A program made the position numbers and the translations under genes. A DNA stretch of 39,189 bases from a bacterium. GTDB lineage: Bacteria > RBG-13-66-14 > B26-G2 > WVWN01. Shown here one piece after another: positions 1-39,189 of this stretch. Within the stretch, counting starts at the first letter, position 1, and each line of letters starts with the position of its first letter. The DNA lies in NCBI GenBank assembly GCA_035529855.1, contig DATKVX010000054.1, positions 1 to 39,189 of the forward strand, in the 5' to 3' direction. Under the pieces are notes generated by a model. The model was not told where the DNA came from, did no database searches, and was given only the letters and a program-made list of their open reading frames with translations.

Positions 1-743
1 CCGACGGACGACGGCGTTACGCCGACGTTGGGCGGGCAGTGGACGCGGAAGACGTTGCCGTTGATATACGCGATGTAGAGGTATTCGCCGGAATACGCAA
101 TGCCGTAGGCGCCGCTCCAAGGCCCGGAGAAGGACGTCACGAGGGAGCCGGTGGTCGTTACGCCGTGGATAACGGCGCCGTTCATCCCGCCCCAGATGAT
201 CTGGTTACGCCAGTCGTAGGCTATGTCGTACATCATGCACGTGGAAGCGACCGAGAAAGAGCTCGTCAAGCTCCCCGTCGTGGCGTTGTAAACGTAGATC
301 CGGTCGGCGGAATAGTCCGAGACGAATATAGCGGTCGTCCCGGCGCCGCCGTCGCCGGTAGCCAGCGGGGCGCAGCCGTGAGAGTAGTTGGTCGGAGTAC
401 TGTACGAGGCGTAAATGCTCCCGTTGGCGGCGTTGGTCCTATATAGGAGGTAAGGGACGGCATAGGCCTTGCATTGCCAGAGGTAACCGGGGGCGGCGTA
501 CGCCAGGCCTCGGGTACTGCCGCCGCCGGCGTTCGCGAACGACGCTACGACCGAGCCGTTCAACGGGTTCGCGACCGTGATCCGGGACGCGCTGTAGTTA
601 CCCACGTAAAGGTACGTCCCGATACCCAGGCCGGCCTGGCCGCCTCCTGGAATGGGATACGAGCCGACGACGGTGCCTAGGTCACCGTACGCGGCGGCCG
701 CTACGCAGAGCGCGGCCAAGGTTGCTATTAACGCTTTCTTCAT
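1..743 (-). CDS. Secreted beta-propeller-like protein, C-terminus cut off by window edge
   Basis: The reading frame is open from an ATG at 743 to the window edge, giving 247 visible residues. It starts MKKALIATLAALCVAAAAYG, a clear Sec signal peptide with an AxA-like cleavage region near residue 20. The mature part repeats a blade-like signature, N/T-G-S-(V/L/I)-x-x-S-(F/Y), about every 45 residues (for example NGSVVASF, NGSIYASY, TGSLTSSF, TGSLVTSF). This is what a WD40/YVTN-type beta-propeller looks like. The visible end reads NVGVTPSSV, matching the tail of the neighbouring paralog, so only about 7-8 residues are probably missing. A strong SD (AAGGAGG, 751-757) precedes the ATG. Function is unknown; an extracellular or surface binding protein is inferred. 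Confidence 0.85.
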   Translation of the reverse strand, partial: MKKALIATLAALCVAAAAYGDLGTVVGSYPIPGGGQAGLGIGTYLYVGNYSASRITVANPLNGSVVASFANAGGGSTRGLAYAAPGYLWQCKAYAVPYLLYRTNAANGSIYASYSTPTNYSHGCAPLATGDGGAGTTAIFVSDYSADRIYVYNATTGSLTSSFSVASTCMMYDIAYDWRNQIIWGGMNGAVIHGVTTTGSLVTSFSGPWSGAYGIAYSGEYLYIAYINGNVFRVHCPPNVGVTPSSV

Positions 744-864
744 TTCTTTTCCTCCTTGTAATTACGCTTGGTAACCGTTATGATTATGTGTCGGGGAACT
801 CGGAAAGGAATACGCCGGCGTGCGAACGCCCCGGGTAGAACCGAAATCCACCGTGCCTCCTAAT

Positions 865-893
865 ATAATAATTAAAAACGCGTTAATAGTCAA
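865..893 (-). promoter_or_regulatory. Sigma70-type promoter of the truncated beta-propeller gene
   Basis: On the minus strand TTGACT (888-893) is followed by a 17-nt spacer and TATTAT (865-870). The predicted leader is about 115 nt and ends in the strong SD at 751-757. The region 744-904 holds no other supported gene. Confidence 0.65.
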
Positions 894-904
894 CCTGAAA
901 TGAT

Positions 905-931
905 AAAAAAGCCGCCCGGAGGGGGCGGCTT
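905..931 (-). terminator. Rho-independent terminator of the 953-1714 gene
   Basis: A 9-bp GC-rich stem (909-917 with 923-931) and 5-nt loop are followed on the minus strand by a T run (905-910). It lies about 20 nt after the stop codon at 953, so it separates the two beta-propeller genes. Confidence 0.85.
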
Positions 932-952
932 CTTTTGCGTTCTGAAAGAACT

Positions 953-1714
953 TTACTTGAACACGGCCTTGATCTTACCCATCGAGGAGGGCGTGACGCC
1001 GACGGTGTTGGGGCAGTCGACGCGGTAGATATACTGGGTGGTAGCGCTGATATAGAGGTACTGGCTGTGATAGGCCATCCCGGCGTACGGGCCGTGGCCC
1101 GGCCACGAGAACGACGCCTTTACGGACCCGGTGGTGGTAATGCCGTATACGACGTTCGAGTTGTAGCGCCAGATGAGGCCGTTGCGGTGGTCGTAGGTGA
1201 TGTCCTGAAAGGACGAATTGGGCGCCGCGAAAGAGCTTATCAAGCTTCCGGTAGTATAGTGATGCCGCCAGAAGTAGCTGGGCGAGGAATCGCTGCAGTA
1301 CAAGGACGTCGCGCCCTCACCGCCGTCGCCGGTCTGGACGGCGGCGAGGCCCTGGGGGTCGTGGGCTACGGCCCAGGACGCGATAACCGACCCGGTACCG
1401 GAGTTGCAGCGATAGATGGTGTCGTTGGACCAACATCCCACGTAAACGTTATTGCCGAAGATGTACGCCAGGCCGCGGTTGCCGGTGTTGTACGGCGCCG
1501 GCCAAGAACCGGTCAAGGAACCGGTCGTGGGATTCAGGCGATATACCCGGTTTGGCGAGTTGTAATCCAGGACGAAGAGAACGCCGTTGGCCCGGGCCAG
1601 GCCGCGGGGTTGGGTGGCCGGCGCCCGAAAAGAACTTACGATATCGCCCAAAGCGCCGAAGGCGGTAGCGGCGCTGACGAGCGCCACGACGGTTATTAAA
1701 AACGTCTTTCGCAT
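953..1714 (-). CDS. Secreted beta-propeller-like protein with conserved C-terminal tail
   Basis: The 253-residue product begins with a Sec signal peptide (MRKTFLITVVALVSAATAFG). Blade-like repeats carry a T-G-S-(L/V)-x-x-S-(F/W) core: IVSSF near residue 25, then TGSLTGSW, TGSVIASW, TGSLISSF and TGSVKASF. This suggests a five- or six-bladed propeller. The protein ends GVTPSSMGKIKAVFK. A near-identical ending occurs in the gene at 38373 and is beginning in the gene at 1-743, although the middle parts differ a lot. The tail may be a sorting or anchoring signal; that is inference. The gene is monocistronic, with its own promoter (1780-1808) and terminator (905-931), and an AGGGGG-type SD precedes the ATG. 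No enzyme motif is visible. Confidence 0.9.
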   Translation of the reverse strand: MRKTFLITVVALVSAATAFGALGDIVSSFRAPATQPRGLARANGVLFVLDYNSPNRVYRLNPTTGSLTGSWPAPYNTGNRGLAYIFGNNVYVGCWSNDTIYRCNSGTGSVIASWAVAHDPQGLAAVQTGDGGEGATSLYCSDSSPSYFWRHHYTTGSLISSFAAPNSSFQDITYDHRNGLIWRYNSNVVYGITTTGSVKASFSWPGHGPYAGMAYHSQYLYISATTQYIYRVDCPNTVGVTPSSMGKIKAVFK

Positions 1715-1779
1715 TTCGTACCCCCTTTTTGTACCTTCGCGGGAAAAGTGTATGGTAGCTTCCTGTGTACGCGATACTA

Positions 1780-1808
1780 TATATAACTTATTTAGGACGT
1801 ATTGTCAA
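1780..1808 (-). promoter_or_regulatory. Sigma70-type promoter of the 953-1714 gene
   Basis: On the minus strand a perfect -35 TTGACA (1803-1808), a 17-nt spacer and TATATA (1780-1785) precede the ATG at 1714, leaving a leader of roughly 60 nt. This is the best -35 match in the window. Confidence 0.75.
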
Positions 1809-1833
1809 TAGCGTATACGGGAAAGCTGCGACC

Positions 1834-1863
1834 TTGAAAAACGGGCCTAACTTGTGTTATATT
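1834..1863 (+). promoter_or_regulatory. Putative promoter upstream of the activase gene
   Basis: TTGAAA (1834-1839) is followed, after 18 nt, by TATATT (1858-1863). The first ATG, 8 nt further on (1872), opens a 19-codon ORF (1872-1931, start MSTADGPSG). The large gene begins at 2008 after its own SD. The transcript would therefore carry a leader of about 135 nt with a possible leader peptide. No riboswitch fold was recognised in it. Confidence 0.45.
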
Positions 1864-2007
1864 CACGCCCAATGAGTACCGCGGACGGGCCGAGCGGTTC
1901 GTTCGCCGGCCGGCAATTATATTTAAAATAGTGTCGCGGGACGGGCGGTTGTCTCCGCCCACGCCCTCATAAATTCCCCCCGCCCGTCCCCCCTTAGGAG
2001 CGTATAT

Positions 2008-5000
2008 ATGCATCTCGGCGCCGACCTCGGTTCCATCAGCGTGAACCTGGTCCTGCTTGACGACGATTACGACGTCGTCGAGGACCACTACATTCGCCAC
2101 AAAGGCCGGCCCGTCAAGGCGCTCGCCGAGGGCGTCGACGACGTCCTCGGCCGCCACCCGGCCGACCAAATCAAGTCGCTAACGGTCACCGGCTCCGGCG
2201 GCAAGCTGGCGTCCGACATTTCGGGCGCGGCCTTCGTAAATGAAATAGTCGCGCAGACCGCCGCGGTGGGCCGCCTCTACCCGAACGTCCACACCGTCGT
2301 CGAGATCGGCGGCCAGGACTCCAAGCTCATCATCCTGGGCGAGGACGAGAAGACCGGCCGGACGGTAATCCGCGACTTCGCGATGAACACCATCTGCGCC
2401 GCCGGGACCGGCTCCTTCCTCGACCAGCAGGCCAGCCGGCTGGACCTGACGGTGGAGGAGTTCGGCGACCTGGCGCTCCGCTCCGAGCACCCGCCGCGCA
2501 TCGCGGGCCGCTGCTCGGTCTTCGCCAAGTCCGACATGATACACCTCCAGCAGGAGGGCGCGCCGGACTACGACATCGTCGCGGGCCTGTGCTTCGCGAT
2601 GGGCCGCAACTTCAAGGCCACGATCGCGAAGGGCAAGGATTTCCGCCTCGACTACTGCTTCATGGGCGGCGTCGCCGCGAACAAGGGGATGGTCCGCGCG
2701 TTCACCGAGGTGTTGGGGTTGGACGCCGGCGAGCTCGTCATCCCGGAGCACTTCGCCTCCATGGGCGCCATCGGCGCGGTGTTGGCCGCGGCGGAGCGGG
2801 GCGAGCTGACCCCCTTCGCCGGCACGAAAGCGTTCTACGACTCCCTCGTCGCGGCGCACGAGGAGGAGGAGGGCCAGGAGCGCCTCGTCCTGCGCGACGT
2901 ACACCTCGAGCCGAAGGCCGACGCCGTACTCCCGGAAGACGGCGAGAAAATAAACTGCTTTTTGGGCGTCGACGTGGGCTCGCTCTCCACCAACGTCGTC
3001 GCGATGGATGAAAACTCCAACATTATCTCGAAGCGCTACTTGATGACGGCGGGCCGGCCCATCGAGGCCATCAGGCGCGGCCTGGCCGAGGTGGGCGAGG
3101 AAGTAGCCGACAAGGTAATAATACGGGGCGTCGGGACCACCGGCTCGGGCCGCTACCTCACCGGCGACTTCGTCGGCGCCGACGTCGTCAAGAACGAGAT
3201 CACGGCGCAGGCCACCGCCGCGGCCTACATCGACCCGGGCGTCGATACCGTCTTCGAAATAGGCGGCCAGGACTCGAAATACATCGCGCTCGACAACGGC
3301 GCCATCGTCGACTTTGAGATGAACAAGGTATGCGCCGCCGGCACCGGCTCCTTCATCGAGGAGCAGAGCGAGCGGCTGGACGTCAACATCAAGGAGGAGT
3401 TCGCCGAGCTGGCGCTGGCGGCGGAGGCGCCCTGCCGCCTGGGCGAGCGCTGCACCGTCTTCATGGAGACGGACATCATAAGCCACCAGCAGAAAAGCGC
3501 GCCCCGCGAGGACCTCTGCGCCGGCCTGGGCTACTCCATCGTATTTAATTACCTCAACCGCGTCGTCCAGGAGAAGCGCGTCGCCGACAACATCTTCTTT
3601 CAGGGGGGCGTGGCGTTCAACAACGCCGTCGTCGCCGCCTTCGAGCAGGTCACCGGCAAGCCGGTCACCGTCCCCGACCACCACGAGGTCACCGGCGCCT
3701 GGGGCATGGCGATGATCGCCCGCGAGCTGTGGGACGGCGAGAGCGAAAGCTCCTTCAAGGGTTGGGACCTCGCCACCCGCAATTACGAGCAGAGCTCGTT
3801 CGAGTGCGCCGATTGCTCGAACCACTGCGAGATAAAAGTGGTGACGGTGGAGGGCGAGGAGCCGCTGTACTACGGCTCGCGGTGCGAGAAGTACGACGTC
3901 GAGCGCAAGAAGGCCCACAAGCGCGGCGAGGGCCTGCCCAACCTCTTCGCCGAGCGCGAGAAGCTCCTGAGCCGGAACTACACCTCCGCGAAGCCGGCCG
4001 AGGGCGCGCCGCGCGTCGGCCTGCCGCGCACCCTCTTCGTCCAAGAGATGCTGCCGTTCTTCAAGACCTTCCTGGCGGAGCTCGGTTTCGACGTCGTCCT
4101 CTCCGACTATACCAACAAGAAAATCATCCACGACGGCGTGGAGGCCGTGGCGTCGGAGTGCTGCTTCCCGGTCAAGGTGGCGCACGGCCACGTTATAGAC
4201 CTGCTCCACAAGGGCGTGGACGCCGTCTTCATGCCGTCGGCCATTTCGCTCGAGAGGCAGAACGCGCTCACCGACAAGTCGTTCACCTGCCCCTACGTCC
4301 AGACGTCGCCGTACGTCATCTCCTCCGCGCTCGATTTGGATACCAAGGAGATGCCGCTGCTCGTGCCGAAGCTCTTCTTCGAGCGGGGCGACGCGGCGCT
4401 GGTGAACGCGCTCCACGACGCGCTCAAACCCCTCGGCGTCAAGAAGGGCGACGTCCGCCGCGCGTACCAGGCCGCCAAGGGCGCGCAGAACGAGTTCTAT
4501 GCCCAGATAAAAACGCGCGGCATCGAGGTCCTGGAGGAGCTGGGCCGCGACGAAAACGCCGTCGTCATCATAGGCCGGCCCTACAACACCTGCGACGGCG
4601 GCATCAACCTCGAGATGCCGAAAAAGTTCCGCGATTTAGGTACGCTCGCCATCCCGATGGACTTCCTGCCGGTGGAGGAGGTCGAGCTCTCCCACGAGTG
4701 GGACAACATGTACTGGAAGTACGGCCAGAAGATCCTCTCCGCGGTCGAAATAGTGCGCAAGGACCCCCGCCTCCACGGCGTCTACATCACCAACTTCGGC
4801 TGCGGCCCGGACTCGTTCCTGCTCAAATTCTTCCGCGTCAAGATGGGCGGCAAGCCGTTCCTCCAGCTCGAAATCGACGAGCACTCCGCGGACGCCGGCG
4901 CCATCACCCGGGCGGAGGCGTTCCTGGACAGCATAAAAAATTTCCGCGACAAGGTCCCGGCCTCGGTCGAGATCAAGCGCCTCTCGCTCGCGGCGGAGGA

Positions 5001-6210
5001 CCACAAGCGCAAGGTCTACATCCCGTATATGTGCGACCACGCCTACGCCATCCGCGCGGCGTTCGAGGCCGTGGGCGTGCCGGCGGTCGTGATGGACGAG
5101 CCGGACGACGAGACTCTCGTCTGGGGCCGCAAGTTCACCACCGGCAAGGAGTGCTACCCCTGCATCGTCACCACCGGCGACATGGTGAAGTACGCCAAGC
5201 GGCCCGACTTCGACCCGGAGCGGACGATCTTCTTCATGCCCGCCGGGACCGGCCCCTGCCGCTTCGGCCAGTACAACATGCTGCACCGCATCGTCCTGGC
5301 GGAGCTGGGCCTGGGCGACGTGCCGGTCTTCAGCCCCAACCAGGGCAAGACGCTCTATAACGACCTCGGCATCGTCGGGAATGAGTTCACGCGGCGGGCG
5401 TGGCAGGGCGTCGTCGCCATCGACATGCTCGAGAAGCTGCTGCTGCAGACGCGGCCCTACGAGCTCGAGGCCGGCGCCGCTCACGCGCTCTACTGGAAGT
5501 ACGTCAAGCGCGTCGAGGAGAGCATATTAACGGACGGCACGCTGGACGCCATCGTCGAGATATGCCGGGAGGCCGCGGCCGCGTGGCCGTCCATCGCCGT
5601 CAACGACGAACCCCGGCCCAGGATAGGCATCGTCGGCGAGATCTACGTCCGCTCCAACCGCTTCTCGAACAGCCGCTTCATCGAGCAGGTGGAGGACCTG
5701 GGCGGCGAGGTGCTACTGCCGCCCATCTCGGAGTGGTTCTGGTATACCAACTGGACGCGCATCCGCGACTGCAAGATCCGCGGCGACTACTCCCGCCGGG
5801 CGCTCAGCATAATAACGCAGAAGATCCAGAAGGGCGACTACGGCAGGATAACGAGCGTCTTCAACGGCCTGGCGCGCAATTGGCCCGAGCCCGAAGTCGA
5901 CGAGACCATCAAGATGGGCTCGCGCTACGTGCACGACACGTTCGAGGGGGAGGCCATACTGTCGGTGGGGAAGGCCGCGGAGTACGCCGAGCACGGCCTG
6001 CACGGCGTCGCCAACCTGATGCCGTTCACGTGCATGCCGGGGGTCATCGTCTCGGCGCTCTTAAAGCGCGTCCAGGGCGACTACGAAAACATACCCATAT
6101 TGAACATGTCGTACGACGGCCTGGAGTCCGCGACCACGGGCACCCGCATCGAGGCGTTCATCTACCAGGCCCGCCAGCGCCTGGAAGTGGCGTTGGCGGC
6201 GAGGAAATAA
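2008..6210 (+). CDS. Giant 2-hydroxyacyl-CoA dehydratase activase-like ATPase (duplicated BadF/BcrA domain plus DUF2229 and HgdB-like regions)
   Basis: The 1400-residue product has two tandem ASKHA-fold BadF/BadG/BcrA/BcrD modules. Copy 1 (residues ~3-265) has GADLGS, EIGGQDSK and CAAGTGSF; copy 2 (~317-575) has GVDVGS, EIGGQDSK and CAAGTGSF. In HgdC two cysteines about 39 apart bind a [4Fe-4S] cluster shared across the dimer. Both copies keep them (C130/C169 and C442/C482). A cysteine group (C600, C603, C607, C626) follows, then a DUF2229-type region (~669 on, GLPRTLF, SECCFPVK) and an HgdB-like C-terminal part (GKECYPC, CMPGVIVSALLK). Long fused proteins of this kind are common in anaerobes, but their substrate is usually unknown. 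ATP-driven low-potential electron transfer is inferred. The start is supported by SD AGGAG (1996-2000). No HgdA/B dehydratase genes are adjacent. Confidence 0.93.
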   Translation: MHLGADLGSISVNLVLLDDDYDVVEDHYIRHKGRPVKALAEGVDDVLGRHPADQIKSLTVTGSGGKLASDISGAAFVNEIVAQTAAVGRLYPNVHTVVEIGGQDSKLIILGEDEKTGRTVIRDFAMNTICAAGTGSFLDQQASRLDLTVEEFGDLALRSEHPPRIAGRCSVFAKSDMIHLQQEGAPDYDIVAGLCFAMGRNFKATIAKGKDFRLDYCFMGGVAANKGMVRAFTEVLGLDAGELVIPEHFASMGAIGAVLAAAERGELTPFAGTKAFYDSLVAAHEEEEGQERLVLRDVHLEPKADAVLPEDGEKINCFLGVDVGSLSTNVVAMDENSNIISKRYLMTAGRPIEAIRRGLAEVGEEVADKVIIRGVGTTGSGRYLTGDFVGADVVKNEITAQATAAAYIDPGVDTVFEIGGQDSKYIALDNGAIVDFEMNKVCAAGTGSFIEEQSERLDVNIKEEFAELALAAEAPCRLGERCTVFMETDIISHQQKSAPREDLCAGLGYSIVFNYLNRVVQEKRVADNIFFQGGVAFNNAVVAAFEQVTGKPVTVPDHHEVTGAWGMAMIARELWDGESESSFKGWDLATRNYEQSSFECADCSNHCEIKVVTVEGEEPLYYGSRCEKYDVERKKAHKRGEGLPNLFAEREKLLSRNYTSAKPAEGAPRVGLPRTLFVQEMLPFFKTFLAELGFDVVLSDYTNKKIIHDGVEAVASECCFPVKVAHGHVIDLLHKGVDAVFMPSAISLERQNALTDKSFTCPYVQTSPYVISSALDLDTKEMPLLVPKLFFERGDAALVNALHDALKPLGVKKGDVRRAYQAAKGAQNEFYAQIKTRGIEVLEELGRDENAVVIIGRPYNTCDGGINLEMPKKFRDLGTLAIPMDFLPVEEVELSHEWDNMYWKYGQKILSAVEIVRKDPRLHGVYITNFGCGPDSFLLKFFRVKMGGKPFLQLEIDEHSADAGAITRAEAFLDSIKNFRDKVPASVEIKRLSLAAEDHKRKVYIPYMCDHAYAIRAAFEAVGVPAVVMDEPDDETLVWGRKFTTGKECYPCIVTTGDMVKYAKRPDFDPERTIFFMPAGTGPCRFGQYNMLHRIVLAELGLGDVPVFSPNQGKTLYNDLGIVGNEFTRRAWQGVVAIDMLEKLLLQTRPYELEAGAAHALYWKYVKRVEESILTDGTLDAIVEICREAAAAWPSIAVNDEPRPRIGIVGEIYVRSNRFSNSRFIEQVEDLGGEVLLPPISEWFWYTNWTRIRDCKIRGDYSRRALSIITQKIQKGDYGRITSVFNGLARNWPEPEVDETIKMGSRYVHDTFEGEAILSVGKAAEYAEHGLHGVANLMPFTCMPGVIVSALLKRVQGDYENIPILNMSYDGLESATTGTRIEAFIYQARQRLEVALAARK

Positions 6211-6217
6211 CATGTAG

Positions 6218-6245
6218 GGGCCGGCCTTCAGACCGGCCCGTTTTA
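6218..6245 (+). terminator. Terminator of the activase gene
   Basis: A 7-bp stem GGGCCGG/CCGGCCC (6218-6224 with 6233-6239) and 8-nt loop are followed by GTTTTATT. It begins just 8 nt after the stop codon. The surrounding words (GTAGGGGCCGG...) match the intergenic repeat family further on, so a repeat unit appears to act as terminator here. Confidence 0.75.
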
Positions 6246-6258
6246 TTCCGGAATAACG

Positions 6259-6329
6259 TAGGGCCGTACCGTCAGGTGCGGCCGCCTTCGGTATAAAGTT
6301 AAATCACCCCGGCATCGCGCCGGGGTTTT
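6259..6329 (+). repeat. Composite intergenic repeat ending in a terminator-like hairpin (copy 1)
   Basis: The block starts with an imperfect palindrome (GGCCGTACC...GGTGCGGCC). It ends in a stem CCCCGGC/GCCGGGG with loop ATCGC (6307-6325) followed by TTTT. The same two-part block recurs at about 7935-8005, where the final hairpin and T run are identical. Either copy could terminate plus-strand transcription. Confidence 0.7.
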
Positions 6330-6425
6330 CATATTATAAAAAGACCGCGGCGGCTCGAGCTAAAGGTCGGCCCCTACGTTTCCCTGTGCCACCGGCATTC
6401 CTTGTGGCACCGGCATTTCTGGTGG

Positions 6426-6755
6426 CACCGGCATTCCTGCCGGTGAATGGCCCTGGTAGGGGCGACTGGCCATCCCTAATTTATCCCCGGGGCCTCCGGC
6501 GGCGCTTGGTGCCGGGGTTTGTGGACAGGGGGCTTAAGCCCCCTGTCAGGGCGGCTCGAGCTGAAGGTCGGCCCCTACGTTCCTCGGTGCCACCGGCATT
6601 CCTGCCGGTGAACGGCCCTGGTAGGGGCGACTGGCCATCCCTAATTTATCCCCGGGGCCTCCGGCGGCGCTTGGTGCCGGGGTTTGTGGACAGGGGGCTT
6701 AAGCCCCCTGTCAGGGCGGCTCGAGCTGAAGGTCGGCCCCTACATTTCCCGGTGC
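6426..6755. repeat. Two tandem 165-bp direct repeats
   Basis: Units 6426-6590 and 6591-6755 are the same length and nearly identical; visible differences are single bases such as GTGAATGG against GTGAACGG. Each unit is modular. It opens with the palindrome CACCGGCATTCCTGCCGGTG, continues with GGTAGGGGCGACTGGCC and a CCCCGGGGCC stretch, then has a palindrome around GGGGGCTTAAGCCCCC, and closes with GGCTCGAGCTGAAGGTCGG. Single modules are scattered over 6340-8130 and 25890-26112. ORFs through these units are translations of the repeat, not genes. Confidence 0.85.
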
Positions 6756-7140
6756 CACCGGCATTCCTGCCGGTGAATGGCCCTGGTAGGGGCGACTGGC
6801 CAGTCGCCCCTACGGACGCCCCAACGTCCCCCCCGTGCCACCGGCATTCCTGCCGGTGATAAGAAGCGGCATTCCTGCCGGCCTAACGTTCTCGCCGACA
6901 AGAATGTCGGCGCCACCGGCCGGCATTCCTGCCGGTGAATGGCCCTGGTAGGGGCGACTGGCCAGTCGCCCCTACGGACGCCCCAACGTCCCCCCCGTGC
7001 CACCGGCGCTCCTGCCGGTGTGGTGTTTTGACAGTGGGCTTAAGCCCACTGTCTACGGCGCCGACAAGAATGTCGGTGCCACCCCTATTTTTCCGGTGAA
7101 TTGTCCCCCCCGACAAGAATGTCGGTGCCACTGGCCGGTC
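6756..7140. repeat. Degenerate and shuffled copies of the palindromic modules
   Basis: A partial third unit starts at 6756. A segment of about 85 bp beginning near 6758 (palindrome, GGTAGGGGCGACTGGCC, its inverted partner, GGACGCCCC) is repeated about 162 bp downstream, from about 6920. Further modules are GCCGACAAGAATGTCGGCGC (near 6895), similar forms near 7062 and 7110, and a GACAGTGGGCTTAAGCCCACTGTC-type palindrome (7030-7053). The whole 6211-7220 stretch is non-coding repeat. Confidence 0.8.
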
Positions 7141-7220
7141 GCCCCTACGGTTGCGGCAAGAACCTTGAGGCCCCTGTCCCCGGGCTCGGCTCGAGCGGAA
7201 AGCCGACGCCCACTTTTATG

Positions 7221-7249
7221 TTGCCCGCCCGCGTCGCGGCGGGTATAAT
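7221..7249 (+). promoter_or_regulatory. hicBA promoter, predicted leaderless
   Basis: TTGCCC (7221-7226), a 17-nt spacer and a perfect TATAAT (7244-7249) end only 8 nt before the hicB ATG at 7258. Transcription should start at or next to the start codon. No SD is present. An autoregulatory operator would be expected here from HicB family behaviour, but I did not identify one. Confidence 0.7.
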
Positions 7250-7257
7250 TAATACGT

Positions 7258-7464
7258 ATGAAATACCGCATAATCGTCGAGCAAGACGAAGACGGCGTCT
7301 TCGTCGCAGAGGCGCCGGCGCTTCCGGGTTGCGTTTCCCAGGGCGCGACGCGCGAGGAGGCCGTGGCCAATATTAAGGACGCCATCGCCGGATACCTCGC
7401 GAGCCTCGATAAGCACGCCGAACCGGTTCCGCCGCCGATAACGGAAGAAGTAGTCGAGGTCTAA
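7258..7464 (+). CDS. hicB: HicB-family antitoxin
   Basis: The 68-residue protein starts MKYRIIVEQDEDGVFVAEAP and continues with LPGCVSQGATREEAVANIKDAI. This is the typical partial RNase-H-like HicB fold (Y-x-x-x-x-E-x-D-D-G-x-F-x-A-x-x-P-x-L-P-G-C, then a T-x-x-E-A helix). HicB proteins bind and neutralise HicA and often repress their own operon. This is the short form lacking an obvious C-terminal DNA-binding domain; only a short acidic tail (ITEEVVEV) follows the fold. It lies 4 nt before hicA, in the antitoxin-first order. The pair sits alone between two palindromic-repeat blocks, which fits a mobile or selfish accessory module. Confidence 0.9.
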   Translation: MKYRIIVEQDEDGVFVAEAPALPGCVSQGATREEAVANIKDAIAGYLASLDKHAEPVPPPITEEVVEV

Positions 7465-7468
7465 GGGC

Positions 7469-7696
7469 GTGGCGAAGCTCCCGGTGGTTTCGGGGAAGGA
7501 GTTGGTCCGCGCTCTGGCGCGTTTCGGGTACGACGTAGACCACCAAACCGGGAGCCACGTTATCCTTCGGCAAACCTCCTCGCCCTATCGTCGGCTCACG
7601 GTACCCCGCCACAAAGAAATCGCGAAGGGGACGTTGCGGTCGGTCCTACGTAACGCCGGATTGACGGCCGAGCAGTTACGCGAGGCGTTACGGTAA
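7469..7696 (+). CDS. hicA: HicA-family mRNA interferase toxin
   Basis: The 75-residue protein has the HicA/YcfA double-stranded RNA-binding-like fold: SGKELVRALARFGYDVDHQTGSHVILRQ, with the catalytic histidine of the family G-S-H motif at H30. It continues with LTVPRHKEIAKGTLRSVLRNAGL, the usual H-x-E/K-I-x-x-G-T-L-x-x-I/V-L motif. HicA toxins cleave mRNA and stop growth until bound by HicB. The start is GTG at 7469, four bases after the hicB stop, so translational coupling is likely. All expected motifs are intact, so the toxin is probably functional. Confidence 0.9.
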   Translation: MAKLPVVSGKELVRALARFGYDVDHQTGSHVILRQTSSPYRRLTVPRHKEIAKGTLRSVLRNAGLTAEQLREALR

Positions 7697-7739
7697 AGGG
7701 AAGCTCGAACTCAGCGGGTACTACAAACTCTTCTTTCTA

Positions 7740-8175
7740 ACCCCCTGATAAAAACCCCGCCCCTTCGCCGAGGCGACAAGGGCCTTGGGGCCCTTGTCCC
7801 CGCGCCCGGCTCGAGCTGAAGGTCGGCCCCTACGTTTTGGCGGAGGCGGGGATGTAGGGGCGCACGGCTGTGCGCCCCTATAATATGCGCCGGCCGCGTC
7901 GGTTGGTAACAACCGACGCCACGCTGTTGTCACGTAGCGCCGTACCTTCAGGTGCGGCCACGTTGCGCATATCGTTAATTTCCCCCGGCATCGCGCCGGG
8001 GTTTTGTTTGGGTTCTTAGGGCAAGGGCCTTAAGGCCCTTGTCGGGGCGGCTCGAGCTGAAGGTCGGCCCCTACGTTTTGGCGGAGGCGGGGAGGTAGGG
8101 GTGGGACAAGGGGCTTAAGCCCCTTGTTGGGAACCGGTTTTCACGTCGGCCCGAAATGTCGCGGGCGGGCCCGGA
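7740..8175. repeat. Second half of the palindromic-repeat island
   Basis: This gene-free stretch holds: a GACAAGGG...CCCTTGTC palindrome (about 7779-7802); GGCTCGAGCTGAAGGTCGGCC copies near 7808 and 8047; a long module running from the latter into CCCCTACGTTTTGGCGGAGGCGGGGA, present twice; an inverted GTAGGGGCGCAC...GTGCGCCCCTA pair (about 7855-7881); the composite block 7935-8005 with its terminator-like hairpin; and GGGCCTTAAGGCCC and GGGGCTTAAGCCCC palindromes near 8030 and 8110. The modules are the same as those in 6259-7140, which suggests one family of mobile or amplified units on both sides of hicBA. Confidence 0.8.
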
Positions 8176-8250
8176 GGTCCGCCCCTATTTTTTGGGGGCT
8201 AACGGTATAGGGCTTTCACGCGGCCCAGGCTCGCCGGCGTAGTTACAAAA

Positions 8251-8280
8251 GCAAAAGCCCCGCGCTCGCCGCGGGGCTTT
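8251..8280 (-). terminator. Terminator of the aminotransferase gene
   Basis: An 11-bp stem (8254-8264 with 8270-8280, AAAGCCCCGCG type) and 5-nt loop are followed on the minus strand by TTTTGCTTTT. It lies 20 nt beyond the stop at 8301. Confidence 0.85.
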
Positions 8281-8300
8281 GGCTCGAGCGCGTTCCGCGT

Positions 8301-9443
8301 TTAAATTTCTTTGAAAATTTCTTCGGCGGCGCCGACGCCGACCCCCGGCTCGAAGACGTAGCCCTTGTCGGCCAGGCCCGCCTCCAGCGCCGCGACGGCC
8401 GTTATGACGTCGAACGGGCCCACGCCGCCCATATGGGCGATGCGTATGATGCGGTCTTTGAGCTGGCCCTGGCCGCCGCCGAAAACCACCCCGTAGGTGC
8501 GCGCGATGTGGGCGCGAAGCTCGTCGGCGCCGACCTCGTCGGGAGGCCGGAGGACGGTCACGACGTCCGCCGGGTTGAGCGCGAACAGCCGCAGCGCCAG
8601 CGCGTTCACCCCGGCGCGCGTGGCCCGCGATAACTTCTCGTGACGGGCGAAGATGTTGGGCAGGCCCTCTTCCATCATGAGCTCGAGCGCCTTGGCCAGC
8701 GCGCGCAGCGTCGCGACCGCCGGCGTGAACGGCGTCTCGAACTTCTCGCCCCACTGGCGGTACTTCCGCAAGTCCCAATAGTACCGCGGACACTTGGCCC
8801 GCTCGCAGACCTTCCACGCGTTGTTGCTGAGCGATATGAACGCGACGCCCGGCGGCGTCATAAAGCTCTTCTGCGAGGCCGAGAGCGTGGCGTCGACGTT
8901 CCACTCGTCCATCCGGAAGTCCATCGCGCCCAGCCCCGAGACGGCGTCGACGACCAGGAGCGCGTTGGTGTCGGCGACGATGCGGCCTATCTCCTCGATA
9001 TCCTGGACGACGCCGGTGGAGGTGTCGACGAAGGTGGTGAATACGGCCCGTATCTCGTTCTCCGTATCCTCGGCGAGCCTCTCGGCCACGAGCTTGGGGT
9101 TGACCGCGCGGCCCCACTCGACGTCGACGGCGCGGACCATGACGCCGTATTCCTTGAGTATGTCGGCCCAACGGTTGCCGAAGTGGCCGGCGCGTATGAC
9201 CAGCGCTTTCTCCCCCGGCGACATGAGGTTGGCGACCGCGGCCTCCATCGCCGACGTGCCGGACCCCGTCAGGAGGTATACGTCGTGCGACGTCCCCACG
9301 ACCTCGCGGAGGGTCGTCGTGACGTACTGGAAGAGTTCGTGAAACTCGCGGCCGCGGTGCGAGACCATGTCCGCGGCCTGCGCGCAGGCCACCGCGGCGG
9401 GAACGGGCGTGGGCCCGGGGGTCATTAAGTATTTTTTGACCAT
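8301..9443 (-). CDS. Class V PLP-dependent aminotransferase (serine/alanine-glyoxylate aminotransferase type)
   Basis: The 380-residue, full-length fold-type I enzyme opens with the subfamily motif MTPGPTPVP (residues 7-15) and SHRGREF (28-34). LTGSGTSAMEAAV (58-70) binds the PLP phosphate and VVDAVSG (164-170) supplies the ring-binding Asp. The Schiff-base lysine is K192 in SASQKSFMTPPG. This family includes serine-pyruvate, alanine-glyoxylate and serine-glyoxylate aminotransferases and the phosphoserine transaminases of some archaea and anaerobes. No serA or serB neighbour is present, so substrate choice stays open. The C-terminal GGGQGQLKDRIIRIAHMG matches the family. It is a single-gene unit with its own promoter and terminator; the ATG at 9443 has an AGAGGA-type SD. 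Confidence 0.92.
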   Translation of the reverse strand: MVKKYLMTPGPTPVPAAVACAQAADMVSHRGREFHELFQYVTTTLREVVGTSHDVYLLTGSGTSAMEAAVANLMSPGEKALVIRAGHFGNRWADILKEYGVMVRAVDVEWGRAVNPKLVAERLAEDTENEIRAVFTTFVDTSTGVVQDIEEIGRIVADTNALLVVDAVSGLGAMDFRMDEWNVDATLSASQKSFMTPPGVAFISLSNNAWKVCERAKCPRYYWDLRKYRQWGEKFETPFTPAVATLRALAKALELMMEEGLPNIFARHEKLSRATRAGVNALALRLFALNPADVVTVLRPPDEVGADELRAHIARTYGVVFGGGQGQLKDRIIRIAHMGGVGPFDVITAVAALEAGLADKGYVFEPGVGVGAAEEIFKEI

Positions 9444-9486
9444 CGCGAGAGTCCTCTTTTAATTAAAGCCAAAGCCGGAGACGCGT

Positions 9487-9515
9487 AGTATAAAATATCG
9501 TTATCGAAATCACAA
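9487..9515 (-). promoter_or_regulatory. Promoter of the aminotransferase gene
   Basis: On the minus strand TTGTGA (9510-9515), a 17-nt spacer and TATACT (9487-9492) are seen. The 13-base word around the -10 (GATATTTTATACT) is shared exactly with the promoter at 11497-11525. The leader is about 36 nt, with an SD. Confidence 0.65.
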
Positions 9516-9547
9516 GGTTTTTACGCGCCGTCGCGGCCCTCTCGCCT

Positions 9548-9566
9548 CCGCCGCGGGCGGTTTTTT
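9548..9566 (+). terminator. Plus-strand terminator-like hairpin without an upstream plus-strand gene
   Basis: CCGCC/GGCGG with a 3-nt loop is followed by six T and a second T6 run (TTTTTTGTTTTTT). It points rightward, into the 3' end of the minus-strand gene 9583-11487. It may block antisense reading into that gene or end a small plus-strand RNA that I could not otherwise identify. Confidence 0.5.
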
Positions 9567-9582
9567 GTTTTTTGCCCCGGGT

Positions 9583-11487
9583 CTAGGGCCCGGGTCCCGT
9601 TACCGCGGCGAGGCGCCGCCGGCCTTCGGCGTTGCGGGGGTCGAACTCGAGCCCTTTCCGGTAGGCCGCGGCCGCGGCGGCGAAGTCGCCCCGCGCCTCG
9701 TATACCAACCCCATGTTGAAGTACGCGTTCGCGTAGCGCGGGTTCAGCGCCGCCGCGCGCTCGAGCGTCCGGAGCGCGCCGTCGCCGTCGCGCCGCGCCA
9801 GCAGTACGATGCCGTAGTTGACCAGCGCCGGCACATTATCGGGGTCGCGCGCCAGCGCCCCCGCGACGAAACGCTCCGCCTCCGCGTAGCGCCCCTGGTA
9901 CAAGAGGAGCGTGCCGTAGCTGTTCAGCGTATCCGGATTGTCGGGGGTGAGCCTCAGCGCCTCGTCGAGCGCGCGTTTGGCCGCCGGTACGTTATCGAGT
10001 CTTATGTACGCCAGGCCGAGGTTGTTCCACGAGAAGGCGTCCTCCGGCTCGAGCGCCACGGCCTTCTCGTACGCCCGGGCCGCGGCCCGGTCATCCCCCA
10101 GGGAAGCGTACGCGCCGCCCAGGTGATGGTAGGAGTACGCTTCCGCTATAATGACGTTGGCGGGCGGAGGCCAATAGGCCGCGGCGTACCCGGCGATTAC
10201 CACCGCCGCGCCGACGGCGATTTTCCACCTCGTCCGGGCCCGAGCCGCGTCGACGAGCCCCACGACCGCCGCGGCGGCGAATACCGCCAGCAGGGGGAAG
10301 GCCGGGAAGCGGTAACGGCCCGTTACGAAGAAGAGCGTCGCGAGCGAGCCGAGGTACACCGCCAACAGCGCCAGCGCCGGCCAAAATTTCCGCCGCGGCG
10401 CCGCCAACGCCGCGCCGGCCAGCGCCCACGGCAGTATTATGCCCCACGTGAAGGGCAGGATTTTCAATACCCCGCTCCTCGGCCTAAAGAAGTTGAAGTC
10501 CTGGTGGTTCGGTATTTCGTACGCGCTCGCGAGGAGGCGGAGGCGCCGCCCCACTTTCGTCGTATAATCGCCCGGCCGCGTAAGAGCGTATTTTACCGCC
10601 TCGCGGGTGAAGAAGGCCGAGACCTCGGAGGGTTTGAGCGGGCGGCCCAGCTTCTCCTCGGCGTACGCGGTGGACGACGCCTCCATGTGCGCGGGCCACG
10701 GCCCGGGCGCTTTGAACGTGCCGTTGGCCTGGGGGTTGTTGCCGATGAAGAGGTTGACGCCGCCGTTGGAGGAGATGAGGACGACGTCGCGGCCTACGAC
10801 GTAATTGCGGACGGCGCAGGGGGCGACGACCACCGCCGCGGCGGCGACGAGGGCGGCGACGTACTTGCCCCGGGCGAGGCGGGACGCGCCCTCCGCCAGG
10901 AACCATATCGCCAGCGCCACCGGCAGGAGGAGCAGTAAGTAATTCGGCCGGGCCAGTGCCCCCAACGCTATCAGTGCGCCCGCGGCGGCCGCCCGCCCCG
11001 GCGACCAGCGCGAAGTCGACGCCAGCAGCGCCACGCCGGCGAGGACCGCCGGCAGCAGGAAGTCCATGAGGAGCTCGCCGTCGTAGAAGACGGCCGCCGG
11101 CGAGAGCGCGTAGATGAGCCCGGCGACGACGCCGGCCGCCGTACCGGCCAGCCGTTTGCCGAGCAGGAAGACGAGCGCCGCGGTCGCGACCGATGCCAGG
11201 AGCTGGAGGAACGCCACGGCTCGGAAGTCGGCGAAGCCCCCCCGCGTCGCGAGCTTGACGCCGGCTATGAAGTACGGGTACGCCGGGCTGGAGTGGAAGT
11301 AGACGCCGCGGCCCAGGAGCTCGCCGCTTAGAATAATCTGCGCCTGGCGCGCGTATTCGACGGTGTCGCCGGTCGCGGCGGAGAAGAGCGGGAAGTCGCG
11401 TATCCCGGCGAAGTAGAGCAGCCGGACGGCGAGCGCCGCGGCGACCACCGCGGCTGGCGGGAGGTATCGACGTAGCGTGGCGTTCAC
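9583..11487 (-). CDS. GT39/ArnT-like polytopic glycosyltransferase fused to C-terminal TPR repeats
   Basis: The 634-residue protein has an N-terminal membrane part (about residues 8-445) with roughly ten hydrophobic segments. Its first periplasmic loop, DTVEYARQAQIILSG followed by HSSPAYPYF, has the early Asp and the (P)xYP element typical of PMT_2/ArnT-like lipid-linked sugar transferases. From about residue 450 come five TPR units (HHLGGAYASLGD, NNLGLAYIRLDN, NSYGTLLLYQGR, VNYGIVLLARRD, FNMGLVYEARGD), each followed by an alpha-helix with A-x-x-P. The TPRs probably face the periplasm and may recruit a substrate or partner. The start is GTG at 11487, with the -10 only 9 nt upstream, so it is probably leaderless. 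The stop codon lies in the loop of a hairpin (9576-9594). The exact sugar and acceptor are unknown. Confidence 0.82.
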   Translation of the reverse strand: MNATLRRYLPPAAVVAAALAVRLLYFAGIRDFPLFSAATGDTVEYARQAQIILSGELLGRGVYFHSSPAYPYFIAGVKLATRGGFADFRAVAFLQLLASVATAALVFLLGKRLAGTAAGVVAGLIYALSPAAVFYDGELLMDFLLPAVLAGVALLASTSRWSPGRAAAAGALIALGALARPNYLLLLLPVALAIWFLAEGASRLARGKYVAALVAAAAVVVAPCAVRNYVVGRDVVLISSNGGVNLFIGNNPQANGTFKAPGPWPAHMEASSTAYAEEKLGRPLKPSEVSAFFTREAVKYALTRPGDYTTKVGRRLRLLASAYEIPNHQDFNFFRPRSGVLKILPFTWGIILPWALAGAALAAPRRKFWPALALLAVYLGSLATLFFVTGRYRFPAFPLLAVFAAAAVVGLVDAARARTRWKIAVGAAVVIAGYAAAYWPPPANVIIAEAYSYHHLGGAYASLGDDRAAARAYEKAVALEPEDAFSWNNLGLAYIRLDNVPAAKRALDEALRLTPDNPDTLNSYGTLLLYQGRYAEAERFVAGALARDPDNVPALVNYGIVLLARRDGDGALRTLERAAALNPRYANAYFNMGLVYEARGDFAAAAAAYRKGLEFDPRNAEGRRRLAAVTGPGP

Positions 11488-11496
11488 GACGCGTCG

Positions 11497-11525
11497 AGTA
11501 TAAAATATCGCGTCGCCCTTGGCAA
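11497..11525 (-). promoter_or_regulatory. Leaderless-type promoter of the GT39-TPR gene
   Basis: On the minus strand TTGCCA (11520-11525), a 17-nt spacer and TATACT (11497-11502) end 9 nt before the GTG start. No SD is visible. Confidence 0.7.
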
Positions 11526-11536
11526 GCCGGGCGACG

Positions 11537-11560
11537 AAAAAGGCCGGCTTGCGCCGGCTT
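11537..11560 (-). terminator. clpP terminator
   Basis: GCCGGC/GCCGGC (11543-11548 with 11553-11558) with a 4-nt loop is followed on the minus strand by CTTTTT. It lies about 25 nt after the clpP stop and directly upstream of the next promoter. Confidence 0.75.
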
Positions 11561-11582
11561 AATCTTTCGAGGCTTGCGGCCC

Positions 11583-12191
11583 TTACCTGCGGCCGCCCTT
11601 ATCTACCTCGGCGCGGTTCTCTACGACCTCGTCGATTATGCCGTACGCGACGGCCTCTTCAGGCGTCATGAAGTAGTCGCGGTCGGTGTCGCGCTCGACG
11701 GTGGCGAGGTCCTGGCCCGTATGCTCGGCGAGGATGCGGTTGAGCAGGTGCTTGAGCCGCAGAATTTCTTTGGCGTGGATGTCGATGTCGGAGGCCTGGC
11801 CTTTGAAGCCGCCGGCGAGCTGGTGGAGCAGGATGGTCGAGTTGGGGAGGGCGTAGCGTTTGCCCTTGGTGCCGGCGGCCAGGATGACCGCGGCCATGCT
11901 GGCGGCCATTCCCAGGCAGTACGTCGCGACGTGGCAGCGCACGAACTGCATCGTGTCGTAGATGGCGAAGCCCGCCGAGACCGAGCCGCCCGGCGAATTG
12001 ATGTACATCAGGACGTCGCGCTCCGGGTCCTCTTTCTCCAGGTAGAGCAGTTGGGCAATAACGAGGTTGGCGACGTTGTCGTCGACGGCGTCGCCGACGA
12101 AGATGATGTGGTCCTTGAGGAGGCGGGAGTAGATGTCGTACTGGCGCTCGCCCCGGGCCGTCTGCTCGACCACCCACGGTATCAGCGTCAC
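11583..12191 (-). CDS. clpP: ATP-dependent Clp protease proteolytic subunit
   Basis: The 202-residue protein is the standard length. The serine-protease triad is intact: S98 in GMAASMA, H123 in LLHQ and D172 in DTDRDYFM, each one position on from the E. coli mature numbering. [18 protein letters not shown] is the family signature. ClpP forms a double-heptamer chamber fed by ClpX or ClpA/C. The GTG start at 12191 is chosen from the strong SD GGAGGT about 6 nt upstream and from the absence of a propeptide-like extension. It follows tRNA-Ala on the same strand; clpX and tig, frequent partners, are not adjacent. An unrelated GT39-TPR gene lies downstream instead. Confidence 0.97.
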
Positions 12192-12207
12192 GGTTTACCT
12201 CCGGCGT

Positions 12208-12231
12208 AAAGGCCGGCCGAAGCGGCCGGCC
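12208..12231 (-). terminator. Hairpin between tRNA-Ala and clpP, possible weak terminator
   Basis: An 8-9 bp GGCCGGCC(G) stem (12211-12219 with 12223-12231) with a 3-5 nt loop is followed on the minus strand by only TTT. It may end the tRNA transcript, or act in processing of a tRNA-clpP co-transcript. Confidence 0.45.
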
Positions 12232-12248
12232 GTAAGGCTGTTTCCATT

Positions 12249-12321
12249 TGGAGGTGAGGGGATTCGAACCCCTGACCTTCTGCATGCCATGCAGACGCGC
12301 TTCCAGCTGCGCCACACCCCC
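12249..12321 (-). tRNA. tRNA-Ala (anticodon GGC)
   Basis: A 73-nt cloverleaf with all arms paired. The acceptor GGGGGTG/CACCTCC has the G3:U70 wobble that is the identity element for alanyl-tRNA synthetase. The D arm is GCGC/GCGC. The anticodon arm is TCTGC-ATGGCAT-GCAGA with GGC at positions 34-36. The T arm is AGGGG-TTCGAAT-CCCCT. The discriminator is A, and CCA is not encoded. Confidence 0.97.
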
Positions 12322-12335
12322 AGGGTCCTTATTAG

Positions 12336-12364
12336 ATGATAGGCGAAATCGCGGCCTAAGTCAA
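12336..12364 (-). promoter_or_regulatory. tRNA-Ala promoter
   Basis: On the minus strand TTGACT (12359-12364), a 17-nt spacer and TATCAT (12336-12341) lie about 15 nt before the first base of the tRNA. The promoter is back-to-back with that of the histidine kinase. Confidence 0.7.
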
Positions 12365-12393
12365 GGGTAAAGGCCCGCCCCCGCCGCCCGCCG

Positions 12394-12422
12394 TTGATTT
12401 ATCGTAGCGCGCGTGTTATATT
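12394..12422 (+). promoter_or_regulatory. Promoter of the histidine kinase gene
   Basis: TTGATT (12394-12399), a 17-nt spacer and TATATT (12417-12422) are seen. The predicted leader before ATG 12442 is only about 13 nt, without a clear SD. The promoter position argues against the upstream in-frame ATG at 12394, which lies inside the -35. Confidence 0.65.
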
Positions 12423-12441
12423 TCGCGCGCATCAACAGCTT

Positions 12442-13740
12442 ATGGCGGCTCGCAGGATAGACCGTAGCCCGCACGTGCGGGAGAACGTGCTGGCGCTCAG
12501 GAGGCGCCGGCGTTTCGTCGAGGTTTACTTCGTCGTCGCGCTGGCCCTCGTCGCCGTCGTCCTCATCCTCCACACCCTCTTCGTCATAGGCCGGCTGCGG
12601 CGCGAGTTCCGCGTCACCAGCAACGCCTACGCCACCTTCCAAACGCTGCTCGCCTCCGACCTCCAGGACCCGGGGATGGAGGACGTCATCATCATGCTGG
12701 CGCAGGACATCGGCGGCACGATGAACTTCCCCACCGTCGCGACCGACGCCGAGGGAACGCCCCAGGTGTGGTGGCCCGGCTTCAACGAGCGGCTGGGGGC
12801 CGACCCGGACGAGAACCTCGAGCTCGTCAAGGGCTTCGCCGCCGACCTCGACCGCCGTAATGACCCCATAACCATAACGCGCTACGAGGTGGACGCCGAA
12901 ACCGGCCGGCCCGCGGACCGCCTCTTCGGCCGGTTCCACTACGGCGAGCCGCGGACGATCCGCCTGCTGTACTGGGTGCCGGCGCTGGAGCTGGCCCTCA
13001 TCGCCGCGTTTACGTTTACCGGCGCCCTGGCGTACCGGCGCCTGAAGAAGACGGAGCAGCAGGCCATCTGGGCCGGGATGGCGCGGGAGACGGCGCACCA
13101 GCTGGGGACCCCCGTCACTTCCCTCATCGGCTGGCTGGAGCACCTGCGCGAGCGGGCGGGCGACGACGAAGCGCTGCGGGAACCGCTCGCCGAGATGGCC
13201 GAGGACATAAAGCGCCTCGAGAAAGTGGCCGCCCGCTTCCAGGAGATAGGCGCGCCCGTGCGGTTGGCGGAGGGCGACGTCGTCCCGTTGGTGGAGCGGG
13301 CGTTGGCGTACGGCCGACGCCGCGCGCCGGCCCAGGCCGAGATAACGTTCGAGGCCAGAACGCCCGCGAAGCTGCTGGTTCCCCATAGTCCCATATTGAT
13401 GGAGTGGGTGGTGGAGAACTTCGTCAAAAACGCCGTCGACGCGACGAAGGACTTATCGCCGGGGCAAGGGCGCATCGTCGTAGAGGTGCGGGAAGATGCG
13501 GATGCCGTGGCCTTGGCCGTGACCGACAACGGCGTCGGCATAGACCCGGCGGAGACGGGCCTGATATTCACGCCCGGCTACAGCACCAAAGAGAAGGGGT
13601 GGGGTTTGGGGCTATCCCTCGTGAAGCGCATCGTGGAGGAAGTCCATCACGGCCGGCTCGAGGTTCGCAGCGAGCGTGGTAAGGGTTCTACTTTCACCGC
13701 CTACGTGCCGCGGAAGTCGCGGAAAAGAGGAGAAGGTTAA
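12442..13740 (+). CDS. Membrane sensor histidine kinase (orphan)
   Basis: The 432-residue protein has TM1 at about 28-50, a periplasmic sensor region of ~125 residues without a recognised domain, and TM2 at about 176-197. HisKA follows, with phospho-acceptor H219 in ETAHQLGTPVTSL. HATPase_c has the N box ENFVKNAVDA (N330), G1 DNGVGI, the F-box-like FTPGYSTK and G2 GWGLGLSLVKRI. All catalytic motifs are intact. No response regulator is in the window. The stop abuts the ATG of the next gene (13738-13741), so kinase and lipoprotein are co-translated, and the downstream membrane GT-like genes may share the transcript. A surface-sensing role is inferred only from this arrangement. Confidence 0.92.
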   Translation: MAARRIDRSPHVRENVLALRRRRRFVEVYFVVALALVAVVLILHTLFVIGRLRREFRVTSNAYATFQTLLASDLQDPGMEDVIIMLAQDIGGTMNFPTVATDAEGTPQVWWPGFNERLGADPDENLELVKGFAADLDRRNDPITITRYEVDAETGRPADRLFGRFHYGEPRTIRLLYWVPALELALIAAFTFTGALAYRRLKKTEQQAIWAGMARETAHQLGTPVTSLIGWLEHLRERAGDDEALREPLAEMAEDIKRLEKVAARFQEIGAPVRLAEGDVVPLVERALAYGRRRAPAQAEITFEARTPAKLLVPHSPILMEWVVENFVKNAVDATKDLSPGQGRIVVEVREDADAVALAVTDNGVGIDPAETGLIFTPGYSTKEKGWGLGLSLVKRIVEEVHHGRLEVRSERGKGSTFTAYVPRKSRKRGEG

Positions 13741-14268
13741 ATGGGGATACGTAAACCGACTATCGCCGCCCTGGGCGCGTCGGCCGCCTGGGCCGCGTTT
13801 GCGCTTTGGTCGTCGTTATCTTGCGGCACGCCGCCCGCCGGCGGGGGGGAATTCACGCTCGTCGCCGACAGCCTGGGTGAGGTCCCGATGCACCCCGACG
13901 CGTTAACGTTGGATAACCTCGCGAACGCGTTCGACGGCTCGATGGAGACGCGGTGGACGACGGTGGCGAATATGGAACCGGGTTTCTTCGTCGAGCTGCG
14001 GTTCGACCGACCCCGCAAGGTCGCCGGCCTGGTGCTGAATTCCAAGCCGACGCCCAAGGACTTCCCGCGCGGCTTCGTCGTCGAGGTATCGCGCGACGGG
14101 GAGAATTGGGAGGAGGCCGCCGCGGGCGGCCCCAAAGCGACGAAGGGCGGCGTCACGACCATAAACTTCGACCGGCCGCGCGAAGTGCGCAACGTGCTGG
14201 TAACCGTAAACAAGGCCGCGCCTTATTGGTGGTCGATATACGAGGTGGAAGTCAAGTACGCCGAATAG
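13741..14268 (+). CDS. Lipoprotein with F5/8 type C (discoidin/CBM32-like) domain
   Basis: The 175-residue protein has an N-terminal hydrophobic segment (8-27) ending in a lipobox (SLSCG, Cys28). Residues ~40-172 match a galactose-binding-like jelly roll: NLANAFDGSMETRW (the A-x-D-G-x-x-x-T-x-W signature), FFVELRFDRPRKVAGL, VEVSRDGENWEEA and a closing IYEVEVKY. Such domains bind carbohydrates or phospholipids. The start is directly after the kinase stop, so translation is probably coupled. A surface-anchored ligand-binding partner of the kinase or of the downstream GT proteins is a reasonable guess, no more. Confidence 0.85.
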   Translation: MGIRKPTIAALGASAAWAAFALWSSLSCGTPPAGGGEFTLVADSLGEVPMHPDALTLDNLANAFDGSMETRWTTVANMEPGFFVELRFDRPRKVAGLVLNSKPTPKDFPRGFVVEVSRDGENWEEAAAGGPKATKGGVTTINFDRPREVRNVLVTVNKAAPYWWSIYEVEVKYAE

Positions 14269-14315
14269 GCAAAGCGGGACGAAAGACGCGAGGCGCTCTT
14301 CCGGAGGCGTATAAG

Positions 14316-16022
14316 CTGCGGGAGGATACGGAAGCGGTAACCCCCTTTTTTAAAAAGCTAGTACACGGATGGTCGAGCGAGGGCGGCGGCGGGAAGTTCC
14401 CGCTTATCGTTTTGGCGGCGTTCGCGCTTTACCGGCTAATATACGGCTTCGTTATCTTCGACGCCATGGCCGTCCCCGAATTCGATTTTTTTTGTTTCCG
14501 GAACGTCGCCCATAGTTTCGCGCATTTCGGACTTCCCTCTTTTTACAAATGGGCCCCCGGTTACCCTCTCTTAATGGCTTTGTGGCCTTTTCACTTTGGC
14601 GGGGTTGACCGATTGCTTCAAGGCGGAGAGGTAGTTAATCTCGTAGCGTCCGTGGGAGTGCTTTTATTGTTATACCGTTGGGCCAGGGGTATCGTGGGGC
14701 CGGCGGCGGTCCTCGCCGTCGTAATAATGGGCAGTTTTAAAATCTTCGTCGAACATTCGGCGCAACCGTTGTGTGATATGGTACTTGTTTTTTTCGTCGT
14801 CGCCGCCGTATCCGGCGCCGGGACGGGGAGATTTTGGCCGTATGCGGCGGCGGGAGCGGCGGCCCTTACCAGGTACGAAGGTATCGCCTTGTTGGTTTTA
14901 GTTCTCCTGGCCGACGCACCCCGCTGGCGGTCGCGCCCCGCGGTCTTATGGTACGCGGTTGTAGCGGCGTTGCCGATAACCGCGTGGTTAGTGTTGAGCG
15001 TTCTTAATTCGCAAGTCGTAAACCCTTACGTCGAACAAATGCTGGCGTTAAAAACTGTCGGCGTCGGTTTTTTGGGGACGGTGGCGTACGTAATATTTCC
15101 CGCGTGGGCGCCCCATTTGGGTTTCGTGGCAGTTTTTTTTGCCGCGGTCGCGTTATGGGGGGCCGTACTCCTCGCCTGGCGCGGCGGCGTAGGGGCCCGC
15201 GTGTACGTGGCGTTCGCGGTATTCTATATCGCCGTCCACATGTTATTCCCGTTTAGTTTTGGAAGGTTCGTCCTACCCCTCATACCGCTCATCTCCGTGG
15301 CGTTGGTCGCGGGCGGGAAGCAAATACTGGCGTTTGGCGGAAGGGGGCTTAAGCGGGTGTCTTGGCCGGGTGTCGTGGGGGCGGCGGCCGCCGTTTTGTG
15401 GTTGGTGGGGGTTTCGGCCTCGTTTGTAACCCGGCGCAAGGAGCCGGCGTTATTCGTATGGGGAGCGGGCCTACCGCTCGCGGCGTTAATGACGGCCGCG
15501 ATATGGGCCGCGTTTTTTCCCGCTCCCGTTTCGGGGGCTGAAAAACGACGTCGGTTCGCAGGATTCGTTTTCCCGTTAATTTTCTTATCCCTATTTGTAA
15601 ACGCGCAAGTGAAGTTATGGGGAGCGAACTGGTACAACTTCCGGTGGCGGGGGGCTTCGCTGCGGGCGGCGGGTGAGGCATTGTCCGAATTCGTGGCCCC
15701 GCATAAAAAGGTGTGCACGGTTTGGCCCGATATTATAAAGTTCTACGCCTATCCCGCGTCGTTTAAGGTTATCAAGCCGGCGCGACTTAAGGCCCCCGAC
15801 GAACGGAAGTTCGCGGCTGTGGCCGCCCGGAAAGGCGTAACGTACGTCTGTTACGACAGCATTTCGGGCAACGACCCGTTCGGTTATTTCGCCCTGAATA
15901 CGGGGGTTCCCCTGCTGACGCCGTTTGCCGCGGGGGAGGACGTGCCGCCCTACGAACGCCGTAGTACCGTCGTGACGCCCGGGGAATACGTCCACGTCTA
16001 CCGCTTAAAAAATGAACGCTGA
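14316..16022 (+). CDS. Polytopic GT39-like membrane protein; start codon uncertain
   Basis: About 568 residues with around ten hydrophobic segments. The first loop has PEFDFFCF followed by WAPGYPLLMAL, an acidic residue plus P-x-Y-P as in PMT_2-like transferases. The soluble C-terminal part ends with TYVCYDSIS, a GYF element and PGEYVHVYRL. The next gene carries the same C-terminal motifs, so the two are tandem paralogs. No ATG/GTG start lies between the previous stop and TM1. The best SD (GGAGG, 14303-14307) is 8 nt before an in-frame CTG at 14316; TTG 14412 or ATG 14466 would cut into TM1, and ATG 13953 would overlap the lipoprotein by 316 nt. The gene is more T-rich than its neighbours. 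Confidence 0.72.
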   Translation: MREDTEAVTPFFKKLVHGWSSEGGGGKFPLIVLAAFALYRLIYGFVIFDAMAVPEFDFFCFRNVAHSFAHFGLPSFYKWAPGYPLLMALWPFHFGGVDRLLQGGEVVNLVASVGVLLLLYRWARGIVGPAAVLAVVIMGSFKIFVEHSAQPLCDMVLVFFVVAAVSGAGTGRFWPYAAAGAAALTRYEGIALLVLVLLADAPRWRSRPAVLWYAVVAALPITAWLVLSVLNSQVVNPYVEQMLALKTVGVGFLGTVAYVIFPAWAPHLGFVAVFFAAVALWGAVLLAWRGGVGARVYVAFAVFYIAVHMLFPFSFGRFVLPLIPLISVALVAGGKQILAFGGRGLKRVSWPGVVGAAAAVLWLVGVSASFVTRRKEPALFVWGAGLPLAALMTAAIWAAFFPAPVSGAEKRRRFAGFVFPLIFLSLFVNAQVKLWGANWYNFRWRGASLRAAGEALSEFVAPHKKVCTVWPDIIKFYAYPASFKVIKPARLKAPDERKFAAVAARKGVTYVCYDSISGNDPFGYFALNTGVPLLTPFAAGEDVPPYERRSTVVTPGEYVHVYRLKNER

Positions 16023-16030
16023 AAAGGGCC

Positions 16031-17788
16031 GTGCGCGATAGGGTCAACTTAGATATGGGACGTCGCAACGAGAAGTTCGAGCCCCGCCGTCGGCTCACGA
16101 CGGCTGCGGCGGCGTTCGTCGCCGCGATACCGACAACCGAGCGGGTGCTCGTAGCCGCGATCCTGGTTTTGGCTTTTGCCCTCTTATTGACCACTTATGA
16201 TTTTTTCGCCGTACCGCCGCCGGATTTTTTCTCGTTTCACGCCGTCGCGGCCAGCTTAGGCCGATTGGAATTGCCGGGGTCGTTTAAGCGGGCTCCGGCG
16301 TACCCCGCGGCTATAGCCCTCGGCCGGCTGGTAGCGCCCGGGCCGGACCCCTTCCTTACCGCGGCGAGTGTTATAAATATCTTCGCCGCCCTGGGGGTCT
16401 TGGCGTTGACCTATTATTGGACCAGGCCGATGCTCGGGCGGTGGGCGCCGTTGGCCGTGGCGTTGGTCGCGACGTCGTCCCAGTTCGCGTTGTTGGCCGC
16501 TATGCCCTTATGTGAGATGTTGTACCTCCTCTTGATATTGGCGGCGGTGGTTACGGCGGGGCGCGCGAACGGATGGACGTACTTGTGGGCCGGCGCCGCG
16601 GCCGCGACGCGGTACGAGGCGCTGGCGATAATACCGCTGGTGGCCCTGTGCGACGCGGCTAATTGGCGCCGCCGGCCGCGGCTGATAATTTACGCCTTGC
16701 TCGCCGTCGTACCCGCGGCCGGTTGGGTGTTGGCCGGGTACTTGCTCACCGGGTCCCTCAATCCGTACGTGGAAGAGATTCGGGCGCTGGGCGCGAGCGG
16801 GTGGGCGTTTCCGCGCGTGCTCGCGGCGTCTTTCTACGACCCGGCTCGGCCCGCGTCGTGGGCGATTACGGCCGTCTTCGCCGCCGTGGCCGCGATCGGA
16901 TGCGTGAAACTCGCCGTCCGGGGCGGCGCGGGCGAACGCGCCTATATCGGTTTCGCCGTTATTTATACGACGGTACACGTCGTCTTTCCGTTTAGCTTCC
17001 GCCGCTTCGTATTCCCGGTGTGGCCGTTAATGGTTTTGGCGTTGTTGGAGGGGGGCAAGGTTTTATATTCCTGGGGCGGGAAGTTGCGTTCGGGCAGGTG
17101 GTGGTACGCGACGGCCGCGGTTTTATGCGGCGTTTTCGCCGTGGGGCTCGCGTGGCGCGCGGGAACCTGGCGCGGCGGCTCTACGGAGACGTTGCTTTTC
17201 GCGGGGTTGGTCCCGCTGGCGGCCCTGGCAGCCTGCGTCGTGTGGGGAATCGCGGGCGCGCGGCTCGAACCTCGGCGATGGGCTTTGGGGGCCGTGGCGC
17301 TGGTCGCCGTCGCGTTGTTCGCCGACGGCAACTTCCGCGCGTACCTCCCCGAGCGCGAAGCCATAAAGCACGACCGAGCGTCGCTCAAGAAGGCGGCGTC
17401 GTGGCTTGCGCGCGCGGCGGGGCGCGACGAGGTCGTAATCACGGCCTACCCGTACCTTTTCGGCTACTACTTCGGCGCGGCGGGGCCCGCGGCGCGGTTG
17501 CCGGCCTCTTTCCGCACCGCCGACTTCGCTCTGTTTACGGCGCGAGCCCGGCGCGCCGGCGCGACCTACGTTTGCTACGATAGCATCTCGGCCCGCGACC
17601 TGGGCGGATATTTCGTCGAGGGCACCGGCGCCCAACTCCTTCAGCCGCTAAGCGCCGGCCGCGACGTCGGGCCTTACCGCTTTATAGGCCAAACCGAAGC
17701 TCCCGGGGAATACGTTTACATCTACCGGTTGGCCGAGGAACCGCCGGGGTGGAAGCCGCCCGGGTGGGAGAACGAACGGGGGGAATGA
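16031..17788 (+). CDS. Polytopic GT39-like membrane protein, tandem paralog of the preceding gene
   Basis: The 585-residue protein has TM segments from about residue 40 to 420 and a C-terminal soluble domain. Shared landmarks with the upstream paralog are PPPDFFSF in the first loop, RAPAYPAAIAL, TRYEALA, HVVFPFSFRRFVFPVWPL, and the tail TYVCYDSIS, GYF, AGRDVGPY, PGEYVYIYRL. The conserved C-terminal domain probably forms a nucleotide-free periplasmic module. The start is GTG at 16031, 8 nt after the previous stop; ATG 16055 is an alternative. The two genes are likely co-transcribed. Assignment to lipid-phosphate-sugar transferases rests on fold-like features only. Confidence 0.78.
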   Translation: MRDRVNLDMGRRNEKFEPRRRLTTAAAAFVAAIPTTERVLVAAILVLAFALLLTTYDFFAVPPPDFFSFHAVAASLGRLELPGSFKRAPAYPAAIALGRLVAPGPDPFLTAASVINIFAALGVLALTYYWTRPMLGRWAPLAVALVATSSQFALLAAMPLCEMLYLLLILAAVVTAGRANGWTYLWAGAAAATRYEALAIIPLVALCDAANWRRRPRLIIYALLAVVPAAGWVLAGYLLTGSLNPYVEEIRALGASGWAFPRVLAASFYDPARPASWAITAVFAAVAAIGCVKLAVRGGAGERAYIGFAVIYTTVHVVFPFSFRRFVFPVWPLMVLALLEGGKVLYSWGGKLRSGRWWYATAAVLCGVFAVGLAWRAGTWRGGSTETLLFAGLVPLAALAACVVWGIAGARLEPRRWALGAVALVAVALFADGNFRAYLPEREAIKHDRASLKKAASWLARAAGRDEVVITAYPYLFGYYFGAAGPAARLPASFRTADFALFTARARRAGATYVCYDSISARDLGGYFVEGTGAQLLQPLSAGRDVGPYRFIGQTEAPGEYVYIYRLAEEPPGWKPPGWENERGE

Positions 17789-17912
17789 CGGGCCCCGCCG
17801 GCGGCGAGGGCCGAAATGCCCGTAGTGCCGTCGCCGAAGAACCTCATTATTTACGTACGTTGCGCGGCCCCGACCTGCGTCGCCTCGGCGGCGTTGAGGC
17901 CGGCAGATTGAA

Positions 17913-19430
17913 ATGTCGTCGTCGCGGATAGTATTAATCGTTTTCGCGGCCTTGTACGTCGCGTTGGTGTGGGCGGTCCGTTACGTCCCGACGCAGGACG
18001 GCCCCAGCCACCTCGCCAACGCCGCGGCGCTGAGGGACATCCTCCTCCCGGGCGACCAGGGCCTCGAGGCCGACTACTATGTCCAACGGCGGCCCGTGCC
18101 GAATTGGGCCTACTACGCCGTCGTGGCGCCGCTGGCCGTCGTCGTACCGCCGCTCGTCGCCGAGAAGCTGTTCCTCTCGGCGTACGTACTTGCCTTCGCT
18201 TTCGCGTTTTATAAACTCGCCCGCGCCGCCGGCGTCCGGACGTGGGCCGCGGCGGTAGCGGCGCTGCCGCTTTCGGTAGCGCTTCCCTTCCAGATAGGTT
18301 TTTACAATTATTGCGCCGGCGTCGTCGTTATGCTGGCGGCGTTGGCGTACTTTTGGCCGCGGCGGGACCGTCCGGGCGTTAGGGAAGCGGTCGTACTAAA
18401 CGTATCAGCGGTCGCGGCATATTTTTGCCACCTGCTGCCGGCGGTGCTCTTGCTCGGCGCCGTTTATTTTTTGAACGTCGTTTTGGCGGCGGGTATCGTC
18501 CCGGGAGAGCGTTCTATAGCGCGGCGCGCCCGTTTCCTGGCCGGCCTGCTGCCGGCGTGGGTCCTGCCGCTGTATTACCTTTTCCAGCCGAGCGGCGGCG
18601 ATACGACGTGGTTTCCGGCCGGCGAGCTTTTGCGGTTGCTGGTGAGTGGGTGGCCGTTGGTGTCTTTCGGCCCGGCGCAGCGGCCGGTGGGTTTTTTGGC
18701 CGCGGCGGCCGCGCTCGCCGGCGTGGCGGCGGTGTTTTGGGCCAAGAGGTCGGGCCGCCGGCCCCTACGGCAACCTCGCGACGCCTTCGGTTTATTGGCC
18801 GCGGCGTTCCTAATTTTATGCTTCGTAGCGCCGGACGCCGCCGCGGGCGGTTCGCTGGTCTCGGCCCGCCTCGCGGCGTTCGTATTCCTGTTCGTATTTA
18901 TTTGGGCCGGCGACGGCCTCGGTAGGCGGGGCGACGCGGCGGCGCTGGTCGTGGCGGTTACGTTGGCGGCCGCGGCCTGGGTAGGCGATTTATATTACTA
19001 TCGCAAATATGACCGCGTCCTGCGCGAGCTTACCGCCGCCGATTGCGGGTTCCGGCCCGGCGCCGGGATGGTTTACCTGGATTACGCCGAGGGCCGGCCC
19101 GGGCTGGTGCGCGTAACGTTGCACGCCGGCGCCTACTACGCGCTGCGTTCGCGCCTGCTGAATTTCTCCAATTACGAAGCCGAGCTTCCGTATTTCCCGG
19201 TGCGGTTCCGCCCCGGCGCGCCGCGGCCGGCCGCGGTCGAGATAATAGGGGGCGGCCGGTACGACGCGGAGAAATGGGCGTCGCTGGTGGATTACGTCAT
19301 CACGTGGGATATGGAAGAATACCACCGCCGCCGGCTCGCCGCCGAACGTTGTTACGACCTCGTCGTCAACGGCCCGCAGCTCAAAATTTTTCGAATAAAG
19401 GCCGCCTACCGTAAAGCCGGCCGCCCGTAG
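17913..19430 (+). CDS. Polytopic membrane protein, putative glycosyltransferase-like
   Basis: The 505-residue protein has around ten hydrophobic segments. Near the N-terminus is PTQDGPSHLANAAAL (residues 26-40), with an Asp in the first extracytoplasmic loop as in GT-C enzymes, and the topology of that fold is plausible. The C-terminal ~130 residues are soluble, with the segment EIIGGGRYDAEKWASLVDYVITW near the end. It follows the tandem paralogs after 124 nt that contain no gene I can support. I do not recognise a named family. The stop codon lies at the edge of the strong hairpin at 19414-19441. Confidence 0.75.
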   Translation: MSSSRIVLIVFAALYVALVWAVRYVPTQDGPSHLANAAALRDILLPGDQGLEADYYVQRRPVPNWAYYAVVAPLAVVVPPLVAEKLFLSAYVLAFAFAFYKLARAAGVRTWAAAVAALPLSVALPFQIGFYNYCAGVVVMLAALAYFWPRRDRPGVREAVVLNVSAVAAYFCHLLPAVLLLGAVYFLNVVLAAGIVPGERSIARRARFLAGLLPAWVLPLYYLFQPSGGDTTWFPAGELLRLLVSGWPLVSFGPAQRPVGFLAAAAALAGVAAVFWAKRSGRRPLRQPRDAFGLLAAAFLILCFVAPDAAAGGSLVSARLAAFVFLFVFIWAGDGLGRRGDAAALVVAVTLAAAAWVGDLYYYRKYDRVLRELTAADCGFRPGAGMVYLDYAEGRPGLVRVTLHAGAYYALRSRLLNFSNYEAELPYFPVRFRPGAPRPAAVEIIGGGRYDAEKWASLVDYVITWDMEEYHRRRLAAERCYDLVVNGPQLKIFRIKAAYRKAGRP

Positions 19431-19441
19431 GCGGCCGGCTT
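19414..19441 (+). terminator. Strong hairpin overlapping the end of the 17913-19430 gene
   Basis: A 12-bp stem (19414-19425 with 19430-19441, AAGCCGGCCGCC type) with a 4-nt loop is seen. The stop codon TAG occupies 19428-19430. No T run follows on the plus strand; the minus strand has TTTACGG after it. It may act as a weak bidirectional terminator between convergent genes or as an mRNA 3' stabiliser. The rest of 19442-19545 shows nothing else. Confidence 0.5.
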
Positions 19442-19545
19442 CGCATATGAACGTATCGCGGCGGTCCAGTTTTCGGAGTCGTTCCTTTTTATTCCCTTCT
19501 CGAGAAACGCCGTTCGGGCCCGCCCGGGCTTAAGGCCGGTGCCGG

Positions 19546-21225
19546 TTACTGTATGCCGGTCAAGTACGCGCCGTATACGGTGGAACGCAGCTTGGCCTGG
19601 TCGACTTCGTAGACCACTATGAAGTCGGCGTTTTCCGGGCGATAAACTTGTTTAAAAGCGTCGCCGCCGTAGTCGACGCGGATGATCGTCAGCTCGCTTC
19701 CCGCGATGTCCGTCGGCACTTTTTTCAGGCCGGTATAGCCCTTATACCATATCGCCGTAAGGCCGGGGCGGAGCGAGAGCGCGGGCGGTTCCAAGACGAC
19801 GTACCGGGCGTTATAGTTCGTCAGGATGGCTAGGATCTCGCGAATGCCGCCGGCAGGCCAGTAGAGCGTGGGCCGGTCGTATTGGTAAAGCAGTTGGACG
19901 ACGCGCGGCCAGGTGACGACGACCTCGTCGGGTCCGGTGTGTTCGTTGAGCCACGTCGCGACGTCGGCGAGGCGTTGGTATTCGACCCGGTCGTCGTACC
20001 GGAGCGTTTTAGCGAGTGGTTTGACGAGTGGCAGTAGCAATATTACGACCAGCGCGGCCGTGACCCAACGCCGCCGCCGTTCGAATAAACCCGCCGCCCG
20101 CATTACGCCCGCAAAGCCGAGGGGTATGGCCAGCAAGTAGAACGGCGTGAAGTAGCGGAAAAGCCCCCAGCCGCAAACGGCGAGGCCCACGATGGAGGCC
20201 AGCAGAGCGAGCGCCGGGAAGAGAAGCGCGCGCCGGCGCCTGAGCACCGGGACGGCCACGGCCGCCAGCAAGACGAACGCGGCGAACGGTGCGCCTTTGA
20301 ACGGCTCGCCGGTGCCGAGATTGCCGAGCAGGAAAGGCTCGAGCGCCCGCCATATGCCCCGGACGTACCGGCCTAACAGGCCGAAGAAGTCGTACGAGGC
20401 GAAGAACCCGGCCCACGTCGGTACGTACCTTTTGATGGCCCACACTTGTTCCTGGTTGGGCGCGATTATAAAGTACTTGGCCTGGGAGTAGAGCGGGTCG
20501 CCGAAGGTGCGGGCGTTTCGTATCCACCACGGCATCGCCGCGGCGGCGAAGGCCAGCAGCGCCAGCCCGGCCGGCGCGAACGCCTTCCGCCGGTACGCCA
20601 CGAACAGCGCCGCGACGTACGCGACGAGCAGCAGCGCGCCGTTCAACCGGCACAGGTACGAGAGGCTTAAAAGTATGCCCACGATAATGGGTCTAACCAG
20701 AGAGGGCCGCTCGGACTCGAAGTCGCCCGCGACGGCGATAGCGGCGAAGAAGAGCAGGGCGAAGTACGCTTCCGGTTGGACCCGGCTCGAGAACCACAGG
20801 AACGCCGGCTCGACGGCCGCGACAGCGACGCCGGCCAGCGCGAGCCCCGGCCCGAGCCACCGCCGGATGAGCAGGTATAACAACGCCAGCGCGCCGAGCG
20901 ACGCTATGAGCGTGAGTATCCGCGCCGCGGCGGCGGTGTTCGCCCCCAGCGCGAACGTCGCCGCGGCCACCAGCGGTACCAGCGGTTGGCGGTTGCCCTC
21001 CGGGTGGACGACGGCGCCGGGCTCGCCGAAGAAGTCCCATTTGGCGTACGTTACGTACCCGCGCCCTTGGGCCAGGTTGCGGCCGACCTCCAGGATGTTT
21101 CCGGCGTCGGCCTCGGGCAAGAAATTATGGAAGAAACACCAGAGCCGTGGGGCCAAGGCGAGGACGAATATTAAAATTAAAACCGTCACCTCGGCCCGCC
21201 GCGATAGATTTGTGTTGGTCATCAT
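19546..21225 (-). CDS. GT39/PMT_2-like membrane glycosyltransferase
   Basis: About 559 residues from ATG 21225. After TM1, the first loop reads FLPEADAGNILEVGRNLAQGRGY, then HPEGNRQPLVPLVAA. This is the classic PMT_2 pattern (Asp/Glu in loop 1, then G-x-G-Y and a P-L-x-P element). Eight to ten further hydrophobic segments follow, and about 150 soluble residues at the C-terminus. The family transfers sugars from polyprenyl-phosphate carriers in the periplasm. An upstream GTG at 21252 is in frame but would lie in the promoter spacer; the -10 at 21234-21239 ends 8 nt before ATG 21225, which supports the shorter form. It is convergent with the plus-strand membrane-protein cluster and divergent from the DUF4175-like gene. 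Confidence 0.85.
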   Translation of the reverse strand: MMTNTNLSRRAEVTVLILIFVLALAPRLWCFFHNFLPEADAGNILEVGRNLAQGRGYVTYAKWDFFGEPGAVVHPEGNRQPLVPLVAAATFALGANTAAAARILTLIASLGALALLYLLIRRWLGPGLALAGVAVAAVEPAFLWFSSRVQPEAYFALLFFAAIAVAGDFESERPSLVRPIIVGILLSLSYLCRLNGALLLVAYVAALFVAYRRKAFAPAGLALLAFAAAAMPWWIRNARTFGDPLYSQAKYFIIAPNQEQVWAIKRYVPTWAGFFASYDFFGLLGRYVRGIWRALEPFLLGNLGTGEPFKGAPFAAFVLLAAVAVPVLRRRRALLFPALALLASIVGLAVCGWGLFRYFTPFYLLAIPLGFAGVMRAAGLFERRRRWVTAALVVILLLPLVKPLAKTLRYDDRVEYQRLADVATWLNEHTGPDEVVVTWPRVVQLLYQYDRPTLYWPAGGIREILAILTNYNARYVVLEPPALSLRPGLTAIWYKGYTGLKKVPTDIAGSELTIIRVDYGGDAFKQVYRPENADFIVVYEVDQAKLRSTVYGAYLTGIQ

Positions 21226-21233
21226 AATGGCGT

Positions 21234-21262
21234 ATTTTAGCAAAGCTTTCACGTATAGTAAA
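21234..21262 (-). promoter_or_regulatory. Leaderless-type promoter of the 19546-21225 gene
   Basis: On the minus strand TTTACT (21257-21262), a 17-nt spacer and TAAAAT (21234-21239) end 8 nt before ATG 21225. Confidence 0.6.
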
Positions 21263-21306
21263 GCGTAACTAGTTGCGTCCGCCGCGGCGGTCCTTTCCTA
21301 ATAATG

Positions 21307-21335
21307 TTGGCACGGGGCGAATAATGGGTTAAAAT
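21307..21335 (+). promoter_or_regulatory. Promoter of the DUF4175-like gene
   Basis: TTGGCA (21307-21312), a 17-nt spacer and TAAAAT (21330-21335) are seen. ATG 21354 follows after 18 nt, so the leader would be about 11 nt and has no clear SD. Confidence 0.65.
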
Positions 21336-21353
21336 TATACCGGTCACGACGCT

Positions 21354-24300
21354 ATGGATAAGCCGCGCGAGATTATCAGGGCCGTTATCCGGCTCGGGCG
21401 AGGCCGCCTCGCCGCGGCGGCGCTGGCGGGTGCCGCCGGCGTTATAGCCGTCGTCGCGGCCGCGACGTTGTTCGCCTTGGGTGCTTCGGCGCTTTGGGGG
21501 TGGTGGCCGGCCGCGGCGTTGGCGGCGGTCGCCGCCGCGGGCGCGCTGTACGGGTTCTGGCGGCTTCTGGGCCGGGGGCTGGCGGCGCGGGCGCGCCTGG
21601 CCGACGCCTTGGTTACCGCCGAGTCGCGGGTCCCGTCGCTCAGGCATCGGCTGGCGTCGGCGTACTACGTCGCCGCGGCCGAGGGCGACCGCGGGACCTC
21701 GCCCGAGTTGGCCGAGGCGTTCGTCGGCGACGTCGAGCGGCGTCTCCCGGCGAGTATGAAGGCGCCGTTGCCCGGGAGGTATCGGTTCGTGCCGCTCGGC
21801 TTGCTCTCCGGCGCGGCGGCGGCGTGGTTGGTCGTCGCGTTCGCGGCGCCCGGGTTCCTCGGCGACCGCCTGGCGGCCCTGGCGGAAGCCGCGCCGGCGG
21901 GCGGCCTTATCGCGGCTGTGTCGCCCGGCGACGCCCGCGTGGGGGTGGGCGCGACGCTGGCGGTGGAGGCGACGCTGCGGCGCGACTTTGCAGGCGAGGC
22001 GGCCGTCGTCGTCGAGCGGGGCGGCGCCGCAAGCGAGGTCCCGATGGAGCTCCGGGGGCCGCGGGAGCTCGCCGCCTCGGTGGCGGCCGGCGCCGAGGAT
22101 TTCCGGTACTACGTCGTCGCCGGCGGCGAGAAGAGCCGGCGCTACAAGGTCGAGGTCGTACCGCCGCCGTCCTTCGGCGGCCTGCGCGTCGCGGTGACGC
22201 CGCCGGCGTACGCCGGCTTGCCGGCCCGGGCGCTGCCGCCGGGAGAGGGCGACGTGCGCGCGCTGGCGGGTTCCACGGTCCGCGTCGAGGTCGGCGTCGA
22301 GGGCGCGGAAGCGGTCGAGCTCGAGGCGCCCGGCGGCCTCCGCGCGACGTGCGAACCCGAGGGCGACGTCTTCGCCGGCGAGTTCGTCGTGGCCGAGGGG
22401 GGTACCTATCGCGTCAAGGCCGCGTCGCAGTGGGGCGAGACCTTTACGCCCCGCTTCGCCGTCGCGCTCGAGCCGGACGGGCCGCCGGAGGTCGCGGTCG
22501 TCGAGCCGGCCCGGGACCTGGTTATCGCCGATACGTCGCGCTCGCCGCGGCTGCGATTCACCTGCGCCGACGACTTCGGCCTGGGCGACGTGCGCGTCGT
22601 CTATTACAACGAGGCGACCGGCCGACGCCTGACGGGCGAGGTCGGCTCCGGCGCCGGCCGGCGCGAGCTGGAGGGCGACGTCGACCTCATCCCGCCCGGT
22701 ATGGACCTTTTCCCCGGCGACGTCGTCTCGTACTACGTCGAGGCGTTCGACAACGACGACGTACGCGGCCCCAAGGCCGGCCGGTCGGCGACGTACCGCT
22801 TCCGCTTCCCCACCGCGGCGGAGATGTTCGAGCAGGTGAGCGAGGAGATGACGGAGGGCGTTTCGGACCTGGCGGGCTTGCGGGAGCAAACCCGGCGCCT
22901 GCGCGAGCAGTTGGAAGAGGCGGGCGCGCGGGGGCGGGAGGAGGCGTTCTCTCGGCCCGAGCTGCGCGAGCTGGTCGCGGAACAGGAGCGGCTCCGGCGC
23001 GAGCTGGGCGAAGCGGCCGAGAAGCTCGACGCCCTGCTGGAGCGCGCCGACGAGAACGTTATCAGCCCGGAGCTAGCGGCCAAGATCGTCGAGGCGAACC
23101 GGCTGTTGAACGAGGCCCTCGATGAGCAGTCGAAGGAGGCGCTGCGCAAACTGTCGGAGGCGCTCCGCGAGGTGGACCCGGAGCGTGTCCGCGAGCTTAT
23201 GGAGCAGGTCAAGCTGGACCAGGCCGAGCTGGAACGCAACCTCGAGCGCGTCATAAATATCTTAAAGGACGCGCAGCGCGAGGAGCTGCTGCGCAACCTC
23301 GCCGCCTGCGCCGAGGAGTTGGCCGAGCGGCAGCGCGACGTCCTGGAGCGGCTCGAGGCCGCGGACTCCCCTCGCGACCAACGCGAGCTGGCGCGCGACG
23401 TTGAAGCCTTCGGCGCCGACGTACGCGAGTCGGCCGAGGCGTTCGACGAGGTAGACGCCGAGCTCGCGGCCGAGCTCCGCAAAATCGCCGAGGAGTACGC
23501 GGAAGGGCAAGCGAAACGGGCCGCCGAACGCGCGGCGCAATACCTCGCCGCGGGCGAAATGGAGGAGGCCGCGGCCGGCGGCGCCGCGGCGGAAAAGGAG
23601 TTGGAAGAACTGGCCGCGGCGCTGCGGGAGCTGTCGACGCGCTACCGCGAGGGGAAGCGGCGCGCGCTGTTGGCCGATTTGGACCGGGCCATTGAGCGCG
23701 TACTGGGCGCGTCCCACCGCGCGGAGGCGATGGCCGCGGAGCTGGCGGGCGGCGCCGGGCCGGCCTTCGCGGAGCGCCAGGAAGGCCTGGCGGCGGAGGT
23801 CGGCGACATAGGCGACGACGCCCGGGCGGCCGCGGAGAAGTCGCTCCTGGTGCCGCTGGCCGTCGGCGAGGCGCTGGCGGAAATCGGCGCGGAGTTAGAG
23901 GCCGGCGCGCGTAACGTCGAGCTCGGCAACCGCGGTGCCGCGGCCGAGGCGAACGTGCGGGCGTTGGCGGGCCTTAACGTCGTGGCCGCGGCGTTGTTGG
24001 AGGTGCGGAGCAACGTCGCCGCCGCCGGCTCGTCGGTGGGCCTGGCCGAGATGATCGAGCGGATGAAGAAGCTCGCCGAGGGCCAGCGCCAGGTCAACCG
24101 CCAGGGCAAATCGGTATTTTCGATGATGCCCGGGATGTCGCCGTCGGAACTCCGGCTCGCGCTCGAGCGGATGGCCGCGGAGCAGGCGATGATACGGGAG
24201 GGGTTGGAGAAGTTGGCGGGGGAGGGGCGCGGCCGCGGCGCCGAGAAGGCGGGCGAACTCGGCGGCCTGGCCGAAGAGATGGCGGAGCTCGAGCGGGAGC

Positions 24301-24587
24301 TCGAAGCCGGGCGCCTCGACGAGCGCGTCATCGAGAAGCAGGAGAAGCTGCTGGAGCGGATGCTCTCGTCGACGCGGGCGCTGCGGGTCCAGGGGCGCTC
24401 GAGCCGGCGCCGCGCCGAGCCGGCCCGGGAGTACGCGACGCCGACGGTGGCGCCGCTGCCCGGTACCCTCACCGCGCCCCGGCTCGAGGCCGGGCCGGCT
24501 AGCGGGCCGCCCGCGGCGGGGTACGTCCCGGCGGACCTGCGCGCGTCGCTGGCCGAATACTACCGCCGCCTGGCGGGAGGCGAATAA
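21354..24587 (+). CDS. DUF4175-like membrane protein with Ig-like region and long coiled coil
   Basis: The 1077-residue protein has three hydrophobic segments at about 18-45, 50-68 and 145-166. A beta-rich, Ig-like part (~180-475) follows, with YYVVAGGEKSRRYKVEVV, VTPPAYAG and DDFGLGDVRVVYY. From ~485 a very Glu/Arg/Leu/Ala-rich coiled-coil region extends beyond residue 1000, with one less charged break, SVFSMMPGMSPSELRLAL. This order (TMs, A-F-D-N-D-D-V-x-G-P-type beta domain, coiled coil) matches large DUF4175 proteins often encoded near MoxR/BatA-type genes in Planctomycetes-like and FCB lineages. No such gene is next to it here. Function is unknown; a structural or envelope role is inferred. 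It is first in a three-gene unit. Confidence 0.75.
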   Translation: MDKPREIIRAVIRLGRGRLAAAALAGAAGVIAVVAAATLFALGASALWGWWPAAALAAVAAAGALYGFWRLLGRGLAARARLADALVTAESRVPSLRHRLASAYYVAAAEGDRGTSPELAEAFVGDVERRLPASMKAPLPGRYRFVPLGLLSGAAAAWLVVAFAAPGFLGDRLAALAEAAPAGGLIAAVSPGDARVGVGATLAVEATLRRDFAGEAAVVVERGGAASEVPMELRGPRELAASVAAGAEDFRYYVVAGGEKSRRYKVEVVPPPSFGGLRVAVTPPAYAGLPARALPPGEGDVRALAGSTVRVEVGVEGAEAVELEAPGGLRATCEPEGDVFAGEFVVAEGGTYRVKAASQWGETFTPRFAVALEPDGPPEVAVVEPARDLVIADTSRSPRLRFTCADDFGLGDVRVVYYNEATGRRLTGEVGSGAGRRELEGDVDLIPPGMDLFPGDVVSYYVEAFDNDDVRGPKAGRSATYRFRFPTAAEMFEQVSEEMTEGVSDLAGLREQTRRLREQLEEAGARGREEAFSRPELRELVAEQERLRRELGEAAEKLDALLERADENVISPELAAKIVEANRLLNEALDEQSKEALRKLSEALREVDPERVRELMEQVKLDQAELERNLERVINILKDAQREELLRNLAACAEELAERQRDVLERLEAADSPRDQRELARDVEAFGADVRESAEAFDEVDAELAAELRKIAEEYAEGQAKRAAERAAQYLAAGEMEEAAAGGAAAEKELEELAAALRELSTRYREGKRRALLADLDRAIERVLGASHRAEAMAAELAGGAGPAFAERQEGLAAEVGDIGDDARAAAEKSLLVPLAVGEALAEIGAELEAGARNVELGNRGAAAEANVRALAGLNVVAAALLEVRSNVAAAGSSVGLAEMIERMKKLAEGQRQVNRQGKSVFSMMPGMSPSELRLALERMAAEQAMIREGLEKLAGEGRGRGAEKAGELGGLAEEMAELERELEAGRLDERVIEKQEKLLERMLSSTRALRVQGRSSRRRAEPAREYATPTVAPLPGTLTAPRLEAGPASGPPAAGYVPADLRASLAEYYRRLAGGE

Positions 24588-24597
24588 GGGTTCATAT

Positions 24598-25176
24598 ATG
24601 CGGCGAGCAGTAATATTATCGATATCGGCGTTGGCGTTGGCGGCGATGGCCTGGGCGGCCGGTTCCCTCCACGACGCCGCGGCCTATCTCGGGGAAGGGG
24701 AGAAGGAAAAGGCCGCGGCCGAGCTTATAGCCTACGGCCGGGGCGACCCCGCGGCGCCGCTGGCCAACCAGGCGCTGGACTGCGTCTTGTTATTATATAA
24801 GAAAAACGTGGGAGCGGAGATGCTCGCGACGTACGTGGACGCGCTCGCGCTGGTGGCCGACGGCTACGCCGCGACGGCGGACATCGTCTTCCGCGAGATG
24901 GCGGCCGACGGCGAGCTTCCCTGGCCGCTGCGGGGCCGGGCGGTCCTGCTGGCGGCGGACATCAACGCCGCCGGCGACCGCGTGGAGCTGCTCGAGCGCG
25001 CGTGGCGCGACTGCGACGACGATACCGGGCGCCTGCTCGGCGTCGCCCTGGCGGAGGCGTATTACAAAGAGGAACGGCGGGACGACGCGCGTAAAGTACG
25101 CGACGCGTTCGCGGAGCGCTTCCCCGGCGACGAAGGGCTCAAGTACTTCGACTATTTAAAAGAGGAGAGCGAATGA
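24598..25176 (+). CDS. Small exported helical-repeat protein
   Basis: The 192-residue protein has an N-terminal signal peptide (MRRAVILSISALALAAMAWA, cleavage near 21). The remainder is all-alpha with TPR-like helix pairs, for example AAAYLGEGEKEKAAAELIAYG and VALAEAYYKEERRDDARKVRDAF. No family was recognised. It starts 10 nt after the DUF4175-like stop and overlaps the next gene by ATGA (25173-25176), so the three genes are co-translated and probably act together, the upstream pair at the envelope. Confidence 0.75.
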   Translation: MRRAVILSISALALAAMAWAAGSLHDAAAYLGEGEKEKAAAELIAYGRGDPAAPLANQALDCVLLLYKKNVGAEMLATYVDALALVADGYAATADIVFREMAADGELPWPLRGRAVLLAADINAAGDRVELLERAWRDCDDDTGRLLGVALAEAYYKEERRDDARKVRDAFAERFPGDEGLKYFDYLKEESE

Positions 25177-25823
25177 CGGCCAAAGCCGGTTACCGGGAGC
25201 AGCAGGTGGTCGTTGTCATCGACGCGGCGCCGCTGGCGGAGCTGCTGCTCGAGTGCAGCCCCCGGCCCATACTGCCGGCGCTGTCGTACGGCCGGGCGAA
25301 GATAGGGTACAGTCGCCGTATACGCGACGAAGTAAAAAGGTTGTTGAAGGAGAAGGACCTGCCGGACGACCGCGTCGTCGCCCTGATGGATGAGCTGTGG
25401 CGCGAGGGCGTGGAGCTTACGCCGGCCGACGAGGTGCAGGCGTACGAGGACGAGGCGCGGGACGAGGGCTTGCGGCTCGCCGTCGCCGCGGCCGACCCGG
25501 CGATATACCTCACCGCCGACGAGAGCCTGGCGGAGATGGCGGAGTGGAAGGGCGTCGACGTCGTGGATAGTATAGGGAAGGTTAGGCAGATACTGCTCTC
25601 GCACGAGGACACGGCGGTCGTCTTTCGCGCGGGTTCGGAGCCGGAGGCGATTCGCGTAGCGGACGCCCTCCGGGAGGCCGGCGTCGACGCGCAGGTAGTC
25701 TCGCAGCAGGTCCCCTGGTATAACGGCGTGCTGGTCGTGGGCCAGGGGTATTGGGGCGAAATAATGGTCTTCGAGAAGGACCGCGAGGAAGCGGCGAGGG
25801 TAATCGCACGTTTGGATATGTGA
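25173..25823 (+). CDS. PIN-like domain fused to a DUF2007-like domain
   Basis: The 216-residue protein has two parts. Residues ~11-138 look like a divergent PIN fold: VVVVIDAAPL (D17) at the start, then DEGLRLAVAAADPAIYLTADESL (D97, D108, D116), then WKGVDVVD. This resembles the PIN pattern D...A.A....lvT.D..L. Residues ~148-214 (VFRAGSEPEAIRVADALREAG, then VFEKDREEAARVI) fit the small DUF2007 'signal-transducing' family, a ferredoxin-like fold. PIN proteins are usually RNases; whether this copy is active is unclear because the acidic set is not standard. The ATGA overlap with the upstream gene indicates coupling. It is the last gene before a clear terminator. Confidence 0.65.
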   Translation: MTAKAGYREQQVVVVIDAAPLAELLLECSPRPILPALSYGRAKIGYSRRIRDEVKRLLKEKDLPDDRVVALMDELWREGVELTPADEVQAYEDEARDEGLRLAVAAADPAIYLTADESLAEMAEWKGVDVVDSIGKVRQILLSHEDTAVVFRAGSEPEAIRVADALREAGVDAQVVSQQVPWYNGVLVVGQGYWGEIMVFEKDREEAARVIARLDM

Positions 25824-25850
25824 GCTTCGCTACTTTTCCGGAAATATTAA

Positions 25851-25875
25851 AACCGCCCCCCGGGGCGGTTTTTTC
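25851..25875 (+). terminator. Terminator of the DUF4175-like operon
   Basis: AACCGCCC/GGGCGGTT (25851-25858 with 25863-25870) with a 4-nt loop is followed by TTTT (25871-25874), 27 nt after the stop of the last gene. Confidence 0.88.
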
Positions 25876-25901
25876 GTGGCCTGCTTTTTGGCGTCGGGGA
25901 G

Positions 25902-26110
25902 GTAGGGGCGACTGACCAGTCGCCCCTACGAACGTTTATTAATCCTCGGGGCCTCCTACGTACGGCGCCAGCCGGCCTTTCTTCACATTGTTAAAGACTG
26001 CGGTGGGCCGACCTGAAGGTCGTCCCCTACGAAGACCAGGTGCGCCAACGACCAGAAGTCGCGCCCGCGGCGAAGAAGTAATACGTAGGGCCGCACCTGC
26101 AGGTGCGGCC
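25902..26110. repeat. Small palindromic-repeat island
   Basis: The island contains a perfect 12-bp inverted pair GTAGGGGCGACT/AGTCGCCCCTAC (25902-25929, loop GACC). Near 26007 is a GGGCCGACCTGAAGGTCG copy ending in CCCCTAC. At 26089-26110 is a perfect 22-bp palindrome centred on CACCTGCAGGTG. These are the same modules as in 6211-8130. The last palindrome lies just past the wbqC stop and could serve as a 3' end for that transcript, though no T run follows. Nothing else was found in 25876-26128. Confidence 0.75.
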
Positions 26111-26128
26111 GCGTTTGGGCGGCGGCCG

Positions 26129-26845
26129 TCACGGTTTGCCGGGAGGTTCCCCCATAATCACGTCCAGGCTCGCCGGGCCGCAGTTGAAGAGTACGTCTAT
26201 CGCCGAGAGGTTGGGCACGAAGTCGCCGAAGAGCTGGGGGTACGGCGTCGGCTCCCAGCCGAGGTAGCTTTGGCGCAGGCCCGCGGCCTCGAATTTCTCC
26301 TTTTCAATATAGGCCGCCTCGCCGTCGGAGGAGAGGTACGCCGTGCCTCCCAGCCTCTTGCAGATGTCGACGACGAGGTCCGTCTTCGTCCCCGCGAAGG
26401 TCATCCCCTTTACGTCTACCGCGGGCGTCTCGACGCCCAGGAAGCGGCGCAGGCCGTCGATTATATGGAGGTTGAGCTCGACGAGCCACTTCCACTCGCG
26501 GCCGTAAACGTCGTCGAAGAAGCCGGCGTAGTCGGCGAAGTGCGGCGCTGTGGCGTAGCTCTGGCGGATGGCGTCGCGGTGTTTGCGGCGCCAGGGCCCT
26601 TCCGCGACGCGGACGTCGCGGATGAGCTGGTCGTGCTTCCCCTTGACGTAAACCGGCACCGTGAGCCAGAGGGGCCCCTCGCGCGTTTTGATGCGGTTGC
26701 GGACTTGCCAACTCTGTTTGCTGAGTTGGACGAAGTCCAAGAAGGCGAAGGCGTCGGCTCGAGCCATCTTCCGGAAGAAGCCCGCGAAGGGAAGGTATAC
26801 CGGTTGGTGGAGGGCGATTACTTTTTGCGGACGAGCAGCATCCAT
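26129..26845 (-). CDS. WbqC family protein
   Basis: The 238-residue protein opens with KVIALHQPVYLPFAGFFRKM, the hallmark H-Q-P-x-Y-x-P-x-x-G-x-x-x-K-M of the WbqC family. It continues with FLDFVQLSKQSWQVRNRIKT and WLTVPV. The C-terminal YLSSDGEAAYIE and LGWEPTPYPQ also fit. Members occur in O-antigen and surface-glycan clusters; their reaction has not been well defined. The start is ATG 26845, overlapping the methyltransferase gene by 28 nt, which suggests translational coupling. Together with the methyltransferase and neuB it makes a short surface-sugar module at the end of the long minus-strand gene run. Confidence 0.9.
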   Translation of the reverse strand: MDAARPQKVIALHQPVYLPFAGFFRKMARADAFAFLDFVQLSKQSWQVRNRIKTREGPLWLTVPVYVKGKHDQLIRDVRVAEGPWRRKHRDAIRQSYATAPHFADYAGFFDDVYGREWKWLVELNLHIIDGLRRFLGVETPAVDVKGMTFAGTKTDLVVDICKRLGGTAYLSSDGEAAYIEKEKFEAAGLRQSYLGWEPTPYPQLFGDFVPNLSAIDVLFNCGPASLDVIMGEPPGKP

Positions 26846-27471
26846 CCTGCATCCCGAGACGTCTCGTTGCGGCGGGTGATCGCGTAGCGGTCGAACCACA
26901 CCACGTCGAAGCCGTCGGCGAAGAGAGCGCGCGCGCCCTCCTCGTCGTACACGGTGAAGCGGAGGCCGTCCCACTCGCCGCGATTGAGGAGCGTCCGGCC
27001 GCCGGCGCTTTCGGACTCGGTAACGTGCGAATCCTCCGGCGAGCGGAGGTTGGTGAAGCACCATCCCCCGGGCGCGAGGACGCGCCGGACTTCGGCCACC
27101 GCCCCGGCGACCGCGGCCTCGTCGCCGTAGAATATGCACTCCCACGGCAGGACGACGTCTAAAGAATTATCACGGAAGGGAAGACGGTCCAACGCGCCGC
27201 AAGCGGCGCTTCCGGCGAGGTCCTCTTCGGCCAGGAAGGCCCGCACGTTGCGCGCGGCCTGTAAGGAGTAGTCGAGCGCGAACGTCCGGAAGCCGCAGCG
27301 GCTCAGGAGGACGGTGTGGCGCCCGGAGCCGGAGCCCAGGTCGAGGGCGCGAAGGTTGCGGCGGTCCTCCTCGCGGGGGAAGGCGTAGGCCACGAACCGC
27401 ACGACCTCTTCGGCGGGGTAGACCATGCGCCGGCGCGCGTGGTGGTTTTCCCAGAACGCTCTCTCTACCAT
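26818..27471 (-). CDS. Class I SAM-dependent methyltransferase
   Basis: The 217-residue protein has motif I ALDLGSGSGRH (42-52), followed by FALDYS with the acidic ribose-binding position, LDRLPFRDNSLDVVL and VRRVLAPGGW. These are the usual landmarks of the Methyltransf_11/25 group. The C-terminal part (WDGLRFTVYDEEGARALF) is the typical substrate-side extension of sugar or small-molecule methyltransferases. Given neuB 34 nt upstream and wbqC overlapping downstream, methylation of a surface sugar or its precursor is a reasonable inference. Confidence 0.88.
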   Translation of the reverse strand: MVERAFWENHHARRRMVYPAEEVVRFVAYAFPREEDRRNLRALDLGSGSGRHTVLLSRCGFRTFALDYSLQAARNVRAFLAEEDLAGSAACGALDRLPFRDNSLDVVLPWECIFYGDEAAVAGAVAEVRRVLAPGGWCFTNLRSPEDSHVTESESAGGRTLLNRGEWDGLRFTVYDEEGARALFADGFDVVWFDRYAITRRNETSRDAGWMLLVRKK

Positions 27472-27505
27472 AACCCTCTTCGGCGGTGGCGGCCGCGGGA
27501 GGCCG

Positions 27506-28594
27506 TCAAGCGAAGTCGCCCTCCCCGATGCCGTCGCCGGCGGGAATGTCGCGGGTGGCGCGGCGGCCGTTCACGTCGTCTATGCGAAACGGGTTCAAAC
27601 CTTTGCGGTTCTTGCCGGGGCGCAGGATGTCTATATTTTCGCCCTCGCGCAGTACGTCGCCGGCGGCGACGTCGCAGGTGGCCTGGATGCCGCGCTGCGA
27701 GTAATGGAATAGCTCCTCTTCGGCGGGTTGGACTTCCTTTTCGCCGGTGCCCCGCATTTTCTCCACCAGCCGTATCGCCCGGACCATGGCGGTGAGCTCG
27801 TGGGGTTCGACGGCGAAGGAGTGGTCGGGTCCGGGAAGGCCGTGGTCGAGGGTGAAATGTTTTTCTATCACCTTGGCGCCCAGCGCGACGGCCGCGGCGG
27901 GCGCGGCCACCGGGTCGGCGGAGTGGTCCGACAGGCCGACGACGGCGCCGAACGTCTCGGCCAGCGTCGGGATGGCGAGAAGGTTCACGGCCTCGGGAGG
28001 CGTGGGGTAGGCCGCGGTGCACTGCAGGAGCGCCACCGGGACGTCGGCCGCGGCGCGTACGAAGTCGAGCGCGCGTTGGATGTCGGCGTACGTGCCGGCG
28101 CCGGTCGACATCAGGAGGGGTTTGCCGGTAGCCGTCAAGAATTCCAGCAGGCGGAGGTGATTGAGCTCGGAGGAGGCCACCTTGTGGACCGTGACGTGCG
28201 GGTCCACCGCCCGGGCGTCGGTTACGGAGAAGGCGGAGGCCATGAACTCCAGGCCGCGTTCGCGGGCGTGAGCGGCCAGCTCGGCCAGCATCTCGTACGG
28301 CATCTCGAGGCTGCGTAGGAGCTCGAGCGCGTCCTCCCGGATGCCGGCCTCGGCCAGGTAGTCGCTTTGGCCCGCGCCGGGGGCGTATATCGTCTCCGCC
28401 CGAAAGACCTGGAACTTGACGGCGTCGCAGCCGGCGTCGGCCGCGGCGTCTATGAGCTCGTGGGCCCGCTCCTCGTCGCCGCCCAGCACGCCCGCCCGCC
28501 AGTTGGACCCGGCCTCGCCGACGACGAAGACCGGTTTGCCCTCGCCGAAGGGAGCTTCGGCCTCGGGGCCCGGGTTGGGTTTCGGTTTCGCCAT
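27506..28594 (-). CDS. neuB: NeuB-type nonulosonic acid synthase with SAF domain
   Basis: The 362-residue protein has the NeuB TIM barrel (GEAGSNW 26-32, DAVKFQVF 57-64, HKVASSELNHLRLLE, LLMSTGAGTYADI, LQCTAAYPTPPEAVNL, GLSDHS, EKHFTLD, GPDHSFAVEPHEL). A C-terminal antifreeze-like SAF domain (about 300-355) follows. These enzymes condense PEP with ManNAc or a modified hexosamine, making sialic, legionaminic or pseudaminic acid precursors. The substrate cannot be told from sequence by eye. No neuC, neuA or other pathway gene is in the window, so the rest must be elsewhere. The ATG is 7 nt after the preceding lipoprotein stop. Confidence 0.93.
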   Translation of the reverse strand: MAKPKPNPGPEAEAPFGEGKPVFVVGEAGSNWRAGVLGGDEERAHELIDAAADAGCDAVKFQVFRAETIYAPGAGQSDYLAEAGIREDALELLRSLEMPYEMLAELAAHARERGLEFMASAFSVTDARAVDPHVTVHKVASSELNHLRLLEFLTATGKPLLMSTGAGTYADIQRALDFVRAAADVPVALLQCTAAYPTPPEAVNLLAIPTLAETFGAVVGLSDHSADPVAAPAAAVALGAKVIEKHFTLDHGLPGPDHSFAVEPHELTAMVRAIRLVEKMRGTGEKEVQPAEEELFHYSQRGIQATCDVAAGDVLREGENIDILRPGKNRKGLNPFRIDDVNGRRATRDIPAGDGIGEGDFA

Positions 28595-28601
28595 AGTGTG
28601 A

Positions 28602-29378
28602 TTATTTTATTTTAATGTCTTTCAAACCCTCGGCGATGCCGATAAGGTCGAGCTTCCGGGGCTCTTCCGTGATGGCGGTGGTGGCGCCGGAGTCGCCGAA
28701 GTCGACCAGCGCCAGCGTGCCCTTCTCGTGTTCGGAGAAGGCGATACCGAAGATCGGTATCTCCTCGGCGACGTAGACGTAGCCGGCCTCCCGTCCCGCC
28801 TTCGTGAGGACGAGCTTTTCGCAGCTAAGCTTCTTACCGGCGAGGGTCTCGTAGGGAGCGGCCCCGGCCTCCTCGGCGTCGACGCCCGCGCCGCCGCCGA
28901 AGACCTCGTTCAAGTCGGGCCCTTGGCCTACGGTTTCCATCGCCTTCTGCAGCAGCTGGAGCTCCTTGAGCGGCAGCTCTACCGCCGGCGCGTCGCCCAC
29001 CTTGACGATAAGGCGTTCGGATTCCTCCGCCAGGTCCTTGCCGCTTTTGAGGAAGGATATGCTCTCGAGCTGGGGCACGAGGGCTTTGGATACGGCCTTG
29101 CGGCCTTCGCGCTCGACGACGACCTCCAGCCAGAAGTAATCCCGGCCGCCGCGGCCTTCCTTGCCGGTGAGCGCGACGAGGACCTCCGACTCCTTACCGC
29201 TACCGCTCGTAAGACGGTACTCGCACCAGCGGCCCACTTCCCATTGGCTGACGGCCTCGGTCAGCACCTCCTCGATGGCGGTGGGCGGCGGGGGCGTTTC
29301 TTTTTTTCCGCAGGGGCCGCAGCCGGCGAAGAAGGCCACGCAGGCTGCGAGGGAGATAACGAGTGCGCGAGTTGCCAT
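28602..29378 (-). CDS. Lipoprotein of unknown function
   Basis: The 258-residue protein has a lipoprotein signal ending FFAGCG (Cys20) and a Pro-rich linker. The mature part contains WEVGRWCEYRLTSGSGKES and a DYFWLEVVVEREG segment, reminiscent of outer-membrane lipoprotein-sorting-like beta folds, then EIPIFGIAFSEHEKG and ITEEPRKLDL. No family was recognised. The start is ATG 29378, with SD GGAGGAG about 5 nt upstream; an upstream ATG in the same frame lies deep inside pit and is rejected. It sits between pit and neuB, 17 and 7 nt apart respectively. Confidence 0.85.
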   Translation of the reverse strand: MATRALVISLAACVAFFAGCGPCGKKETPPPPTAIEEVLTEAVSQWEVGRWCEYRLTSGSGKESEVLVALTGKEGRGGRDYFWLEVVVEREGRKAVSKALVPQLESISFLKSGKDLAEESERLIVKVGDAPAVELPLKELQLLQKAMETVGQGPDLNEVFGGGAGVDAEEAGAAPYETLAGKKLSCEKLVLTKAGREAGYVYVAEEIPIFGIAFSEHEKGTLALVDFGDSGATTAITEEPRKLDLIGIAEGLKDIKIK

Positions 29379-29395
29379 ATTCTCCTCCTGGAGAG

Positions 29396-30397
29396 TTACG
29401 CTATGCCGAACGCGTAATGTATGATGTAGTAACAAACGGCGCTGATGGCGGCGGCACCGGGGAGGGTCAGGAACCAGGTGATAACGATGCGCCGCGCCAA
29501 CGCCCAGCGGACGGCGTTGATGTTTTCGGTGGCGCCCACGCCCATAATGGCGGTGGCGATGACCTGCGTCGTGCTGATGGGCGCCCCCAGCCAGGAGTTG
29601 ACGAAGATTACCAGGGCCGAGGAGGTCTCGGCGCTGAAGCCGTGCGAAGGCTGGAGGCGGACCATGCGCGAGCCCATAGTACGTATTATGCGCCACCCCC
29701 CTATCTGGGTGCCGAGCCCCATGAAGAGGGCGGAGCTGAGTATAACCCAAACCGGTACGTGGAAGTCGGTCTGGAGGCCCGCGATGACCAGGCCGGCGGT
29801 AATCACGCCCATGGCGTTCTGGGTGTCGTTGGCGCCGTGGCTGAACGCCATGGCCGCGGCGGAGAATATCTGCGAGACGCGGAAAAACTTATGGGCCTTG
29901 CCGGGCACCGCCCGCCGCGACAACCACAGCACCGCCACCATAAAGATGTATCCGATGGCGAAGCCGGCGATGGGCGAGAGCACCATCGCGATGACGATTT
30001 TTTGGATGCCGGCCCATTGCCAGGTACCGACGCCGAAGGCCGCCGCGGCGGCGCCCATCAGGCCGCCGACCATAGCGTGCGTTACGCTTATGGGGATGCC
30101 GAGGTACGAGCAGGCGCCGGACCACACGATGGCGCCGACGAGAGCGAAGATGAGGATCCATAAATTTATGTCGGCCGGGTCGACGATGCCCTTGCCGATG
30201 GTCCTGGCGACGGCGGTGGTGAGGAACGCGCCCAGGGTGTTGAAAACGGCGGCCATCAAGACCGCCTGATAGGGCTTGAGCGCGCGCGTCGAGACGGTGG
30301 TAGCGATGGCGTTGGCGCAGTCGTTGACGCCGTTGATGAAGTTATAAACCGAGGCTAGGGCTATTACGACACCGAGAAGCAGGAACGTTTCGAGCAT
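29396..30397 (-). CDS. pit: PiT-family inorganic phosphate transporter
   Basis: The 333-residue protein has the two inverted family signatures: GVNDCANAIATTVSTRAL (from residue 23) and FSHGANDTQNAMG (from ~185). Each lies at the start of one half of the transporter. Additional marks are GIPISVTHAMVGG and GAPISTTQVI. About ten TM segments are present. PiT proteins move phosphate (often as metal phosphate) with H+ or Na+. It is 33 nt downstream of a PhoU-like DUF47 gene, the usual partner. Length is typical of short bacterial PiT proteins. Confidence 0.95.
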   Translation of the reverse strand: MLETFLLLGVVIALASVYNFINGVNDCANAIATTVSTRALKPYQAVLMAAVFNTLGAFLTTAVARTIGKGIVDPADINLWILIFALVGAIVWSGACSYLGIPISVTHAMVGGLMGAAAAAFGVGTWQWAGIQKIVIAMVLSPIAGFAIGYIFMVAVLWLSRRAVPGKAHKFFRVSQIFSAAAMAFSHGANDTQNAMGVITAGLVIAGLQTDFHVPVWVILSSALFMGLGTQIGGWRIIRTMGSRMVRLQPSHGFSAETSSALVIFVNSWLGAPISTTQVIATAIMGVGATENINAVRWALARRIVITWFLTLPGAAAISAVCYYIIHYAFGIA

Positions 30398-30430
30398 CGA
30401 CCTCAGCCGGCCTTACGCGTTAATCGGGGT

Positions 30431-31057
30431 TTAGGCGTTCTTTACTATTACGCCGTCGACGATGTTGGCGACGTCTTCGCAGCGGTCGGTGGTGCCCTCG
30501 AGGACCTCTATTATCTCTTTCCACTTGATTATGGTGATGGGGTCCTTTTCGCCGTTCAGGAGGTTGGCGAGGGCATTACGGCAGATGTGGTCCGCCTCCT
30601 CCTCCAGGCGGTTTATCTCCAGCAGGTGGGGTTTCACGTCCGGGAAATGCCGAAGGCTGCGCACGGCCTTCTCTACGTTCTTGGCGCCGGCCAGGATGAG
30701 CTCGGCGATCACGACGACTTCGTGTCGCACGCCGTCCAGCTCGTAAAGGCTCATCTTGTGGCCCGCGACTTCGATGTAGTCGATTACTTCGTCGAGGGCG
30801 CACGCCAGCGCGTGGATGTCGCCCCTCTCGATGGGCGTTACGAACGAGCGGTTTAGGTTGTCGATTATCCCGTGGGTGATGTCGTCGGCGCGGTGCTCGA
30901 TGTCTTTTAATCTGCGCGCGGAGCGGGGCGCGTTTTCGATGTCGTTGACGAGCTTCGTCAACTCGGTCGCGGCCTCGACCGCCAGGCTGGCTAGCTCGGT
31001 GAACATGTCGAAGAACCGCTCCTCGCGCGGGATGAGTTTCGGGAATTTAAAACGCAT
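30431..31057 (-). CDS. PhoU-like DUF47 protein (PiT accessory)
   Basis: The 208-residue all-alpha protein has FFDMFTELASLAVEAATEL, then LKDIEHRADDITHGIIDNLNRSFVTPIERGDIHALA with E-x-x-x-D metal-binding-type motifs. The second repeat is INRLEEEADHICRNALANL, and it ends EVLEGTTDRCEDVANIVDGVIVK. This is the DUF47/PhoU_div family, which in many bacteria precedes pit and is thought to control phosphate uptake. It starts 31 nt after the def stop. Confidence 0.94.
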   Translation of the reverse strand: MRFKFPKLIPREERFFDMFTELASLAVEAATELTKLVNDIENAPRSARRLKDIEHRADDITHGIIDNLNRSFVTPIERGDIHALACALDEVIDYIEVAGHKMSLYELDGVRHEVVVIAELILAGAKNVEKAVRSLRHFPDVKPHLLEINRLEEEADHICRNALANLLNGEKDPITIIKWKEIIEVLEGTTDRCEDVANIVDGVIVKNA

Positions 31058-31088
31058 ACTTAACCCTTCGTTCGCCGCCGCCCGGGTT

Positions 31089-31649
31089 TTAACGGTTTCC
31101 TAAGCCGAGTTCGCGGTAGAGCTTACGGAAATGGTCGCGTACTTGTTTTCTCTTCAGGCGGGATAGGTGGTCGATGAAGAGTACGCCGTTCAGGTGGTCG
31201 ACCTCGTGGACCAGTACCCGGGCGCCGAGCCCTTCCGCCTCGAGCTCCCGCTCGCGCCCTTTAGCGTCGACGTATTTCACCACTGCGCGCGCCGGCCGCG
31301 CCAGCGGCGACGCGAAGGACAACAAGCTGAGGCAACCCTCTTCCTCGACTTCTTCTTCGTCCGACGTCCGGACGATTTCCGGGTTGATGAACAACGTGTC
31401 GGCCCCCTCGGGGAGGAGGGAGGGGTGCACGACTACTATCTGCTTCAGGACCCCCACTTGCGGCGCCGCCAGCCCCACGCCGCGGTGCTTGACCATGACG
31501 TCCGCCATGGCCTTTATCAGTTCGCCTTCGGTCGTCCCCAGAGACTCGACCCGTTCGGATTTCTCGCGGAGTACGGCGTCGTCGAGGTAGCGGAGGCAGT
31601 ACTTAATATCGTCGTCCTTCACGACCGGGATAGGATACCACGCCGTCAT
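31089..31649 (-). CDS. def: Peptide deformylase
   Basis: The 186-residue protein has the three family motifs: GVGLAAPQVG (57-66), EEGCLSL (metal ligand Cys106) and HEVDHLNGVLF (HExxH-type, H148, E149, H152). It removes the formyl group from nascent protein N-termini with an Fe2+ or similar metal. The first ~17 residues before YLDDAVLREKSERVESL are longer than in most homologs, so a later start is possible. It lies 28 nt after the exonuclease-WYL gene, not next to fmt as is common. Confidence 0.95.
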   Translation of the reverse strand: MTAWYPIPVVKDDDIKYCLRYLDDAVLREKSERVESLGTTEGELIKAMADVMVKHRGVGLAAPQVGVLKQIVVVHPSLLPEGADTLFINPEIVRTSDEEEVEEEGCLSLLSFASPLARPARAVVKYVDAKGRERELEAEGLGARVLVHEVDHLNGVLFIDHLSRLKRKQVRDHFRKLYRELGLGNR

Positions 31650-31677
31650 CGGCGGGTCAAGGCGTAACGGCGAGGGG

Positions 31678-32508
31678 CTAGTCCTCGTCGGCCGCGAGGC
31701 GCAGCCGCTCGAGGCGGAATTCGCGCTTCGCCCCGCTGGCGTGGCAATAGGCGGCGACGCAGCAGCGGCCGCCGCGGGTTTTAATAGCGTAGGGGGTTAT
31801 GGACCTCGAGCTCTCGCCCTTGCCGCCGCGGTATATTATCGCCACGGCCTCTCCGGCCGCCGCGGCCCATTCCAGCTCGACGACCGTCCCGGCGTCGAGG
31901 CCTTCTTCCGTCGGTATGCCCCGCGACACCAGCGCCAGGTCGCTCACCGTTTCGGCGCCGAAGCGTTCGCGAGCCGCGGCCGAAAACGCCAGCAGGAGCT
32001 GGCTCTCGACGGCGGCGTCCCCCAGCGCCCGGTGGGGCGCCGGGTTGGTAACGTTAAACGTTTGGGCCAGCGTCTCGAGTTTGTAGCCGGCGAGGCCCGG
32101 GTAGCAGTTCCGCGCCAGGCCCAAAAGGTCGACCGAGGCGTTGCGTAGCTTCGGTAGGCCGAGCTCCGCCGCGGCCGCGACGACGAACGACATGTCGAAA
32201 GGGAGGTTGTGGGCCACGAGCGCCGCGTCGGCCGCGAAGGCGACGAAGCGCGGGAAGACCTCCGCCAGCTTGGGTTGGCCGGCGAGGTCGGCGTCGGTCA
32301 GGCCGTGGACCGCGGTGGCGCCGGCCGGGACCGGGACCTCCGGGTCCACCAGCGTCAGGAAGTGGTCGACGACGTCGCCGCGGCAGAGCTTGAGCGCGCC
32401 CACCTCGACGACGCGCGCGCCTTTCGTTACGTCCAGGCCCGTCGTCTCGAGGTCGAAGACGACGAAGGTCGCCTCGGCCAGCGGAACGTCGAAGGGGGTG
32501 GGTGCCAT
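31678..32508 (-). CDS. DnaQ-family DEDDh 3'-5' exonuclease fused to a WYL-like domain
   Basis: Residues ~13-180 are a DnaQ-type exonuclease with all catalytic residues: D19 and E21 in FDLETTG, D105 in HNLPFD, and H159 and D164 in HRALGD. It resembles the epsilon subunit or PolC exonuclease. Residues ~208-272 read as a WYL-like module: ELEWAAAAGEAVAIIYRGG, SRSITPYAIK, CCVAAYCHASGAKREFRLERL. This keeps the Y, P, AY and R-x-F-x-L-x-R positions of WYL, but the W-Y-L itself is replaced. WYL domains sense nucleic acids or nucleotide ligands. A DNA repair or RNA/DNA turnover enzyme with ligand control is inferred. The ATG lies 45 nt after gyrB, across a terminator-like hairpin. Confidence 0.85.
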   Translation of the reverse strand: MAPTPFDVPLAEATFVVFDLETTGLDVTKGARVVEVGALKLCRGDVVDHFLTLVDPEVPVPAGATAVHGLTDADLAGQPKLAEVFPRFVAFAADAALVAHNLPFDMSFVVAAAAELGLPKLRNASVDLLGLARNCYPGLAGYKLETLAQTFNVTNPAPHRALGDAAVESQLLLAFSAAARERFGAETVSDLALVSRGIPTEEGLDAGTVVELEWAAAAGEAVAIIYRGGKGESSRSITPYAIKTRGGRCCVAAYCHASGAKREFRLERLRLAADED

Positions 32509-32512
32509 ATAT

Positions 32513-32535
32513 AAAGAAGCCCGGCCGGGCCGGGC
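32513..32535 (-). terminator. Hairpin after gyrB
   Basis: GCCCGGC/GCCGGGC (32519-32525 with 32529-32535) with a 3-nt loop is followed on the minus strand by TTCTTTA. It may end or attenuate the gyrB message before the exonuclease gene. Confidence 0.6.
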
Positions 32536-32553
32536 GTTCTCCTCGGGGATATT

Positions 32554-34773
<2,220 letters not shown>

Positions 34774-34783
34774 TTATCGCAAA

Positions 34784-34812
34784 ATTATATAATAATTACG
34801 GCTTAAAATCAA
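34784..34812 (-). promoter_or_regulatory. gyrB promoter
   Basis: On the minus strand TTGATT (34807-34812), a 17-nt spacer and a perfect TATAAT (34784-34789) give a leader of about 65 nt. The 34714-34928 gap is AT-rich for this genome. No clear DnaA-box (TTATNCACA) cluster was seen in it. Supercoiling-sensitive control is usual for gyr promoters but cannot be read from this sequence. Confidence 0.7.
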
Positions 34813-34928
34813 GGGAAATCCCGGCCTATTCGGCCCGGGTCGCGGTATCGTAACTTATTGAAATCATTATAGTAATACGACGAGATTTTTCGGCGATTTA
34901 CGAGGCCGAGGCCGTATTTCGGCGCGGC

Positions 34929-36014
34929 CTAATCCGAGGTCGCGATTTGGCCTTCTGTTATACGTATATTGGCATCAGGCTCGATGCCGGCGGGCGGGTC
35001 GGTCGCGGTAAAGAATACCTGCTCCGCGCCGGTCACGACGTCGGCCAGGCGGCGTTGGCGGTGGGCGTCGAGCTCGGAGGCGACGTCGTCCAGCAGCAGG
35101 AGGGGGGCGTCGCCGCGGGTTTTTTTCAGCAGGCGGAACTGGGCGACGCGGAGGGAGAGCGCCGCGGTCCGCTGCTGCCCTTCGCTCGCGAAACGGCGGG
35201 CGTCGCAGCCCGTTACCGTCAGCCGCAAGTCGTCGCGGTGGGGCCCCACGAGCGTTTGGCGCCGCCGCTCTTCGTCGGCGCGGTTATCCCGCAGCTTACG
35301 CTCGAAGGCGCGCGCTACCTCTTCTTCGTCGCCGTCGCAAGGTACGGCGGGGTCGTAATCCACGACGAAGTCTTCGTCTTCGGGCGCGAGCTCGCCGTAG
35401 GCCGTGGCCGCCGCGGCCGCCAACCCCGCCGCCGCCCCGGCCCGGATTGAAGTTAGCCTGGCGCCGGCGGCGACGAGTTCGTGGTCGTACGGTTCCATCT
35501 CGGCTCGAGGCGCCGCCCGGGATAGGAGCGCGTTCCGCGAGCGCAGTACGGCGTAGTAGCGCTGGAGGGTGTAGAGGTATTCCCGGCTCTCCTGGCCCAG
35601 CCAGACGTCCAGGAAGCGCCGCCGTACGGCCGGTTCGCCCTTGGCCAGCGCGAGGTCGTCGGGCCCGAACGCGACGACGGCCAGGGTTCCTACGTAGTCG
35701 ATTAGGCGGGGGATGGTTTCGTCGTTGACGGCGGCGACCTTGCCGGCGGCGCCGTAGTCCAGCGCGAAGTGCTGTTCGCCGCAGTCGCTGTGGACCGTCG
35801 CGCGCACCGACAGCGTGTCCTCGCCGCGGCGCACGAGGTCGCGGTCGCGGCTGGTCCGGAAGGAGCGGCCCAACGCCAGGAAGTGGACCGCCTCCAGCAG
35901 GTTGGTCTTGCCGGCGCCGTTGGGGCCGACCACTAAAATCAAACCGGGCGGCGCCGTTACGGTCGCCTCCCGGTAGTTGCGAAAGTTATTTAAATAGATT
36001 TGGCTCGCGTACAA
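34929..36014 (-). CDS. recF: DNA replication and repair protein RecF
   Basis: The 361-residue protein opens YLNNFRNYREATV and has Walker A GPNGAGKTN (30-38). The ABC-type signature region is FASEGQQRTAALSLR and Walker B is LLLLDDVASELD. RecF loads RecA at gaps together with RecO and RecR. The start is a TTG at 36014, giving MYASQIYLNNFRNY, where family alignments begin; it is 20 nt after the dnaN stop. Length is normal. It is co-directional with dnaN and gyrB, the classical order. Confidence 0.96.
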   Translation of the reverse strand: MYASQIYLNNFRNYREATVTAPPGLILVVGPNGAGKTNLLEAVHFLALGRSFRTSRDRDLVRRGEDTLSVRATVHSDCGEQHFALDYGAAGKVAAVNDETIPRLIDYVGTLAVVAFGPDDLALAKGEPAVRRRFLDVWLGQESREYLYTLQRYYAVLRSRNALLSRAAPRAEMEPYDHELVAAGARLTSIRAGAAAGLAAAAATAYGELAPEDEDFVVDYDPAVPCDGDEEEVARAFERKLRDNRADEERRRQTLVGPHRDDLRLTVTGCDARRFASEGQQRTAALSLRVAQFRLLKKTRGDAPLLLLDDVASELDAHRQRRLADVVTGAEQVFFTATDPPAGIEPDANIRITEGQIATSD

Positions 36015-36034
36015 AGCGGCTCACCGGCCCGCCG

Positions 36035-37129
36035 CTAAATCTTGATGGGCATGAGTATGCAGAAATGGTTCTCGTCGCCGGTGCCGCGGAACGCGCCCTG
36101 CTTCGCCGGGTCGTTTAGCTCGTATATCACGTCGTCGCCCTCCAACGAGGCTACGACCTCGTGGAGGAAGCCGGGGTTGTAGCTTACCTTGAACTCCTCG
36201 CCGTCGTATACGCACGGGAGCGGTTCGCGCGCCTCGCCCACCTCCGCGGTTTTCGCCTCCACCTCGAGCTGGTCCTTGCGGACGGTAATGATTATCTGGC
36301 GGTTGTTCTCGTCGCACATCAGCGCCATCCGGTCGACCACGTCGAGGAATAGGCCCCGGCCTATGCGGACTTCGCGCTCGAACGATTGCGGGATTACTTC
36401 GCGGTAGGGCGGGAACTTGCCTTCCGCTTGGCGGGTTACGAAGCGGAACCGGCCGCAGTCGAACGAGATGTGGTTTTCCCCGAAGGCGATTTCCACCGGC
36501 TCGTCGTCGGCCAGCACCTTGGATAGTTCGCCGGCGGCCTTGCTGGGAAGGATGACGTCCACGATGCCGCCGATCTCGATTTCGGTCTTGAGCGAGGTAT
36601 ACGCCAGCCGGTAGCCGTCGGTGGCGACGAAGCGGACCTCGTTGCCTTCCGCCTGGATGCAGACGCCGTTGAGGGCGTAGCGGGTCACGTCTTCCGCGGC
36701 GGCGAAGAGGGTCTTCTTGATGAGGTTTTTGAGCGTGGCCTGGGTAAGCGTCAGCGTATGCTCGGCCGCGACTTCGGGGAAGACGGGATAGTCGGCGGCG
36801 TCGAGGCCCATAAGTTTGAAGGTAGCCCGGCCGCCCTTCACCGTGGCCTGGGTCCCCTCCACCGCCACTTCCACTTCATCGGCGTCGAGGTGCCGGGCGA
36901 TTTCGACGAAGCGGCGCGCCGGAATCGTCAACGAGCCCTTGTCGGCGACGTCGGCCGCGACTTTGATCCGTGCCCAGAGGTCGATGTTGGTGCCGGTCAA
37001 CTCGAGGCTGTCGGCCTCGGCGACGAAGAGGATGTTCCCCAGAATGGCGAGCGTGCTCTTGGGCGGGACGGCGCTCTGCGCGATAGCGAGCGCGTCCACC
37101 AGTTCTTTACGGTCACAGGTGAACTTCAC
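36035..37129 (-). CDS. dnaN: DNA polymerase III sliding clamp (beta subunit)
   Basis: The 364-residue protein begins MKFTCDRKELVDALAIAQSAVPPKSTLAILGNILF and ends with the clamp signature region GTGDENHFCILMPIKI; it has the three-domain clamp length. GRATFKLMGLDAADYPVFPE and FVATDGYRLAYTSLK are recognisable family blocks. It forms a dimeric ring that tethers polymerase III to DNA. The start is GTG at 37129 with a GGGAGG SD about 6 nt upstream. It is followed by recF. dnaA, normally upstream, is replaced here by a HEAT-repeat gene. Confidence 0.97.
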   Translation of the reverse strand: MKFTCDRKELVDALAIAQSAVPPKSTLAILGNILFVAEADSLELTGTNIDLWARIKVAADVADKGSLTIPARRFVEIARHLDADEVEVAVEGTQATVKGGRATFKLMGLDAADYPVFPEVAAEHTLTLTQATLKNLIKKTLFAAAEDVTRYALNGVCIQAEGNEVRFVATDGYRLAYTSLKTEIEIGGIVDVILPSKAAGELSKVLADDEPVEIAFGENHISFDCGRFRFVTRQAEGKFPPYREVIPQSFEREVRIGRGLFLDVVDRMALMCDENNRQIIITVRKDQLEVEAKTAEVGEAREPLPCVYDGEEFKVSYNPGFLHEVVASLEGDDVIYELNDPAKQGAFRGTGDENHFCILMPIKI

Positions 37130-37154
37130 CGTGGCCTCCCTTGGTATGATTTAA

Positions 37155-37182
37155 ATTATATAGAATTCCGCTACTTACGCAA
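37155..37182 (-). promoter_or_regulatory. dnaN promoter
   Basis: On the minus strand TTGCGT (37177-37182), a 16-nt spacer and a perfect TATAAT (37155-37160) give a leader of about 20 nt before the GTG, with an SD. Confidence 0.65.
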
Positions 37183-37221
37183 GATGATAACACTCGGGCG
37201 CGCCGATTGTCAATTGATTTG

Positions 37222-38097
37222 TTAGGGTTTTACCTCGGAGAGGATGGCGGATTTGAGGTCGTCGAGCGCCTGCGATATCGCGGCCCGGGCGACCTTATCT
37301 TTTTCTTTTTTAAGGCGCGTGCGGAGCGGGTCCATCGCGCGGGCGTCGCCGACGGCGGCGAGGCTCGCGGCCGCGGCGGCCCGGACCTCCGCCTTCTTGT
37401 CGTTCAGCGCTTCGGCCAGCGGCCGCACGGAGCGTTCGTCGCGGACGACGCCCAACGCCTGGGCCGCGGCGAGGCGACTTCGCGTGTCCTTGTCGTTTTG
37501 GAGGTTGGCGATGATGGGCTCCACCGCGGCGCGGTCGCCGTAGGAGGCCGCAGCGGCGCACGCCCGGGCGCGTACGCGGGCGTCGAGGTCGCGCAGCGCG
37601 GCGAGGAGAGGTTGGAAGGCCGCGGCGTCGCGGAACCGCCCGATGGCGTACGCGGCCGTCGCCCGCCGCTCGGCCTTTTTATCCGACGACAGGATGCGCA
37701 CCAGCCGGTTCGTTACGTCGGCCGATTTGAAGTTGAGGAGCGCGTCCGCGGCGGCCCACCGGACGTCGTCGTGGTCGAAGACGGCCATGAAGCTGGCGCC
37801 GGCGCGCGGTTCGCCGTAACGCTCGAGCGCGCGGATGGCGGCCAGCCGTACCGGCGAGGCCAATTTTTTATTCTCTACCGCGCCGGCCAGCGCGTTGAAG
37901 GCGACGGCGTTGTCTTTAATTTTGCCCAGCGCCTTGGCCGCCTCCACCGCGACGGCGGTGTCGCCGCCGGTGAGGTGCGCGGCTAAACGGTCCGCGCCCC
38001 AGCTCGGGTCCGGCGGGCCGGTTTGCGCCCAGGCCGCGGCGGCGAACAGAAGAGCCCAGCCCAATTTACACACGTTATAGCTCCGCATCTTACCCAT
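37222..38097 (-). CDS. Exported HEAT-repeat protein
   Basis: About 291 residues from ATG 38097. An N-terminal signal peptide (CKLGWALLFAAAAWA, cleavage after AWA) is followed by seven to eight HEAT/PBS-lyase-like repeats of ~31 residues, for example AVEAAKALGKIKDNAV, AAIRALERYGEPRAG, AAADALLNFKSADV, AAYAIGRFRDAAA, AAAQALGVVRDERSV and AAASLAAVGDARAM. Such repeats form a superhelix for protein-protein contacts. The upstream in-frame ATG at 38223 would put ~40 charged residues before the signal peptide and lies before the promoter, so it is rejected. It is the first gene upstream of dnaN on the same strand. Partner unknown. Confidence 0.85.
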   Translation of the reverse strand: MGKMRSYNVCKLGWALLFAAAAWAQTGPPDPSWGADRLAAHLTGGDTAVAVEAAKALGKIKDNAVAFNALAGAVENKKLASPVRLAAIRALERYGEPRAGASFMAVFDHDDVRWAAADALLNFKSADVTNRLVRILSSDKKAERRATAAYAIGRFRDAAAFQPLLAALRDLDARVRARACAAAASYGDRAAVEPIIANLQNDKDTRSRLAAAQALGVVRDERSVRPLAEALNDKKAEVRAAAAASLAAVGDARAMDPLRTRLKKEKDKVARAAISQALDDLKSAILSEVKP

Positions 38098-38106
38098 TTC
38101 GGCCGC

Positions 38107-38135
38107 ATTTTGGCAATAATTACTTAATAAGTCAA
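38107..38135 (-). promoter_or_regulatory. Leaderless-type promoter of the HEAT-repeat gene
   Basis: On the minus strand TTGACT (38130-38135), a 17-nt spacer and CAAAAT (38107-38112) end 9 nt before ATG 38097, with no SD. Confidence 0.6.
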
Positions 38136-38310
38136 GAAAAAGGTGCCTTCCTTCCTCTTCCTCGATATAGCGCCGAGCCGAAGGAGGTATAAATTTAAAA
38201 GAACGGGTAGAGAGCGGACGCAAGGGACGTCGCGGCCTGTTTTATTCCTTTAAATAGCGTGCCGCGGACGGGTTGCGGAAATAATCCCGAAATATTTTTA
38301 TAGCATATGC

Positions 38311-38339
38311 TTGACTTCTAAATATTCACGTAGTATAAA
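38311..38339 (+). promoter_or_regulatory. Promoter of the third beta-propeller gene
   Basis: TTGACT (38311-38316), a 17-nt spacer and TATAAA (38334-38339) precede a leader of about 27 nt, with SD GGAGG (38361-38365) placed 7 nt before ATG 38373. No further feature was seen in 38136-38310. Confidence 0.7.
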
Positions 38340-38372
38340 TATAATGGAGGCTTAAAAAGAGGAGGTTGGCGC

Positions 38373-39188
38373 ATGGGGAAGGAATACGTAAAATTAATAA
38401 CCGTCGGCGCCGCGTTGGCCGTCGCGGCCAACGTCGCTTACGGCGAGGTAGGGTCGGTGATAAGCTCCTTCAGAGTGAACGTATATTACCCTCCCGAAAT
38501 GACGACAGGCGTATACCGGGACGCGGCGTACGTATACATCGTAACGTACGATTACGGCGAAAACTTCTATCTGATCAGGTACACGCCGGACGGGACGAAG
38601 GCCGGCACTATCGGCCTCGGCTATCTTCCGTTTGGCCCGGCCCTTCTCCCTTACGGAGCGGACCACAGCGTGTCCGGCGCGGGATACGTATCTTTCTCGT
38701 TCGATGACGGTTATCTTCTTACGTACTCTACGTCGACGGGCTCCTTGGTAGAGTCAATCCAACGTGAGCCGTACTTCGACCAATACGCTTTCATACCCGG
38801 CGGGCGGAGTATTTATGTCGGCCTGGGTAGCGTCGTTTACCGTATGACGAGGGCGTGGAGCGTGGTAAATTCGTTCCCCTTCCAAGGATTCCTTGGGGCG
38901 GCTACGGAGGATTTTAACGGCGGCCACGGTCAATATATTATAACCGAAAGGTACGGTACCACCGCCTACGTCTACGCCGGCACGGGGTCGCTCGTTTCTA
39001 CTTTTTCCACGATACATTCGGGCAAGGACACGGTGTGCGGCCCGGGCTACCCCGCTTCTTACGGGACCACTTATTGGCGTTTCATTAATACCGCGTCGGA
39101 CTACGGGTGGTGCTACCAGATCGACCTCGGCGGCGCCACGGCCGTTGCGCCGGCGTCGTTGGGAAAGGTCAAAGCGCTTTTCCGGTAA
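38373..39188 (+). CDS. Secreted beta-propeller-like protein with conserved C-terminal tail
   Basis: The 271-residue protein has a signal peptide (MGKEYVKLITVGAALAVAANVAYG, cleavage near 24). Immediately after it comes EVGSVISSF, matching the start of the mature part in the two paralogs at the left end of the window. Blade-like cores are TGSLVESI, WSVVNSF and TGSLVSTF, with Tyr-rich strands (YVYIVTYDYG, YIITERYG). The C-terminus VAPASLGKVKALFR is the conserved tail shared with the gene at 953-1714, although the middle is only distantly similar. It is intact, with its own promoter and strong SD. The function is unknown; a surface or extracellular binding protein is inferred. Confidence 0.9.
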   Translation: MGKEYVKLITVGAALAVAANVAYGEVGSVISSFRVNVYYPPEMTTGVYRDAAYVYIVTYDYGENFYLIRYTPDGTKAGTIGLGYLPFGPALLPYGADHSVSGAGYVSFSFDDGYLLTYSTSTGSLVESIQREPYFDQYAFIPGGRSIYVGLGSVVYRMTRAWSVVNSFPFQGFLGAATEDFNGGHGQYIITERYGTTAYVYAGTGSLVSTFSTIHSGKDTVCGPGYPASYGTTYWRFINTASDYGWCYQIDLGGATAVAPASLGKVKALFR

Positions 39189-39189
39189 C

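Follow-up and report, generated by a model that had tools for sequence, protein, structure and literature searches.

About a hundred secreted proteins of quite different kinds in an uncultured bacterium, and many more in its relatives, end in the same 14-residue unfolded tail. In one protein family, this tail naturally takes the place of the known ~75-residue type A C-terminal domain (CTD) that serves as the address label of type 9 secretion (T9SS). Given its position at the stop codon, its spread over unrelated secreted proteins and its predicted disorder, we consider it very likely that the tail is a C-terminal sorting signal. We further suspect that it is a minimal T9SS signal, unnamed in Pfam or NCBIfam. 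This link is inferred, and we regard it as more likely than not.

The tail and the proteins that carry it

The window analyzed here (39,189 nucleotides) is a complete contig, C54, of a 2.62-Mb genome in 135 contigs (G000), which we infer from its genus mate to belong to Coatesbacteria. The features of interest are:

1..743 (-): secreted TGS-type beta-propeller protein, cut by the contig end inside the tail (...VGVTPSSV)
953..1714 (-): secreted beta-propeller protein (253 aa, signal peptide about 1-20) with the complete tail
956..997 (-): coding sequence of the 14-residue tail VTPSSMGKIKAVFK, with the stop codon at 953-955
38373..39188 (+): secreted propeller-like protein (271 aa) with the complete tail
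39144..39185 (+): coding sequence of the 14-residue tail VAPASLGKVKALFR
8199..8243 (-): orphan tail remnant (TTPASLGRVKALYR-stop) behind the terminator of the upstream gene, with no gene body left

An earlier note reported that the three propeller proteins share a near-identical start of the mature part and a near-identical end, and proposed that the end is a sorting or anchoring signal. The shared start, G-x-(V/I)-(V/I)-x-S-(F/Y), is real. The shared end is confirmed in the two intact genes, but in the gene at 1-743 the last ~8 residues are not visible, although the two leftover bases fit a Gly codon. The end of another contig (C2:3088-3222) encodes a stretch identical to the end of the window contig (38373-39189), so the two contigs probably join there.

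The phenomenon is far larger than the earlier note indicated. A genome search with one of the propeller genes gave about 40 relatives, and already in those loci the tail also closes unrelated ORFs, among them a cupredoxin. A DNA pattern for the last 8 residues plus stop (G-x-[IVM]-[KR]-A-x-[FY]-x-stop) finds 99 sites in the genome, against 0 for the reversed control. Although this pattern does not see the residues before the Gly, 91 of the 99 sites have Pro at -12 and 94 of 99 have Ser at -10, so the motif is one unit of about 14 residues, [AG]-V-x-P-[AT]-S-[LF]-G-[RK]-[VI]-[KR]-A-[LI]-[FY]-[RK]-stop. With a looser score, 116 tail ORFs were collected after four false positives were dropped. 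In these, conservation rises sharply at -15/-14 and stays high to the stop, whether or not propellers are included; however, these ORFs were chosen by tail score, and the Pro and Ser counts are the unbiased test.

With the tail removed, 93 longer proteins fall into 12 clusters: one of 63 propellers (NHL and TGS types), one of 16, one of 5 and nine single proteins. Pfam identifies NHL and PD40 propellers, cupredoxin, a Ycf48-like protein, an InhA-type MAM domain and, in relatives, a GDSL lipase. By a crude rule, 83 of the 93 have a Sec signal peptide; the ten others are borderline, truncated or interrupted by an in-frame UGA. Secreted tail proteins with an in-frame TGA (contig C82, locus L089; C96:4822-5331, L092; L141; L242 near 4027 and 4926; L374 near 2138 and 3028) include seven tandem genes on C82 and two relatives, mostly in a PF-x-G-C-TGA-G context, as well as thioredoxin-like T-A-T-W-TGA-G-Y-C-P proteins. 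A 7-bp hairpin about 20 nt after the TGA keeps pairing with compensatory changes, so these look like secreted selenoproteins.

The earlier note also considered that the tail could be the closing strand of the propeller, an alternative favored by the fact that three propellers in one window share it. This reading is refuted by the occurrence of the tail on at least 11 non-propeller clusters and by structure prediction. An AlphaFold2 model of the protein encoded at 953-1714 (8 sequences, mean pLDDT 75.6, pTM 0.77) is a propeller whose strands run from residue 24 to 233, with the shared start forming the first strand (residues 24-30). Residues 238-253 have no structure and pLDDT below 50 (25-33 in the tail). 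The closest solved folds are glutaminyl cyclases and NHL domains. A tail protein of the second cluster (mean pLDDT 80.1, pTM 0.76) is predicted to be a beta-sandwich, with residues 198-203 and 206-213 below 50. Because the carriers are soluble propellers, beta-sandwiches and a cupredoxin rather than barrels, it is very unlikely that the tail is an outer-membrane beta-barrel (BAM) signal, even though it ends aromatic-basic and barrel signals may typically end in an aromatic residue.

The tail could alternatively be a cationic peptide that fixes already exported proteins to LPS or other surface polymers without directing their export. It has three basic residues in the last seven, ends in Arg/Lys, and shows a weak helix at 204-211 in one model. 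However, the invariant Gly, Pro and Ser positions and the [LF]/[FY] choices are more specific than a charge anchor needs, and this reading does not explain exclusion of, and exchange with, the CTD (see below). We therefore consider it improbable.

Distribution in related lineages and association with REP-like repeats

Three other species of the genus have 149, 121 and 140 matches to the pattern, two other families of the class have 13 and 12, and a more distant family has 0-2, with a recognizable variant. A stricter pattern over the GTDB collection matched MAGs labelled Candidatus Coatesbacteria (CP070633) and Zixiibacteriota, plus one Krumholzibacteriia MAG. One Zixiibacteriota-labelled contig (L225) carries the same protein as G006, a genome placed in the window's genus, so those labels and the GTDB placement differ. 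In 78 genomes of the phylum of the Krumholzibacteriia MAG, Krumholzibacteriota, a pattern for [ST]-x-G-x-[IVM]-[KR]-x-x-[FY]-[KR]-stop gives 499 matches, against 10 for the reversed control, in 72 genomes. There the form is typically [ST]WGxIK[SAG][LM][FY][RK] (or, allowing Phe and Val, [ST]-[WF]-G-x-[IV]-K-[SAG]-[LM]-[FY]-[RK]-stop), on proteins with signal peptides.

Another reading is that the tail is a by-product of a mobile DNA repeat that carries this coding end around the genome. A minority of tails abut REP-like palindromes, and tail-coding fragments outside intact genes (G000 contigs C35:3417-3648, C96:11506-11650, C103:1383-1409 and C13:12532-12558) mostly abut such palindromes (GGGGCGACC..GGTCGCCC and ACAAGGGGCTTAAGCCCCTTGT). 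The repeat seems to have captured the end of tail genes and spread it. However, most tails are followed by ordinary terminators and use varied codons, and the tail ends at a stop codon in secreted proteins across two phyla with different codons. A repeat origin for all copies is thus rejected and very unlikely as a general account, although it may explain a minority of copies.

Relation to the type 9 secretion system

The best evidence that the tail and the type A CTD do the same job is a natural exchange between them. One secreted family, with no Pfam domain of its own, carries the CTD in G000 (L003, L114) and in a second species, G005 (L329), and the tail in a third, G003 (L362, two tandem genes). 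The proteins align over about 310 residues (E 1e-44 to 1e-64). The conserved domain ends ...NADEAM, followed in one case by PGDTGTVNIVPSSIGRVKALYK-stop and in the other by a linker and a complete CTD, so that tail and CTD start at the same boundary. An initial comparison with fewer CTD proteins found only a partial domain match, and only this one family shows a clear full-length swap. No protein had both signals: among 90 proteins with a C-terminal type A CTD in the loci examined none ends in the tail, and none of 80 tail proteins matches TIGR04183 or PF18962.

The earlier note's remark that the tail does not match T9SS tails is right for sequence models. The tail has 14 residues rather than ~75, no predicted fold (the CTD is an Ig-like beta-sandwich), no motif B and no upstream conserved part. 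Like the type A CTD, however, it occupies the extreme C-terminus of Sec-exported proteins of unrelated kinds. It resembles only the last strand of the CTD; the type A CTDs here end [RK][RK][LM]V[VI]x[RK], so both signals end basic-hydrophobic-basic. Published work indicates that this end is critical, as loss of the last two residues of RgpB leaves it in the periplasm and the HBP35 signal lies in its last 22 residues (PMC11285876). On the other hand, motif B mutation blocks RgpB secretion (PMC11969387), and the tail has no counterpart of this motif.

Shortened T9SS signals living beside long ones are known in Prevotella intermedia, but those CTDs have 43-55 residues, three strands and motifs B, D and E (PMC11969387). 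Type B CTDs have about 100 residues or more with five motifs, and type C CTDs have ~100 residues (PMC10202324, PMC12618676); type B uses its own shuttle proteins, and different signal classes use different PorV- or PorP-type shuttles (PMC12618676). PEP-CTERM, GlyGly-CTERM, MYXO-CTERM and LPXTG tails are also shared by many unrelated secreted proteins of one genome, but they have a motif, a transmembrane helix and a basic end. None of 237 tail proteins has a helix-like hydrophobic stretch (above 1.6 mean hydropathy over 19 residues) in the last 60 residues. In the open-licence literature searched, we found no paper naming this tail.

We suggest that, after Sec export, the C-terminal peptide may be recognized in the periplasm or SprA pore by a PorV-type carrier, followed by passage through the outer membrane and release or fixation. 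In this scenario, the tail would do alone what the folded type A CTD does in the same cells. If it is a T9SS signal, this bears directly on the open question of how one translocon recognizes different signals and which part of the CTD it reads (PMC10202324). It would also add about 100-150 exported proteins per genome to the predicted surface proteome of Coatesbacteria, which Pfam and NCBIfam currently do not flag, and would offer a compact export tag.

The alternative possibility is that the tail is the address label of a separate, undescribed outer-membrane route or transpeptidase, with its own receptor, spread over Coatesbacteria and Krumholzibacteriota and perhaps other FCB phyla and independent of the T9SS. 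The tail shares no detectable sequence with type A CTDs and lacks their fold, and its numbers vary independently of CTD numbers (99 tails and 29 CTDs here, 13 and 70 in G003, and 0-2 and 37-68 in the distant family). If correct, this would be a new sorting system in at least two phyla. Given the exchange at the same boundary, and that every tail-bearing genome searched matches SprA, we consider this possible but unlikely.

All 14 genomes of the window's phylum match the SprA translocon (12 over the cut-off), gingipain-like C25 peptidases, the PorV family and the type A CTD model. None of the 14 control genomes was over the cut-off for SprA, C25 or PorV, and one was over it for the CTD. In the window's own genome the SprA hits lie on a frame truncated at a contig end and stay below the cut-off. 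All 78 Krumholzibacteriota genomes also match SprA. Judged from these components alone, leaving the motor (GldL/PorL, GldM/PorM) aside, these bacteria very probably have a T9SS. Co-occurrence does not discriminate, however, because SprA is also present in six Krumholzibacteriota genomes where the tail pattern found nothing, and phylogenetic profiling of SprA against tails in this phylum gave nothing decisive. The four Krumholzibacteriota genomes whose SprA scores highest against the Bacteroidota model (G059, G039, G076 and G071) have 0, 1, 0 and 0 tails, which may reflect phylogeny or be a sign that the tail goes with a divergent SprA. PorV paralogue number (9-14 in most genomes) does not track tail number.

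On contig C49 of G000 a PorV-family gene lies next to a large C25 gene. A 600-residue protein in the same genome (C80:13087-14889, L032) has a divergent PorV-like barrel followed by TPR-like repeats and is encoded close to tail-bearing NHL genes. Similar long frames occur in relatives, and this protein is a candidate carrier for the tail. In G004 (C80, L193) and G006 (C76, L194) the sprA gene is flanked by NHL propeller genes on the opposite strand, although this may be chance, given ~100 such genes per genome.
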